Assembly: GCA_002050435.1 (NCBI GenBank)
Contig: MWYV01000036.1
Span: forward strand, 1-64,000
Direction of reading: 5' to 3'
Source of the DNA: Chitinophagales bacterium 33-2
GTDB lineage: Bacteria; Bacteroidota; Bacteroidia; Chitinophagales; Chitinophagaceae
DNA length: 64,000 nt
Shown: positions 1-64,000 of the stretch, piece after piece
Layout of the letters: every line of letters begins with the position of its first letter
Numbering within the stretch: position 1 is the first letter of the stretch
Notes under the pieces: generated by a model
Told to the model about the DNA's origin: nothing
The model's input: the letters and a program-made list of their open reading frames with translations, nothing else
Database searches by the model: none
Translations under genes and position numbers: made by a program

Positions 1-449
1 GACGTGCGGATGATCAATGCATCAGGATTTTCAGCCATTACTCTTCTTTCGCCTTCCAGTTTCGTTTTACCATAAACATTTTGTGGGCCTGTAGCATCCG
101 TTATTTTAAATGGGGAAGTGGACTGCCCGTTAAAAACATAATCTGTTGAGATGTGTATGAGTTTGCAATGATGCTTTTTACATTGTCCTGCAATCAAACC
201 TGGTGTGGTGGCATTGATCATCATTGCCAGTTCGCTTTCCTCTTCTGCCTTGTCAACGGCCGTGTAGGCCGCGCAATTAATGAAATACTGTGGCTGATGT
301 AAGATAAAAAGGTCTTCAAGAGTAGATGGTTGATCCAGCGCAAAAGCCTGCCTGTCCAAAAAAACAAATTCATGCTCCTGGTATTTAGTAACCAGGTCTT
401 TCAGTTCTGATCCAAGCTGGCCGTTGCTGCCTGTTACAAGGATCTTCAT
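1..449 (-). CDS. rfbD: dTDP-4-dehydrorhamnose reductase, partial (C-terminus runs off the window)
   Basis: Reverse strand reads ATGAAGATCCTTGTAACAGGCAGCAACGGCCAGCTTGGATCAGAACTG (MKILVTGSNGQLGSEL, Rossmann GxxGxxG), directly upstream of and overlapping rfbC. Confidence 0.85.
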   Translation of the reverse strand, partial: MKILVTGSNGQLGSELKDLVTKYQEHEFVFLDRQAFALDQPSTLEDLFILHQPQYFINCAAYTAVDKAEEESELAMMINATTPGLIAGQCKKHHCKLIHISTDYVFNGQSTSPFKITDATGPQNVYGKTKLEGERRVMAENPDALIIRT

Positions 450-1006
450 TCGTTGATTTGAAAATTATTGAACCATTGCAAAAAACCTGGAAGAGCAATA
501 TCTTTTTCAGATACAATTTCTTTTCCTACGGGGATCTTCCAGTCTATTTCCAAAGAAGGATCATTATAAATAATCCCGCCTTCACTGGCTTTATTATAAA
601 ACTGGTCGCATTTATACAGCACTACAGCTGTTTCACTCAATACAGAAAATCCGTGTGCAAAGCCATGAGGGATCAGCAACTGCTTACGGTTTTCAGCTGT
701 TAGTTCAATTGTGTAATGTTTTCCAAATGTGGGTGAACCTTTGCGGATATCTACCGCCACATCCAGGATGGATCCCTGCAGAACTCTTACGAGTTTTGTC
801 TGGGCATGAGGATGTAATTGGTAGTGCAAGCCTCGGATCACACCGTAGGATGATTTGCTTTGATTGTCCTGCACAAATGTTATATCAACACCCTCAGCGG
901 CCAATGCATTTGCATTATAGGCTTCAAAAAAATAGCCCCTGCTGTCTTCAAAAACCGCAGGTTCAAAAACCAGGAGTCCGTTTATAAATGTTGATGAAAA
1001 AGGCAT
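446..1006 (-). CDS. rfbC: dTDP-4-dehydrorhamnose 3,5-epimerase
   Basis: 186 aa; FEDSRGYFFEAYN, VQDNQSKSSYGVIRGLHYQ, IPHGFAHGFSVLSE motifs typical of RmlC. Confidence 0.95.
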   Translation of the reverse strand: MPFSSTFINGLLVFEPAVFEDSRGYFFEAYNANALAAEGVDITFVQDNQSKSSYGVIRGLHYQLHPHAQTKLVRVLQGSILDVAVDIRKGSPTFGKHYTIELTAENRKQLLIPHGFAHGFSVLSETAVVLYKCDQFYNKASEGGIIYNDPSLEIDWKIPVGKEIVSEKDIALPGFLQWFNNFQINE

Positions 1007-1007
1007 A

Positions 1008-2297
1008 TTAAAAACTCCAGTAGTTACGGCTGTTTAATTTTCCGCGGTAAATTCCTTTAAGATCGGCTATGATGGCATTTGGCTTGGTGATGGAAGCAAA
1101 ATAGGCGTCATCAAGATCAGCATAAGGTTCATGACAAACCGTTACAATAACTGCGTCATAATCTTTTCCTGTTTCTGAAGCCAGGCCAAATCCATATTCA
1201 TGTTCGAGTTCTTCGCTGCTGGCATGAGGGTCCACCACATCCACATTCAGGAAAAATTCCTTAAGCTCTCTCACAACATCTGCCACTTTGGAATTGCGGA
1301 TGTCACTCACATTTTCTTTGAATGTTGCACCCATCACCAGTACCCTTGATGATTTTACATCAGATACATTGCTGATGATATGGCGCACCACTTTTCTTGC
1401 TACGTAATTGGCCATGTTATCATTGATATACCGGCCTGCAAGGATAACTCTAGATGTATAGCCCAATTCACTTGCCTTGTAGGTGAGGTAATAAGGATCC
1501 ACACCAATGCAATGACCGCCTACCAGGCCAGGACTGAACTTTAAGAAATTCCATTTTGTTCCTGCTGCCTCCAGCACTTCAAAAGTATTGATCCCCATTT
1601 TATCAAAGATGATGGAGAGTTCATTCATCAGTGCAATGTTCAGATCGCGCTGGGTATTCTCAATGATCTTTGCAGCTTCTGCCACTTTGATTGATGATGC
1701 TTTGTGCACACCTGCGGTCACTACAAGTTCATATACTTTGGCAATGGTTTCCAGGGATGTTGCATCACAACCGGAAACTACTTTTATAATAGTGGCCAGT
1801 GTATGCTTTTTATCGCCCGGGTTGATTCTTTCAGGAGAATAACCGGTTTTAAAATCAGCAATATTTTTAAGTCCTGATATTTTTTCTATGATCGGAAGGC
1901 AATCCTCTTCGGTACATCCGGGATAAACGGTGGATTCAAAAACAACATAGTCACCTTTCTTGATCACCTTACCAATGGTTTCAGAAGCTTTTTTTATTGG
2001 CACCAGGTCGGGAACGTTATGTTCATCAACAGGTGTTGGTACAGCCACTACAAAAAACTTTGCTTTTTTCAATTCATCCAGCGAGTTGGTGAATGTGATA
2101 TCGGTTCCTTCAAACGCTTCTTTACCCAGTTCCTTGCTAGGGTCAATTCCCTGCTTCATCTGCTCGATGCGTTTTGCATTGATGTCGAAACCGATAACCG
2201 AAATTTTCTTTGCAAATTCAAGTGCAATGGGCAATCCCACATAACCTAGCCCAATGACGGCCAGCTTTTCCTTTTTATCAACTAAATCCTGGTACAT
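1008..2297 (-). CDS. UDP-N-acetyl-hexosamine 6-dehydrogenase / nucleotide sugar dehydrogenase (TviB/WbpA-like)
   Basis: 429 aa; VIGLGYVGLPIALEFAKK, FKTGYSPERINPGDKKH, GLVGGHCIGVDPYYL. Confidence 0.9.
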   Translation of the reverse strand: MYQDLVDKKEKLAVIGLGYVGLPIALEFAKKISVIGFDINAKRIEQMKQGIDPSKELGKEAFEGTDITFTNSLDELKKAKFFVVAVPTPVDEHNVPDLVPIKKASETIGKVIKKGDYVVFESTVYPGCTEEDCLPIIEKISGLKNIADFKTGYSPERINPGDKKHTLATIIKVVSGCDATSLETIAKVYELVVTAGVHKASSIKVAEAAKIIENTQRDLNIALMNELSIIFDKMGINTFEVLEAAGTKWNFLKFSPGLVGGHCIGVDPYYLTYKASELGYTSRVILAGRYINDNMANYVARKVVRHIISNVSDVKSSRVLVMGATFKENVSDIRNSKVADVVRELKEFFLNVDVVDPHASSEELEHEYGFGLASETGKDYDAVIVTVCHEPYADLDDAYFASITKPNAIIADLKGIYRGKLNSRNYWSF

Positions 2298-2432
2298 AAT
2301 AGTGGTTTGGACGGCTGCAAATATAGTGGAATCCCTTAATGATAAGAAAGCTATAGAGAGCTTGTAACACTAATAAAAGCCCCCTGGCAAAGGAATGCTA
2401 TAAAAAGAATTGTCAAGAAGCATGCTTCACAA

Positions 2433-3410
2433 TTATTTCATACTTACAAATTCCTTTGGCTGCCTGGACCACTCTTCAGATGAAAGTGTTTTAAAATAAT
2501 CGTAGGTTTTCGCCAAACCTTCCCTGCGCCCGACCTTTGGTTCCCAGTCAAGCAAAGCCCTTGCCTTGCTAATATCTGGCTTCCTTTGTTTAGGGTCATC
2601 GGCCGGTAAAGGCTTATAAACAATCTTTACTTTGTTCCCGGTAAGTGCGAGTACTTCTTCTGCAAAATCTTTGAGCGATATTTCATCAGGATTACCCACG
2701 TTCACAGGTAAATGATAATCGCTTAAAAGTAACCTGTAAATACCTTCCACCAGGTCATCAACATAGCAAAATGACCGGGTTTGAGCGCCATCACCAAAAA
2801 CGGTTAGGTCTTCACCTCTCAGCGCCTGGCCGATAAAGGCAGGAAGTGCTCTTCCATCATTGAGGCGCATTCGGGGACCGTAAGTATTGAAGATGCGGAT
2901 GATGCGGGTTTCAAGACCATGGAAATTATGGTAAGCCATGGTGATCGATTCAAGGTAACGTTTGGCTTCATCATAAACTCCGCGCGGGCCAACAGGGTTA
3001 ACATTACCCCAGTATTCTTCTGGTTGCGGATGCACCAACGGATCGCCATAAACTTCGCTTGTGGAAGCTACCAGGATCCTGGCATTTTTTTCCTTGGCAA
3101 GACCAAGACAATTATGCGTTCCCATTGCACCTACTTTAAGTGTCTGAATAGGAATTTTCAGATAATCAATCGGACTTGCAGGAGAAGCAAAATGAAGGAT
3201 ATAATCCAGTTCACCCGGGATGTGAATGAACCTGGTGATGTCATGATGATAGAATTCGAACTGTTTTAATTTAAAAAGGTGTTCAATGTTGCGCATATCA
3301 CCTGTGATCAGGTTATCCATTGCAATCACATGGTATCCTTCTTTTATGAACCGGTCGCAAAGGTGAGATCCAAGAAATCCTGCACCACCAGTTATTAAAA
3401 TTCTTTTCAT
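2433..3410 (-). CDS. UDP-glucuronate decarboxylase-like SDR (UXS family)
   Basis: 325 aa; [58 protein letters not shown]. Confidence 0.9.
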
Positions 3411-4735
3411 TAAACCAGTTTAGGTTGTTTGACAAGCGGACGACCAATGCTTTCGTAATGAAAACCCTTCTTTTCCATTACCTGAACATCATAAACATTT
3501 CTGCCGTCAAAGATCACAGGATCTTTCATCATGGAAAGCAGTTTATCAAAATCAGGTGTGCGGAATTCATTCCACTCTGTAGCTACTACCAACGCATCGG
3601 CATTCTCCAGGCAGTCGTATTGAAGTTCTGCATAATTTAGTTTATCGCCCAGCAGATTCTTTACATTTTCCATAGCCTCAGGATCAAATGCACATACAGT
3701 GGCCCCTTCATTCAACAGCGACTGAATGATCTCTAAAGCCGGAGCTTCCCTGATGTCATCTGTATTTGGTTTGAATGCAAGACCCCAGAAAGCAAAATGC
3801 TTTCCTTTAAGGTCGTTATTGTAATAGCGTTTGATCTTGGACACCAGGTGCAGCTTTTGCTTTTCATTTACTTCGATAACCGCATCCAAAATCCTGAATT
3901 CATATTTAACTTCTTTGGCAGAATGCATCAGTGCCTTTACGTCTTTAGGGAAACAGCTGCCGCCGTAACCGATACCAGGAAATAAAAACCTTTTTCCAAT
4001 ACGATCATCGCTTCCAATCCCTTTGCGCACCATGTCAACATCGGCGCCCAATTTCTCACACATCTGCGCGATCTCATTCATAAAAGAGATCTTAACCGCA
4101 AGAAATGCGTTGGCTGCATATTTGGTAAGTTCGGCTGAACGTTCGTCCATAAAAACCAGCGGATTACCCTGCCTTACATAAGGACCATACAATTCTGTAA
4201 GTACTTCTTTGGCCCTGTCGGAAGTGGTACCGATCACAATACGATCCGGCTTCATGAAATCATCAACTGCAACACCCTCTCTCAAAAATTCGGGATTGGA
4301 TACCACATCAAATTCACCATCATAATTCGCTGCAATGGCTTCGTGCACTTTTTCTGCCGTACCAACAGGAACGGTGCTTTTATCAACAATGATCTTATAA
4401 TCTGATAACAGTTTTCCAATTTCACTTGCAACACCCAGTACATACCTTAGGTCTGCCGATCCGTCTTCACCCGGAGGTGTGGGCAGAGCAAGAAAAATGA
4501 TCTCAGCTTCCTCAATACCTTCCTTGAGTGAAGTAGTAAAAGATATACGTTCTTCTTTTAAATTCCTTTCAAAAAGCTTTTCAAGTCCGGGTTCATATAT
4601 CGTAACCTTTCCATTGCGAAGTTTATTGATTTTTTTTTCATCGATGTCCACACAAATAACATGATTGCCGGTTTCGGCCAGGCAGGTGCCTGTAACCAAT
4701 CCAACATAACCAGTGCCAATAACTGCAATTTTCAT
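3410..4735 (-). CDS. ugd: UDP-glucose 6-dehydrogenase
   Basis: 441 aa; [63 protein letters not shown]. Confidence 0.95.
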
Positions 4736-4744
4736 AAAGTATGA

Positions 4745-5875
4745 TTAGGGGTTTATAAATTCCAGAACTTTTGAAGTGATATGATTCAATTGGTCTTCTT
4801 CCATTTCAGTATGGATAGGAAGAGAGATCACCCTTTCTGTTAACCAGTCTGTAACAGGCAGATTTGTTGAGGCAGATGCATAGGCATCAAACATCTTTTG
4901 CCTGTGGGCAGGTACGGGATAATAAATCATCGAGGGTATATTATGGCTTGCAAGATACTCCTGCATTTTGTTTCTGTCAATACCTTCAAGAATTAAAGTA
5001 TATTGATGGAATACATGCCTGGAATTGGAGGCCCGGAAGGGAACCCTGATGGCATCCTGTTGGGCAAAGGCCTTATCATAGGCTTCAGCAACGGCACGTC
5101 TTGAATTAATATACTGATCCAGATACCTGAGTTTTATTTCTAATATTACAGCCTGTAAGGTATCCAGCCTGCTGTTAACACCCACTACATCATGGTAATA
5201 ACGTCGGCTTTGACCATGATTGGCCACCATTTTTAACTTGTCGGCCAATGCATCATCATTGGTCATAATGGCACCCCCATCCCCATATCCGCCCAGGTTT
5301 TTAGAAGGGAAAAATGAAGTGGTACCAATGGTGCCTATCGCACCGGTTTTTGTCATTGAACCATCTGAAAAATGATAATCACACCCAATTGCCTGAGCGT
5401 TGTCTTCGATTACAAACAAATTATGGGCCATGGCAATCTCCATGATGGCTTCCATGTTCGCTGCCTGTCCATACAAATGAACGGGTACAATGGCTTTTGT
5501 TTTTGGTGTAATGGCTTTCCGTATGGCTTCAGGCTCGATACAAAATGTTTTAGGATCCACATCCACAAAAACAGGTTTCAATTTTAAAAGTGCTATGACC
5601 TCGGTAGTGGCAATATAAGTAAAAGAGGGTGTGATGACCTCATCGCCGGGCTGGAGATCAAGCGCCATCATGGCAATCTGCAGGGCATCGGTACCATTAG
5701 CACAAGGAATTACATGTTTAGATTGATTGTACACAGCCAGTGATTCGGCAAAACGCTGTACCTGCGGACCATTAATAAATGCAGTGTTTTCAAGAACTTC
5801 ATTAATGGCCGTATGAATCTCATCACGGATCTTTTGATACTGGAATTTCAGATCAACCATTTGTATGGCACGCAT
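4745..5875 (-). CDS. DegT/DnrJ/EryC1/StrS family aminotransferase
   Basis: 376 aa; PGDEVITPSFTYIATTEVI, FVIEDNAQAIG, SFFPSKNLGGYGDGGAI PLP-lysine motif. Confidence 0.92.
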   Translation of the reverse strand: MRAIQMVDLKFQYQKIRDEIHTAINEVLENTAFINGPQVQRFAESLAVYNQSKHVIPCANGTDALQIAMMALDLQPGDEVITPSFTYIATTEVIALLKLKPVFVDVDPKTFCIEPEAIRKAITPKTKAIVPVHLYGQAANMEAIMEIAMAHNLFVIEDNAQAIGCDYHFSDGSMTKTGAIGTIGTTSFFPSKNLGGYGDGGAIMTNDDALADKLKMVANHGQSRRYYHDVVGVNSRLDTLQAVILEIKLRYLDQYINSRRAVAEAYDKAFAQQDAIRVPFRASNSRHVFHQYTLILEGIDRNKMQEYLASHNIPSMIYYPVPAHRQKMFDAYASASTNLPVTDWLTERVISLPIHTEMEEDQLNHITSKVLEFINP

Positions 5876-5974
5876 AATATATGTTTTAACCCTGGTTTGT
5901 TTGGGCGTGCAAAAATAGGAATAATGCTGTGGCTAACTAACAAGTTTTAGATTTGCCATCCACAAACTTCTTTT

Positions 5975-7288
5975 TTGGTCTTTTTCTATAACATAGGTAT
6001 TTGGTTGTATGTCCTGGGCATCAGGATCGCTTCTTTATGGAATCCCAAAGCCCGTAAATGGCTTTCTGGCAGGAAGCATCTTTTCAGGGACCTGGAAAAG
6101 GAACGTTTGCCACAATACAGATTAATCTGGATGCATTGTGCTTCCGCAGGTGAGTTTGAACAGGGAAAACCTATTCTGGAACAACTTAAGTCCCGGTACC
6201 CGGCACATAAAATTCTGGTGAGCTTTTTTTCACCTTCAGGTTATGCTGTAGCTAAAAATGATGCGCATGCAGATATCATTAGTTATATCCCCATAGATAC
6301 GGCCAACAATGCAAAAAAGTTTATCAGGCTTGTCCAACCTGAAATTGCCTTTTTTATTAAATACGAATTCTGGTATCACCTGATCAGGCAGGCAAATAAA
6401 AAAAAAATTCCCATCCTGCTGGCATCGGCGGTATTCCGGCAAGACCAGGTATTTTTCAGGCCTTATGGAAAAACTTTTAAAAATATGCTTTCCCGCTTCA
6501 CGCAACTTTTTGTACAGGATACTGCTTCACTTGATCTTTTAAACGAAAATGGAATCAGGCATGCGCAGGTCAGTGGCGATACGCGTTTTGACCGTGTGTC
6601 ATCGCTTGTTGCTTCACCGGTTGCCCTTCCGCTGATCGAAACATTCGCCAATGGCCAACCGTTGCTGGTGGCAGGAAGTACATGGATGGATGATGAAAAA
6701 TTACTGGCGAAAATAAATGGCTTGCATCATGATTTTAAATTGATCATTGCACCACATGAGATCCATGAAGCACATATTAAACAGATCGAAAAACTTTTTA
6801 AGGGTGCGGTAAAATATTCTCTGGCTAAAAGGATCGCAGCTGAAGAAAATCAACTCAAAGGAATGTGGGCGGGCGTTAATAATGAGGAGCAGTTAGCACT
6901 TCAAAAACAGCTTCAGAATGCAAGGGTGTTGATCATTGATAACGTGGGTATGTTGTCGAAGCTTTATTATTATGCAACTGTTACTTATGTGGGGGGCGGT
7001 TTTACAAAAGACGGCATACATAATGTACTGGAACCGGCTGCTTTTGGAAAGCCGGTTTGTTTCGGTCCAAATTATCAGAAATATCGTGAAGCGATCGAGC
7101 TGATTGAAACCGGTGGAGGGTTCAGTATAAAGGATGCAGCATCGATGGAAAATTTGTTGGCAAAATTAAAAGAAGGTCACCTGCAGCGCGCAGCAAAAGC
7201 AGCAAAAGATTATATCAGCGATAACGAGGGAGCTACAGAAAAGATCCTGCATTATATTCAGGAAAACCGCCTTCTCACCAGCTGGTAA
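5975..7288 (+). CDS. waaA: 3-deoxy-D-manno-octulosonic acid transferase
   Basis: 437 aa (TTG start); WMHCASAGEFEQGKPILEQLK, PHEIHEAHI, YVGGGFTKDGIHNVLEPAAFGKPVCFGPNYQKYREA. Confidence 0.93.
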   Translation: MVFFYNIGIWLYVLGIRIASLWNPKARKWLSGRKHLFRDLEKERLPQYRLIWMHCASAGEFEQGKPILEQLKSRYPAHKILVSFFSPSGYAVAKNDAHADIISYIPIDTANNAKKFIRLVQPEIAFFIKYEFWYHLIRQANKKKIPILLASAVFRQDQVFFRPYGKTFKNMLSRFTQLFVQDTASLDLLNENGIRHAQVSGDTRFDRVSSLVASPVALPLIETFANGQPLLVAGSTWMDDEKLLAKINGLHHDFKLIIAPHEIHEAHIKQIEKLFKGAVKYSLAKRIAAEENQLKGMWAGVNNEEQLALQKQLQNARVLIIDNVGMLSKLYYYATVTYVGGGFTKDGIHNVLEPAAFGKPVCFGPNYQKYREAIELIETGGGFSIKDAASMENLLAKLKEGHLQRAAKAAKDYISDNEGATEKILHYIQENRLLTSW

Positions 7289-8052
7289 AAATGTTTTACA
7301 GTTTCACTATTATCAGACCATCCCAATTTTAATTTTAATTCCCTGCTCATCCAGTATTCAGCTTCGGAAAAAATATTAAAGGCATTTATGGTTTTTATGC
7401 TTCTTTCATACATGGCTTCATCGCCCCGAAATAATTCATTTACAAAATGAAACCTGTCGTTAATACCGATCCCTTTGCGTAAATCTTTAATCGGACTTTC
7501 TTTAAGCTTTGAACCCAGTTCTATTTTTTCTTCCTTTAGCCGGTCATTGATACTTTCCTGGACATCGGTGATCAGTTCATGCACTTCTTTGTTCTGATGC
7601 TGGATCAGTGTGGGCGCTTCATCCGTAGTTTCCCAGGCAGAAAAAATACTTGACTGAGCTGGCGTATGGTCTTTTCTGACTGCATGCTTATCGTCAACAG
7701 AAGGCTTTTTTAAAATATAGGGTTGAGGTGCGTATTCATTCCCGGGCTGGGCTTCCATACTTGCCATGTCCGCAATGGAAGAAGTAAGTTCATGTATCGG
7801 TTCTTCTTTTTCAATATACGCAATGGCTTCAACCGGCAATTCTTCCATTGTACCACGTTTCACTTCTTCAGCGAAACTGAAATTTACAGGCATGGTAACT
7901 GCCACTTTTGATGTACCTAGCTGAGATTTATCCTGGAGCGTTCCCAGTAGTTCAGCATGAAGCAATTGAACTGTAGCTAACAATTGCGGCGCAGTGGCAT
8001 CCTGCTCTTTTTGCTGGAACAACTTGTCGATTAACGCCTGATATCTTTCCAT
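7258..8052 (-). CDS. conserved hypothetical protein
   Basis: 264 aa ORF, C-terminal helical region KGIGINDRFHFVNELFRGDEAMYERSI; 3' end overlaps waaA convergently. Confidence 0.75.
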   Translation of the reverse strand: MERYQALIDKLFQQKEQDATAPQLLATVQLLHAELLGTLQDKSQLGTSKVAVTMPVNFSFAEEVKRGTMEELPVEAIAYIEKEEPIHELTSSIADMASMEAQPGNEYAPQPYILKKPSVDDKHAVRKDHTPAQSSIFSAWETTDEAPTLIQHQNKEVHELITDVQESINDRLKEEKIELGSKLKESPIKDLRKGIGINDRFHFVNELFRGDEAMYERSIKTINAFNIFSEAEYWMSRELKLKLGWSDNSETVKHFYQLVRRRFS

Positions 8053-8163
8053 GGTTTATGGTACTTTCGCTTTTTAACGGTAGGAATTGAAGACTTATTT
8101 CAAATCAGATCTCACAAATTTACTAATTGATCTCAAATTATATTACAAGCCATAAAATATCTG

Positions 8164-8742
8164 ATGTTTATCGAACCAAACATAAAGGGAGAACGACGCG
8201 GGTGGATCGAAGTCATCTGCGGTTCGATGTTCTCAGGAAAAACCGAAGAATTGATTCGCAGGCTTAAAAGAGCCAAAATCGCCAACCTGAAAGTGGAAAT
8301 TTTTAAACCCGCGATCGATGTGCGCTATGATGACGTAAAGATCGTTTCCCATGATGAAAATGCCATTCAGTCCACTCCCATTGATAATTCCCAGACCATT
8401 TTACTGATGGCACAGGACGTGGATGTGGTTGGGCTTGATGAAGCTCAGTTTTTTGATGAAGAAATTTCCACGGTCTGTGATGAACTTGCACTGAGAGGTG
8501 TAAGGGTGATCGTCGCAGGTTTGGATATGGATTTCCAGGCCAAACCATTCGGACAAATGCCTTTCCTGATGGCCAAAGCCGATTTTGTTACCAAGCTTCA
8601 TGCGATCTGTGTAAAATGCGGCCATATTGCCAATTATAGTTACAGGATCATTCCAAATGAAAAACAGATCATGCTGGGTGCCCAAAACGTGTACGAGCCG
8701 CGTTGCAGGAATTGTTTTATAAAAGACGGAAGTATCGACTGA
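8164..8742 (+). CDS. tdk: thymidine kinase
   Basis: 192 aa; [41 protein letters not shown] Zn motif. Confidence 0.95.
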
Positions 8743-9702
8743 TCAAAGCTGCCTGGAGGTGATCTTGTTGCGTGAAACCACCACATTACTTCCATCTTTT
8801 TTGCTTTCTCCCACTGCCGAAACGATCATGCCGCTAGTAGCATCCACAACCATTCTTGTGCGGGAAGTTGTTGGATTTTGGTTGTCGTGCAAATATTTTG
8901 CTATGGCATCAATGATTACCTGGTTGTTTTTTATTTCCTTCACTGTATAAACGGTTGATATATCAATTGAAGAAGTCTGTAACGGAATTTTGGATGTTTT
9001 GGTCCAACTGTCTCCCGGCTTGACAGTTTTGTTTGGCAGAAAATTAAATCCCTGCGTGAACATTTCCTTCACCATATCATCATTGAACTGGGATTCAAAA
9101 CTTTTCAGAAAAAAAGCCTGCTGACTTTCAGGAATCTTCATTTCAAGCATAACCTGTTGTGGCAGCTTGTCAAATCCGTCAACCGATAAAATATTGCCAT
9201 CCGGGGCTACTTTCATTGTAAAGCTTTTGCCTTTCATTGCAGAAAACATCCTACCGATCATTTGCAAAGGATTGCCTGTTGCATCCGGTTTATCTTCAGA
9301 ACTGAAACGCATGGACTGACCCATCATATTCATATCCATCAACATCTTGCCATAGGTTACATTGAGGGTTTTTGATGTTTTGTTTTCCGATGCCACTTTC
9401 AAAATATAGTTATACATCATTTTCGAACTGATCTTCTGCCCTTCTTCCTGCTGTATTATGTCGATCTCTGTTGTATAATCAAAGGTTTTCCCTTTGGGAA
9501 CATTAAATTTCAATAATAATGAAGGATCTGCGACAGAAACAACAGGCGCGGTGTTCACTACGCTGTCCATATTTACGTGCTCAGTTCCAGTCAGTTCAAT
9601 TGTACTGTCGGTAACGGTTGTTGTGCTTTTTTTTTCCTGAACGGCATCCATGCAGGAAAGCAGGCATACGGATATAAAAATTGAATATAATAGCTTGGTC
9701 AT
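8743..9702 (-). CDS. DUF6263-like putative lipoprotein
   Basis: 319 aa; signal with LLSCMDA lipobox; ...VKPGDSWTKTSKIPLQTSSIDISTVYTVKEI. Confidence 0.75.
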   Translation of the reverse strand: MTKLLYSIFISVCLLSCMDAVQEKKSTTTVTDSTIELTGTEHVNMDSVVNTAPVVSVADPSLLLKFNVPKGKTFDYTTEIDIIQQEEGQKISSKMMYNYILKVASENKTSKTLNVTYGKMLMDMNMMGQSMRFSSEDKPDATGNPLQMIGRMFSAMKGKSFTMKVAPDGNILSVDGFDKLPQQVMLEMKIPESQQAFFLKSFESQFNDDMVKEMFTQGFNFLPNKTVKPGDSWTKTSKIPLQTSSIDISTVYTVKEIKNNQVIIDAIAKYLHDNQNPTTSRTRMVVDATSGMIVSAVGESKKDGSNVVVSRNKITSRQL

Positions 9703-9742
9703 AACGGGGTTTAAGGTGGCAATTTAAATTATTTAAAAGCAG

Positions 9743-10438
9743 ATGAAGGAATTAAGCCTTTATTTTCGCAAAAACTTAGTCATCTATTCCATCAGCCGGA
9801 TATGGACGCTTTTTAAAAAAGACCTTTTATTGGAGGTGAGGCAGCAGTATGCATTTTATGGAATCATCTTATATGTAGGTGCAACTGTTTTTGTTTTATT
9901 TATGGCGCTTGAAACGCCTGAAAGCAGGGTTTGGAACGGCCTTTTCTGGATCATTCAATTATTCATCAGTATTAATGCGGTAGCCAAAAGTTTTTTACAG
10001 GAAGGTCGTGGAAGAATGCTTTATTATTATTCCATTGCCAGTCCGCAGGAATTCATCCTCTCCAAGCTTTTATTCAATTCCCTGCTGATGCTGGTCATGT
10101 CCCTGATCAGTTTCATTTTGTTCGCAATTTTTCTTGGTTACCCGGTGGTGCGTTCAGGGCAGTTCATCGGGATCGTTTTTTTAGGCAGCTGGTGTTTGAG
10201 CCTTGTTTTTAGTGTGCTGGCAGCCATCGCCGCAAAAGCCCAGCAAAATGCCGCCATTATGGCGATCCTTGGATTTCCCATATTGATTCCACAGTTACTG
10301 GTATTAATGAAGATCTCCGGAACCATGTTCAGCATGTCTGTGGCAGTACCGCTGGCCAATGTGTTATTGCTGGTAATTTCCTGTGTACTTGTAATTTTGC
10401 TGGCGATCATTCTTTTCCCTTTTCTCTGGAAAGACTAA
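9743..10438 (+). CDS. ccmB: heme exporter protein CcmB
   Basis: 231 aa; FKKDLLLEVRQQYAFYGIILYV and 6 TM segments. Confidence 0.88.
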   Translation: MKELSLYFRKNLVIYSISRIWTLFKKDLLLEVRQQYAFYGIILYVGATVFVLFMALETPESRVWNGLFWIIQLFISINAVAKSFLQEGRGRMLYYYSIASPQEFILSKLLFNSLLMLVMSLISFILFAIFLGYPVVRSGQFIGIVFLGSWCLSLVFSVLAAIAAKAQQNAAIMAILGFPILIPQLLVLMKISGTMFSMSVAVPLANVLLLVISCVLVILLAIILFPFLWKD

Positions 10439-10544
10439 GGGTTTATTATCAACCCAAACCAATTCTAAAAGATTTTTGCCTCTTGCGGTATCCTTCCCCT
10501 TAATTTTGCGCAACTAAATTGCCTGCTGCCTGAAAGGGCTTATT

Positions 10545-11273
10545 ATGAACAAAAGCTGGTGGAAAATAATATCTGTCCTTTTATTGGTGTACACCATTAT
10601 TGCCGGCTTTGGGTTGCTCTGGAAAAATGATGTCCCACGCCTGCCTGCCTTACAGGAAACCATTCGCAATCTCTATTTTCATGTTTGCATGTGGTTTGGC
10701 ATGATGATCCTTTTTACAGCTTCTGTTTTTCATGCCATCAAATACCTTCAAAACAATAACCTTCGTTCTGATATTTCTTCAAGGGCTTTTGCGGGTGTTG
10801 GAATTTTATTTGGGTTGCTTGGTTATGCAACTGGTGCAATCTGGTTGTCGTACACCTGGGTAGATCCCAATCAACCTGCATATGAATCTTTCGGCGCCAT
10901 CGCCAAAGACCCAAAACTGATCGGTGCCGCCATTGCACTGCTGATCTATTTTGCCTACCTGGTACTACGTGGATCGATACAGGACATCGATAAAAGAGCC
11001 AGGATTGGGGCCGTGTATAACATCTTTGCTTTTGCTTTTCTTTTTCCTGCTATCTGGATCATCCCACGACTTTTACCCAGTCTGCATCCGGGCGGTGAAG
11101 GATCTGAAGGAAACCCCGCATTGAATTATAAAGATATGGCACCTAAGATGCGTTTTGTTTTTTATCCTGCTATTATCGGCTGGACGCTTCTGGGTGTATG
11201 GATCGTAAGTATAAAAGTGCGGCTTGAATTATATAAAGAAAGAATCATCTTAACGCAATGGATAAAAAAATAG
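10545..11273 (+). CDS. ccmC: cytochrome c biogenesis protein CcmC/CcsA
   Basis: 242 aa; FHVCMWFGMM, WLSYTWVDPNQPAYESFGAIAKDPKLIGA. Confidence 0.88.
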   Translation: MNKSWWKIISVLLLVYTIIAGFGLLWKNDVPRLPALQETIRNLYFHVCMWFGMMILFTASVFHAIKYLQNNNLRSDISSRAFAGVGILFGLLGYATGAIWLSYTWVDPNQPAYESFGAIAKDPKLIGAAIALLIYFAYLVLRGSIQDIDKRARIGAVYNIFAFAFLFPAIWIIPRLLPSLHPGGEGSEGNPALNYKDMAPKMRFVFYPAIIGWTLLGVWIVSIKVRLELYKERIILTQWIKK

Positions 11274-11473
11274 GTTTCATCATACTGCTGCTGCTTGTGC
11301 AGCTGGCTGCTTTGGCCCAACCGGGAGGCGAAGTTGAAATGGCAGATGCCATGCATGCAAACGGAAAGATTTATGTTGTTGTTGCAGTTATACTGACCAT
11401 CTTTGCAGGCATTATCATTTACCTGGTACGCCTCGACAGAAAAATTTCAAAGCTTGAAAAAAATAATTCTTAA
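11258..11473 (+). CDS. CcmD-like small membrane protein
   Basis: 71 aa, one TM plus KISKLEKNN tail, overlaps the ccmC 3' end. Confidence 0.75.
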   Translation: MDKKIGFIILLLLVQLAALAQPGGEVEMADAMHANGKIYVVVAVILTIFAGIIIYLVRLDRKISKLEKNNS

Positions 11474-11489
11474 TCTTAAATAGTATCTC

Positions 11490-12911
11490 ATGTCAGCTAA
11501 TCCAGAATATAGCTTCTTTGGATCCGTAGAAAGGAGTTTTGACAAAGCAGCGCAATTCACCACCTGGGACCCGGGTATTCTTGAACAGATTAAAGCATGT
11601 AATGCTGTGTACCGTATGAAATTTCCTGTGCGTATGGATGATGGGCGCATCGAAGTGATTGAAGCGTACAGGGTACAGCATTCACAACACAAAACCCCGT
11701 GTAAAGGCGGTATCCGCTTTGCCGCAGAAGTAAACCAGGATGAAGTAATGGCACTTGCTGCACTTATGACTTATAAATGCGCCATTGTAAATGTTCCATT
11801 TGGTGGTGGTAAAGGTGGTATCAAAATCAACCCGCGTAAATATTCTGTGTACGAACTTGAAAAAATCACGCGACGTTATACTGCTGAACTGGTAAAGAAA
11901 AACTTTATTGGCCCCGGCACCGATGTTCCTGCACCGGATTATGGCACAGGTGAAAGAGAAATGGCATGGATCGTTGATACCTATTCCAGTTTACGCCCTG
12001 GTGAAATTGATGCTGCAGGTTGTGTTACAGGAAAGCCGGTTACACAGGGTGGTGTTCGTGGACGCAGGGAAGCCACCGGACTTGGAATATTTTATGGCAT
12101 CCGTGAAGTGTGTAATATGCCGGATGTAATGAACAAACTGGGTTTACCAGTAGGCATAGCCGGAAAAAAAGTGGTGATCCAGGGACTTGGAAATGTGGGT
12201 TACCATGCAGCCAAATTTTTTCAGAATGCTGGTGCCAAAATCATTGGGCTTGCAGAATATGAAGGTGCCATTTATAATGAAGGCGGACTCGATGTTGATG
12301 CGGTTTTTGAACACCGAAAAACTTCGGGTTCTATTCTCAATTTTGCAGATGGAAAGAATTTTGCAAAAAATACAGATGCCCTTGAATACGATTGCGACAT
12401 CCTGATCCCTGCAGCACTTGAAAATGTCATCAATGCTGAAAATGCACCGAGAATCTCTGCAAAGATCATTGGAGAAGGAGCGAACGGCCCGTTAACTCCT
12501 GAAGCCGACGAGATCCTGATACAGAAAGGTACTCTGGTAGTTCCCGATATGTACCTGAATGCCGGAGGTGTAACCGTTTCTTATTTTGAGTGGCTGAAAA
12601 ATCTGAGCCACGTAAGATATGGCCGTATGGAAAAACGTTTCACTGAAAATATGAACACGCACATCCTCGGACAGATCGAAGAACTTACCAATAAGCAGGT
12701 AAACTCAAGGGAAAGGCAACTGATCGTGCATGGTCCGGATGAAGTAGACCTGGTACACAGCGGACTTGAAGAAACCATGATCACCGCAACGCATGAGATC
12801 ATGGATGCATGGAGAAAAAACCCCCAGATCCCTGATATGCGCACGGCTGCTTATGTAGTAGCCATTAATAAGGTTGGAACTTCCTATGCTGAACTGGGTA
12901 TCTTCCCATAA
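11490..12911 (+). CDS. Glu/Leu/Phe/Val family dehydrogenase (glutamate dehydrogenase)
   Basis: 473 aa; CKGGIRFAAEVNQDEVMALAALMTYKCAIVNVPFGGGKGGI; GLGNVGYHAAKFF; GEGANGPLTPEAD. Confidence 0.95.
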   Translation: MSANPEYSFFGSVERSFDKAAQFTTWDPGILEQIKACNAVYRMKFPVRMDDGRIEVIEAYRVQHSQHKTPCKGGIRFAAEVNQDEVMALAALMTYKCAIVNVPFGGGKGGIKINPRKYSVYELEKITRRYTAELVKKNFIGPGTDVPAPDYGTGEREMAWIVDTYSSLRPGEIDAAGCVTGKPVTQGGVRGRREATGLGIFYGIREVCNMPDVMNKLGLPVGIAGKKVVIQGLGNVGYHAAKFFQNAGAKIIGLAEYEGAIYNEGGLDVDAVFEHRKTSGSILNFADGKNFAKNTDALEYDCDILIPAALENVINAENAPRISAKIIGEGANGPLTPEADEILIQKGTLVVPDMYLNAGGVTVSYFEWLKNLSHVRYGRMEKRFTENMNTHILGQIEELTNKQVNSRERQLIVHGPDEVDLVHSGLEETMITATHEIMDAWRKNPQIPDMRTAAYVVAINKVGTSYAELGIFP

Positions 12912-12931
12912 AGCAATTTCTATACGCTTTT

Positions 12932-12952
12932 AACCCCGCACACCGCGGGGTT
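12932..12952 (+). terminator. Rho-independent terminator
   Basis: AACCCCGC-acacc-GCGGGGTT followed by T-run. Confidence 0.85.
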
Positions 12953-12954
12953 TT

Positions 12955-13260
12955 TTATTGCCCGGTTACAAGTAACAGGATCGTTCCGATGGTTATCAAT
13001 AAAGAATACAGGTATCGTTTGTCCGGATGCATCTTTTTTTTTATAAAAAAGAAAACACAAACCAGTGGAAGCGCAAAAACCAGCAGGATCATAGGAAGCC
13101 AGAGCAGTTCAAAAACAACACCTGCAACCGGAAATTTATATACATCCCGGATAATGTACAATACCACCCACCAGAATAAATGAGTGAACAGGCTAAGTAC
13201 CAGAACCAGCACTGCAAAATTGTTTCGACTGCCTAAATTGTCAGGATTTGCCTGTACCAT
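12955..13260 (-). CDS. hypothetical membrane protein
   Basis: 101 aa, three hydrophobic segments. Confidence 0.6.
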   Translation of the reverse strand: MVQANPDNLGSRNNFAVLVLVLSLFTHLFWWVVLYIIRDVYKFPVAGVVFELLWLPMILLVFALPLVCVFFFIKKKMHPDKRYLYSLLITIGTILLLVTGQ

Positions 13261-13319
13261 ATGTATTTTAAAAGATTAATTTACGCCGGAATTAATTGCT
13301 GCCAAAACCGAACTTCCAG

Positions 13320-15491
13320 ATGAATCGTCTTTCCATTCTGATACCAGTTTACAACGAGGAAAAAACCATCATCCTTTTACTCGATAAGATCAATCAGGTA
13401 GCACTTCATTATGCACTTGAAAAAGAATTTATTATTGTTGACGATGCATCTTCTGACACTACACCCTTGTTGCTGAAAGAATATATAGAGGCGCATCCTG
13501 AATTCAATATTCAGTATTTACGTCACGAAAAGAATAAAGGCAAAGGTGCCTGCCTGCGAACCGGGATTGAAAGAGCTTCAGGTGACATGATCCTGATTCA
13601 GGATGCTGATTTGGAGTACGACCCCTCGGATTATAATGCTCTGCTGCTGCCAATGATGGAAGGTAAGGCTGATGTGGTTTTTGGAAGCCGCTTTATTGGT
13701 GGCCGACCGCACCGTATTTTATTTTTCTGGCACAGCATAGGAAACAAAATCCTTACGTTTTTCTCCAACATGCTTACCAACCTGAACCTGACCGATATGG
13801 AGAATGGTTATAAGTTGTTCAGGGCCGACATCCTTAAATCCATTTTGCTTGTTGAAAACAGGTTTGGTTTTGAACCGGAGATTACTGCAAAAATTTCACG
13901 CATTCCTGATATCAGAATTTACGAGGTGGGCATTGCCTATTATGGAAGAACCTACAAGGAAGGAAAAAAGATCAACTGGAAAGATGGATTCAGAGCCGTG
14001 TATTCGATCAGTAAATACAATATTTTTTCAGCCGATAAAACATTTCAACCGGGTAATTCCCTGTTTCAGTTTAAAAACAATCCAGCTTATTGGCTGATGC
14101 TGTTATTTTTTATTGCCGGACTTGCACTGATCTTTCTGGCAAAAGGCACAGGAGATGAAGGCGATTCGATCATTCATTACCTCTATGCAAAACATGCATG
14201 GCAAAATCCGGAATTCTTTTTTAACCACTGGGCCAAACCTGTTTTTGTACTCACCGCTTCCCCTTTCGCACAATTTGGTATAGAAGGTATGAAGTTGTTC
14301 AACCTGCTGATATCTACCTCCGCCCTGTATTTTTCTTTTCTCTGTGCAAGACAGCTGAAGGTACCTTACCCCTGGCTGGTACCGCTGGCCATGGTTTTTT
14401 CGCCCTGGCTCATCATCATTACACTATCCGGACTAACAGAACCACTTTTCGCATTATGGATGATCGCAGGTATTTATGCGCTGCTAAAAAAGAAATGGAC
14501 TTTTGGTTATATATGGCTGTCATTTTTACCATTTGTAAGAAGTGAAGGGCTCATCATTCTATGCGTGCTGCTGGTTTACCAGGTTTTTAAAAAACACTAC
14601 CGGTATCTTCCTTTATTACTGGTGGGACACCTGTTTTATGCCATCGCAGGTTATTTTGTTCATAACGACCTTTTATGGGTATTGAATACCATGAGTTATG
14701 CGGTTTGGTACAGTGCATACGGCCAGGGCAACTGGATGCATTTTGTACATCATATGCCTGAAGTGATTGGAAAAGTTTTGGTTGTTTTTCTTTTGCTCGG
14801 ATTGATGTATGGATTCCTGAGAAAGCTGGGAAGGTTTTTCTTTAGCCAGGGAAATGCCATTTCAGATGAAGAATTATTTTTTGTTTATGGCATTTTCATT
14901 GCATATTTCCTTGGACATACCGCTTTTTGGGCGCTCGGAATTTTTAATTCTTTTGGCCTCGTAAGAGTGTTGGTAGGAGTTCTTCCACTCATTGCCATCA
15001 TTTGTGCAAGGGGATTTAATTTTGCCGCTTCCTTCTCAGGGAGCATGCTTTATAGAATCGTGATGTATGTTTCCCTGTTGCTCGTTATGACTTACCCATT
15101 TTTCAACAGCAAGTATTCCTTTAACTGGCAGCGGGATTTCCAACTTAAAGCGGACCAGCTTGCGCAGGAAAAAATGGGAAGCTTCATCAAACATCAATTC
15201 CCGGATTATAAAAAGCATGCCTTTTATTATGAAGCAGTTTACGTAAGCGTAGTGCTGGATATCAATTATTTTGATTCAACCGAACACAAAAGGCTAAGAA
15301 ATGCTTTTGAGAAAAATGATTTTCGTGCAGGAGCATTTATTGTCTGGGATGACTGGTTTGCACCAATGGAAGGTTATGTTGAAGAAAAACATCTTGATGA
15401 AGATGGGCGCTTTGAATTTATACAGGCTTTTGAAGAAATCAATTTCTGGAAGGTGAAAAGACGCGTAAAACTTTACCGCGTAAGGAATTGA
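13320..15491 (+). CDS. family 2 glycosyltransferase fused to polytopic membrane domain
   Basis: MNRLSILIPVYNEEKTIILLLDKI; IIVDDASSDTT; IQDADLEYDP; FGSRFIGG; then multi-TM PMT-like C-terminal half. Start moved to the second Met of the ORF. Confidence 0.88.
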   Translation: MNRLSILIPVYNEEKTIILLLDKINQVALHYALEKEFIIVDDASSDTTPLLLKEYIEAHPEFNIQYLRHEKNKGKGACLRTGIERASGDMILIQDADLEYDPSDYNALLLPMMEGKADVVFGSRFIGGRPHRILFFWHSIGNKILTFFSNMLTNLNLTDMENGYKLFRADILKSILLVENRFGFEPEITAKISRIPDIRIYEVGIAYYGRTYKEGKKINWKDGFRAVYSISKYNIFSADKTFQPGNSLFQFKNNPAYWLMLLFFIAGLALIFLAKGTGDEGDSIIHYLYAKHAWQNPEFFFNHWAKPVFVLTASPFAQFGIEGMKLFNLLISTSALYFSFLCARQLKVPYPWLVPLAMVFSPWLIIITLSGLTEPLFALWMIAGIYALLKKKWTFGYIWLSFLPFVRSEGLIILCVLLVYQVFKKHYRYLPLLLVGHLFYAIAGYFVHNDLLWVLNTMSYAVWYSAYGQGNWMHFVHHMPEVIGKVLVVFLLLGLMYGFLRKLGRFFFSQGNAISDEELFFVYGIFIAYFLGHTAFWALGIFNSFGLVRVLVGVLPLIAIICARGFNFAASFSGSMLYRIVMYVSLLLVMTYPFFNSKYSFNWQRDFQLKADQLAQEKMGSFIKHQFPDYKKHAFYYEAVYVSVVLDINYFDSTEHKRLRNAFEKNDFRAGAFIVWDDWFAPMEGYVEEKHLDEDGRFEFIQAFEEINFWKVKRRVKLYRVRN

Positions 15492-17041
15492 ACCGAATCA
15501 AGTGTTTGCTTAACTGAAGCAGGCAATGAAGGTTCATATCTTTTAAGATCTTCGTACAATTTCTGTTTGGTTTGCGGCGCTATTGCATAAAATCCAACCA
15601 CACTTCCGGCAGTCACAAAATTATCCGCCAGTTCCCATGTGCCCACCTGTTGCCAGGAAGCCGGAATTTTACCTTGATAAAGATGCGGATAAAATATGCC
15701 GATCTTAATATCATGCTCTGCAACATACCGGGATAGAAAATTGCTGTCGAATTGTTTTTTCTGACGGATCACCTCCAGTGTTCCGAGGCCTTCCAAATCG
15801 AATATGCGCATATCATCATTGTAAAAACTTAAGGCCCCGATGTCATTCATAGCAATGCCAAAGGATGGGAAATGCTGGTTTACAAATTTTGCCATTTGCA
15901 CCTGTTGTTCAGCAATATTTTTAGCTGCCCTTTTTGTGTGCGAGATCATCTGCACCCTGGAAAGCACAGGAAAAAAAACAATTGCAATCAGAGCAAGAAG
16001 GGCAAGGTTTCCTGTACTCCATCTCCACCGGAAAAACTGTTGAAAATCCTCCCAAGTTATAACGATACAAACAAACAAAAGACTAACCAGGTAAGCTTCA
16101 TATCGAAAGAGCCAGCCATAGCTGGCCAGTACAAAGTGCGATAGCGCTGTTGCAGCAAAAATCAAAACAGCTAAATGTTTCGGATGTGTTTTAAATGTTT
16201 TCCATCCGCCAATTGGATACATGAGAAGGTAGATGAGTGGAAAGACCATAAATGAAAACAACAAGCCTGTGGCAAGGATTTTTCCGGCAAGCGCGGAAAA
16301 GTATCCAAATACAGATCCGCTGATAAAATTACTCTTTGCAAGAAGCGAATTTGGAAAAAAGAACCCGCCTTTTGACAAAGAGAACATTCCAAAAATGATG
16401 ATAGGCAAAGCTATGGCCATCATCAATAAAAGAAATTGTTTCCAGTTTCTGAAAACAAGGAGCCAAGTACCTGCGGTGATACCTACAAGAAACGCCGCCT
16501 CATAGCGTGTGAGCACCGAAAGTGCTGCTACCAGGATATAGATCCCATTATTGATCTTTTCACCTTTCCACGACTTGTGGGTTAGATAGAAAAACAAAAT
16601 GGACAAAAGGATTTGCAAAGTATGTTCCATTCCCAATACAGCCATTCCTGCGAGGGGCACCAAAAAAATAAAAGAGAGATTGAGCAGCATTGCTTCAGAT
16701 AGGCGCATATGCTTTTTGGAGATCCGCACCATCACATAGACCACTGCAATGCCCATGATCCAGTTCAGAAGTAAGGGCAACCAGACTTTAATGCCAATGA
16801 GTGCAAAACCAAGGGCAAGTAATAACGTATAGAGTATGGAAGAGGAAGTGGAGGAAAACTCAAACTTAGTAATGCCCCATACTCCGTGTTCAACCAGGTT
16901 TTTCGAAATAGACATGTGAATGAAGGCATCGTCGAGCGGGTAAGAAAGCATCCCGGTATCCCTGAAACTGAAAAATACCTGTAAAGCCACCAGGATTGAA
17001 AAGCACAAACAGCAAATAATAAACAAAGCTTTCTGCCTCAT
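15473..17041 (-). CDS. PMT/ArnT-like polytopic membrane glycosyltransferase (putative)
   Basis: 522 aa multi-TM; YPLDDAFIHMSISKNLVEHGVWG N-terminal loop; overlaps preceding CDS convergently. Confidence 0.7.
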   Translation of the reverse strand: MRQKALFIICCLCFSILVALQVFFSFRDTGMLSYPLDDAFIHMSISKNLVEHGVWGITKFEFSSTSSSILYTLLLALGFALIGIKVWLPLLLNWIMGIAVVYVMVRISKKHMRLSEAMLLNLSFIFLVPLAGMAVLGMEHTLQILLSILFFYLTHKSWKGEKINNGIYILVAALSVLTRYEAAFLVGITAGTWLLVFRNWKQFLLLMMAIALPIIIFGMFSLSKGGFFFPNSLLAKSNFISGSVFGYFSALAGKILATGLLFSFMVFPLIYLLMYPIGGWKTFKTHPKHLAVLIFAATALSHFVLASYGWLFRYEAYLVSLLFVCIVITWEDFQQFFRWRWSTGNLALLALIAIVFFPVLSRVQMISHTKRAAKNIAEQQVQMAKFVNQHFPSFGIAMNDIGALSFYNDDMRIFDLEGLGTLEVIRQKKQFDSNFLSRYVAEHDIKIGIFYPHLYQGKIPASWQQVGTWELADNFVTAGSVVGFYAIAPQTKQKLYEDLKRYEPSLPASVKQTLDSVQFLTR

Positions 17042-17076
17042 AAGCAGGCAAAATAATTCAATTCATTTTATTATCA

Positions 17077-17826
17077 TCATAGATCTGAAGATAATTGGGG
17101 GGTCTTTTCTTCTTCAGCTTCAGGTGCATGTTTTATTTTGTGGGCCTTTTTCCTTTCTGTTTCTTCTTCCTCTTCGCGTTTCTCAACAAACCAGGAAGCA
17201 ACAAAGGCAGTGAACGTACCAAATAAACCCACTCCCACCGTAATTAGGGCAACAGCGATAATTCTACCTTCTGTGGTTACCGGGAACCTGTCCCCATATC
17301 TAACTGTAGTTATGGTAACCCAGGCCCACCAGAGTGCATCCTCGGCGGTTTTGATATTGCTGCCCGGTGCATGCATCTCAACATTTAAAATTCCAATTGC
17401 ACAAAAAATTACCATTAAAACAGCAATGATCCCTACAGAAGTAAAAGTTCCACGCACCCTGTTTGCAAAATAATAAGTGGTAAGATGTTCTATAGACCTG
17501 AAGGCCCGTAATACTCTTAATAACTGGATGACACGGAATACTCTTGCCGCCAGGAAAATATCGAAGACGGGAATACTGGATAAAAGATCGATCCATCCCC
17601 ACCGCAGGTAATCCATCTTTTTTTTGGCAGAAAAGAGTTGGATCAGAAAATCCAGGAAAAAAATGGCACAGATAAAATAATCGATATCTCTTAACAACCT
17701 CAGGTTTTCAGGGGTTAGGTGCATGAAGCTGGTGATCACAAGTGAAATGATCACAAATAAGGATAATATAAACACCAACAGGTTGAAGGGATGCAGTGCT
17801 TTTTTCTGATTGATGGTTATGCGCAT
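17077..17826 (-). CDS. voltage-gated-type ion channel (Kv-like, 6TM)
   Basis: 249 aa; S4-like AARVFRVIQLLRVLRAFRSI; pore ALWWAWVTITTVRYGDRFPVTTEGR. Confidence 0.88.
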   Translation of the reverse strand: MRITINQKKALHPFNLLVFILSLFVIISLVITSFMHLTPENLRLLRDIDYFICAIFFLDFLIQLFSAKKKMDYLRWGWIDLLSSIPVFDIFLAARVFRVIQLLRVLRAFRSIEHLTTYYFANRVRGTFTSVGIIAVLMVIFCAIGILNVEMHAPGSNIKTAEDALWWAWVTITTVRYGDRFPVTTEGRIIAVALITVGVGLFGTFTAFVASWFVEKREEEEETERKKAHKIKHAPEAEEEKTPQLSSDL

Positions 17827-17852
17827 GCTGATTTACCTGGTAAGGTGAATAT

Positions 17853-18308
17853 TTACATTTTTTGTTTGTCAAACTTTTCATTTAAGATCCTTAACCTTTT
17901 GGAAAGCATCTTTAAAAACCCCCGTGCTATTTCAGGCCTTGAGTCGATCAGCTCAAAAAACGGGTCCTGGTCAATCTTGAAAATATAACAATCGGTATTT
18001 GCCTTTGCAGAAGCGCTCCTGCTTTCTGCATCCAATAAAGAAAGTTCACCAAAAACTTCTTTCTCCTTTAAAATAGCAAGCGTGGTGTTGGCTTTAAAGA
18101 TTTTTATTTCCCCCTGGTAAATAATATACATACTGTCTCCGAGTTCCCCTTCCTCAAAAATAACAGTGCCTTCTTCCAGTTCCATATCCTGCATCAGGGG
18201 TGCAAGATCCGCGAGAACATTTTCTGGTGTATCTGAAAAGATCCCAAGGGATTTCAAAAGAAAAACTTTTTCAATCAGCAGGAGCTTCTCTTGTTTTGGT
18301 GTCAGCAT
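17853..18308 (-). CDS. stand-alone cyclic nucleotide-binding (CNB/CRP-like) domain protein
   Basis: 151 aa; EEGELGDSMYIIYQGEIKIF and phosphate-binding cassette FGELSLLDAESRSASAKA. Confidence 0.92.
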   Translation of the reverse strand: MLTPKQEKLLLIEKVFLLKSLGIFSDTPENVLADLAPLMQDMELEEGTVIFEEGELGDSMYIIYQGEIKIFKANTTLAILKEKEVFGELSLLDAESRSASAKANTDCYIFKIDQDPFFELIDSRPEIARGFLKMLSKRLRILNEKFDKQKM

Positions 18309-18317
18309 AAATTAAGA

Positions 18318-21077
18318 TTAAATGGCGAATTTTGCAACCTCACTTAATAAAGGATGCTCAGCCTCAATATATTTAGAAATAAGGGTATTATCAATATGGT
18401 GATGCTGTTTTTTTGTGGTATACAGCGAACAGGCGGTGGTCCATTTATCATACATGAAGTCTTCCTGCTTTAAAATTGCGCTCAACACATTTTCTACATT
18501 CCTGAAAAAACTCATAGGATATAACTTTCTTAGCGCATAGATTTTTTCCTGTAGTTCAGAGGGCTCGAATATTGTATTGAAAAGAAAGGCAGTTTCCTTC
18601 TTAACTGTCATTTCAATAATTTCCATTGCATTGGCCACTTGCTCCTTTCCACCAGTATTAAAAGCAGTACGCACATCTTTTATTTGTTCCCGGTTGTAAA
18701 GACTGGCAAAAATATAGAGCAGCGAATCCCTGAGGCTTACCAGTTCCAGTTCGAGTGAAGTGGAAAGTATTTGATACCGTGGCTGATCCTTAGATAACAG
18801 CTTTTGCATATAAAGGATGCGGGCAGAAAGATTAAAGTACTGTTTTATATATCCTTCAAAAAGATGAATATATGGATGACTAATCCTGTAATTGGTATGA
18901 TACAACGTTTTAAAAACCAGTTGGGGATACCATGGAAGGGCTTCCAGCACTTTTAATAATACTTCCTGTGCTTCCGATCCTCCAATTCTTCCAATTAACC
19001 TGATTAGTTTTTCATTCTGTTGATTGTTTGAGTTTTGTGATACCATGAACTCATACATCACGGGAAGCGAATTGGCACCGGCATGCAGCAATGCCTGCAG
19101 CACCATTTTTTCATTTATGTGTATATAAGAAATCACTTTACCCAGCAATGCCGGGTCGGCCGTTCCCGAAGCGGCAGCAAAGGCCTGTTTTTTCACATCA
19201 TTATTTACATCATTCATCAGCATGTTGATCTCTTCAAAATATTCCGGGTCCTGAAGATCCTGCAGCACATGGGCTGCTTTCATGCGCTCTTCCCACCTGG
19301 AAGAACGGATCATATCATGTAGCCTTCCTTTAGCGTGTCCGCTTCCTGTAATATTGCCATAACGGAGCAAACCTGCCAATGCTGCCATTTGAATTTTGTC
19401 GTGCTGATTATCTGTAAAATCCATCATCAGGTCGTCCTTCATATTGATCCTGCAAAGGGCGCTGATGGTGGTTGCCTTGAGTGTAGTATCAGAAGTTGTA
19501 TCCAGGATATATTTCAGAATGACGCCGGCTTCCGTCATGTTCTTTTGTTCAATCAATTCAACAGCCTGCGTTTTAACGTTATCTGAAGGATGGGAAAGGG
19601 CTGAAAGGATGATTTCTTCTGTTACTGCTGAATGATTTATTGAAACCATCCGGAGTATATTAAAAGCTTCTGCTTCATTTCCTTCCGCCATCTTTTGTTT
19701 TAAATAATGAAGGGTAAATGAATCAGAATAAGAAAATTCACTGTTATTAAAAAAACGGTTGCCTATGGTTTTGATGAGGGTTTTAATGTATTGATGATTG
19801 ATACGGAAAATTCCAAAAATCCAAAGAGCACCAAGCACCATCAGCAGTATATTGATGGATTGAATATGGGAACTGTGGTCAAATCTGAACAGGACAAGGA
19901 GGAAAACACCGGTGAATAAATAGGCAAAAGGATCCATGATTCCTTTGGTAATGGTATGTGCCCTTAATCTGTCATGTGTGCTGAGGGGTTGCATGAGTGT
20001 AAGGAATACGGGCGTGTTAACAGAAGTACGCAGGATGTCAACTAAAATGGCCATCACACCAAATAAATATAAAATGGCATTCTGGCCGCGTGCATAGTAT
20101 TCAAGCACCAATACGGAAACGGCCAGAAGGATCATCAGTACCGGAGTGATCAACAATGACTTTATGGTGCCCATGCGGTTAATGAGGCGGCCCGTAAAAA
20201 TAATCTTAACCAGCATGGCTGCAACCCTTACCACGGCAAAGAACATGGCAATAAACTGGGCAAGTCCCACATCCGAATTGAAAGCCTCTTTCACCTTTGC
20301 ATAAAATGCAAAATTGGCCACAATGAACACACAGGATGCGATCACAGTAACAATAGCAATTCTCCTGATCAGCGCATTTACAGAAAAGTTTTTTACTAAA
20401 TGCCCTACATGCGCATGTTTATTGACAACCTGACGCACGGCATTGTGTTTGTGATGATGATGGTCGTGCTTTTTTATATTTTCAGATTGCCGGATGTGAT
20501 TGAGAAAAGGAAGCGATGCCACCATGCAAAACATGCCTGCCAGCAGCAGGTTCGCTGTTCCGATATAACTTACCAGAACCAATGCAAGGGAATACCCGAT
20601 GAATTTAGCAGGTATATCGCCCGCACTGATGATACCAAACAATCTTTTACTCTGCCTGACATCAAAAAGCAATGATGAAATGCCCCAGAACTCGAGGTTA
20701 TTGAGCAAATACAGCACATTAAAAAAGGCCAGCATCAGGTAGAGAAAATAGGAAGGCAGGAATTCAACCGACAAGCGAAAAAGCAGGCAGCTTGCAGCCA
20801 TAAAAATGGTGATGACACGCGCCAGCGTAATGATCTTTAGTTTCGCTTCGAGTTTTGCATAAACATAACCGGCAACCCAAAGTAAAAACGCAGAAAAAAT
20901 ATAAACTTTGGGTAATTCTTCAACACTGAAATTATCCAGGAATAAAGATATGGAAGCAGTAAAGAAAAAAGCAAGGCCGGCACCCTGGAAAAATTCAAAA
21001 ATAAAAAGTCTCCTGACCAGGTTCCATTCGCTGGCCCGCACATTCAGGAGGTGCAAAAAGGAAATGCCAGGTTTCAT
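18318..21077 (-). CDS. MFS/NTT (ATP/ADP translocase)-like membrane protein with C-terminal HEAT repeats
   Basis: 919 aa; about 12 TM, FDVRQSKRLFGIISAGDIPAKFIG resembles the NTT/MFS motif; from about aa 450 repeated HEAT-type helices (ILSALSHPSDNVKTQAVELIEQKN...). Confidence 0.8.
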   Translation of the reverse strand: MKPGISFLHLLNVRASEWNLVRRLFIFEFFQGAGLAFFFTASISLFLDNFSVEELPKVYIFSAFLLWVAGYVYAKLEAKLKIITLARVITIFMAASCLLFRLSVEFLPSYFLYLMLAFFNVLYLLNNLEFWGISSLLFDVRQSKRLFGIISAGDIPAKFIGYSLALVLVSYIGTANLLLAGMFCMVASLPFLNHIRQSENIKKHDHHHHKHNAVRQVVNKHAHVGHLVKNFSVNALIRRIAIVTVIASCVFIVANFAFYAKVKEAFNSDVGLAQFIAMFFAVVRVAAMLVKIIFTGRLINRMGTIKSLLITPVLMILLAVSVLVLEYYARGQNAILYLFGVMAILVDILRTSVNTPVFLTLMQPLSTHDRLRAHTITKGIMDPFAYLFTGVFLLVLFRFDHSSHIQSINILLMVLGALWIFGIFRINHQYIKTLIKTIGNRFFNNSEFSYSDSFTLHYLKQKMAEGNEAEAFNILRMVSINHSAVTEEIILSALSHPSDNVKTQAVELIEQKNMTEAGVILKYILDTTSDTTLKATTISALCRINMKDDLMMDFTDNQHDKIQMAALAGLLRYGNITGSGHAKGRLHDMIRSSRWEERMKAAHVLQDLQDPEYFEEINMLMNDVNNDVKKQAFAAASGTADPALLGKVISYIHINEKMVLQALLHAGANSLPVMYEFMVSQNSNNQQNEKLIRLIGRIGGSEAQEVLLKVLEALPWYPQLVFKTLYHTNYRISHPYIHLFEGYIKQYFNLSARILYMQKLLSKDQPRYQILSTSLELELVSLRDSLLYIFASLYNREQIKDVRTAFNTGGKEQVANAMEIIEMTVKKETAFLFNTIFEPSELQEKIYALRKLYPMSFFRNVENVLSAILKQEDFMYDKWTTACSLYTTKKQHHHIDNTLISKYIEAEHPLLSEVAKFAI

Positions 21078-21083
21078 AATCCA

Positions 21084-21683
21084 TCAATTGGTTATCATTC
21101 CTGCTTCTGACTTAAGGGAAGCAAGATGAATTTGTTTATTGTATTCCCTTGCATTTTGCGAAGTGGCTGTGAAATATTTGTGTGTATCAATAAAATTGAT
21201 CTGGACCTCTTCCCATTCTGTTACATCCTTTACAATCGCATATTTTAGAAATTCTTCTTTTAAATTTTTACCAATCAAACGGAAATCATCTCTTCCCAAA
21301 TAATCAAGATCGGCATCACAAATAATTTCTTCAAGATGCGATTTGGGTTTCTGCGGAATTTTTGTTGCCATGATCATTGAACAAATCGTATCCATCTCCT
21401 CATCTGTAAGTTCATGTGCAGCAAGATCTTTCCGGGCGAATTCACAGCTTTTCTCTTCGTGGTTCCTGTAAACAAATAGAAAGCCTGTATCATGGTAGAG
21501 TGCTGCAATTTTTAGCAATAATAAGGCTCTTTCATCAATAATACCCTCTTCCTGCGCGATTCGCTGCACGCATTCGATAACATCTCTTGTGTGCCCGCTA
21601 TGGTGATAAGTAAGTCCTTTTTGAATCTGGTCGTCAAGGATATGTAGTACACGGTCCTGTAATTTTTCAAATACAATTTTCAT
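21084..21683 (-). CDS. HD-domain phosphohydrolase
   Basis: 199 aa; YHHSGHTRDV, AALYHDTGF, ICDADLDYLGRDDF: H...HD...D metal motif. Confidence 0.9.
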   Translation of the reverse strand: MKIVFEKLQDRVLHILDDQIQKGLTYHHSGHTRDVIECVQRIAQEEGIIDERALLLLKIAALYHDTGFLFVYRNHEEKSCEFARKDLAAHELTDEEMDTICSMIMATKIPQKPKSHLEEIICDADLDYLGRDDFRLIGKNLKEEFLKYAIVKDVTEWEEVQINFIDTHKYFTATSQNAREYNKQIHLASLKSEAGMITN

Positions 21684-21717
21684 TCAATGGCAGTTAGTGG
21701 TTGGTGGGGAAAAAATT

Positions 21718-23736
21718 TTATCCGAATAGGCTGTCAACATCTACTTTCTTTTCATTGGTTTCAGGGGGAAGGTTGAGTTTATTTTCTATAGTTAAAGAAA
21801 CCACATCGAATTTTTCAATCTCATGATCAATAAAAAACATATCTACCTCTCCAACATTCTTGGCGTAAATTTTTCCCCTGTGGCGGCAGGTATACTTATC
21901 CTTTACCTGCTCATAAACTGCAGAAGAAATATTTACCTGGCCAGGCTCGCCATTGCTTTCCATACGGCTGGCAATATTTACAGTGCTTCCCCATATATCA
22001 TAAGCATATTTCTTTTTACCAACCACACCAGCCACAACCGGGCCGGAGTGAATTCCAACCCTGATCTCCCATGGAACCAGGCCCCGTTCGATCCGCTTTT
22101 GATTGTTTTGAAATACATATTGCTGAATGGCAATTCCGGCCTGAACAATTTCATAAACATGTCCTTTACGCGTTGTAGGAATACCACCTGCACACATATA
22201 TGAATCCCCAATGGTTTTTATCTTTTCAAGGTTGTACTTTGTAATGATCTCATCAAAGGCCACAAAACAATCATTCAGATCACTTACCAGTTCATTTGGC
22301 GTCATCTTTTCAGCAATTGATGTAAAGGATTTAAAGTCTGTAAACAGAACAGAAACATTTTCAAAATAACGAGGTGTTGCCTTGCCATGATCCTGCAATT
22401 CCCTGGCAACTTCTGTTGGAAGGATATTCAGTAATAATGATTCGATCTGGTCTTTTTGATAGTCGAGTACTTTATTGATTTTCACTTTAGCACGATAGTT
22501 CTTAAAAATGATGAAAGCAATAAAAAGTATCAATACAAACCCTATGGTAAAAGCCCATTTTATGGTTCTTTGCCGTTCGAGGTTGGCCTGTGTCAATGCT
22601 TTTTCTGTAGTGAGCAGATCCACTTCCCCCTGCTTTTTGGCAAGGTCGAAATCATATTGCAGAAAACCTACTTTCTTCCTGATCTTTTCATCGTATAGAT
22701 CATCCTTGATCTTATTCAGCTTGACCTGGTATGCAAATGCTTTCGAAAAATCTTTCACATCTGCATAGGCCTGTCCTGCTTTCTCATAAATCTCTTTCTG
22801 ATCGGTCAACGCGGTCATTTCTATTGCTACAGCTTCTGCTTTGCTGTAGTTGGAAAAAGCCTGCTCGAAATTTTTAATTTGAAAGTAAGCTTCAGCAAGT
22901 CCTACATATCCCTGGGCCAGCAATGTCCTGTTTTTTGTTTCTGCGATGGCAATTGCTTCTTTATGGTATTGAATGGCCTGGGGGTAATTCCTTTTTTTGA
23001 ACTGCAGTTTACCAAGGCCGTTCAGGGGAATTGGGCTATTAATATTTTCATTTCCCATCATCTGCAGGGCCTGCACAAAATTTTCGTTGGCTTTGTTTAC
23101 TTCTTCCTTATCAGAATAAATAATACCAATATTGGCATATACCAATCCAAGCCGGGCACTGTCTACTTTAATTTCTTTAGACAGTTCAATACATTTATAC
23201 AAGTATTCGAGGGCTTTATCCCACGTAGCTGTTTTTGTAAAATATACGGCAGCGATGTTATTCAATGCTTTAAACTGGATATTCTTATTATCCATTTTTT
23301 CCCCTATTCTCAATGAACCCAGCTGGTATTCCAAAGCTTTTGCATCATCTTCCTGGTAGGCATAAATTGCACCGATGTTTCCCATTAAGGTGGCAACATT
23401 ATAATCGTCATCCTGCGTTTTAAGGATCTCCAGTGAAAGTATCCAGTTCTCAAAAGCTTTTTCCACCTCCCCTTTGTAGAAGTGCACCAAACCAATATAC
23501 TTTAATGCATTGCCTTCGCCTTTACGGTATTTAGATTTTATGGAAACATCTTTTGCCTGGTTTGCCAGCAATAATGCCTGTTCTATGTCTTCCTGCAGCA
23601 ACTTATCGATCTGCCTGAACATATTATTGATCCTGACTGTGTCTTCATTTACCAGTGGAACCACACTCTGGGCATTTCCTGCAAAGCAAAAACAGGAAAA
23701 GATCAAGAGGATGAAAATGTTTTTCAAATACAGCAT
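21718..23736 (-). CDS. TPR-containing transmembrane class III adenylyl cyclase
   Basis: 672 aa; signal, TPR array, TM, catalytic VSVLFTDFKSFTSIAEKM...KIKTIGDSYMCAGG...YDIWGSTVNIASRME (Lys/Asp pair predicts ATP specificity). Confidence 0.95.
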   Translation of the reverse strand: MLYLKNIFILLIFSCFCFAGNAQSVVPLVNEDTVRINNMFRQIDKLLQEDIEQALLLANQAKDVSIKSKYRKGEGNALKYIGLVHFYKGEVEKAFENWILSLEILKTQDDDYNVATLMGNIGAIYAYQEDDAKALEYQLGSLRIGEKMDNKNIQFKALNNIAAVYFTKTATWDKALEYLYKCIELSKEIKVDSARLGLVYANIGIIYSDKEEVNKANENFVQALQMMGNENINSPIPLNGLGKLQFKKRNYPQAIQYHKEAIAIAETKNRTLLAQGYVGLAEAYFQIKNFEQAFSNYSKAEAVAIEMTALTDQKEIYEKAGQAYADVKDFSKAFAYQVKLNKIKDDLYDEKIRKKVGFLQYDFDLAKKQGEVDLLTTEKALTQANLERQRTIKWAFTIGFVLILFIAFIIFKNYRAKVKINKVLDYQKDQIESLLLNILPTEVARELQDHGKATPRYFENVSVLFTDFKSFTSIAEKMTPNELVSDLNDCFVAFDEIITKYNLEKIKTIGDSYMCAGGIPTTRKGHVYEIVQAGIAIQQYVFQNNQKRIERGLVPWEIRVGIHSGPVVAGVVGKKKYAYDIWGSTVNIASRMESNGEPGQVNISSAVYEQVKDKYTCRHRGKIYAKNVGEVDMFFIDHEIEKFDVVSLTIENKLNLPPETNEKKVDVDSLFG

Positions 23737-23757
23737 ACGTTTTAAATTGGTGTTATA

Positions 23758-26700
23758 TTATTTCAGTATGACCAGTTTGCGGGTGGTTGCTTCACCGTTG
23801 TTTACCAGGCGCACCAGGTAAATTCCTGCAGGAAATTGATTTGTATTCCAATACCAGTTATACGACCTTCCTGCCTCAGTAAATCCTTCAAAAATTCCAG
23901 CTATTTCCGCTCCGTTTACTTGTAAAAGCCTGACAGAGGTAATTCCTGACTTTGAAGGGACAAAGGTAACAGTGAAACGATCCCTTGCAGGGTTTGGAGC
24001 AACAGTCATTCTTGCCTCATCCGCCTGCTTTGGTTGTTCCATCATTTTGCTTACGATAGTATTGGCCGTGCTTCCTACCAGGCAGGCAGTAAAATTATCC
24101 AGTGAACTGGTACTACCGGAATAGTCACCATTTCCATTTCCTGTTCCTCCTGCAACCACATAACTGATATGCGGATAAGGCGTTCCAGATCCGTATGGCT
24201 GGGAATTTACTGCAATGACAGCTCCCGGGCCAGACAATGAGCTATAAGTAAAACCTGTTCCTCCTGATGTTGGAGGATTGGAAGGAACCTGGTAAGCAGC
24301 CATGCTATAGAGCCATTTGGTGGTGATTGCTACATTACTGGTAAAGGAACCTGTAACGGAAGTAGAAGATTGTGTATTTTTTTTCTTTTTAAATCCAATA
24401 CTGGAATTTATAATAGCGCCACTGATAAAAATATCAGACGATGTATTGAGGTTGACAGGAACTATAGTGTTCCACATGCCCGTTTGCATATTAAATGAAG
24501 ATGAAATCGGCGACGAAGGTGCTCCTGCTATGATCCTTCCTCTCGGTATATTCCTGGTGGTTGCCCCTTCCATCGTGATTCCGTTGAATGATACGGCACC
24601 TCCGTTGTATTCAATGAACTGACCTACCTGGTTTAATTGGCCATTGAGCTTGATCTTCACCTGAACCCACATAGTGGTGGTGGGTGCGTTTTGACCGTTT
24701 GCCGCACTGGCATCTGTAAAGCTGTTGAAAACATTGGGGCTCAGGCCAGGACAATTGTCCGAGATATTAATAGTGGTACTACCAGTACTTGAATTAAAAT
24801 TATCATTCCCAATAAATGATCCCGTTACTGCGTATGTACCAGGTAAGGATGGAGCGGTTGCCGAAGTTGGGTAAATAGTTGCTCCTGTTCCAGTATATTC
24901 AAAACTAATGGCCGGTGTCAAAATATCTCCTGTTCCACCTGCCCCATACGCAAATCCTGTAGCCGGTTTCGGTGAACCATCATAATTAAATATTCCACCT
25001 GTAATGCTAACCGTTGAATTTGCCTTATTGATCACTAAAGTTCCATTCACACTTGGTGCGGAATAATTCGTATTTACAAGCGATGCCGAAAGAGGATAAT
25101 TTCCGGCATTTGTCTGCCCATTACCAGTGATGGTTACAACTGTTAATCCTAAAGGAGTAGTTGTAGCTGTAGCAGATTTCGGAGATCCATTATAAGTATG
25201 CGTCAGGTTTGAAAGTGTAATGGATGCTGAGGCTTGCGAAATAGTAATATTTACTGAACCGCTTGCATTATTATAGTTCCCTGTAACATCTGTAAAGATC
25301 CAGTTAGCAGTACCGCCAGGCGCATTGGTGTATGAAGCTCCGAGGTCCAATCCTGTTAAAGCAACGTCTCCGATACCGGTTGCACTTCCTGTAGCGCTAT
25401 GTGCTGCCGCGTCATAGGTTCCGCTATATCCATTTACTGTAATAGTTGCATTGGCTTTCCCGATGCTGTTATTAACAGTCCCATTGGCTGCGTTATAATT
25501 ATTGTTTCCGGCAAAACTCCATGCATCACCTGTATAAGTTCCGGCATTTGTATGGGTTGTAGCAGTAAGGTCAAGCAGGCTATTTAAATTAGCCGGACTA
25601 ATTGCTTCAACTCCTGCCGCAGTTCCAGTAGCTGTATGTGGATTGGCATCAAAGGCAACACTATAGCCTGATATATTAATAATGGCATCGGCTTTACCTA
25701 TAGCATTATTTATTGTGCCGTTCGCAGGCTCGTAATTTTCATTCCCTTCAAAAATCCATGCATCTGCAGTATAAGTACCTGCATTGGTATGCATAGTGCC
25801 TGAAAGGTTCAGTAAGGATGCTAGATTGGCAGGCGTAGCTTCCACTCCTGTTGCTGCACCCGCAGCGGTATGAGCAACACCATTATATACAACACTGTAA
25901 GGAGTTACAACAATGGTGGCTGTTGCTTTATTGATTATAAATTGAGCCGGGGCAGATTCTCCCGCATTGTAGGAAATATTGCCATCAAAAACAGCTTTCA
26001 CACTATAAGTTCCCGAATTGGTAGGAGCAGTGGTTGTTTCTGCATATACCGTTGGACTCACACCTGAATATTTCAGTGTAACAGCAGGAATAAGCGTTTC
26101 ATTATTAGTGCCTGTAGCTGATCCTGTAGCTGGTTTTGGAGTACCGTCGTAAGTGTATGGTCCACCCGCAGTGACTGTTATTGTTGGAGTAGCTTTTGTT
26201 ATAATTAAATTGCCGGCCAAATTATGCACGTTCATATTTGAATTAACGAAAGCACCGCCGATAATATAATTCTCACCCACAGATAACCCTGTTACCAGGT
26301 TGATACCAAGGTTTGGTCCGACAATTCCTCCATTTTCCACCTCGTTTTGAGAGAAGATGATCGGTGTATTATTCGCAAGGCCGTTTGTTGAAGCATTGCT
26401 TGAAACAATTAATCCCAATCCACCACTGCTAACAATTAATCCGAGACCGCCACTGCTCACGATCAATCCCAATCCGCCACTGCTTACCATCAATCCCAAT
26501 CCGCCACTGCTCACGATCAATCCCAATCCACCACTGCTCACGATCAATCCCAATCCACCACTGCTCACTATTAATCCTAATCCCCCGCTACTTACCATGA
26601 GTCCTAATCCACCACTGCTTACCATCAATCCTAATCCACCCGTTCCACTGCTCACCATTAATCCCAATCCACCACTGCTTACCATTAAACCCAATCCACC

Positions 26701-29700
26701 GGAAGTATTAGGTGCATAGGTCATCACAATTCTGGAAGTCTTAAGCGGAAGGGCATTAAACAAATATGTTCCATCCACAGCCTGTGTGAGCTCAGTTGAA
26801 AGTGGTGATCTTAATGCAACTGCATTCAGATCAGAAGTAAGTGCTGAAAGATCGATCAAGGCGTTAGGGTTAACCACCTGGTTATTTACGTCGACATAAC
26901 GAAGCACACCATTAATATTCATCAGGCTTAAACTAGCATCTGTTGCTAATGCGATCTTCTGATCGATAGCAATTTTTAACGGCTCTGCTGTTGCTGTCAA
27001 CAACTGTTTCATACACATAACCCCTGGAATAGAAGGATCAACGTAATTGGCCACGATTGAACCATCAGAAAGTACTACAGGCTGTCCCTGTGGAACAGCA
27101 ACGTAATTTCCTGAAGTATTCATTTGAACCAATCCCATTGAATATATATAATGAACGATTCCAACAGCTGAAAGATCATTCGTAGCAGCTCCATTATTGG
27201 TAATTCCATGTAGTTGATGCACGATCATATTATTATAGATCGGCATTTTCGAAACCAACTTGTTTACAGTGCCTTCCTGATTGATAGAAAGCAATGTTTG
27301 TGCATATCCTGAATTGTAAACATTCACACCTCCTACATTAGCAGCACTGCTAAATGCCTGAGGCGTTACAATGCCCCTTGATGTAGTTCCAGCTGAAGAA
27401 ATGGTCTGCTGTAGTGCAATATTGACATTATTTGGATTTGCCAGGTAATTTATAAATGAAGCCTTATTCAAATCCACCACATTTACCTGTGCGGCATTTG
27501 CATTAACTGCCGCTACCATTTTATTGTTAACGATATCAAATGCACGGCTGCTTAACACAGTTTTTAAACTTACCATGAAAGCAAGGTTCTCGGTAAGTAA
27601 TTTTGAAGAGAAAGCAAGTTTAATGGCCGCTGCAGTGGCATCTGCAGGAAGGCCTAATGCAATTTTCAATGCCTGCTGGTCAGCTGCATTCAATAAATCA
27701 AGATCATCTAACAAAGCAAATGCATTTGAGGAAACAGATGATTTATGTGAAAGTTCAAGATAAGCAAGCGCAAGTTCCATATTTGCTGGCGCCAGGTTAT
27801 CCAAAATCACGTACTCGTATTCTATTTCACCAATATAATCTCCGTAAACAATGTTTTTATTTTTGGGTTTTACCTGCACATTCAGGGGTTCAACAAAAAG
27901 AGCACCTGCCTGGATCACGTAATCATATAATTCCCAGTTACCAGCAGTATCTGCTGCTGGAATTACAGGAGCAATGTTGAATGGAGAAACTGAAGCATTA
28001 CTGCTAAGGATTGCATTGGTAGTTAAGCTAAGATTAGTTAACCCAAACATCGCAATTTCATCAGGGGAAGTCACCTCGGTAGTCACACCATTTAGCTTTT
28101 TATACAGTTTGTGTGTAAAGGCTGGCATTTCGCCTAAGAACTTTCTGTTTTTATTATCTGCAGCAATAGTGACCTGGAATTTATTATCACCATTTATATA
28201 ATAAGTATTGGAAGGGCCACCATCATTTCCCAGCACTGCCATTGAAGGATTATATGCAACCAGTCCTCGTTTATCTTGAAAAATAGGTATCGTTGCGTTG
28301 ATGATACTATCACCCACGCTACTTGTTATTTCCAGTAGAACACCATTTAATTTTAATGTAATCGTACCCGTAAAGTACTTACCCAACACTTTTATTTTAG
28401 TAGAATCAGATGGAGCAAACGGGTATTGTATTCCTTCAATTACAGGTGTAGGATTTGCAAAAGATCCAATTGCATTATCAATTCTTACAAGTCCGGCTCC
28501 TCTTTCGAGGACTGTTCCGGGTATCACCTGGACGTTATCCCTGATCAGGTCCTTAATCTGCACTGGCGTAAGCGTACTTGAGGTTACAAACTTTTTTTGT
28601 GCTTCCAGCAAGAGGGCAATTCCACCGGCAACGTGAGGCGCAGAAGCAGATGTTCCAAAGAAATTTTTAATTCCATCGCCTTCAGGATCAACTAAAGATC
28701 CCATATCAACCGAAGTATTTACACCATCAGGCGCAACATAATCTGGCTTCTGGGAACTAGTGCCATAATATTTTACTCCTCCACGGGAAGTAAAAGGTTC
28801 AATTATGGTTGGCGTAGTATATCTCACTGCTCCAATGGTATGGGCTTCCGGAACATTTGCCTGTCCAACAATAGTACCTGCATTTGAGCCGGTTGAAGGA
28901 TTAAGGAAAGTAAAATCACCCCTGAAAACAATGAATTTAAAATAAAGCCCGGGAGGTGGAGTGCCATCACAAACGATCATTAATTTGATCTCGGTAGTGA
29001 CTTCAGTTGTTGGATTAGGATTCACCACAAAACTCATGATCTCCATCGGATCTGCACTTAAGTTGATCCTGTTAAATCCTATCAGTTCACCTGCCTGGTT
29101 AATGGCATAAAGATCCACGTCGGTTGTTGTTCCGACAGCACCCAAAGATGAAAATGCATCTTCCCACTGAAGGCCGATCGTGTACACACCTGGTTTTCCG
29201 GGTTGTGCTTTCACTATGGCTGACTGGTAAATACTGCTGCCGAAATTGTGAGCCACACCCGTGATATCAAATGGCAGCGGTGTTCCTGTAGCAGGAACAA
29301 ATGCACTTTCATAAGATTTAGTTGCGTAATTTCCTGCAGCGGTCACATAATGTTTTCCCTGGGCAACTACATTTTTCACTGCCTGTGCAATCACACCATC
29401 CGTAAAGAAAGGCTCGGTAATAAATGAAATATCATCAACCAGGGCATCGCAACCCACGTTTGCCAGATCCTGAATACCTATTGCAAAATCTCCTGCGGTT
29501 AAAAAACCGGTTCTGAAATATAGTTCAGCCTTAGGGGCTACATCGTAAACGATCTGCAACATAGAACGGCCTTCATCTGAACCTGAGCCATATGGATACT
29601 CTTTGAGTACGTTAACAGGAACAGGATTAATAATTTGTAATGGACCAGGTAAATTACCTGGCAGATCCCGGTTTTCTATATCTGTACCTGCCCCGTTTTT

Positions 29701-31485
29701 ATTGTTGTAACTATCAGAAAGTACTCCTATTTTATATCCTTCACCTGTAAGCTTGTACCCACCTCTTGAGTAAGCAGAACCCATAGCAAGGTCGCCACCG
29801 GCAATTCCTGTAACATTTTTACTGATGGCAGGATAAACTGGTCGCACATAGCTTACTTTATTATTGAAAAAATCATCAGAATTTAAAAAACCAAGGTTTG
29901 CAATTGGATACCAACCTGAAATGATCACACTGTTGCCGTTTGAAATGGTATCCACCATTCCGTAGGTCGTTGTTAGTTTCACATACACATCATTGGTAAA
30001 TGCCGGTCTTGTAATTACATCAATTAAAACCTTATCTGGATTTCCATTATTATAACGCAGCTGATAGGTAACATTTGTGGCAGGATCTACCACACCGCCG
30101 GCAAGGAATAAAACATCAAGGTCTGTTGTTGTTTTGTCAAACGGTTCTTTAAGTTTCCCCCCTGGTGGTGGCTGCATCACACCCTGGACACAATGAACAG
30201 ATGTTACAATTGTAAAATCAGATAAAGAATTCGATCCTGCAGAACAGTTGCCACTTTCATCCGTTATGGTAAGAATGTATTTTCCGGGTGTGGTAACGCC
30301 CGATAATATCAAGGAAGTATTATTTTGAGGAACAACTCCTCCATCCTCCGCTGTCCATAAATAGGAAATGCCAGAACCTGTTTTTCCCAACCCGGTTAAA
30401 TTTATGGAAGCACCCGGACAATTCTGAAAGATCCGGTCTTCACCTGCATCAGTTCCTAAACCACAGGGATCAACTACTTCGTGCGTTATCAGGACTGTTG
30501 AGCCCAGGTAGATCACGTGGTTACTATACAAAGCACCAATTAGCTTAGTTGCATTTCCACCCGATCCAAGATTGATGTCTCCGTTATAAGCATTAACTGT
30601 TCCCTGCCATTGAATTCCATTGGAGTTTCCATTACTCATAGCGAAAGCAGTTCCGCTGCCCCAAACGTGCAGAATGATCCTTGAAGCACTGCCTCCATTT
30701 GTAACGACCACTGTTGATTTACCTAATGAAACGGTGGACTTGACATAAACTTCTATCAGGTCACCCGGATTGGTATTGCCATTAAAATCAAAAACCAGCG
30801 TGTTTTGATTTGAATTATTGATGCTGTTGAGATAATATTTTCCCGTACCATTAAACGTAAGGGTTTTATTCCCATTGAAGGATACATCTTTCCGCTGTGC
30901 ATTTGGTTCAAGAACCGTTGAACTGTTGATGTTTTGAGTACCTGTAAAATTGGGCATTGCCAAAACAGCTAAGGTAGGCAGGGCTGGGATGTTTGGTGAA
31001 GCGATAAAATACTGACCGGGAGCAAGTGTTGGACCTACATAACTGGCACCAGAGGGCTGAGTTACTTTTCCATTAATTAAAATTCCTCCGCCCAAAGATA
31101 TATTTCCATTTACATCAATATCCCCTTTCAGGAGGCCGTTGTTTCCCCCCAATAATGTGGTTCCTGAAAAACTGGCCGGTGTATTTACAGGTCCAGCTGT
31201 TATTTTACCATGAACACTAGTATTATTTGATAATTCAACAATACCATGGCTATGAATATTCCCTTTTATTATAGGGCCACTTGATGTTTTCACATAAGTA
31301 TTGCTTCCCACCGCACCGCTTTCGATTGTAGCGCCTGAAATATTAACGCCCAGTTTTCCAAATAAAACAAATTGATTCAGTGCAACTGAAGTTCCGGAGC
31401 TGGTTTGAGCAAAGGCCTTATTAAAACCCAACTGAAAAAAAGAAATGATCAATACTCCAGAAAGAAATGAAATGGAATGGCGCAT
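23758..31485 (-). CDS. giant T9SS-secreted mosaic protein: N-terminal polymer-forming-like region, subtilisin-like (S8) domain, GGLGL[MI]VSS tandem repeats, MBG-type domains, T9SS type A sorting domain
   Basis: about 2575 aa from MRHSISFLSG (ORF opens at 31518); VLSDSYNN...SDEGRSMLQIVYDVAP...VTAAGN...FGTSASAPHVAGG; repeated YDG/MBG-like units; C-terminal VAPNPARDRFTVTF...AGIYLVRLVNNGEATTRKLVILK. Confidence 0.92.
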   Translation of the reverse strand: MRHSISFLSGVLIISFFQLGFNKAFAQTSSGTSVALNQFVLFGKLGVNISGATIESGAVGSNTYVKTSSGPIIKGNIHSHGIVELSNNTSVHGKITAGPVNTPASFSGTTLLGGNNGLLKGDIDVNGNISLGGGILINGKVTQPSGASYVGPTLAPGQYFIASPNIPALPTLAVLAMPNFTGTQNINSSTVLEPNAQRKDVSFNGNKTLTFNGTGKYYLNSINNSNQNTLVFDFNGNTNPGDLIEVYVKSTVSLGKSTVVVTNGGSASRIILHVWGSGTAFAMSNGNSNGIQWQGTVNAYNGDINLGSGGNATKLIGALYSNHVIYLGSTVLITHEVVDPCGLGTDAGEDRIFQNCPGASINLTGLGKTGSGISYLWTAEDGGVVPQNNTSLILSGVTTPGKYILTITDESGNCSAGSNSLSDFTIVTSVHCVQGVMQPPPGGKLKEPFDKTTTDLDVLFLAGGVVDPATNVTYQLRYNNGNPDKVLIDVITRPAFTNDVYVKLTTTYGMVDTISNGNSVIISGWYPIANLGFLNSDDFFNNKVSYVRPVYPAISKNVTGIAGGDLAMGSAYSRGGYKLTGEGYKIGVLSDSYNNKNGAGTDIENRDLPGNLPGPLQIINPVPVNVLKEYPYGSGSDEGRSMLQIVYDVAPKAELYFRTGFLTAGDFAIGIQDLANVGCDALVDDISFITEPFFTDGVIAQAVKNVVAQGKHYVTAAGNYATKSYESAFVPATGTPLPFDITGVAHNFGSSIYQSAIVKAQPGKPGVYTIGLQWEDAFSSLGAVGTTTDVDLYAINQAGELIGFNRINLSADPMEIMSFVVNPNPTTEVTTEIKLMIVCDGTPPPGLYFKFIVFRGDFTFLNPSTGSNAGTIVGQANVPEAHTIGAVRYTTPTIIEPFTSRGGVKYYGTSSQKPDYVAPDGVNTSVDMGSLVDPEGDGIKNFFGTSASAPHVAGGIALLLEAQKKFVTSSTLTPVQIKDLIRDNVQVIPGTVLERGAGLVRIDNAIGSFANPTPVIEGIQYPFAPSDSTKIKVLGKYFTGTITLKLNGVLLEITSSVGDSIINATIPIFQDKRGLVAYNPSMAVLGNDGGPSNTYYINGDNKFQVTIAADNKNRKFLGEMPAFTHKLYKKLNGVTTEVTSPDEIAMFGLTNLSLTTNAILSSNASVSPFNIAPVIPAADTAGNWELYDYVIQAGALFVEPLNVQVKPKNKNIVYGDYIGEIEYEYVILDNLAPANMELALAYLELSHKSSVSSNAFALLDDLDLLNAADQQALKIALGLPADATAAAIKLAFSSKLLTENLAFMVSLKTVLSSRAFDIVNNKMVAAVNANAAQVNVVDLNKASFINYLANPNNVNIALQQTISSAGTTSRGIVTPQAFSSAANVGGVNVYNSGYAQTLLSINQEGTVNKLVSKMPIYNNMIVHQLHGITNNGAATNDLSAVGIVHYIYSMGLVQMNTSGNYVAVPQGQPVVLSDGSIVANYVDPSIPGVMCMKQLLTATAEPLKIAIDQKIALATDASLSLMNINGVLRYVDVNNQVVNPNALIDLSALTSDLNAVALRSPLSTELTQAVDGTYLFNALPLKTSRIVMTYAPNTSGGLGLMVSSGGLGLMVSSGTGGLGLMVSSGGLGLMVSSGGLGLIVSSGGLGLIVSSGGLGLIVSSGGLGLMVSSGGLGLIVSSGGLGLIVSSGGLGLIVSSNASTNGLANNTPIIFSQNEVENGGIVGPNLGINLVTGLSVGENYIIGGAFVNSNMNVHNLAGNLIITKATPTITVTAGGPYTYDGTPKPATGSATGTNNETLIPAVTLKYSGVSPTVYAETTTAPTNSGTYSVKAVFDGNISYNAGESAPAQFIINKATATIVVTPYSVVYNGVAHTAAGAATGVEATPANLASLLNLSGTMHTNAGTYTADAWIFEGNENYEPANGTINNAIGKADAIINISGYSVAFDANPHTATGTAAGVEAISPANLNSLLDLTATTHTNAGTYTGDAWSFAGNNNYNAANGTVNNSIGKANATITVNGYSGTYDAAAHSATGSATGIGDVALTGLDLGASYTNAPGGTANWIFTDVTGNYNNASGSVNITISQASASITLSNLTHTYNGSPKSATATTTPLGLTVVTITGNGQTNAGNYPLSASLVNTNYSAPSVNGTLVINKANSTVSITGGIFNYDGSPKPATGFAYGAGGTGDILTPAISFEYTGTGATIYPTSATAPSLPGTYAVTGSFIGNDNFNSSTGSTTINISDNCPGLSPNVFNSFTDASAANGQNAPTTTMWVQVKIKLNGQLNQVGQFIEYNGGAVSFNGITMEGATTRNIPRGRIIAGAPSSPISSSFNMQTGMWNTIVPVNLNTSSDIFISGAIINSSIGFKKKKNTQSSTSVTGSFTSNVAITTKWLYSMAAYQVPSNPPTSGGTGFTYSSLSGPGAVIAVNSQPYGSGTPYPHISYVVAGGTGNGNGDYSGSTSSLDNFTACLVGSTANTIVSKMMEQPKQADEARMTVAPNPARDRFTVTFVPSKSGITSVRLLQVNGAEIAGIFEGFTEAGRSYNWYWNTNQFPAGIYLVRLVNNGEATTRKLVILK
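26398..26702 (-). repeat. 11-unit 27-bp coding tandem repeat (GGLGL[M/I]VSS)
   Basis: Direct reading of translation: units M,M,(GT)M,M,I,I,I,M,I,I,I; DNA unit (plus strand) approx. CCAATCCACCACTGCTNACNATNAATC. Confidence 0.97.
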
Positions 31486-32016
31486 AAAAATAGATTGGTT
31501 TGTGAATATATGGTTCACATAAGGGTTATTGAACTTGAAAAAATGTCTATCATGTAGCGTTAACTACTACATAAACACATAGAAGGCGGATTAATTCTAA
31601 AAGAGAAGATTTTAGAAGGATTGGAACAGAACGCAATGCGATAACGCTAACCAGTACAAAATAATGGGTAAAAGTAGTTATTCTATCAGTAACTACAAAT
31701 TTTATATTCAAAATATACCTAATATTTATCACAGAAAAAACTAAGTAATAACCCCTAGAATTATCTAATTCACATAAAATCAATCCTTTCCGTTTTTAAA
31801 CTTAATAAAATTTTAATCCTGGAATGTTCTAAACGAGATAAAGAAGTTGTGAACCCTGTGCTTTCAACTATCCTTAACTAAATTTCGCTTTTCAGGCATA
31901 GTTTTTTAATCCACATTTGTGCGTAACTATTGCTGGCGGGGTCCGCGCTGTTTTATATATCTTGTAAGCGTAAGCACCGCCCAACCCCAAATTGATTCAC
32001 ACTAACAAAAAATAAT

Positions 32017-33042
32017 TTGAGAGACACAATTATCAACCTGGAAACCGTTAACCCTATTGAATTTTTTGGAGTAAACAACGGTAAACTTGATATCTTAAAA
32101 AAGAAATTTCCCCTTCTAAAGATCCTTTCAAGAGGAACACAGATCAAACTTAGCGGTGCACCTGAACAGGTGGAAGGCGCTAAAGAAAAAATCGACCTCA
32201 TTGTGCAATATCTCGAGAGAAATGGGCACATGAGTGAAAATTATTTCGAGCAAATCCTTGGAGGCGATGATGCCGAAACTGTCGATAATTTTGTTGACCG
32301 TAATCCAAATGATGTCCTGGTTTTCGGTCCAAACGGCAAAACCGTAAGAGCCAGAACTGCCAACCAGAAAAGACTTGTTACGGCTGCGGAAAAGAATGAC
32401 ATTGTTTTTGCCATCGGACCTGCAGGAACCGGCAAAACTTATACCGCCGTGGCCATGGCCGTACGTGCTTTAAAAAATAAAGCAGTTAAAAAGATTGTCC
32501 TGACACGACCCGCAGTGGAAGCAGGTGAAAACCTGGGATTCCTGCCCGGCGATCTGAAAGAAAAGATCGATCCCTACCTGCGACCTTTATACGATGCACT
32601 CGATGATATGATCCCGGCCGACAAATTGGGCTACTATATGAGTACCCGTACCATCGAGATCGCGCCGCTTGCTTATATGAGAGGCCGCACACTGGATAAC
32701 TGTTTTATCATCCTTGATGAAGCACAAAATGCCACAGATCTTCAGATAAAAATGTTTCTTACCCGAATCGGAGGTAATGCAAAAGCCATTATTACCGGTG
32801 ACCTTACACAGGTAGACTTACCAAAAAACCAGAAAAGCGGCCTTGCAAAAGCCAGCCGTATATTAAAAAATGTAGAGGGTATTGGTTATATTGAATTAGA
32901 TGAAGAAGATGTTGTGCGTCACAAACTGGTGAAAGCGATTCTGAAAGCTTACGACAAAGAATTTCTGCGTGAACAGGAAATTGAAGAAGCTGAAAAAAAA
33001 GAAAGAAAAGAACGAAGGTTTTACGACCGCAATGAAAGTTGA
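32017..33042 (+). CDS. phoH: PhoH family ATPase
   Basis: 341 aa (TTG start); FAIGPAGTGKTYTAVAMAV; VLTRPAVEAGENLGFLPGDLKEKIDPYLRPLYDAL; ITGDLTQVDLP. Confidence 0.95.
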   Translation: MRDTIINLETVNPIEFFGVNNGKLDILKKKFPLLKILSRGTQIKLSGAPEQVEGAKEKIDLIVQYLERNGHMSENYFEQILGGDDAETVDNFVDRNPNDVLVFGPNGKTVRARTANQKRLVTAAEKNDIVFAIGPAGTGKTYTAVAMAVRALKNKAVKKIVLTRPAVEAGENLGFLPGDLKEKIDPYLRPLYDALDDMIPADKLGYYMSTRTIEIAPLAYMRGRTLDNCFIILDEAQNATDLQIKMFLTRIGGNAKAIITGDLTQVDLPKNQKSGLAKASRILKNVEGIGYIELDEEDVVRHKLVKAILKAYDKEFLREQEIEEAEKKERKERRFYDRNES

Positions 33043-33050
33043 TCATACTA

Positions 33051-33076
33051 AAGTGCCTCTAAAGGCACTTTTTTTT
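33051..33076 (+). terminator. Rho-independent terminator after phoH
   Basis: AAGTGCCT-ctaa-AGGCACTT followed by TTTTTTATT. Confidence 0.85.
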
Positions 33077-33128
33077 ATTGCCTGAAGCCATCTCAGTCAA
33101 ACCCCTTTTACGTCCATATCTTTGCAAC

Positions 33129-33551
33129 ATGAGATGTTTTTGGTTCCTGGTATTTTTTACCCTGCTTATATCCTGCAATGACAGCAATAATAAAGATGCA
33201 GTCCTTTCTGAGAATGATACAGATGCTGCAAGAAATTTTATCCGTGCCGCCCTGGATGGGCGCTGGGATGATGCCAAAAAATATATGATCCCTGATTCTG
33301 TTAATGTGCAGATCATTGAACGCGCCTCTTCGCGGTATCAGTTACAGCCGAAAGAGGAAAGAAGAAGTTACAGGGAATCCACTATCCGCATCTTTGATTC
33401 GCGGCAGGTGAACGACAGCATTACCATCATTCACTATTCCAATACATTTAAAAATGCACGCGATTCATTAAAAGTGGTTCAGCAGAATGGACAATGGCTG
33501 ATCGATTTAAAATATTCATTACTTCCCGGCAATGCTTATAACAATCAATAA
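33129..33551 (+). CDS. putative lipoprotein (DUF4878-like)
   Basis: MRCFWFLVFFTLLISCND lipobox; ATG chosen downstream of the ORF opening. Confidence 0.7.
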   Translation: MRCFWFLVFFTLLISCNDSNNKDAVLSENDTDAARNFIRAALDGRWDDAKKYMIPDSVNVQIIERASSRYQLQPKEERRSYRESTIRIFDSRQVNDSITIIHYSNTFKNARDSLKVVQQNGQWLIDLKYSLLPGNAYNNQ

Positions 33552-33894
33552 TCTGTTTTTATTAGGTTTGGCAGGAGGATCTGGTACTATCCTGCGTTTC
33601 CTGATTCAAAAAAAACTCAATGGCAGTTTTCCTTATGGCACTCTTGCCGTTAATATAGTGGGCTGCTTTGTTATAGGGCTGGTATGGGGCTATTTCGCTA
33701 AGCAACAAAATATGCAAAAACAAATACTCCTGGCTGCAGGATTCTGCGGAGGCTTTACAACTTTTTCTGCTTTTACTGCTGAAGGCCTTCAAATGATCAT
33801 GGATCACCGGCTGTTTCATTTTTTTATCTATACTGCAGGAAGTATTTTGATTGGACTCTTAATAACATTCCTTGGTTTTAAAATTACCAGCTGA
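33532..33894 (+). CDS. crcB: fluoride exporter CrcB/Fluc
   Basis: 120 aa; GGSGTILRFLIQKKL, GTLAVNIVGCFVIGL, GFCGGFTTFSAFTAE. Confidence 0.95.
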   Translation: MLITINNLFLLGLAGGSGTILRFLIQKKLNGSFPYGTLAVNIVGCFVIGLVWGYFAKQQNMQKQILLAAGFCGGFTTFSAFTAEGLQMIMDHRLFHFFIYTAGSILIGLLITFLGFKITS

Positions 33895-34454
33895 TGAACA
33901 GATCAACACAAGTGCTCCACCCCTGGCATGGTGCGCATTTTGGCAACAAGGTGCCTGAAATTGTGAATGCGTTGATTGAAATAACCCAGGGATCCCGAAC
34001 CAAATATGAGATTGATAAGCCAACAGGCTTGCTTAAACTTGACAGGGTGATTTATTCTTCTTTTCATTACCCGGTGAATTATGGTTTTATCCCGCAAACA
34101 CTCGGAGAAGATGGTGATCCGCTGGACATTCTTGTTTTGTGTTCCCAACCGATCCAGCCTTTATGTCTTGTCGAAGCTACTGTTATCGGAAATATGCAAA
34201 TGATCGATACAGGTGAAAAAGACGATAAAATTATCGCAGTTGCCACCAATGACCCCTCGGTAAATCATATAACATCCATAGAAGGATTACCGAAACATTT
34301 TATCATTGAATTGAGGAATTATTTTGAACAATACAAGGTCCTTGAGAATAAACAGGTGCAGATCGAAGATTTTCAAAATAAAGAAATAGCTTACCAGATC
34401 ATAAGGGAAGCAATTGATTTTTACATGCAAACATTTCCTGATGCACCTAAATAA
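33894..34454 (+). CDS. ppa: inorganic pyrophosphatase
   Basis: 186 aa; KYEIDKPTGLLKLDR, YPVNYGFIPQTLGEDGDPLDILVL. Confidence 0.95.
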   Translation: MNRSTQVLHPWHGAHFGNKVPEIVNALIEITQGSRTKYEIDKPTGLLKLDRVIYSSFHYPVNYGFIPQTLGEDGDPLDILVLCSQPIQPLCLVEATVIGNMQMIDTGEKDDKIIAVATNDPSVNHITSIEGLPKHFIIELRNYFEQYKVLENKQVQIEDFQNKEIAYQIIREAIDFYMQTFPDAPK

Positions 34455-34461
34455 TAAGCCC

Positions 34462-34878
34462 ATGACTGCCCAAATTGTAATGACCATTATCCTGATTGGT
34501 TTAACGGCTGGTATATTAAGTGGACTAATTGGTATCGGCGGTGGGATTATTTTGGTTCCTGCCCTTGTTTATTTCCTAAGTTATAACCAGCACCAGGCTC
34601 AGGGCACATCGCTTGGCGTGCTCTCCTTTCCGGTTGTATTGCTTGCTTTTCTTAAATATTATTTTGACTTAAAAAAATCTGAAACGCCTGTTGACTTCAG
34701 CATAATAGGACTGCTGGCAATTGGTTTTATTATTGGAGGATTTTTTGGAAGCAGCCTGGCACTGAAACTCGACAAAGAAATGCTGAAGAAAATTTTCGCA
34801 GTGATCCTTTTCTATACCGCTTTTAAAATGCTGGGCTGGGACAGTGCCATTTATCGCTTTATTAAAAATATCTTTTAA
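34462..34878 (+). CDS. TauE/SafE family half-size membrane protein
   Basis: GILSGLIGIGGGIILVPALVYFL, QAQGTSLG motif; ATG placed after the ppa stop. Confidence 0.82.
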   Translation: MTAQIVMTIILIGLTAGILSGLIGIGGGIILVPALVYFLSYNQHQAQGTSLGVLSFPVVLLAFLKYYFDLKKSETPVDFSIIGLLAIGFIIGGFFGSSLALKLDKEMLKKIFAVILFYTAFKMLGWDSAIYRFIKNIF

Positions 34879-35620
34879 TGCTTTTTAACTGGTGTGTTCT
34901 TTGATGATTTTCGGCATGCAGAATACCTTCCCCGGTCAGTGTATCAATGCGCACTTTTCCTGACGCATGAATGATGTTTTCATTATCCAGCATCATGCCT
35001 ACATGCGTAACCCTGCCATTCTCATTATGAAAAAATGCAAGATCACCGGTGCGTGCTTCTACTGTTGAACTGACTACGGTTCCCTCAAGTTCCTGTTGCC
35101 ATGCATCCCGCGGAATTTTAATGCCCGCGATCTTGAAACATGATTGAACAAAGCCACTGCAGTCAATACCCATAAAAGTTTTGCCGCCCCACAAATAAGG
35201 CGTGTTCAGGAACATTTTAGCTGTAGCTGATAGGCTGTTATAATCATGGGCTCGAAAATCAGAGGTTAAGCCTTCATAACTATAGTCAGGGTTCCAGAGT
35301 GTTTTTTTTTCACGGTCATATCCTGTAAGAAAAGCACCTAACGGTATTTGTAACGTGCCCTTTTTCCATTGCAATTGATTAATCAATGCTTTTGCAACGA
35401 TATTTTGATCCATGCGTTCCGATAGATCTAAAAGTTCTATAAGGTGGTTCGTTACCCATCCTTCATAAGCATCATAATGAGTTTTAACCTTGAACCATTC
35501 ATCTTTTTGTTCCAGCACCTGCATAGTTTCCCCAAACAATAACTGGTTGGACATTTCTGAACGGTGAGCAGGTTCACTTCGCATTGGAGCCAGGGCCAAA
35601 TTGCAAATAGCAGTTTCCAT
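34862..35620 (-). CDS. SH3-domain C40 (NlpC/P60) peptidase
   Basis: 252 aa; LWGGKTFMGIDCSGFVQSCFK, DLAFFHNENGRVTHVGMML. Confidence 0.92.
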   Translation of the reverse strand: METAICNLALAPMRSEPAHRSEMSNQLLFGETMQVLEQKDEWFKVKTHYDAYEGWVTNHLIELLDLSERMDQNIVAKALINQLQWKKGTLQIPLGAFLTGYDREKKTLWNPDYSYEGLTSDFRAHDYNSLSATAKMFLNTPYLWGGKTFMGIDCSGFVQSCFKIAGIKIPRDAWQQELEGTVVSSTVEARTGDLAFFHNENGRVTHVGMMLDNENIIHASGKVRIDTLTGEGILHAENHQRTHQLKSIKRYF

Positions 35621-35687
35621 AATTATTTGTGGTTAATAAAATTGATTATGCAAATTTGCATGGTTTACATCTCAATCGCAAACCAAT

Positions 35688-36269
35688 TTGAACCGACAAT
35701 ATCAACATATTTCCGATATTGAACTACTGGAGCGCTATTATTCAGAAAAAAACCAGGAATGGATCGGCATTCTGCTGGAACGATATACTATGTTGTTATT
35801 TGGTGTGTGCATGAAATATTTGAAGGATGAAAATGAGGCACGTGATTGTGTACAACAGGTATTTTTAAAGGTGTTGATGGAAATACCCAAATACAGGGTG
35901 GAATATTTTAAATCATGGTTATACATAATTGCTAAAAACCACTGCCTGATGCGGTTAAGATCGAGGGGCAGCAAGTCACCAAAAGAACTGAATGAATCTT
36001 TACTGGTTTTTTCAGAAGAAACGCCCAGGAAAGAAATTGAGGAAAAAGAACTCACCTTTGATCTGCTCGAACACGCGCTGGATGAATTAAATGAAGAGCA
36101 AAAGCAATGTGTAATTTTGTTTTATCTTAAAAAAAGAAGTTACCAGCAGATCGCCGAAATTACCGGGTTCACACTGCTGCAGGTAAAGAGTTATATCCAG
36201 AATGGCAAACGTAATCTGAAGATCATTCTTGAAACAAAGCTGAAGGAAAAAAGGGAAAATGAAAGATGA
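35688..36269 (+). CDS. RNA polymerase ECF-type sigma-70 factor
   Basis: 193 aa; EARDCVQQVFLKVLMEIPKYRVEYFKSWLYIIAKNHCLMRLR; sigma-4 RSYQQIAEITGFTLLQVKSYIQNGKRNLK. Confidence 0.92.
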   Translation: MNRQYQHISDIELLERYYSEKNQEWIGILLERYTMLLFGVCMKYLKDENEARDCVQQVFLKVLMEIPKYRVEYFKSWLYIIAKNHCLMRLRSRGSKSPKELNESLLVFSEETPRKEIEEKELTFDLLEHALDELNEEQKQCVILFYLKKRSYQQIAEITGFTLLQVKSYIQNGKRNLKIILETKLKEKRENER

Positions 36270-36621
36270 TTTAAAAGACATATTATCCAATCTCAATCCA
36301 GGCATCGACCAGGAAACCCTGCTTTTATACCTTCAGGGGAAACTATCTGAGGAAAAACATCATGAACTGGAAAAACAGATCCTCCGGGATGATTTTGATT
36401 CCGATGCACTAGAAGGCCTTGAAGGAATGCAGGACCGGAAAAATGTGCAGGTCATTGTAGATCAGCTCAACCAGGAACTGAGAAAAAAAACGATAAAGAA
36501 AAAGCGCAGCAAGTTGCAGGAGTTGAACATCCAGCCCTGGATCATCATTTCACTTATTATTATTCTTCTTCTGATCGTGATCAGTTATGTCATCATATTC
36601 ATGTACATGAAAGAACAATAA
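36259..36621 (+). CDS. single-TM protein, putative anti-sigma-like partner
   Basis: 120 aa, overlaps sigma gene; cytoplasmic N-term then TM IIISLIIILLLIVISYVIIFMYM. Confidence 0.7.
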   Translation: MKDDLKDILSNLNPGIDQETLLLYLQGKLSEEKHHELEKQILRDDFDSDALEGLEGMQDRKNVQVIVDQLNQELRKKTIKKKRSKLQELNIQPWIIISLIIILLLIVISYVIIFMYMKEQ

Positions 36622-36623
36622 AA

Positions 36624-36645
36624 AAAAGAACCCTGAGGTTCTTTT
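36624..36645. terminator. bidirectional terminator hairpin
   Basis: AAAAGAACC-ctga-GGTTCTTTT between convergent genes. Confidence 0.8.
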
Positions 36646-36649
36646 CATT

Positions 36650-37669
36650 TTATTGATATTGTATGTAGATCGGTTTAGGCCTGAGGTTTAATATTTCTTC
36701 ACGCGTCATCAACTCTGCCTGGTTCGAGTATTCCGTATCATTTACATAAAACAGTTTAAATCCGGTGAACTGCACAGGTTGTGGGCTGATCCAGCTATAG
36801 TAGGTACTTTTCTTTTTTGCCGTATTTCCCCATCCATCCATATCCATAATAATTTGCAGTTCGGGGTAAAGTTTGATGTTTTTATAATTGGTGACCATGC
36901 CCTGGGTAAACCTGTGGATCATAAACATCTTTGCCGGCAGGTTGTGTTTTTTTACAAGTCCGGCCAGGTATTCTGTAATATAATTGATGTCTGCGGCATC
37001 CACTGTTCCGATCACGCTACCGGGTTTTTTATTTCCTTTTGCTTTCATAGCAAATTCAGGGTCGATCCCCAGGTGTACATTCGGCATCGACAAATATTTT
37101 TCCAGTGCAGGGATCTCAGATTCAAAATCACTAAGTCCAACCTGCACATCAAGAAATACTTCAGCATTAATTTCTTTCGCCCAGCTCAGTATCGTATCGA
37201 TTTGGGAATTGGGCATTCTGAAACGGTATTTTCCATCTTTACCCGGTGCTGCCTGGGCAGTAACACAGATATAGTGTAAGGCTGGTATGGCAGGTATGGT
37301 ACTGTCTGCATCAGTCCACTTCTGAACTTCATCCATCAGCCTTTTCATCATTTCCTGTTTGGGCCATTTACCCAATGCGCCCATCCTGTTTGAATACAGG
37401 TTACCATAATAGGCAATCACACGTTTGAAAGGTAGTATGGCACCAGGAACAGGGTAGGGTTCCATAACAGGCCATCTGCCGGTTGTATCGCCATTCGCCA
37501 GGTTGTTTTGTAAGTCACGGTAAGTTGCTGAATCCAGTCGGGGTTCCTGAGGACCTGCTGGCACATTGTTTTGAGTAGAATCAGAAGAAGCGGTTTGGGT
37601 TTTTTCGGAATTACTGTTATTACAGGCAACCATTCCTGCAAGGCAAAAAAGAAAAATAAAGTTTTTCAT
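36650..37669 (-). CDS. putative lipoprotein of unknown function
   Basis: 339 aa; LAGMVACNNSN lipobox; long conserved-looking globular domain. Confidence 0.75.
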   Translation of the reverse strand: MKNFIFLFCLAGMVACNNSNSEKTQTASSDSTQNNVPAGPQEPRLDSATYRDLQNNLANGDTTGRWPVMEPYPVPGAILPFKRVIAYYGNLYSNRMGALGKWPKQEMMKRLMDEVQKWTDADSTIPAIPALHYICVTAQAAPGKDGKYRFRMPNSQIDTILSWAKEINAEVFLDVQVGLSDFESEIPALEKYLSMPNVHLGIDPEFAMKAKGNKKPGSVIGTVDAADINYITEYLAGLVKKHNLPAKMFMIHRFTQGMVTNYKNIKLYPELQIIMDMDGWGNTAKKKSTYYSWISPQPVQFTGFKLFYVNDTEYSNQAELMTREEILNLRPKPIYIQYQ

Positions 37670-37770
37670 TATTATGATATAACCGAAGGAAAATTTAAAT
37701 GATCCGGTATAAAACGGAAATTAAATGAAAGCGCTGGTATTTAATAATTTATCTCTTAAAAATCTGTAGC

Positions 37771-37787
37771 TGGCATAAGATTTACAT
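37771..37787 (+). promoter_or_regulatory. TGGCATAAGATTTACAT, sigma-54-like -24/-12 candidate (copy 1)
   Basis: Identical 17-mer at 38918-38934; 21 bp ahead of the ATG of the 37809 ORF. Confidence 0.5.
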
Positions 37788-37808
37788 CCATAAAAGAAAT
37801 GATGGATT

Positions 37809-38048
37809 ATGAAAAATGAAGAAACAGGTCGTAACAGACCTTCAGAAGTTGGGCGAAATAAGGACCCCAACCTAAGAGATTATTCAGGCCAGCAGCCGGG
37901 AACGAACACCATCAGTTCGAGTGAATCAGATGAGGGCAACCAAAAATTGTCGGAAACAGCAAAAGATGGGTTTAATGAAGACCGACCGGATCCGCGAGCA
38001 GACAGAAACCTGGACGAAGTAAATGATGATGAAGACAGGGTATATTAA
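37809..38048 (+). CDS. small hydrophilic, probably disordered protein
   Basis: 79 aa, rich in D/E/N/R/S; followed by strong terminator. Confidence 0.65.
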   Translation: MKNEETGRNRPSEVGRNKDPNLRDYSGQQPGTNTISSSESDEGNQKLSETAKDGFNEDRPDPRADRNLDEVNDDEDRVY

Positions 38049-38051
38049 TTA

Positions 38052-38084
38052 GAAGCACTGGTTGCCCAGTGCTTCAATTTTTTC
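38052..38084 (+). terminator. Rho-independent terminator
   Basis: GAAGCACTGG-ttgc-CCAGTGCTTC then AATTTTTTC. Confidence 0.85.
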
Positions 38085-38099
38085 TTTTGCCCAAAAAAC

Positions 38100-38453
38100 T
38101 TAACTGGTGGTTTCGTTGTTCTTCTGACTTCTTTTGCTTCCCGAGCTTTGACCTCCCCTTCTTCCGATCTCACTCATGTGCTCACGGTTCTGACTCACAA
38201 TTTGTCCACCTTTCCTGCCTGCGGCCCTGGCTTCTTCACTGCTCCACTCATGCGCAACACCCTGCTTGTGTGCGGCCCTGCCACCTTCACTTGCAATTTG
38301 TCTTTGCTTTTGCGGATCCATAGCTGCAAAACCTCTGTGAGAACTTCTGCTTTTCTGAGACTGCCCATCATTCCTTTCCTGGGGATGCTGGTTTTCTTTT
38401 GCTGATCCAGGTTCTCTGTTCCCCTGGAATTCATTTTGACCTCTTTCTTCCAT
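38100..38453 (-). CDS. KGG repeat (Con-10-type) stress protein
   Basis: 117 aa; RQIASEGGRAAHKQG, ARAAGRKGGQ, MSEIGRRGGQS repeats. Confidence 0.88.
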   Translation of the reverse strand: MEERGQNEFQGNREPGSAKENQHPQERNDGQSQKSRSSHRGFAAMDPQKQRQIASEGGRAAHKQGVAHEWSSEEARAAGRKGGQIVSQNREHMSEIGRRGGQSSGSKRSQKNNETTS

Positions 38454-38475
38454 AACGCACTATTTTTTAAATGGT

Positions 38476-38491
38476 TAGAATTTAAATTCTA
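38476..38491. promoter_or_regulatory. 16-bp perfect palindrome TAGAATTTAAATTCTA upstream of KGG gene
   Basis: Self-reverse-complementary; 22 bp upstream of the KGG start. Confidence 0.45.
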
Positions 38492-38627
38492 TCCCAACAA
38501 AATGATGCCTAAGAAGATTCTGCCTTTATACCTGATTTGCTGGGCAATATTTTGTATAATAATCATCAATTTGAGTAATAAAGGGGTAAAAGCACCCACT
38601 TTAAGGATACTAGAAATTTTACGGCAA

Positions 38628-38897
38628 TTACTTCCTGATTTCAAACGATAAAGCGGCGCAATCCGGGACTTCTATAATTTCTACATCAGCAACAAAAGCA
38701 CCCGCCGGCCCGGTTTTACACCAGTTGGCAAATGCCTGAACAGCTGCTTCACTTCCAGAGACAAAAGCTTCAACATCACCATCAACAGTGTTCCGAATCC
38801 AGCCGCCTGCATGCAATGCATCAGCTTTCTTTTTTGCAGAAGCCCGAAAAAAAACACCTTGCACTTTTCCTTTTATCAAAATTTTCAATGCCGCCAT
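38628..38897 (-). CDS. acylphosphatase
   Basis: 89 aa; GKVQGVFFRASAKKKADALHAGGWIRNTVDGDVEAFVSG. Confidence 0.93.
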   Translation of the reverse strand: MAALKILIKGKVQGVFFRASAKKKADALHAGGWIRNTVDGDVEAFVSGSEAAVQAFANWCKTGPAGAFVADVEIIEVPDCAALSFEIRK

Positions 38898-38917
38898 ACT
38901 GCAAAGATGAAACGTTA

Positions 38918-38934
38918 TGGCATAAGATTTACAT
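38918..38934 (+). promoter_or_regulatory. TGGCATAAGATTTACAT, sigma-54-like candidate (copy 2)
   Basis: Identical to 37771-37787; 24 bp ahead of ATG at 38959. Confidence 0.5.
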
Positions 38935-38958
38935 GATTTAAATAAAGCAAAACATTAC

Positions 38959-39138
38959 ATGAACCAAATCACAGAACATAAAGAAAAAAAACAGCAGCCA
39001 GAAGAAAAACAGCAGGTGGCAGTAAACCCTAATCCGCGTGCCAATGAAAACATCAGGGAAAGAACAGAAACGGAGCAGGTGAACAATAACAACAACAGCC
39101 AGGTAGGATCAGAGATCACAGACGGTGAGGCTGGATAA
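38959..39138 (+). CDS. small hydrophilic protein (59 aa; not in supplied ORF track)
   Basis: MNQITEHKEKKQQPEEKQQVAVNPNPRANENIRERTETEQVNNNNNSQVGSEITDGEAG*; preceded by the shared 17-mer. Confidence 0.6.
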   Translation: MNQITEHKEKKQQPEEKQQVAVNPNPRANENIRERTETEQVNNNNNSQVGSEITDGEAG

Positions 39139-39148
39139 AAATTTAATT

Positions 39149-39340
39149 ATGAAAAACGATAAGAAAAATACCGACAACGAAACAAAGATCTACCTCACAC
39201 CGGACAGCACATTGCAAACGCCTGAAGAAAAAGCACATGATGCTTCCATAGATCCAAGGAAAGACGACACGATTTCCGTTTCAAGAGATGACCCGCAGGA
39301 TGATGAACTGACCAATAGTGAAAGAAACACCAAGGATTAA
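39149..39340 (+). CDS. small hydrophilic protein (63 aa)
   Basis: MKNDKKNTDNETKIYLTPDSTLQTPEEKAHDASIDPRKDDTISVSRDDPQDDELTNSERNTKD; 10 bp after previous stop. Confidence 0.6.
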   Translation: MKNDKKNTDNETKIYLTPDSTLQTPEEKAHDASIDPRKDDTISVSRDDPQDDELTNSERNTKD

Positions 39341-39352
39341 CACCCGGTTTCT

Positions 39353-39868
39353 TTAGCGGGGGAATTTATCTTTTCTCTGGTTCCTGATCATCGTTCCAAA
39401 ATCGGTTTTCCTGGTAAATGCTTCTATTACGAGGGCCATTCTTTTTGCAATCGTGTCATCAGTTTTTGCACTGAGGATCCATTTAATGAAATAATTTCTT
39501 TCACCTTGTTTTAACTGCATAAAATAATTCAAAGCCTCCTGCTCCTGTTCAAGGCACTCCATCAAGTCTGGTGGGAGCTCAGGAAGTGAATGATCTTTTT
39601 CAAGTTGCAGTTCCACCATCGCCCCTTCCTTTTTCCTGATCTTTTTCCTGATATCGGCATTGACAGGAAGGATATATTTCCCTGCTCCCATAGGTATCAG
39701 GGCAATGCCAGGGAACAATAAGCCGTCAATGTGCACTTTCACACGAAAAGACCTTTTATCATTTCCATTTAATTCAACAGCAACAGCAGCAGGAACTTCA
39801 ACATAACGCCATCCTGTTTTTTCGCCCTTATCTTCAAATTTTTTAATGGCAGTTTCTAACCTGATCAT
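39353..39868 (-). CDS. DUF1905/YdeI (OmpD-associated)-like protein
   Basis: 171 aa; YVEVPAAVAVELNGNDKRSFRVKVHIDG...PMGAGKYILPVNADIRKKIRKKEGAMVELQLE. Confidence 0.82.
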   Translation of the reverse strand: MIRLETAIKKFEDKGEKTGWRYVEVPAAVAVELNGNDKRSFRVKVHIDGLLFPGIALIPMGAGKYILPVNADIRKKIRKKEGAMVELQLEKDHSLPELPPDLMECLEQEQEALNYFMQLKQGERNYFIKWILSAKTDDTIAKRMALVIEAFTRKTDFGTMIRNQRKDKFPR

Positions 39869-39893
39869 GATTTAAAATAAATTAGTTTGTTTG

Positions 39894-39910
39894 CGGCAAA
39901 AGATTTGCAC
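39894..39910 (+). promoter_or_regulatory. CGGCAAAAGATTTGCAC, sigma-54-like -24/-12 candidate
   Basis: GG and GC at the canonical sigma-54 spacing; aligned with the 17-mers at 37771 and 38918. Confidence 0.5.
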
Positions 39911-39942
39911 AGATGATGGAGAACAAAGTTTTGAAATTTTAA

Positions 39943-40326
39943 ATGATTGCTATGAATAAAAATATGCAAACGGTTCTGATTTGTCATAACGACTTCGGAT
40001 ATCTGAATAAAGTACAGAAAGCTCTTGAGGAAAAAGGCTTTGATGTAGATTCTATAGAAAATGCTGCTGATCTTGTACTTACTGGGATCCGCCTCCACCC
40101 TTCAGTTATTGTTGTCAATCCGGACATGAAAGCTTTTAATGAACAGGGTGTTTGCAAACACCTGATTCAGGAAAAAGGAATCCAGGTAATTCTTGTAATA
40201 GATAAACATTCTACAACAAGAGCAATGGTGGGGGATTGTACTATAGAAGATACAGTGGATGTGAATACAGACCTGAATGCACTGGCCAATTTGATCAAAA
40301 AGCACATATCCGTACATCAAGATTAA
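39943..40326 (+). CDS. receiver-like domain protein, degenerate
   Basis: CheY-like alternation (TVLICHNDFGYLNKVQKALEEKGFDV...HPSVIVVNPDMKAF...IQVILVIDKHS). Confidence 0.65.
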   Translation: MIAMNKNMQTVLICHNDFGYLNKVQKALEEKGFDVDSIENAADLVLTGIRLHPSVIVVNPDMKAFNEQGVCKHLIQEKGIQVILVIDKHSTTRAMVGDCTIEDTVDVNTDLNALANLIKKHISVHQD

Positions 40327-40366
40327 TTAATGGCACCAGATTGGTGAAAGGGATGAAAACGATACT

Positions 40367-41584
40367 ATGAGTAGGATGAACCTGGGTGGCAAGTTTATGT
40401 TCGCTACCGGAATTGAAAACAGTTACCCCACGATTCAACTTCCTGATGGCAGCACTAAAAGAGTGGATGAAATGGAAAAGTGCGGCCACTATAAATACTG
40501 GGATCTTGATTTCAACCTCACAAAGGACCTGGGGATCGATTTTTTAAGGTATGGGCCACCTTATTTTTCTACCCATCTGTCGCCGGGAAAGTATGACTGG
40601 GAATTTACCGACAGAACTTTTGCGAAGTTGAAAGAACTGGATATTACGCCAATTGTTGACCTCCTGCATTTTGGTGTACCCGACTGGATGGGCAATTTTC
40701 AAAACCCGGATTTCCCTGAGTTATTTGCAGAATATGCAGGCGCATTCGCAGAACGGTTTCCCTACCTTCAACTCTATACACCCGTCAATGAGATCTTCAT
40801 TACCGCAATGTTTTCAGGACAGTATGGCTGGTGGAATGAAAGACTTACTTCTGATCTTGGTTTTGTAACGGCTTTAAAACATTTGTGCAAGGCGAACGTA
40901 CTGGCCATGCATGCGATCTTGAAAGTGCAACCCCAGGCAGTATTTATTCAAAGTGAATCTTCTGAATATTTTCATCCCATGCGCCCCGAAGTGCAGCAAC
41001 ATGCAAATTTTCTTAACCGCAAAAGGTTTCTTGCCCTTGACCTGACTTATGGTTTTCCGATGTCGGTTCAGATGTATGAATACCTCCGCGATAACGGAAT
41101 GAGCTGGGAAGAATTTCACTGGTTTGAACACAACCAGGTGAAAGCAAGATGCATTTTAGGAAATGATTATTATGCTACAAATGAACACCTGGTTTTACCT
41201 AATGGAGCCACACAGGCTTCAGGTGAAATTTTTGGTTATTATGTGATCACTCACCAGTATTACAACAGGTACAGGTTGCCCATTATGCATACCGAAACCA
41301 ATATGAAAATGCCCGACTCGGTTAATTGGCTATACAGGCAATGGGCTAATTTACACAGATTGAAACAGGATGGTGTACCGATCATTGGTTTTACATGGTA
41401 TAGCCTTACCCACCAGGTAGACTGGGATACCGCTTTAAGAGAAGATAACGGAAGGGTGCATGAAGTAGGTTTATTTGATCTTGACAGGAACATTATGCCT
41501 GCCGGTCATGCTTATAAAAAACTGATCAGCCAGTGGAAAGATGTACTGGAAAGGGAAAGTTTTGGAATGGTATATACGCAGTGA
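40367..41584 (+). CDS. GH1-like glycoside hydrolase
   Basis: 405 aa; DFLRYGPPYFSTHLSPGKYDWEFTD, LYTPVNEIF, MHTETNM. Confidence 0.85.
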   Translation: MSRMNLGGKFMFATGIENSYPTIQLPDGSTKRVDEMEKCGHYKYWDLDFNLTKDLGIDFLRYGPPYFSTHLSPGKYDWEFTDRTFAKLKELDITPIVDLLHFGVPDWMGNFQNPDFPELFAEYAGAFAERFPYLQLYTPVNEIFITAMFSGQYGWWNERLTSDLGFVTALKHLCKANVLAMHAILKVQPQAVFIQSESSEYFHPMRPEVQQHANFLNRKRFLALDLTYGFPMSVQMYEYLRDNGMSWEEFHWFEHNQVKARCILGNDYYATNEHLVLPNGATQASGEIFGYYVITHQYYNRYRLPIMHTETNMKMPDSVNWLYRQWANLHRLKQDGVPIIGFTWYSLTHQVDWDTALREDNGRVHEVGLFDLDRNIMPAGHAYKKLISQWKDVLERESFGMVYTQ

Positions 41585-41602
41585 GGAAGATAAGTAAGGT
41601 AA

Positions 41603-41631
41603 GAGGTTTGAGGTTTGGAGGTTTGGAGGTT
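41603..41631. repeat. short 8-bp tandem repeat (AGGTTTGG) in intergenic DNA
   Basis: AGGTTTG AGGTTTGG AGGTTTGG AGGTTA. Confidence 0.8.
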
Positions 41632-42070
41632 ATGAAGACGATTGTATTGAAGGGAAAAGAAATTTTAAAAAACTGCTTTGAATAAAAGATTTCTTTTCCT
41701 TGATTTTTAATAATCCTGAAGCTTTATACTGCGCCAGTTCTCCATTTACGCTGGCATGAATGGCCGATTCAAAATCATGCAGGGCAATGGCCATTTCGGC
41801 ATCATCATAAAAAGATTGTCCATTTACATGCACCGCATGTAAACTCACCCTGGTAAATTCCTCGTTCAGTGGCAGCACCGTAATGTCAACAAAATATTCC
41901 CTTCTTTTGGATGGATGAACATAATAAAATCTGAGCGAGTCGATCATCCGGTTTTCTGCATATAACTCGATGTGGTCGAGGTGAAAAGGCAGGGATAAAA
42001 TGCTGTTCCTGGTTTTAATTTCACCTGCATTCACAAAAGATTCGCGTGAAAGAAAGTTTTGACGGGGCAT
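41630..42070 (-). CDS. hypothetical protein
   Basis: 146 aa intact ORF. Confidence 0.6.
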   Translation of the reverse strand: MPRQNFLSRESFVNAGEIKTRNSILSLPFHLDHIELYAENRMIDSLRFYYVHPSKRREYFVDITVLPLNEEFTRVSLHAVHVNGQSFYDDAEMAIALHDFESAIHASVNGELAQYKASGLLKIKEKKSFIQSSFLKFLFPSIQSSS

Positions 42071-42228
42071 GGGTTTTCATTTTTAGATGAAGGATTCAAT
42101 GCAAATTACAATGCATACCTTTTAAAATCAATCGGTAAACACCCTGATTTCCGTTCGTAAAATCCCCCTAATCATACAGGCCAGGGTATAAATTAAACCA
42201 GTAATCTCGGATAAATTTACAGAAATCA

Positions 42229-42660
42229 ATGATTGTCAAACTGGTAGGAACGGGGATTATGGCACCCTGTTTGTACCCCAAGCCCATGGCAATAAAACAC
42301 TTAAATTACCAGGATTTCAGGCAGGACGTATTTGACTTTGAATCCGGGCAGGAATGGAAATATGCAGGATCGCTGCCTGCTATTATCGACTTTTATGCAG
42401 ACTGGTGTGGCCCATGCAAAGCGCTTTCTCCCATTCTTGAAGAACTTTCAGAAAATTATGAGGGAAAACTGATGATTTATAAAATTGATACCGAAAAAGA
42501 AGCAGAGTTATCTTCTTTGTTTGGCATCCAAAGTATTCCCACGCTGTTATTTATTCCAATGGATGGAGCTCCAATGATGCAGAAAGGTGCAGTACCTAAA
42601 AATGTTTTGGAACAGGTGATCGAAAAAAAGCTGCTGGTTAAAGAAAAAAATACAGGGTAA
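42229..42660 (+). CDS. thioredoxin
   Basis: AIIDFYADWCGPCKALSPILEELSENY, SIPTLLFIP; true start may be 42286. Confidence 0.93.
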   Translation: MIVKLVGTGIMAPCLYPKPMAIKHLNYQDFRQDVFDFESGQEWKYAGSLPAIIDFYADWCGPCKALSPILEELSENYEGKLMIYKIDTEKEAELSSLFGIQSIPTLLFIPMDGAPMMQKGAVPKNVLEQVIEKKLLVKEKNTG

Positions 42661-42694
42661 CGCCGTCTTGTTTGAACTGCGCGATGTAATGTTT

Positions 42695-42874
42695 CTAATT
42701 CATTTTATCTGAATGAGATTCTTTTGCATTTTCTTCTGATGGAGCCTTTTCATTTTCATTGGGAATTTGAGGGACGCCATCTGTTCCTACCTGCACAAAT
42801 GCATTGTCTGTATTCTTTAAAGGTGCATCCTGCTCCTGAAAATCATTGCTGATCTGATCTTTTTCCTTGTTCAT
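42695..42874 (-). CDS. small hydrophilic protein (59 aa)
   Basis: MNKEKDQISNDFQEQDAPLKNTDNAFVQVGTDGVPQIPNENEKAPSEENAKESHSDKMN. Confidence 0.55.
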   Translation of the reverse strand: MNKEKDQISNDFQEQDAPLKNTDNAFVQVGTDGVPQIPNENEKAPSEENAKESHSDKMN

Positions 42875-43058
42875 AATTATTGTCTTTATCTTTTTTATTA
42901 AAATTTCCACCGAGCCCACCATGATCCATCCGCGCCTCCTGCCTGTCGATTACACTGATATCTAATTTCTTTGAAGCGTGAGGAGCACCTTCTTTTACTA
43001 TATCAGAAATTCTTCCTACCTCATTTCCAGCCTGATGTGCATTTTTATCCAGATTGCC
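42843..43058 (-). pseudogene. possible remnant of another small hydrophilic protein (open frame without proper start, preceded by in-frame TAG)
   Basis: Reverse-strand frame reads GNLDKNAHQAGNEVGRISDIVKEGAPHASKKLDISVIDRQEARMDHGGLGGNFNKKDKDNNYEQGKRSDQQ*; stop overlaps the next ORF's start. Confidence 0.4.
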
Positions 43059-43223
43059 CTAGCCTGAATTGCTAAAAGATTATGCCACTTCGATTACATT
43101 TTATAGCAAGCTGGAGTGACCACGGCTGGCACATACATTGCAATACTATTTCAGTGTTTCATACTTTAATAGTGAATGACACCTTTTGCAGTTATAAGTG
43201 CTTACGTTTTTTTAACTGCAGAG

Positions 43224-43242
43224 AGCCCCGAAAGGGGCTTTT
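43224..43242 (+). terminator. hairpin terminator-like
   Basis: AGCCCC-gaaa-GGGGCT-TTT. Confidence 0.6.
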
Positions 43243-43396
43243 CCAATCTTTTAGCCTTGAAAATCCAAAATAAACTATTTTAGGTGGTTCTTTACTTTCA
43301 TTATTTTAATCGAATGTGTGCAACTTTTTCGAGCAGTCTCAACGCTTGGCATAGAGATTGAAATAATAGGGTATCCTTAAACACCAATAAACAACC

Positions 43397-44659
43397 ATGC
43401 GATTTACTACCCTTTTATTTGCAGGCATTATCAGCCTTGCATCCTGTAAAAAGAATACTACTCCAAATATCGAAGAGCCCATTGCAAACAATCAGTCCAT
43501 TTCATGGATTAAAAGCTTTGGCGGAACCAATTTTGACTTTTATAATGCTGCAATTCAAACATCTGCAGGAGATTACGTAGTTGCCGGCAGTTCGAGAAGT
43601 ACTGATGGTGACCTAACCGGTGCCAGGGTATCTTATGATGTATGGATCACCAGGATAAATGTCAATGGAGGAAAAGTCTGGAGCAAAGCTTACGGCGATA
43701 ACAGTGATGAATATGTAACCTCTATAGTTCAGACCAGTGACGGGGGCTATTTTATAGTGTATTACAGTGGATTCCCTTTATTACCTGTTGGGGGAACGCC
43801 TAATTATGCCTGGGGATTGAAAACCGATGCTGATGGAAATCTTCTATGGAAAAAACAACTTTCAACAAGCAATGATGCGCAACCATTTTCTGTGATCCTA
43901 ACAGGTGATGGAAATATGCTTGTTTCTGGATTTGCCTTTTACGAAGGAAGCAGAAAGGGGTGGGTTTCCAAGATCAATAACAATGGCGACAAGGTATGGG
44001 AAAAACATTTTGGAGGCGATGCTGAAGATATCTTTAATGGTGCTGTAAGAAGCGCTGACGGTGGGTTTGTACTTACTGGATACACAAAAAGCGCGAATGG
44101 AGATATGGAAAACAATAAGGGGCATTATGATGGCTGGATTTTAAAAACAGATGCCAACGGCAATAAATTATGGAGCAAAAGCTTTGGGGGCAGCAGTGAA
44201 GATAACCTGTCAAAAATTGTTGCAACTTCCGATGGTGGCTATATGGCAATTGGTTCCAGCAAAAGCAATAATGGCGATATAGGTTCCAACAAAGGGGGAT
44301 TTGACGCATGGATCATAAAAGTTGATGGCAATGGAAATAAACAATGGGTTAAAACTTATGGTGGAGGGAATGAAGAATATATGACAGGCTTGGTTCCTGC
44401 TCCTGGTGGTGGTTTTGCCGTGGGCGGATATACAAACAGTCATACTGGCGATGTATCCAGAACATCAGGCGACTACGGTGGCTGGTTGTTTAAAATAGAT
44501 AACAACGGGAACAAAACCAGTGCAAGTACCTATGGCGGCCCAGGTGATGAAGTATTGTATTCTCTTTCCAGCACCCAGGATGGTTACATCATTGCAGGTA
44601 CTACTTATTCATCATCCAATGGTTATGACGGATGGCTGGTGAAGGTGGGACAATTCTAA
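43397..44659 (+). CDS. repeat lipoprotein (about 50-60-residue K.W.K.[FY]GG...DGGY..G units, propeller-like)
   Basis: 420 aa; lipobox SLASCKK; repeats SWIKSFGGTNFDFYN, LWSKSFGGSSEDN, QWVKTYGGGNEEY etc. Confidence 0.82.
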   Translation: MRFTTLLFAGIISLASCKKNTTPNIEEPIANNQSISWIKSFGGTNFDFYNAAIQTSAGDYVVAGSSRSTDGDLTGARVSYDVWITRINVNGGKVWSKAYGDNSDEYVTSIVQTSDGGYFIVYYSGFPLLPVGGTPNYAWGLKTDADGNLLWKKQLSTSNDAQPFSVILTGDGNMLVSGFAFYEGSRKGWVSKINNNGDKVWEKHFGGDAEDIFNGAVRSADGGFVLTGYTKSANGDMENNKGHYDGWILKTDANGNKLWSKSFGGSSEDNLSKIVATSDGGYMAIGSSKSNNGDIGSNKGGFDAWIIKVDGNGNKQWVKTYGGGNEEYMTGLVPAPGGGFAVGGYTNSHTGDVSRTSGDYGGWLFKIDNNGNKTSASTYGGPGDEVLYSLSSTQDGYIIAGTTYSSSNGYDGWLVKVGQF

Positions 44660-44682
44660 AGAAAACAACCTGATATAAATCA

Positions 44683-44829
44683 CCCCACCTTCAGCGTGGG
44701 GTTTTATTTAAAAAACCCCTGTAGAAACAGGGGTTCATTACAAAACGAATATTTGCCTGTTAGCAAAGTTTAAAGATCAGGTTTCAACCTGAAGCGTGCA
44801 ATAGGAAGAATACCTTGTAATCACAAGGT
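44683..44829. terminator. cluster of four hairpins between convergent genes
   Basis: CCCCAC/GTGGGG, AACCCCTGT/ACAGGGGTT, TCAGGT/ACCTGA, ACCTTGT/ACAAGGT. Confidence 0.7.
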
Positions 44830-44842
44830 GATCTACTGCAGT

Positions 44843-45052
44843 TCAGGGATTTCCAATAGTATCTTCCTTGCCTAATGGAATAGGAGATTCACTTCCTCTT
44901 GAGTTTTCACCTGTTAATCTTTCCGTTCCTTCCCCGGTCCTGCCGTAATCTGCAACTGCTGCCCCGGGATCTTTTAATGATTGATTTTGTTCCTGCATCC
45001 TTGAAGGTTTTTCCCCTTCACGTTTTTGGTCTTTTGAATTGTTGTTTTCCAT
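44843..45052 (-). CDS. small hydrophilic protein (69 aa)
   Basis: MENNNSKDQKREGEKPSRMQEQNQSLKDPGAAVADYGRTGEGTERLTGENSRGSESPIPLGKEDTIGNP. Confidence 0.55.
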   Translation of the reverse strand: MENNNSKDQKREGEKPSRMQEQNQSLKDPGAAVADYGRTGEGTERLTGENSRGSESPIPLGKEDTIGNP

Positions 45053-45219
45053 TTGACAATTTTAAATTGTGTGTATTTCTAACTGGCCAGCCCGAAATTG
45101 TACTTATTTTATCGTTGAAATGCCACCAATTTGGTGCCGCTATTCAATATTTTACTGAAGTAAGCTGGTGGCCTGGCTTAATGGGCACATTTTTTTATAC
45201 GTATTTGTAAAGAATAAGA

Positions 45220-45498
45220 ATGAAGCTTGTAAAAGTGCCTTATAATGGAAAAGGATATACGATCAACTATAAACTTGAAACCATTGACCTGAGTATGACG
45301 CCTGTGCAGTTCCTGAATGTATATTCCATTTTTGTGGATGATCCGGTCATCAGCAAAATCGTTGGAGATCATTTTACCATTCTTCATAACCAGTCCCACA
45401 CATTGCAGGCTTGTTATGAAATCAATAGTCCGGGCAACCTGGAAGAAATGAATCTAAAAAAGCAGATCGCTCAGCAGGTGCTCAATGACCCTGGATAA
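45220..45498 (+). CDS. small hypothetical protein
   Basis: 92 aa ORF with plausible folded composition. Confidence 0.55.
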   Translation: MKLVKVPYNGKGYTINYKLETIDLSMTPVQFLNVYSIFVDDPVISKIVGDHFTILHNQSHTLQACYEINSPGNLEEMNLKKQIAQQVLNDPG

Positions 45499-45642
45499 AG
45501 CTTGTCGCCTACCTCAGATTGTTCTCGTATGTAATGAAAATAAGGAGGCAGTAGGATATATGATTAAGATCATTTATCTACTGCGATACATCATAGTTTT
45601 TTATACCTGGATAAGGGAGATTTGTTTATATAACCACAGGAT

Positions 45643-46188
45643 ATGAAATTGCTTATTAACTCTTCATCAACTTTAGCACAGGTTAAAAAGATTTCTCTGC
45701 AATGTTTCCATTCCTGCGCATTGATTTTTTTAAAAACCACACGCCACGGAAAAGGTTCACTACCAAAAGATCTTTACAGCAATGAAGCAACTATTGCTTC
45801 TATTGCGCCTGCATTGAAAGAAATGACGCTGGAATTTAAAGCTACAGATAGTGTAGGTCATTTTGAGCAGTTGGCACAAAATCAGTTGTGTATTCCGGTG
45901 CAGGTATTCCGCAAAGGAGGACAGATATGGCTGGAAACCATTCTTACAGATCATCTGAGTCTTGAAAAACAAAACAAATGGGAAGTGAAGCATCAAAGCC
46001 CTTCCATTTTAATGTATACAGTCTTTTCCTTTAACTGGAATGAATCAGCAATAACCAAGCAACCAGTAAATGATCACAAAAACAATGATGGTTCCAAAAC
46101 AGCCACCACCTATTTTACTCGCACCGTATCCTGCTATAATTGCTCTGAGCCATCCTGGCATAATCTTAAATTTAAATGGAAAGATTAA
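45643..46188 (+). CDS. hypothetical protein
   Basis: 181 aa intact ORF. Confidence 0.55.
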   Translation: MKLLINSSSTLAQVKKISLQCFHSCALIFLKTTRHGKGSLPKDLYSNEATIASIAPALKEMTLEFKATDSVGHFEQLAQNQLCIPVQVFRKGGQIWLETILTDHLSLEKQNKWEVKHQSPSILMYTVFSFNWNESAITKQPVNDHKNNDGSKTATTYFTRTVSCYNCSEPSWHNLKFKWKD

Positions 46189-46193
46189 AATAA

Positions 46194-47492
46194 TTATGCC
46201 AGCTTCTCCGGATCCTCTTCAGCAATACCCACAATGCTAAACACTGCGTTTAGGGTACAGCCCCTGCCGGGTTGTGAATCTATTTCAAGGCTTCCTGAAT
46301 ACACCTGCAACCGGCTTCGGATATTTCTGAGCCCAATGCCCTTTACGGTTGCGGCTGTATTAAACCCTTTTCCATTATCGCTCACCTGAATTTTTACATT
46401 CCGATCCTCTGTGTATGCCTCAATACTGATAAAATCCGCTTCAGCATACTTAATAATATTATTTAGTTGTTCCTGTACTACCCTGTAGATCATTAATTTC
46501 TGATCATCACTCAACTGATCTATTTCCAGCTTTGAAAAATCGAGATTAAATTCAAAATGTTTCACCCTCCTGATATTATCCAGCAGGGCTCTGATTGATT
46601 GTTCAAGTGTATAAATATTAAATTCAGGAGGCTTTACAGATGCAGAAAGCTGCCGGATATCATTCAATGCCCTAATGGTCATCTCTCTTATTTTATTTAC
46701 CAGGGCAGGCGCATTATCCGGACGGGTTGCCAGCTGGTCGAGATACAGTTTTACTACGGTGAGCAGTTGCCCGATATTATCATGCAGTTCTTCCGCCCAC
46801 CTGTTTCTTTCATTTTCCTGGGCCTGGATAATGGATTGCCCCAGCAATTGCCTGTGTTGCATTTGTTGCTGGTAAAAAGCAGTTTTCATATTCCTGATCT
46901 CTGTTACATCCTGGAGAACAGAAATAAATCTTTCAGGCATACCATTTTCATCTCTTAAAATGCTGCCTTTATGTGTTACATCATGGTAAGTGCCGTCGGT
47001 AAGCAAACAACGGTAATCTCCCTGCCAGAGAGAAGCACCTGAAGACAAAGCATGCTCAAAATGATCCAGGATATATTCCCTGTCATCAGGGTGGATCTTC
47101 TTCCGCAATTTTATGGAATAATGTTCCAGGATATTTTCACCGACCTGAAAATAGACCTTCATCTGTTCATTGATATACGCTTTATCTGAACGAAGATCGT
47201 GATCAATAATTCCTTCCCTCGATGCATCACCCAATGCCTGATAACGCGTGAGTAATTTCTGCGTTTTTATCAAGCCCCTACTGATATGCCCGTAATACCT
47301 GTTAATGATGAGAAAAAGAAAAATACTGGAAACGGAAATAAAGAAAATGCCTTTCAGGCTTTGCGCCTTCTGAAATTGTTTTGGATCGGAAGCAAAGATC
47401 ATTTCAGCAACTGTATCGCTGCCAAGAATCCATAAAAAACTTATTAAAAGGTAAAAAAGGGAGATCTTATATGCAGGTGCAATTTTATTCAA
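46194..47492 (-). CDS. PAS sensor histidine kinase (HisKA_3/NarL-type)
   Basis: 432 aa; 2 TM, PAS, QAQENERNRWAEELHDNIGQLLTVVK, IQVSDNGKGFN, GIGLRNIRSRL. Confidence 0.93.
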   Translation of the reverse strand: MNKIAPAYKISLFYLLISFLWILGSDTVAEMIFASDPKQFQKAQSLKGIFFISVSSIFLFLIINRYYGHISRGLIKTQKLLTRYQALGDASREGIIDHDLRSDKAYINEQMKVYFQVGENILEHYSIKLRKKIHPDDREYILDHFEHALSSGASLWQGDYRCLLTDGTYHDVTHKGSILRDENGMPERFISVLQDVTEIRNMKTAFYQQQMQHRQLLGQSIIQAQENERNRWAEELHDNIGQLLTVVKLYLDQLATRPDNAPALVNKIREMTIRALNDIRQLSASVKPPEFNIYTLEQSIRALLDNIRRVKHFEFNLDFSKLEIDQLSDDQKLMIYRVVQEQLNNIIKYAEADFISIEAYTEDRNVKIQVSDNGKGFNTAATVKGIGLRNIRSRLQVYSGSLEIDSQPGRGCTLNAVFSIVGIAEEDPEKLA

Positions 47493-47591
47493 TCCGGCAA
47501 TTTAATTGTGAAACACAACAAGTGTTTGAACAAATCCGGATATAAATTAGGCAAATCCATTTAAAAAGAGAAATGTCAAGAAGAATTAAAA

Positions 47592-47611
47592 AACCCCGGT
47601 GTTCCGGGGTT
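47592..47611 (-). terminator. clpB terminator
   Basis: AACCCCGG-tgtt-CCGGGGTT, T-run on minus strand. Confidence 0.85.
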
Positions 47612-47615
47612 GCTG

Positions 47616-50261
47616 TCAATTTTGATGTGATGCGTCGTGCACAATGGCTTCCTGCGGCTTAGAAGGTGCATTCCTGAAAATAACTACATTGTCAAATACA
47701 TCAACAAGAACAGGTTGGGTTTTATCAACTTCTCCGCCAAGAATTTTTTTACTTAACGTATTCACCAGCTGTTTCTGAATGAGTCTTTTCAGTGGCCTGG
47801 CGCCAAACTGAGGATCAAAACCATTTTCTGCAAGGTAATCCAGGAGGTAATCGGAAAACCGAAGATCAATTCCACTTTGCATCACCAGATGTTTCAGCGC
47901 TTCAAGCTGAATTTTAATAATCCCACGAATCTCATTTTTCATCAGTGGCTGGAACAAAATGATCTCATCGATCCTGTTCAAAAACTCAGGCCTTATGGTT
48001 TCCCTGAGCCTGATCATCACTTCATCTCTTGTGCGTTGCACAACTTCATCCTTATTTACATCAGTTACATCAGAAAAGTTTTCCTGGATAATATCACTTC
48101 CCATATTGGATGTCATGATGATAATGGTATTTTTAAAATTGACAATTCTTCCTTTATTATCTGTCAGCCTTCCATCATCCAGCACCTGTAAAAGAATGTT
48201 CCATACATCAGGATGTGCCTTTTCAATTTCATCAAGCAACACCACCTGGTAAGGTTTCCTTCTAACAGCTTCAGTGAGCTGCCCGCCTTCATCATAGCCA
48301 ACATATCCCGGAGGCGCACCTACCAACCGCGACACTGCATGTTTTTCCTGGTACTCGCTCATGTCAATGCGCGTCATCATGTGTTCATCATCGAACAAAT
48401 ATTCAGCAAGTGCTTTTGCAAGCTCTGTTTTTCCAACGCCTGTGGTACCTAAAAAAATAAAAGAACCTATTGGCCTTTTAGGATCCTGCAATCCTGCACG
48501 GCTTCTTCTTACCGCATCAGCTACCGCGGTAATGGCCTCCTGCTGCCCTACCACACGCTGGTGTAATTCTTCTTCCAGGTGCAATAATTTCTCCCGTTCA
48601 CCCTGGAGCATTTTGGAAACAGGTATCCCGGTTGATTTGGCCACACTTTCTGCAATATCCTCCGCATCTACTTCTTCTTTCATCAATCGCCGACTATGGG
48701 CGCTGATCTCATTCAACTGATCCTGCAGCTTGCTGATGGCAGCTTCCTGTTCCTTGATCCGTCCATAGCGGATCTCCGCAACCTGTCCATAATCTCCTTC
48801 CCTTTCTGCCTGTTCTGCTTTTTGTTTCAGTGCTTCAATACCCGCTTTTGATTCCTGGATCTTTTCTACAATTTCTTTTTCTTCCTGCCACTTGGCCTTT
48901 AAAGTATCCCTTTCCACTGCAAGGTTGGCCAGATGGGTATTCAGATCTTTTAATTTATCCTCATCACTTTCTCTTTTTATGGCTTCACGTTCAATTTCCA
49001 ATTGCCTGATCTGCCTTTCCAGTTTGTCAAGTTCTTCAGGCATACTGTTCATTTCCAGACGTAGTTTGGCGGCACTTTCATCAATCAGGTCGATGGCTTT
49101 GTCTGGCAAAAAACGATCAGATATATATCGAACAGAAAGTTCCACTGCAGCAATGATTGCTTCATCTTTTATTCTTACATGATGATGGGTTTCATACCTG
49201 TCCTTCAATCCACGAAGGATGGAAATGGCATCCTCGATGTCGGGTTCATCTATTAAAACTTTCTGAAACCGGCGTTCCAGTGCTTTGTCTTTTTCAAAAA
49301 ATTTCTGGTATTCATTTAAAGTAGTGGCACCAACAGCACGTAGCTCTCCACGGGCAAGTGCAGGTTTCAATATGTTGGCTGCATCCATTGCACCTTCACC
49401 GCCACCTGCACCAACAAGTGTATGTATTTCATCGATAAAAAGAATAATCTCGCCATCACTACCCGCGACTTCCTTTACTACGCCTTTCAGTCTTTCCTCA
49501 AACTCGCCCTTGTATTTTGCACCTGCGATCAGTTGGCCCAGATCCAGTGCATAAATGATCTTTGATTTCAGGTTCTCCGGCACATCACCATTCACAATAC
49601 GCATGGCCAGTCCTTCCGCAATAGCCGTTTTACCAACACCCGGTTCTCCAACCAGGATGGGATTGTTCTTGCTTCTCCTCGAAAGAATGTGCAAAGTGCG
49701 CCTGATCTCTTCATCCCGGCCAATTACAGGATCAAGTTTACCCTGCCGGCCAAGTTCGTTCAGGTTCTTTGCATATTTATTTAAAACATTGAATTGGGTT
49801 TCCTGTGTTTGAGAAGTGACTGCGCTTCCTTTTCTCAGGTCGTTGATGGAAGCAACAAGGCCTTTTTCAGTAAGCCCAAAATCTTTTAGCAGTTTTGCTG
49901 TGCTGTCATTCCCCTGCAACAGCGCAAGCAGCAGGTGTTCGGATGTAACAAATTCATCTTTGAAATTTTTCAGCACAGCACCAGCACGCAGCATTACATT
50001 ATTGGCTTCCCGGGAAATATTCTGAGCCGGCTCGCTGCTGACTTTCGGAAGCTTTTCCATTTGCTGATCCAGCCGGGCTTCCAGTTGTCCCGTGTTCACC
50101 TCATTCTTTTTTAAAAGATATTCAATAGGAGAATCCTGTTGGTCGAGCAATGCTTTTAATAAATGGTCTGTTTCAATGCTGGCATGACCATGATTAAAAG
50201 CAATCTGCTGCGACTGTTGAATGATCTCCGCGGCTTTTATGGTAAAATTGGAAAGGTTCAT
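47616..50261 (-). CDS. clpB: ATP-dependent chaperone ClpB
   Basis: 881 aa; [65 protein letters not shown]. Confidence 0.97.
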
Positions 50262-50368
50262 AAATCTTATACTTTGATGAGTTAAAATTCGTTTCTATAT
50301 TGTTCTGGGCTGTACTTTCAGGTTAAAGAAACCTACAAACAATAATCCAACCGAAATTATCAGATATT

Positions 50369-51442
50369 ATGTCATATAAATTTAGAAATACCTGTCTCAA
50401 ATTCAGTTCCCTATTGATTTTCATGCTAATTATGCAGTGCGCCAGCGCGCAGGGCCGGAATAAAAAAAATGATAAAGAGTTTGGCCTTGAAGCTTATCCT
50501 GAACTGAATGCACTGATCACAAAACATCAGAAGACCCTGGGAAACAATGTAGTGACCCTGGTTTGGAAAGATACCGTGGTATTTAAAAAAGAAACCGGAG
50601 CATTCAGTTCAAAAAACGATGCACCCATTGCCCTGTCCAGTCAGTGGCTTACCACTGCGTTGATACTTGTGCTGGTAGATGAAGGAAAGCTTTCACTTGA
50701 TGATAAGGTCAGCGATTATCTACCCATTTTCAGTACTTATGGCAAGAACTACATCACCATAAGACATTGCCTTTCGCATTTTACCGGCATTGAAGCAGGC
50801 ACGAAACTGGTGGAAAGTAAATTTGAAAGCCTGGAAACAGAAGCTGCAGCATTTGCAAAAAAAGAAATACAAACCAACCCCGGAACAGAGTTCCGTTACT
50901 CAAGTGCCGGAATGATGCTCGCAGGAAGAGTTGCTGAAGTGGTTATGAAAAGAAAATTTGACCAACTCATCAAACAGAAACTTTTCAATCCATTGGGTAT
51001 GACAAAAACAAGTTTCAGCACGATGGATGGCTCAGGGGTCAACCCCGCAACCGGCGCAAAATCAACTCCTAACGACATGCTGCGTTTTCTTCAGATGCTG
51101 TTGAATAATGGAAAGCTGAATGGCAGGCAGGTATTAAGTGAAGCTTCAGTGAAAGAGATGCGCAGGATCCAGGCGCAGGCAGTTGATGTGAAATTTGCAC
51201 CAAAAGCTGCTACAGGTTTGTCGTATGCCATGGGAAGCTGGGCACTGCAGTCAAAAGATGGAGAAGCGACCGTTTTAACTTCACCCGGAATCTATGGTGT
51301 ATGGCCGGTGGTTGACTGGTGCAGGGGTTATGCCATGATCATTATGTCGAAAGAATTTTTGCCCGAGCAAAAAGCGGAAACTTTTAATCTAATGAAAGGA
51401 GCAGTGGAAGATGTAAATAAAAACGGAAATTGTAATGAATAA
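50369..51442 (+). CDS. serine hydrolase (beta-lactamase/PBP4 family)
   Basis: 357 aa; ITIRHCLSHFTGI, FRYSSAGMMLAGRVAEVV. Confidence 0.85.
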   Translation: MSYKFRNTCLKFSSLLIFMLIMQCASAQGRNKKNDKEFGLEAYPELNALITKHQKTLGNNVVTLVWKDTVVFKKETGAFSSKNDAPIALSSQWLTTALILVLVDEGKLSLDDKVSDYLPIFSTYGKNYITIRHCLSHFTGIEAGTKLVESKFESLETEAAAFAKKEIQTNPGTEFRYSSAGMMLAGRVAEVVMKRKFDQLIKQKLFNPLGMTKTSFSTMDGSGVNPATGAKSTPNDMLRFLQMLLNNGKLNGRQVLSEASVKEMRRIQAQAVDVKFAPKAATGLSYAMGSWALQSKDGEATVLTSPGIYGVWPVVDWCRGYAMIIMSKEFLPEQKAETFNLMKGAVEDVNKNGNCNE

Positions 51443-51452
51443 AATGCTTAAA

Positions 51453-51489
51453 AAAAGAGGCTGTCTCAAAGTCTGGGACAGCCTCTTTT
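51453..51489. terminator. strong bidirectional terminator
   Basis: AAAAGAGGCTGTC-tcaaagtctgg-GACAGCCTCTTTT, 13-bp perfect stem. Confidence 0.85.
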
Positions 51490-51569
51490 CATTCTGGTAG
51501 GTGATGAAATCCATTTTCATTTATGCAATGCTCAGTGCCTTCATTTTAGTTTTGATACATCCTCCTTTT

Positions 51570-53486
51570 TTATTTCTGTGATTTCACAAAAACGATCCTG
51601 AGGCGATCGGATTTATAAATGTCGTTATAATATTTTGCGATGGCTTCTCCGCTTGCTGGAGGAAACCTTCCCGAAAACTGTTCGCGGATCCTGTGGTAGA
51701 TAATTTTATTCCCTTCTACTTTTAATGTGGCGGAATAATTTCCAAAGGGCGTTTTAATAGCTATGTTTTCAAAAGGCGTTTCCAGTTCATAACCGGCAGG
51801 AATTTCAATGACCTGCTTATCCTCATCCCTGTATTCGCTTTCAAAAACATAATCCAGTTTCCTGGTTGTATCGAAGGTCAGACGCAATCCGCCTCGGTTC
51901 AATATATTCGGAACGATGAACATTCTTTTTCCACTCACAGTTGCATAAGCAGGAACCGTTATATTTAAATCTTCTTCGATCTGGGGCAACATCCCTTTTT
52001 TAAGATCATATTTAAAACTGTTGATCTCGTAAGTTGGAAGTTCAAGATGCTGCTGTAAGATTTTCTGAACTTTATCTTTTGAATTATTGTTGATCAGGGA
52101 ACTTACTTCATCCTGCTGTGTGCCTTTATAAATGGTGGATACATCCATCACCAGGTTGCCCTCTGCATCGATCTTTGCATCAATCGCTCTTGTCTGCAGG
52201 TTCTCCTTTAAACCATAACGCGGTGTGTTTACCAGTTTTCCACCCTGGTCTGTGATCAGTAACGCCTTACGGTTTCCAGTATACGAACCCATATAGCCGG
52301 CAGATTCTGTCTGGCTGGTACATTCCAGCCACATGGTATCTTTTGCAAGGGGTACAGACAACACCATATGATTGAACTGGTGCGAGGGGAATTCTTCAAC
52401 AAAAAAACGTGCATAGCTTTCTCTTCCACCATTAATCAGGGCGTAGTGCGATTTAATACCAGCCGCTTTCAGGATGCTGTACATATAATTTGACAATGCC
52501 TTACAATCGCCATACCCTTTGGAAGCTACGTAAGAAGCTTCAAAAGGCTGCAGACTGCCGATACCAAATGAGATGAGAATGTATCTTGTATTTTGTTGCA
52601 GGAACTCAAACAGGATTTTTACTTTTTCCTTTTCATCGCTAATTCCTGCTGTCAATTGCTGTATTTTATCAAGGATGTTTTGGGGCAACCTGTCCTTTCC
52701 ATCATGAAGCTTTACCTGGAATTTTCCAAATTCTTCCCAACTGCTGGCATTACCCGTATAACCCTGCATTTTAAAATCTGAAGGAGCAAAAAATACATTG
52801 GTGGTCATTTCCCTCCACTGCGGAGAAGCAAAAACACTTTGTATTACAGCCTGATCCCTGATCTCCCAGAAATAGGATTTGTATTTGCCCTGTATTGTTT
52901 CCGCCGGCGGCTGGGGATAATTAAAAGCTTTGTAACGAACTTTATAATCAAGTGGTGCAACAAACCTGAATGAACTGTGTTCAACAGCATAATGTTCTGC
53001 CGCTTGAGGAAACCATCTTGGAAAATTATACGTGTTCAGGTATTTTTCTTCCACTTCGTATTCAACCGTATAGGGGTAAGTACGGTGGTTGAAATTATGA
53101 AACTTCACCCTGCTGTCGTCCATCAGGCTGATCTCACTGACATTACTCTGGTCACCGATCTCCTTTGATTTTAATTTCCTGATCAGTTGTCCTTCTGCAT
53201 TGTATAAGGAACCTTCAAAACCGGTTACTTTGATCAGATTACTATAGTGCACTACCATACCTGAAAAGCGGTCTCCTTTTTCATTTAAAATGGTGAGCGC
53301 CACCCTGGTTTTCACGATGGCTTCGTCAAGCGAAACTAAATGGTATTCTTCCACCTGGGTGCGACAAACCACATTGGCTCCTTTCAGCAATTGCTTTGGA
53401 ATCTGGCTTACCGGGTATTTAATATCCGCTGCATTGATGTGCTGAAAAGAACATACAATGATTAAGAGTGCTAGGATGCGCATCAT
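51570..53486 (-). CDS. DUF3857/transglutaminase-like protein
   Basis: 638 aa; signal peptide, HNFNHRTYPYTVEYEVEEKYLNTYNFPRWFPQ, GYGDCKALSNYMYSILKAAGI. Confidence 0.88.
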   Translation of the reverse strand: MMRILALLIIVCSFQHINAADIKYPVSQIPKQLLKGANVVCRTQVEEYHLVSLDEAIVKTRVALTILNEKGDRFSGMVVHYSNLIKVTGFEGSLYNAEGQLIRKLKSKEIGDQSNVSEISLMDDSRVKFHNFNHRTYPYTVEYEVEEKYLNTYNFPRWFPQAAEHYAVEHSSFRFVAPLDYKVRYKAFNYPQPPAETIQGKYKSYFWEIRDQAVIQSVFASPQWREMTTNVFFAPSDFKMQGYTGNASSWEEFGKFQVKLHDGKDRLPQNILDKIQQLTAGISDEKEKVKILFEFLQQNTRYILISFGIGSLQPFEASYVASKGYGDCKALSNYMYSILKAAGIKSHYALINGGRESYARFFVEEFPSHQFNHMVLSVPLAKDTMWLECTSQTESAGYMGSYTGNRKALLITDQGGKLVNTPRYGLKENLQTRAIDAKIDAEGNLVMDVSTIYKGTQQDEVSSLINNNSKDKVQKILQQHLELPTYEINSFKYDLKKGMLPQIEEDLNITVPAYATVSGKRMFIVPNILNRGGLRLTFDTTRKLDYVFESEYRDEDKQVIEIPAGYELETPFENIAIKTPFGNYSATLKVEGNKIIYHRIREQFSGRFPPASGEAIAKYYNDIYKSDRLRIVFVKSQK

Positions 53487-55507
53487 TATTTTTTCTTTTT
53501 AAATACGATCTGCTCATTATGTTTTTTCACTACGATGGTCATGAACTCACGCAGCGTATCATATTCTTCAGGCATGAAGAAAGCTTTATTCATTTTTAAC
53601 CTGGAACGAAAAGAAATGGTGGAACCGGAATGTGAGATCCTGTATTCAAAAAAACCACTTCCATCTTCATCAATTTTCAACATAAGCTGCTTTGGCAATT
53701 CATCCACCTCATAGCCTGCAGGCACTTCAAGTGTAAGTAAAAAGGTTTCATCAACCATGTATGGCATTTCTACCGGGTAACTTCTTTTTAAAGAAGTAAA
53801 AGGATTTTTCTTCCATCCTTCATTAAACATGGGATTGACATAAAGGAGGTTATCTTTTTCCAGGTTCAAATCAATATCATATTGAATGGTAACAGGAAGA
53901 TCATAATGCTTAAGAGAATCCACAGATGTATTCTGAATGACCACCTCTGGTCCATACTCTTTTTCTATTTCCTTGAAAAATGCCTCAGCACCTTTATCCT
54001 TGATCTTGTTCCTGGCCTGGTAAGATTCATACAATCCCGGTGTATGACGCACCTTTCCTACAAGCTTTCCTTTTTCATCATTAGCAATGATGACCATGGT
54101 CTGGGATGTTTCCTGCAGGGTATTGGCGTTTAAACTGATTTCTCTGAAATCATCACCAATCACCCTTGCCATACCGTTGTAGCAATAAGGCAAAATATAA
54201 TTGTACCCTAATTGCGGTTTACTTGCATCAAGATAAATATCCTTACCATTGATTTTGAGCAAAACCACCACGTAATTAAACCCTTTAAGGTTGGGATAGG
54301 CTTCCCAAACAAAACCATTTCCCGTTGTACTCAAAATAACAGGCGATGCATCTAATCCATGATAACGCAGCAAACCGGCCAATAATAAATTGAGATCTGA
54401 AACAGCGCCCTTTTTATTTTTAATGATGTTCTTTAAAGGTTCTGTCATTCCTATTCCTGAATTGCCTATGCTTGTATAATTATCCCTCACGTAGCCAAAG
54501 ATCTTTTTCGCTTTTTCCTCTTCGTTTGAGATGCTCGCAAAAAGGGGTTTAATATCATCTGACACCCAGCTTTTCGTTTTTAAGCCTGCACCAAAATCCT
54601 CTGATTCCATTAACATTTTTGTAAGATCAAACCATGATTTCTGGAAGTTCACATTATTCAGTGGATGTCCCTGGGCCATCATCTGGAATTCCATTCGTGA
54701 AATATGGTTCAATATGGAACTCGTGAAACTTTCAGTGTGAAGGGCAGGAACATCTTTCATCACCCATCTAAGGTCTGTTACTGGTGCAGAAAAGTTATAA
54801 TTCTGAGATTGACCTGCACCACCACCATCTCTGACAGAGAAATAATTTGTTCGTTCCTTCCTGTCTGCAAATGAGAGCGGCAGGTAACCACGCATCAAAG
54901 GAGCGTAAGTAAAGAATCCGGGAAGGCTGAAGGTAAATTCACTCCACAACACTGGCACTTCTTCCTGGAAGATCCATGGATCCAGTTGCCTTATAAAATC
55001 TGAGGTGACTTTATATTCGTATTCAATAATGCTTCCTTCTTTTACATTGGGCATGGTAAACTTTTTTACCATCTTATTCTTATTTACATTTTCGGTAAAC
55101 AAATTGGACTTATCCATTTTTGTTTCTTCAAGTTTGCCATTCACCAGGTTATAGGTGGATCCTTTGATCGCAGATATTCTTTCCTCTGCATTATTGCCAC
55201 TTTTGTATAAAGGAATTTCTACGTCGGCAAGCGAATAACCATTTTTATTAATGATGTGAACGATCTTATGGCGACTGATCACAAGTGAAAACCATCCTTT
55301 TGAATTCCCCTCAATGGAAACACTGCCCACATCCTGCAGAACAACTGCCTTGGCATGACTGTCAAGCGGATACAGCTTTTTTTCAAGGTCATTGACTGTT
55401 ATTTTTCCAAATTTGGGAAAGGGCGCCTCATTTTGAGAAAAGGCCTGAAGCAGTAGCACACTGCATAATAGAGTGAATAAGGTTCTCATGTCAGTAGTTA
55501 TTAACAA
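53486..55507 (-). CDS. DUF3857/transglutaminase-like protein (paralogue)
   Basis: 673 aa; VKEGSIIEYEYKVTSDFIRQLDPWIFQEEVPVLWSEF; GAVSDLNLLLAGLLRYHGLDASPVILST. Confidence 0.87.
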   Translation of the reverse strand: MLITTDMRTLFTLLCSVLLLQAFSQNEAPFPKFGKITVNDLEKKLYPLDSHAKAVVLQDVGSVSIEGNSKGWFSLVISRHKIVHIINKNGYSLADVEIPLYKSGNNAEERISAIKGSTYNLVNGKLEETKMDKSNLFTENVNKNKMVKKFTMPNVKEGSIIEYEYKVTSDFIRQLDPWIFQEEVPVLWSEFTFSLPGFFTYAPLMRGYLPLSFADRKERTNYFSVRDGGGAGQSQNYNFSAPVTDLRWVMKDVPALHTESFTSSILNHISRMEFQMMAQGHPLNNVNFQKSWFDLTKMLMESEDFGAGLKTKSWVSDDIKPLFASISNEEEKAKKIFGYVRDNYTSIGNSGIGMTEPLKNIIKNKKGAVSDLNLLLAGLLRYHGLDASPVILSTTGNGFVWEAYPNLKGFNYVVVLLKINGKDIYLDASKPQLGYNYILPYCYNGMARVIGDDFREISLNANTLQETSQTMVIIANDEKGKLVGKVRHTPGLYESYQARNKIKDKGAEAFFKEIEKEYGPEVVIQNTSVDSLKHYDLPVTIQYDIDLNLEKDNLLYVNPMFNEGWKKNPFTSLKRSYPVEMPYMVDETFLLTLEVPAGYEVDELPKQLMLKIDEDGSGFFEYRISHSGSTISFRSRLKMNKAFFMPEEYDTLREFMTIVVKKHNEQIVFKKKK

Positions 55508-55654
55508 TTGGGTTTGTAAAATGATAATTTATTCTTACGTATGAAATTGTGAATTAAAGTATATTAATGATATAAGAGGATACCCTTACATTGCGCTCAA
55601 GCTATTGACAATCTTTACAATAGATCAGGAGAAAACGGGAACTTTGCTGGTGGG

Positions 55655-56617
55655 ATGCAAACCTTGTCACAAACGGCTTTTATAAAAGAACTGGCAGCAA
55701 AAGCCGGTTTTGACCATTGTGGTATTGCAAAGGCTGTGCGTCTGGATGAAGATGCCCACAGGCTCGAAAAGTGGCTGAACCAGGGTTATCATGGAAAAAT
55801 GGATTACATGGCCAATCATTTCGATATGCGTGTAGATCCTTCCAAGCTGGTGCCCGGAGCAAAATCCGTCATCACACTGATTAAAAATTATTTCCCATCC
55901 CAGGAACCAGCTTCTGGTTTTAAAATTTCCAAGTACGCATGGGGAATGGATTACCATGAAGTGATCCGGAAACAGTTAAAATCCATGATCACTTCCATAC
56001 AGGAAAAAACCGGTGCGTTTAACGGACGTGGATTTGTTGATTCGGCACCGGTACTTGAAAGAAGCTGGGCACAAAAAAGCGGACTGGGATGGATCGGGAA
56101 AAATGGAAATCTGATCAATAAAAACTCAGGATCATTTTTCTTTATTGCTACCCTGATCACCGATCTGGAACTTGAATATGACGATCCTTTTGCAAAAGAT
56201 TATTGTGGAAGCTGCAGACGGTGTATAGATGCCTGTCCAACCAATGCAATACAGGAGAACCGTGTAGTGAATGGAAGCCAGTGCATATCCTATTTTACCA
56301 TTGAATTGAAAGAGGAAATCATTCCTGAAGAAGTCAAAGGGAAATTTGATAACTGGATGTTTGGTTGTGATATTTGCCAGGATGTTTGTCCCTGGAACCG
56401 GTTCAGTAAACAACATGAAGAACCTGCTTTTCAGCCGATACCGCAATTGTTTGAATTTTCAACAAAGGAATGGAAAGAACTTAGCGAAGAAATGTTCAAA
56501 AATATTTTCAAACATTCTCCGCTAAGCCGTTCAAAACATAAAGGGATACAAAGGAATATCAATTTCCTGCTGCAGTCATCAGAACCTGAAGCCCGCCTTG
56601 ATGGAGATCCTTCTTAA
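55655..56617 (+). CDS. queG: epoxyqueuosine reductase
   Basis: 320 aa; GFDHCGIAKA, YCGSCRRCIDACPTNAI, CDICQDVCPWNRF. Confidence 0.95.
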   Translation: MQTLSQTAFIKELAAKAGFDHCGIAKAVRLDEDAHRLEKWLNQGYHGKMDYMANHFDMRVDPSKLVPGAKSVITLIKNYFPSQEPASGFKISKYAWGMDYHEVIRKQLKSMITSIQEKTGAFNGRGFVDSAPVLERSWAQKSGLGWIGKNGNLINKNSGSFFFIATLITDLELEYDDPFAKDYCGSCRRCIDACPTNAIQENRVVNGSQCISYFTIELKEEIIPEEVKGKFDNWMFGCDICQDVCPWNRFSKQHEEPAFQPIPQLFEFSTKEWKELSEEMFKNIFKHSPLSRSKHKGIQRNINFLLQSSEPEARLDGDPS

Positions 56618-57145
56618 TGCATAGGAAAATTCTTCTTTAAAAGTTGGACATTCACCCCTTAAACAAATCGTGCTCATCTCAGTAGTTTCTCTGAAAGCTT
56701 TATAGGAATATCCTGCAGAGAAAAATAGGGCTTGTGACTGAATTGGAATGCTATATCCGATTCCAAGATCGTAATACCAGCCTGGAAAAGTTTTACTGGT
56801 GATCCATTCGTTATTTTCATTGTTTTTGAGCCAGGGAAAATGCCTGCCCGCGGAAACATATACAAAGGGTGTTTTATCAGACTTTAGAAGGTCTTTGCGA
56901 AGATCGATGAATACAGGAACGGAACGTACCGTATAATAATCAAGTCCAACACCTACACCTGCGGAAAATGATTTGATACGTACGCCATTTATTGTGCTCA
57001 ATGAAAATGCAGAACCAGCACTGCCTTCAAGCAATCCTGCCTGCAACAAAGAATTAAACTTAATAGATGATGAAGATTTTACATTCTGTGCTTTTAGCGC
57101 AGCAGGAAGCACACTGATCATAAAAATTAAAATGATGTTACGCAT
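56579..57145 (-). CDS. hypothetical outer-membrane beta-barrel-like protein
   Basis: 188 aa with signal peptide and alternating strands; overlaps queG 3' end convergently. Confidence 0.65.
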   Translation of the reverse strand: MRNIILIFMISVLPAALKAQNVKSSSSIKFNSLLQAGLLEGSAGSAFSLSTINGVRIKSFSAGVGVGLDYYTVRSVPVFIDLRKDLLKSDKTPFVYVSAGRHFPWLKNNENNEWITSKTFPGWYYDLGIGYSIPIQSQALFFSAGYSYKAFRETTEMSTICLRGECPTFKEEFSYALRRISIKAGFRF

Positions 57146-57150
57146 AAGAA

Positions 57151-58419
57151 TTAATTTTTGATATTGATTTTACTTACCTGGTAGATGTTGCTCGTGTTTG
57201 AATAGTCAAACTGGTACAATCCATCACTTGCCACCACAATCGCTATCCCGTTATGGGCGATGATGTCATAAGTATTTAATCCTGAAATCTGCCTGATAGG
57301 TACCAGTTGCTGAACATTGGAAGCATCTATCACTCTTAATCCTGCAGCGCCATCACATATAAACAAGGTGTTGCCATCTTTATCCAGTCCATGGGGATTG
57401 GTGAAAGGATAGGTTTTTACAAGTGAAGGATTATTTAAATTGGTAATGTCAATAACATCCATCTGGTTGCTGGTACCAAAGCAGGCATTTCCCGAACGCA
57501 GGGTAACATAAGCATACTGTCCGTCGGTGATCACAGGATCACAGCTGCGTGCATGTGTAAATTCTCCCATTGCTGTTGGATTGGAAGGATTGCTGATATT
57601 GAAAATGAACATGCCTGTATTGGAACCGATAAATAGCTTATCCTGGAAGGGATAAATGGTTTCAATGCCCCAGCCCACATTTTTTATTGCAGTTTGCACG
57701 GGCTGTTGTGGGTTGGTGATGTCGATCGAATACAGTGAGGTTTCCGAAACACCATAAAGAAAATTACCTGTCTGTGCGAACCTGGCCATAGACCCACCGC
57801 GTCCGCCAGATGGGGCTGCGGCCCCGGATGCAATGGAAAAAGAATTGCCCAATGCATCCTGGAAACTACAGTTTGCACAATTCTGCCATCTTGAATAAGT
57901 TGAACAATCTACCGTTGTATCACGTTCGTTATATCCTACAATCACTTGTACAGAATCAGCCACTGTATGGTTGGCCCAGAACATCCCATGCTCTTTAATC
58001 ACATTATCCATAAATTTTACCGGGTGCACCGCATTTGGATTTGAAATATCAAATACAACGATATCGGAATAAGAATCAGCAAACAGGTAATTGCCCTTAA
58101 CGGCCAGGTCAACATTGCCTGGAATGTTGATGAAACCAATCTTTATTGGAACTGCCGGATTCGCATTGTTGATCACATGAATACCTTTGTTTGGTTCATT
58201 CATAAAAAGGTAGCTGCCATATAAAAATATTTTACCTGCCTGCTTAATTTCGCGTGGTGCCTGGCTGCCCATTTCCGCACGTACTTCAGTAAGCGTTTTA
58301 TAAATGGGCGTATAAATTTTATATGTATTGATACAGGTATCTTTCAGGCATCCCTGTAAAAACATTACCAGCGGAAGCAGTACAAGAAAGGAAGCAGTTG
58401 GATTGAAAAACTTTTTCAT
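57151..58419 (-). CDS. LVIVD-repeat lipoprotein
   Basis: 422 aa; lipobox FLQGCLK; DIVVFDISNPNAVHPVKF, LYSIDITNPQQPVQ, MDVIDITNLNNPSLVKTY. Confidence 0.85.
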   Translation of the reverse strand: MKKFFNPTASFLVLLPLVMFLQGCLKDTCINTYKIYTPIYKTLTEVRAEMGSQAPREIKQAGKIFLYGSYLFMNEPNKGIHVINNANPAVPIKIGFINIPGNVDLAVKGNYLFADSYSDIVVFDISNPNAVHPVKFMDNVIKEHGMFWANHTVADSVQVIVGYNERDTTVDCSTYSRWQNCANCSFQDALGNSFSIASGAAAPSGGRGGSMARFAQTGNFLYGVSETSLYSIDITNPQQPVQTAIKNVGWGIETIYPFQDKLFIGSNTGMFIFNISNPSNPTAMGEFTHARSCDPVITDGQYAYVTLRSGNACFGTSNQMDVIDITNLNNPSLVKTYPFTNPHGLDKDGNTLFICDGAAGLRVIDASNVQQLVPIRQISGLNTYDIIAHNGIAIVVASDGLYQFDYSNTSNIYQVSKINIKN

Positions 58420-58472
58420 GGTCTTTTTTTTTGGTTGACAAATGATTGTCTTAATGCGTTGCGTATCAATTT

Positions 58473-59879
58473 TTATTTATTAAAAAATAATTGCGCCTGA
58501 ACTCCAAGAGCATATAAACTTTTGTTCTCTCTGGGGTTTACGGTTGTAAGCCCGAATTGAAGTGAAGGCCCCACAAAGAGGGATGTTCGATTCATTTTGA
58601 ATGTATAACCAACATTCAGGTTGGCCATCAGTTGATTTTGATTCAATGAGCCGTGGTCTTTAAAATAAATGACAGTCTGCTTATCAAATTGATACACATC
58701 AGATGCGATCAGCCGCTGGTAAGCAAAACCAAACTGCAAATGAACTGGCAATTTTTGCGATACTTTCCAGGAAAGTAAAACCGGAATGCTCAGCATGTGG
58801 TAGGAATTGGTTACTTCTTTTGTCTGAACGCCGTAATTCTGATAATAGCCACTCACCAGTGCTCCTCCAGGCGTGATGGTGTCCTGGCTAATATAATTGC
58901 CTACTTTTCTTTTGGAACTGTAATAATGGTAACCTATACCGGATATGAATTCAAACCTGCTGTTTAATTGCTTTTTAATTAGCACACCCAGATTAAAATG
59001 AACCTGGTTATTGGTAACCGACCCATTCGTATTTGAATTCACCGTGGGAAATGAACCTACATTCTGAAAATCCAAATTTTCATTGGTACCTAACCTGATC
59101 CCCTTTCCTTCTCCGGATATGCCTGCACCTGCAGTGATTCCAAATTCCCATTTTGATTTTTTCGCTTTTGCAAGCAGAATGGCTTTCTCACCAACAACAT
59201 TGTTGATCCCCGGCACATCTGCCAGAACAATTGAGTCCCTTGCCACGCTGTCGGCAATTGAGCCTGATGAATCTTCAATGGTCACCTCTACCCTCACACT
59301 TGAAACCTGATCATTTTTCCCCTGCACCTGCCGCCTGTTTTTGGGTATAGAGGCATCGTCGTTTATTGAAACCACTTCTTTTTTCCTTTGATTATTTTCT
59401 ACAATTCCGTTTGTTTCAATCCTTGTTTTTACTGATGATGCGCTGCCTAATTTCCCTTGCGATCCCTGGCTGCTCTTTTCCTTTTTAATACTGCCTTCCA
59501 TGGATGCTTCTTTAAACTGCTTTACATCAGATTTTTTTTCTGCAACATGTTTTTCAGCATTAAGATCTCCGGGTACATCAATTACAGTATGTCCATCCTG
59601 GTTATTTGAAGATTTACCTTGCGAGGCATTCATTTGCGTTTTGGTTTCCTCTTCATTCATTCGAACCTGTTCAGCGTTTGATGTAGATGAAATGTTATTG
59701 ATGGAAAGCCAGGTAATGGCACCGGTTAATACCAGGGCAAGCGGAATCCAGAAAAATATCCGGCGCCGGTCTTTCTTCCTTCTTATCTGCAGTTCGATCT
59801 TCTCCCATACAGGTGCTGATGGAACAAGATCCAGTTCCTCCATTTTACTGCTCACCTGCTTTTCAAAATTATTTTGCAT
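58473..59879 (-). CDS. single-TM protein with outer-membrane-barrel-like C-terminus, co-encoded with ECF sigma factor
   Basis: Start at MQNNFEKQVSSKMEELDLVPSAPVWEKIELQIRRKKDRRR, then TM and C-terminal barrel-like region; overlaps sigma gene by 11 bp. Confidence 0.78.
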   Translation of the reverse strand: MQNNFEKQVSSKMEELDLVPSAPVWEKIELQIRRKKDRRRIFFWIPLALVLTGAITWLSINNISSTSNAEQVRMNEEETKTQMNASQGKSSNNQDGHTVIDVPGDLNAEKHVAEKKSDVKQFKEASMEGSIKKEKSSQGSQGKLGSASSVKTRIETNGIVENNQRKKEVVSINDDASIPKNRRQVQGKNDQVSSVRVEVTIEDSSGSIADSVARDSIVLADVPGINNVVGEKAILLAKAKKSKWEFGITAGAGISGEGKGIRLGTNENLDFQNVGSFPTVNSNTNGSVTNNQVHFNLGVLIKKQLNSRFEFISGIGYHYYSSKRKVGNYISQDTITPGGALVSGYYQNYGVQTKEVTNSYHMLSIPVLLSWKVSQKLPVHLQFGFAYQRLIASDVYQFDKQTVIYFKDHGSLNQNQLMANLNVGYTFKMNRTSLFVGPSLQFGLTTVNPRENKSLYALGVQAQLFFNK

Positions 59880-60429
59880 AAGCCGATATTTTATTGTCAT
59901 TGTTTTTTTGCTCGATCCACTGGATGAGCAGGGCTCTTGCCCTTGCATATTGCGACCTTGAAGTGCTTTCTCTGATCCCAAGCATCTTTCCTATTTCTAC
60001 ATGATTGAATCCTTCTACTGCATAGAGGTTGAAGATTGTCTGGTAACCCGGAGGCAATTGTCTTATCAGGTTGGCCAGTTCCCTGGCCTGCATTTTTATT
60101 TCAGGATGTTGTTCGTTGTTGACCACGTGTAAATGATCGTCAGGGAAAAGCAGGTCTGTCTGGTAACGCGCATTCTTTTTTAAATAATTGATGGCCGTTG
60201 TTACCATGATCCGCCGGATCCAGCCGCCCAGCTCTCCTTCAAATTTAAATTGGTGGAGGTGACGGAATACCTTTACAAAGCCTTCCTGGAGCACATCTTC
60301 CGCATCGGCCATGGATTTGGTGTACCGGTAACAAACATTCAACATGGGGCTCGCAAACAGCTCATAGAGTTGCTTTTGTGCTGAAGGCTTTCCTTTTAAA
60401 CAGTCTTTTACAAGTGAATAATGATCCAT
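59869..60429 (-). CDS. ECF-type RNA polymerase sigma factor
   Basis: 186 aa; YRYTKSMADAEDVLQEGFVKVFRHLHQFKFEGELGGWIRRIMVTTAINYLKK; GFNHVEIGKMLGIRESTSRSQYARAR. Confidence 0.95.
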   Translation of the reverse strand: MDHYSLVKDCLKGKPSAQKQLYELFASPMLNVCYRYTKSMADAEDVLQEGFVKVFRHLHQFKFEGELGGWIRRIMVTTAINYLKKNARYQTDLLFPDDHLHVVNNEQHPEIKMQARELANLIRQLPPGYQTIFNLYAVEGFNHVEIGKMLGIRESTSRSQYARARALLIQWIEQKNNDNKISAYAK

Positions 60430-60493
60430 GCAAATGGTTGGTTCCGGTGCTTTGACACTACAAAGTTGAGGAGCGTTGCAGCAAAATGAATAT

Positions 60494-60958
60494 TTATTCC
60501 AGGGAATTCAAATTTGTGAGCCCTTCTTCCATCATTCGCCCATACGCAGATTCAAAAAAGAGGCTGCTGAATTTTTCCCAGGGGTACCAGGATAGCCTGA
60601 TATCAATATACCATTGCAGTGTGATCGAATCCTGGGCTGGATAGGAATACAATTTCCACCCGTTCATTACCGGGCGCCGGCTTGCCTGGACAATATCATA
60701 AATAAGTTCATCGCCGGTAAAAGACTTTAAATCCCTGCGCATGTTGTTTGGGGTACCTGATTTTTCAAGATGGATGTAGGCGGGATGCCATTCTGCCCAT
60801 CGGGAAGTGTCGCTGATCCTGTGCAAAACACCTTTTTGATGCTGGCCCATATTGATTGCCCTGGAGATCCGCACCTGTGAAGGAATCAACAGGGACATGA
60901 GGGTGATCAGCAAAAAGATCAGGATAAAACTTATTATGGCCAGCTTAATTATACGCAC
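60494..60958 (-). CDS. SRPBCC-like membrane-anchored hypothetical
   Basis: 154 aa; N-terminal TM then SRPBCC-like fold. Confidence 0.65.
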   Translation of the reverse strand: MRIIKLAIISFILIFLLITLMSLLIPSQVRISRAINMGQHQKGVLHRISDTSRWAEWHPAYIHLEKSGTPNNMRRDLKSFTGDELIYDIVQASRRPVMNGWKLYSYPAQDSITLQWYIDIRLSWYPWEKFSSLFFESAYGRMMEEGLTNLNSLE

Positions 60959-60967
60959 AAAATGAAT

Positions 60968-62068
60968 TTACTCCCAGCGGAAGAATTTAGCCGTTAAAAA
61001 ATAGATCAGCAATCCCCAGCCAAGCAGAATCAATACCTCGGGCCAGCAACTCCACAAAGAGGCACCTTCAAAAGCCACGTTGCGCATGGAATCATTTACA
61101 GCTGTAAGTGGAAGAAATTGTATGAAGGGCTGCATAAATGCGGGAAGTGAAGATTTTGGAAAAAAGGTTCCGGATAAAAAATATTGCGGAAACATGAACA
61201 GGTTGGCATAAATAGGAATGACATTCTGATTCCTGGCAACACCGGTAATTAAAAATCCAAAGCCCATGAAAACCAATAGCGCAATAAAACTTAAGAACAT
61301 CATATTAAGAAAGGTGATCCATCCATTCGCCAGGTAAAAATCAAAAACAAAATACCCGAACCCAATAAGTACCACAACCGTCAGCAACTGAAAAATCACC
61401 TTGGCCAGGCTTTCCCCCAAAATGATGTTGTGTTTTTTTACCGGGGTGGAATACATTCTTTTTAAGACCAGTGTTTCTCTCAGGCTGTAAAATGAAAATG
61501 CCACTCCAAAAACAGCAGCGCCGATCAAAGAAAAACCGATCATTGCAGGAAGAAAAAAATCGATCATCCTGTACCTTCTGCCCTCCACAATCGATTGTGA
61601 AACGGTTGCAGCACTAGGTTTTTGAGGATAAAATATACTGTCAGTTTTAGCAAGCGATGCATTCAGTGCAGCTACCAGAACACCATAATCTTTTTGTGCG
61701 GCAGATGAAGTTCTGAGATGAATGGAAAAAGGCCTTATTGCACCACTGTCCCTGTTTTCTTTAATATCGATCACAGCAGCGATCCTACCTTTCCTTAATT
61801 CATCTTCTACATCCTTACCTTTTTCTGGCGCCTGTAAAACAGGATTCTGTTTTAGAAAACCATATAAAATATTCGAGGTATCAGTGCCTTGTTCATAAGC
61901 CACTTTTACTTTTGGAATCCCACTGCTGCCAAGCGACCCGAAAATCCAGATAAGCACAATTGGAAAAAACAGGCTGAAAAAAATAGACTGGGGACTTCTG
62001 AAAGTTGCCTTAAGGCTTGCTTTTGTTATGGCAAACAAGGCCCTCGTCTGGTTGTATTCTTTTTTCAT
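60968..62068 (-). CDS. ABC-2 type transporter permease
   Basis: 366 aa; KASLKATFRSPQSIFFSLFFPIVLIWIFG, C-terminal ABC2 membrane domain. Confidence 0.9.
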   Translation of the reverse strand: MKKEYNQTRALFAITKASLKATFRSPQSIFFSLFFPIVLIWIFGSLGSSGIPKVKVAYEQGTDTSNILYGFLKQNPVLQAPEKGKDVEDELRKGRIAAVIDIKENRDSGAIRPFSIHLRTSSAAQKDYGVLVAALNASLAKTDSIFYPQKPSAATVSQSIVEGRRYRMIDFFLPAMIGFSLIGAAVFGVAFSFYSLRETLVLKRMYSTPVKKHNIILGESLAKVIFQLLTVVVLIGFGYFVFDFYLANGWITFLNMMFLSFIALLVFMGFGFLITGVARNQNVIPIYANLFMFPQYFLSGTFFPKSSLPAFMQPFIQFLPLTAVNDSMRNVAFEGASLWSCWPEVLILLGWGLLIYFLTAKFFRWE

Positions 62069-62124
62069 CTTGTTGGTCTCAGTCCTTTCCGGCTGCGCGA
62101 ATGTAGGATCTTCCTGTTAACTAT

Positions 62125-63873
62125 TTATTGGATATAGAATTGAAACGGAAGACGGGCCTGAATGGAGCGGGTCATTTCCCTGATGCCGGACAATTGTTTG
62201 TAGACCTGGTAATTTTCTTCGCCCAGTTCCTTTCTAAGCATGGCGGAGGGTTCTGTTTTGTTCCTGCCCAAAAGATTATTGATCCAGGATTCTGATTCAG
62301 GGTATTCCTTCAAACCGTAAGAGGTGATTTTGGCCATTCTTCCTGCACATTCGATGGCATCCTGCAGATTACCCATCCTGTCTACCAGTCCGATCTGAAG
62401 TGCATCTGTTCCACTCCATACCCTGCCTTGCGCAAAACTGTCAACCAGATTCATATCCATTTTTCTACCCTGGGCTACTCTTTGTTTGAATTGAAGATAG
62501 ATCCGCTCTATTTCCGTTTGAATAATTCTTTTTTCAATTTCCGTCATGGGGCGGTGAATGCCACCTGCATCTGCATAGGGAGCCGTTGTCACCTGGTCAA
62601 AAGTAATTCCCAGCTTATTCTTAAAAAATCCCTGCATGTTTGGAATCACACCAAATACACCGATAGATCCTGTGATGGTATTTGGATTTGAAAAAATGCT
62701 ATCAGCACCTGCGGCGATATAATATCCTCCTGAAGCGGCTACATTTCCAAAACTCACCACCACCGGCTTTCCATCCTGCTTCGCAACCTGTAGTTCACGC
62801 CAGATCTGTTCTGAAGCAAGTGCGCTTCCGCCACCGGAATTTACGCGCAATACAATCGCTTTAACAGATTTATCCAGCCTGGCTTTCCTGATGATCTTTT
62901 GAAAATTCTCCCCACCTATATTATCGCTTCCACCCATGCCATCAACAATATCGCCTTCAGCATAGATCACGGCGATCCTGTCACTTCCACCCTTGCGCAG
63001 GTTCACGGTTTCTTTGTATTTACTAAAAGAAAGCATATTCATTTTGTCAAACTTATCTAATGACAGCAGGCGCTTCAGTTCATCTTTTACCTGGTCGTCG
63101 TATTTAACTGAATCAATTAAACGGTTCGCCACAGCATCCTGAGGGGTTTGAACTACCTGCTGCACTGCCAGCCGGATAAGTGTTGCTGTATCAAGTCCGC
63201 GGGCGGCGGCAGTTTGAACAAGAAAATGTTGATACATATCACCCAGCCATTCCTCTGTTTGCAATCGGTTTTCAGGTGTCATCTTTTCGGCACGGAAAAT
63301 TTCAGTTGCACTTTTAAACTTACCTGCATAAAAGATCTGGGGTTCAATCTGAAGTTTTTCCAGAGAACCTTTTATAAAGGGCATGACAATACTGAAACCT
63401 TCCCATGATAATCCACCGACAGGGTTGAGGTAGATCTTATCTGCAGCACTTGCAACAAAATAGCCCTGCTGCGACATCACATCAGCATACGAAATGACAA
63501 ATTTTTTGGAGTTTCTGAAATCCAGCAGCGCATTTCTGATCTCATTGCTTGCCGCAAAGCCATTTCCATTCGAGTTGGCGCGTATATAGATCCCCGAAAT
63601 ATTATTATCTGTTTTTGCATGATGGATCAGGCGTAACAATTCATATAAACTGGGCGATTCTCCCTCGCCTGAGATCTGGCTGAATGGATCTTTTGCAACA
63701 ACTTCCGAATACATTGAACCCAGGTCGAGCTCCAGGATGGTTTTATCGGCAACCTTCTGCTTGTCTTTTGAAGTGATACTACCCACTACGGCTATCATGA
63801 TAAAAAAGATCACCAGACAGAATACAAAAAATGCCAATAGTGATGCAAAGAAAATTTTAAAGAAACTTCTCAT
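62125..63873 (-). CDS. sppA: signal peptide peptidase SppA, 67K type
   Basis: 582 aa; VLRVNSGGGSALASEQIWREL, VVVSFGNVAASGGYYIAAGADSIFSNPNTITGSIGVFG. Confidence 0.95.
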   Translation of the reverse strand: MRSFFKIFFASLLAFFVFCLVIFFIMIAVVGSITSKDKQKVADKTILELDLGSMYSEVVAKDPFSQISGEGESPSLYELLRLIHHAKTDNNISGIYIRANSNGNGFAASNEIRNALLDFRNSKKFVISYADVMSQQGYFVASAADKIYLNPVGGLSWEGFSIVMPFIKGSLEKLQIEPQIFYAGKFKSATEIFRAEKMTPENRLQTEEWLGDMYQHFLVQTAAARGLDTATLIRLAVQQVVQTPQDAVANRLIDSVKYDDQVKDELKRLLSLDKFDKMNMLSFSKYKETVNLRKGGSDRIAVIYAEGDIVDGMGGSDNIGGENFQKIIRKARLDKSVKAIVLRVNSGGGSALASEQIWRELQVAKQDGKPVVVSFGNVAASGGYYIAAGADSIFSNPNTITGSIGVFGVIPNMQGFFKNKLGITFDQVTTAPYADAGGIHRPMTEIEKRIIQTEIERIYLQFKQRVAQGRKMDMNLVDSFAQGRVWSGTDALQIGLVDRMGNLQDAIECAGRMAKITSYGLKEYPESESWINNLLGRNKTEPSAMLRKELGEENYQVYKQLSGIREMTRSIQARLPFQFYIQ

Positions 63874-63928
63874 AAGAATAAATTCTGGCTTAAAAATAAA
63901 AGATATTTGCCGCCGTCATAGAACTATT

Positions 63929-64000
63929 ATGGAGAAGGCTTATTTGCTGGCAGGCGGAAACATGGGCAACAGGGAAGCATGGCTGGCAAAAGCCAGGCTT
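63929..64000 (+). CDS. folK: HPPK (2-amino-4-hydroxy-6-hydroxymethyldihydropteridine diphosphokinase), N-terminal fragment
   Basis: MEKAYLLAGGNMGNREAWLAKARL; runs off the window. Confidence 0.75.
   Translation, partial: MEKAYLLAGGNMGNREAWLAKARL

Follow-up and report, generated by a model that had tools for sequence, protein, structure and literature searches.

Gene content and extent of the cassette

The window, a stretch of 64,000 nucleotides from Chitinophagales bacterium 33-2 (contig MWYV01000036.1), carries a run of closely spaced genes on its minus strand, listed here from upstream to downstream.

23758-31518, minus strand: giant secreted protein with MBG domains and a T9SS sorting tail; 2586 aa
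23736-21718, minus strand: AC, a class III adenylyl cyclase with TPRs; 672 aa; Pfam Guanylate_cyc (1.7e-53) and TPRs
21683-21084, minus strand: HD, a small HD-domain hydrolase and candidate cAMP phosphodiesterase; 199 aa; Pfam HD (5.8e-7)
21077-18318, minus strand: NTT-HEAT, an NTT-like transporter (ATP/ADP translocator fold) carrying HEAT repeats C-terminally; 919 aa; MFS_1 (5e-7) and HEAT_2
18308-17853, minus strand: CNB, a stand-alone cyclic-nucleotide-binding protein with an intact phosphate-binding cassette; 151 aa; cNMP_binding (2.7e-20)
17826-17077, minus strand: 6TM voltage-gated-type K+ channel with the filter TTVRYGD and no CNB domain; 249 aa; Ion_trans (7.9e-21)
15473-17041, same strand: membrane protein of 522 aa, 35 bp beyond the channel

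The original prediction described five same-strand genes, from AC to the channel. The open reading frames bear this out, with intergenic gaps of 34, 6, 9, and 26 bp and a supporting Pfam match for each gene, and the motifs quoted for the cyclase and CNB are all present in the sequence. All five genes are therefore real, but the same-strand run is longer than predicted at both ends. In particular, the five-gene list overlooked a secreted S8/MBG protein that pairs with the cyclase. Only 21 bp separate the end of this 2586-aa protein from AC; it accompanies the TPR cyclase in many loci, its relatives also bear a subtilase S8 domain, and it belongs to the unit, upstream of the cyclase. Promoter scans, both sigma-70-like and of the Bacteroidetes -33/-7 type, returned matches at chance level, and the operon structure therefore rests on the gaps and on conservation.

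To follow the neighborhood across relatives, we took NTT-HEAT homologs from whole genomes and from 80 named genome contigs and mapped the surrounding genes at 81 loci, 47 of which had at least 8 kb on either side (full-flank loci). CNB was located directly downstream of, or fused to, NTT-HEAT at 46 of the 47 full-flank loci, an HD gene lay within 5 kb at 39 (some HD distances of ∼3.8 to 3.9 kb in the map being an artefact of overlapping genes), and a class III cyclase lay within 10 kb at 25, where the chance expectation in the family is about 1% per 23-kb interval. The giant secreted protein was present at 18 of the 47, and the channel at one. Some lineages have the HD gene upstream and in the same direction, others downstream and in convergent orientation; the linkage has thus outlasted rearrangement. 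The cassette arrangement was found again in dozens of genomes, which is above chance, and its conserved core is the cyclase, the HD protein, the NTT-HEAT transporter, and the CNB protein. One relative, Flavisolibacter ginsengisoli (L054), has the identical six-gene order of secreted protein, cyclase, HD, NTT-HEAT, CNB, and channel. On the question of whether synteny extends beyond close relatives, which the original prediction had posed as its own test, that of the core is conserved, but among the 81 loci the channel recurs only in F. ginsengisoli.

The transporter and its cyclic-nucleotide-binding protein

A profile of the membrane half of NTT-HEAT matched solved ATP/ADP translocators (ADP,ATP carrier 9j3n, 2e-15), and a Foldseek search with the predicted model returned Arabidopsis AtNTT1 and Chlamydia NTT1 as the best matches, so that by both sequence and fold this is an NTT-family protein. 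The earlier label of NTT/MFS-HEAT, with which the MFS_1 and HEAT_2 matches agree, can accordingly be narrowed to NTT, the family of ATP/ADP translocators. Because a Pfam TLC search gave no match in the source genome, where it missed the window protein, or in control genomes, membership was settled by the profile and fold searches; one relative (L147) does pass the TLC cut-off. The HEAT repeats lie C-terminal to the NTT part with the cyclic-nucleotide-binding domain adjacent or fused, as in NTT-HEAT-cNBD proteins. NTT-HEAT and CNB form a single protein at 14 of the 81 loci, and the tail of one clean NTT-HEAT-CNB fusion (L012) is closely similar to the window CNB. Since the model of the full fusion had modest global confidence (pTM 0.57), contact between CNB and the HEAT repeats is inferred from the fusion and not from the model.

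The 151-aa protein is, as predicted, a bare CNB domain with a phosphate-binding-cassette Arg: it matches cNMP_binding, and R97 is invariant. Indeed, all of the pocket residues G87, E88, D93, R97, S98, and A99 were invariant in 76 of 76 sequences, giving the cAMP-type cassette G-E-...-R-S/T-A, whose R-S-A motif is also found in E. coli CRP. The only other CNB protein in the source genome (90% complete) is of the Crp/Fnr type and has no pocket Arg. In more distant NTT-HEAT proteins, CNB is absent or its pocket degenerate; none of 36 such loci had a cyclase nearby, and class III cyclases were missing altogether from 14 of the 34 genomes that harbor them. The fusions and these sequence patterns point to CNB as the cAMP sensor of NTT-HEAT.

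At two further loci (L148 and L155), SulP-STAS-CNB and Na+/H+ exchanger-CNB proteins adjoin cyclase-HD genes. This suggests that cAMP governs transporters more widely.

The cyclase and its HD partner

AC consists of a signal peptide or TM segment (residues 1-21), a TPR region, a TM segment (390-417), and a catalytic domain (458-637), a layout that makes a periplasmic location of the TPR domain likely. Residues D467, D511, K507, D580, N587, and R591 aligned with the C2 domains of AC8, AC5, and AC9 and supply the two metal Asp, the Lys/Asp base pair, and the Asn/Arg transition-state residues of class III adenylyl cyclases. The predicted ATP-type residues were thus found, with K, D, N, and R of ATP cyclases all kept. 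In a class III search of the source genome (90% complete), AC was the sole PF00211 match. For counts across genomes, we used a cyclase HMM built from clean catalytic domains, as a looser HMM also matched TPR histidine kinases. A class III cyclase was present in 13 of 13 genomes with a pocket-intact cassette, and in all six genomes with an intact cassette and a single cyclase (G000, G009, G024, G031, G129, and G220) that cyclase was at the cassette locus. Cyclases near NTT-HEAT have several unrelated architectures, namely TPR-TM, TM, and receiver-domain; the loci of TM cyclases also hold an FAD oxidoreductase and a DUF6989 gene, and receiver-domain cyclases adjoin a histidine kinase. The idea of a self-contained cyclic-nucleotide module, in which a TPR sensor cyclase acts through CNB on the transporter, gained support from the CNB-transporter fusions, the 100% conserved pocket, and the location of the sole class III cyclase in the cassette.

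The original prediction left the role of HD vague, as a protein that could hydrolyze a nucleotide; it now appears as a near-obligate cyclase partner. In a family sample of 61 genomes, a class III cyclase was present in 24 of 24 genomes with HD (>200 bits) versus 6 of 37 without, and in a class sample of 60 genomes in 32 of 32 (>190 bits) versus 2 of 28. As the source genome is in both samples, this amounts to 55 distinct HD-positive Bacteroidia genomes, all with a class III cyclase. The Fisher p values (1e-11 for the family and 5e-15 for the class) are uncorrected for relatedness and overstate the case, because the counts come from related genomes that are not phylogenetically independent. Outside Bacteroidia, cyclases occur without the small HD; the coupling does not extend beyond the class. 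HD is located C-terminal to a cyclase in one chain at 13 fetched loci, with varied sensor domains; two of these proteins (L160 and L162), TPR-cyclase-HD chains of ∼900 aa, correspond to the AC and HD genes of the window joined together. In a tree, the cyclase-fused HDs group among those of the cassettes, separately from those of HD-PycTM proteins.

The metal residues of HD (H31, H64, D65, and D123) are invariant or nearly so, and the model of the window protein has a pLDDT of 96.9. Against the PDB, in which PDEs are over-represented, its best match was a generic HD hydrolase, and the matches after it were nearly all to PDE5, PDE4, PDE2, and PDE10, with TMq values of about 0.6 to 0.73 for these PDEs. 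The protein thus combines an HD metal site with a PDE-like fold, as in 3′,5′-cyclic nucleotide phosphodiesterases of the HD type. Weak matches to PDEase_I (PF00233) were obtained for 18 of 49 family members (best 8e-4) and none for the window copy. Taken together, the cyclase co-occurrence, the fusions, and the predicted fold suggest that the small HD protein is probably a cAMP phosphodiesterase. We lean, by a little, toward a broader reading in which the small HD family would be an unrecognized class of bacterial cAMP phosphodiesterase and the regular companion of class III cyclases in Bacteroidia, frequently in a single chain, the two together driving cAMP-gated transporters (NTT-HEAT here, and elsewhere the SulP-CNB and Na+/H+ exchanger-CNB proteins beside AC-HD genes). 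We found no published account of the small HD family or of a bacterial AC-HD fusion in the open-access literature.

A proposed circuit, its alternatives, and known systems

Given the genes present, their fusions and conserved motifs, their co-occurrence, and the predicted folds, we consider it likely that the cassette encodes a cAMP circuit dedicated to the control of a transporter, with synthesis by AC, hydrolysis by HD, and a CNB read-out that gates the carrier; we infer the identity of the messenger as cAMP, the HD activity, the gating, the transported solute, and the stimulus. The secreted upstream protein would probably supply or report an outside stimulus to the TPR domain, and the sensor cyclase, with its TPR region outside and its catalytic domain inside, would then turn ATP into cAMP. 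The small HD protein would hydrolyze cAMP and so set or reset its level. CNB would bind cAMP, dock on the HEAT arm of the carrier, and open or close the transport of a nucleotide or a related phosphorylated solute.

A less likely, though still credible, version keeps this circuit but makes HD a hydrolase of another nucleotide, for example one imported by the carrier, or a noncatalytic partner of the cyclase. The HD superfamily is catalytically diverse and hydrolyzes many nucleotides, the nearest fold match is an uncharacterized HD hydrolase, with YpgQ matching too, and HD proteins also neighbor, or are fused to, YitT membrane proteins that have no CNB. Weighing against this version are the near-perfect co-occurrence of HD with class III cyclases in Bacteroidia, the 13 cyclase-HD fusions with their varied sensor domains, and the invariance of the metal ligands. 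The thought that CNB might instead regulate the ion channel in trans derives from the short distance between the two genes (26 bp in the window and 43 bp in F. ginsengisoli). However, none of the other 80 loci has the channel, the fusions seen join CNB to the transporter and in no case to the channel, and the channel is an Ion_trans domain of 249 aa without the C-terminal C-linker and CNB of CNG/HCN channels. We therefore regard such regulation as improbable and rejected the channel as a CNB target, its conservation being confined to F. ginsengisoli; it is a lineage-specific passenger of the cassette. Where the original prediction had CNB regulating a transporter and/or a channel, the fusions and the pocket uphold the transporter, but the absence from 80 loci removes the channel.

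The combination of cyclase and CNB also follows the logic of Pycsar, PADLOC gave weak matches to PycC and the PycTIR CNB, and members of the HD family occur fused to PycTM as well, although in a distinct protein. An anti-phage second-messenger system related to Pycsar is nevertheless highly improbable: the cassette has no TIR, TM, or nuclease effector, the base residues of AC are ATP-type, the transporter partner is recurrent, the TPR sensor is probably periplasmic, and the flanks hold ordinary metabolic and envelope genes. Pycsar membership was rejected on the lack of a TIR or PycTM domain and on the ATP-type cyclase residues, and the parallel drawn in the original prediction does not hold in that sense. 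Ordinary clustering of proteins that act separately would account for the variable HD orientation and for the lack of a cyclase within 10 kb at about half of the trio loci, but not for the CNB-NTT-HEAT and AC-HD fusions or for neighbors retained through rearrangement, and we strongly disfavor clustering without shared function.

If the cAMP circuit is correct, the cassette offers a candidate phosphodiesterase for an entire bacterial class and a physiological role for NTT-HEAT proteins, so far uncharacterized. It would also be a minimal test bed, with one cyclase, a putative hydrolase, a receptor, and a transporter, in a genome in which we found no further class III cyclase. No paper on the role or removal of cAMP in Bacteroidota was found in the open-access literature, the coverage of which is incomplete.

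Several known systems resemble the cassette in part. In the sperm Na+/H+ exchanger SLC9C1, a secondary transporter, gating by cyclic nucleotides occurs through a cytosolic CNB domain, and SLC9C1 entries were among the fold matches of NTT-HEAT, with low TM-scores; the exchanger differs from the cassette in its transporter fold, its voltage sensor, and its CNB in cis. Pycsar, which uses cCMP/cUMP and lethal effectors, shares the logic of a cyclase and a cyclic-nucleotide receptor, but the cassette has no lethal effector. The closest transporter precedent is that of Major, Embley, and Williams (2017; PMC5381601), who, in the portion of the article available, described NTT-HEAT proteins with a cNBD immediately downstream or fused, the same architecture as here, noted such proteins in cyanobacteria, Chlamydiae, and oomycetes also, and proposed that the cNBD ligand could be cAMP made by an adenylate cyclase, which might tune nucleotide uptake. 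To that portion, the cassette adds the HD protein, linked class III cyclases, a conserved pocket, and pocket loss where cyclases are often absent. In the open-access literature, then, the link between NTT-HEAT and cNBD appears to be known, and the cyclase linkage and HD partner appear to be new. For the cyclase and HD, the nearest likeness is plant CAPE, which joins a class III cyclase and cAMP hydrolysis in one polypeptide (PMC5159850, PMC8115329). The CAPE of streptophytes has a class I PDE at its N terminus, whereas here a small bacterial HD is C-terminal to the cyclase or encoded by a neighboring gene; if our reading is correct, the cyclase and HD would be a bacterial counterpart of CAPE.

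Channel filter and a repeat in the giant secreted protein

The K+ filter of the channel reads TTVRYGD in the window (17077-17826, minus strand) versus TTVGYGD in Flavisolibacter ginsengisoli (13262-13975 of its locus L054). The Arg codon in the window, AGA, is a single step away from a Gly codon, so TTVRYGD could be genuine variation or could stem from a mistake in the assembly. Upstream of the cyclase, a coding tandem repeat of a 27-bp unit (∼10.5 copies, 26408-26700) lies within the giant secreted protein, and its peptide unit is GGLGLMVSS.

HD proteins and cyclases at other loci

The following features were seen at fetched loci, each with its own coordinates:

L148:5493-7706 and L155:1-2874, SulP-STAS-CNB and Na+/H+ exchanger-CNB transporters adjoining cyclase-HD fusion genes
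L154:3250-4971, 573-aa fusion in the reversed order, HD-membrane-cyclase
L131:6834-8303 and L127:7929-8810, YitT/DUF2179 membrane proteins near cyclases, with the HD family fused or adjoining
L143:5547-6860, 437-aa HD-PycTM protein of the window's own genome

The cyclase domain of the L154 fusion is divergent. The occurrence of HD with YitT/DUF2179 proteins near cyclases suggests another output. Many family genomes have HD proteins matching HD-PycTM in approximate length and score; HD-PycTM itself joins the Pycsar membrane effector domain to an HD of the same broad family as the cassette HD.
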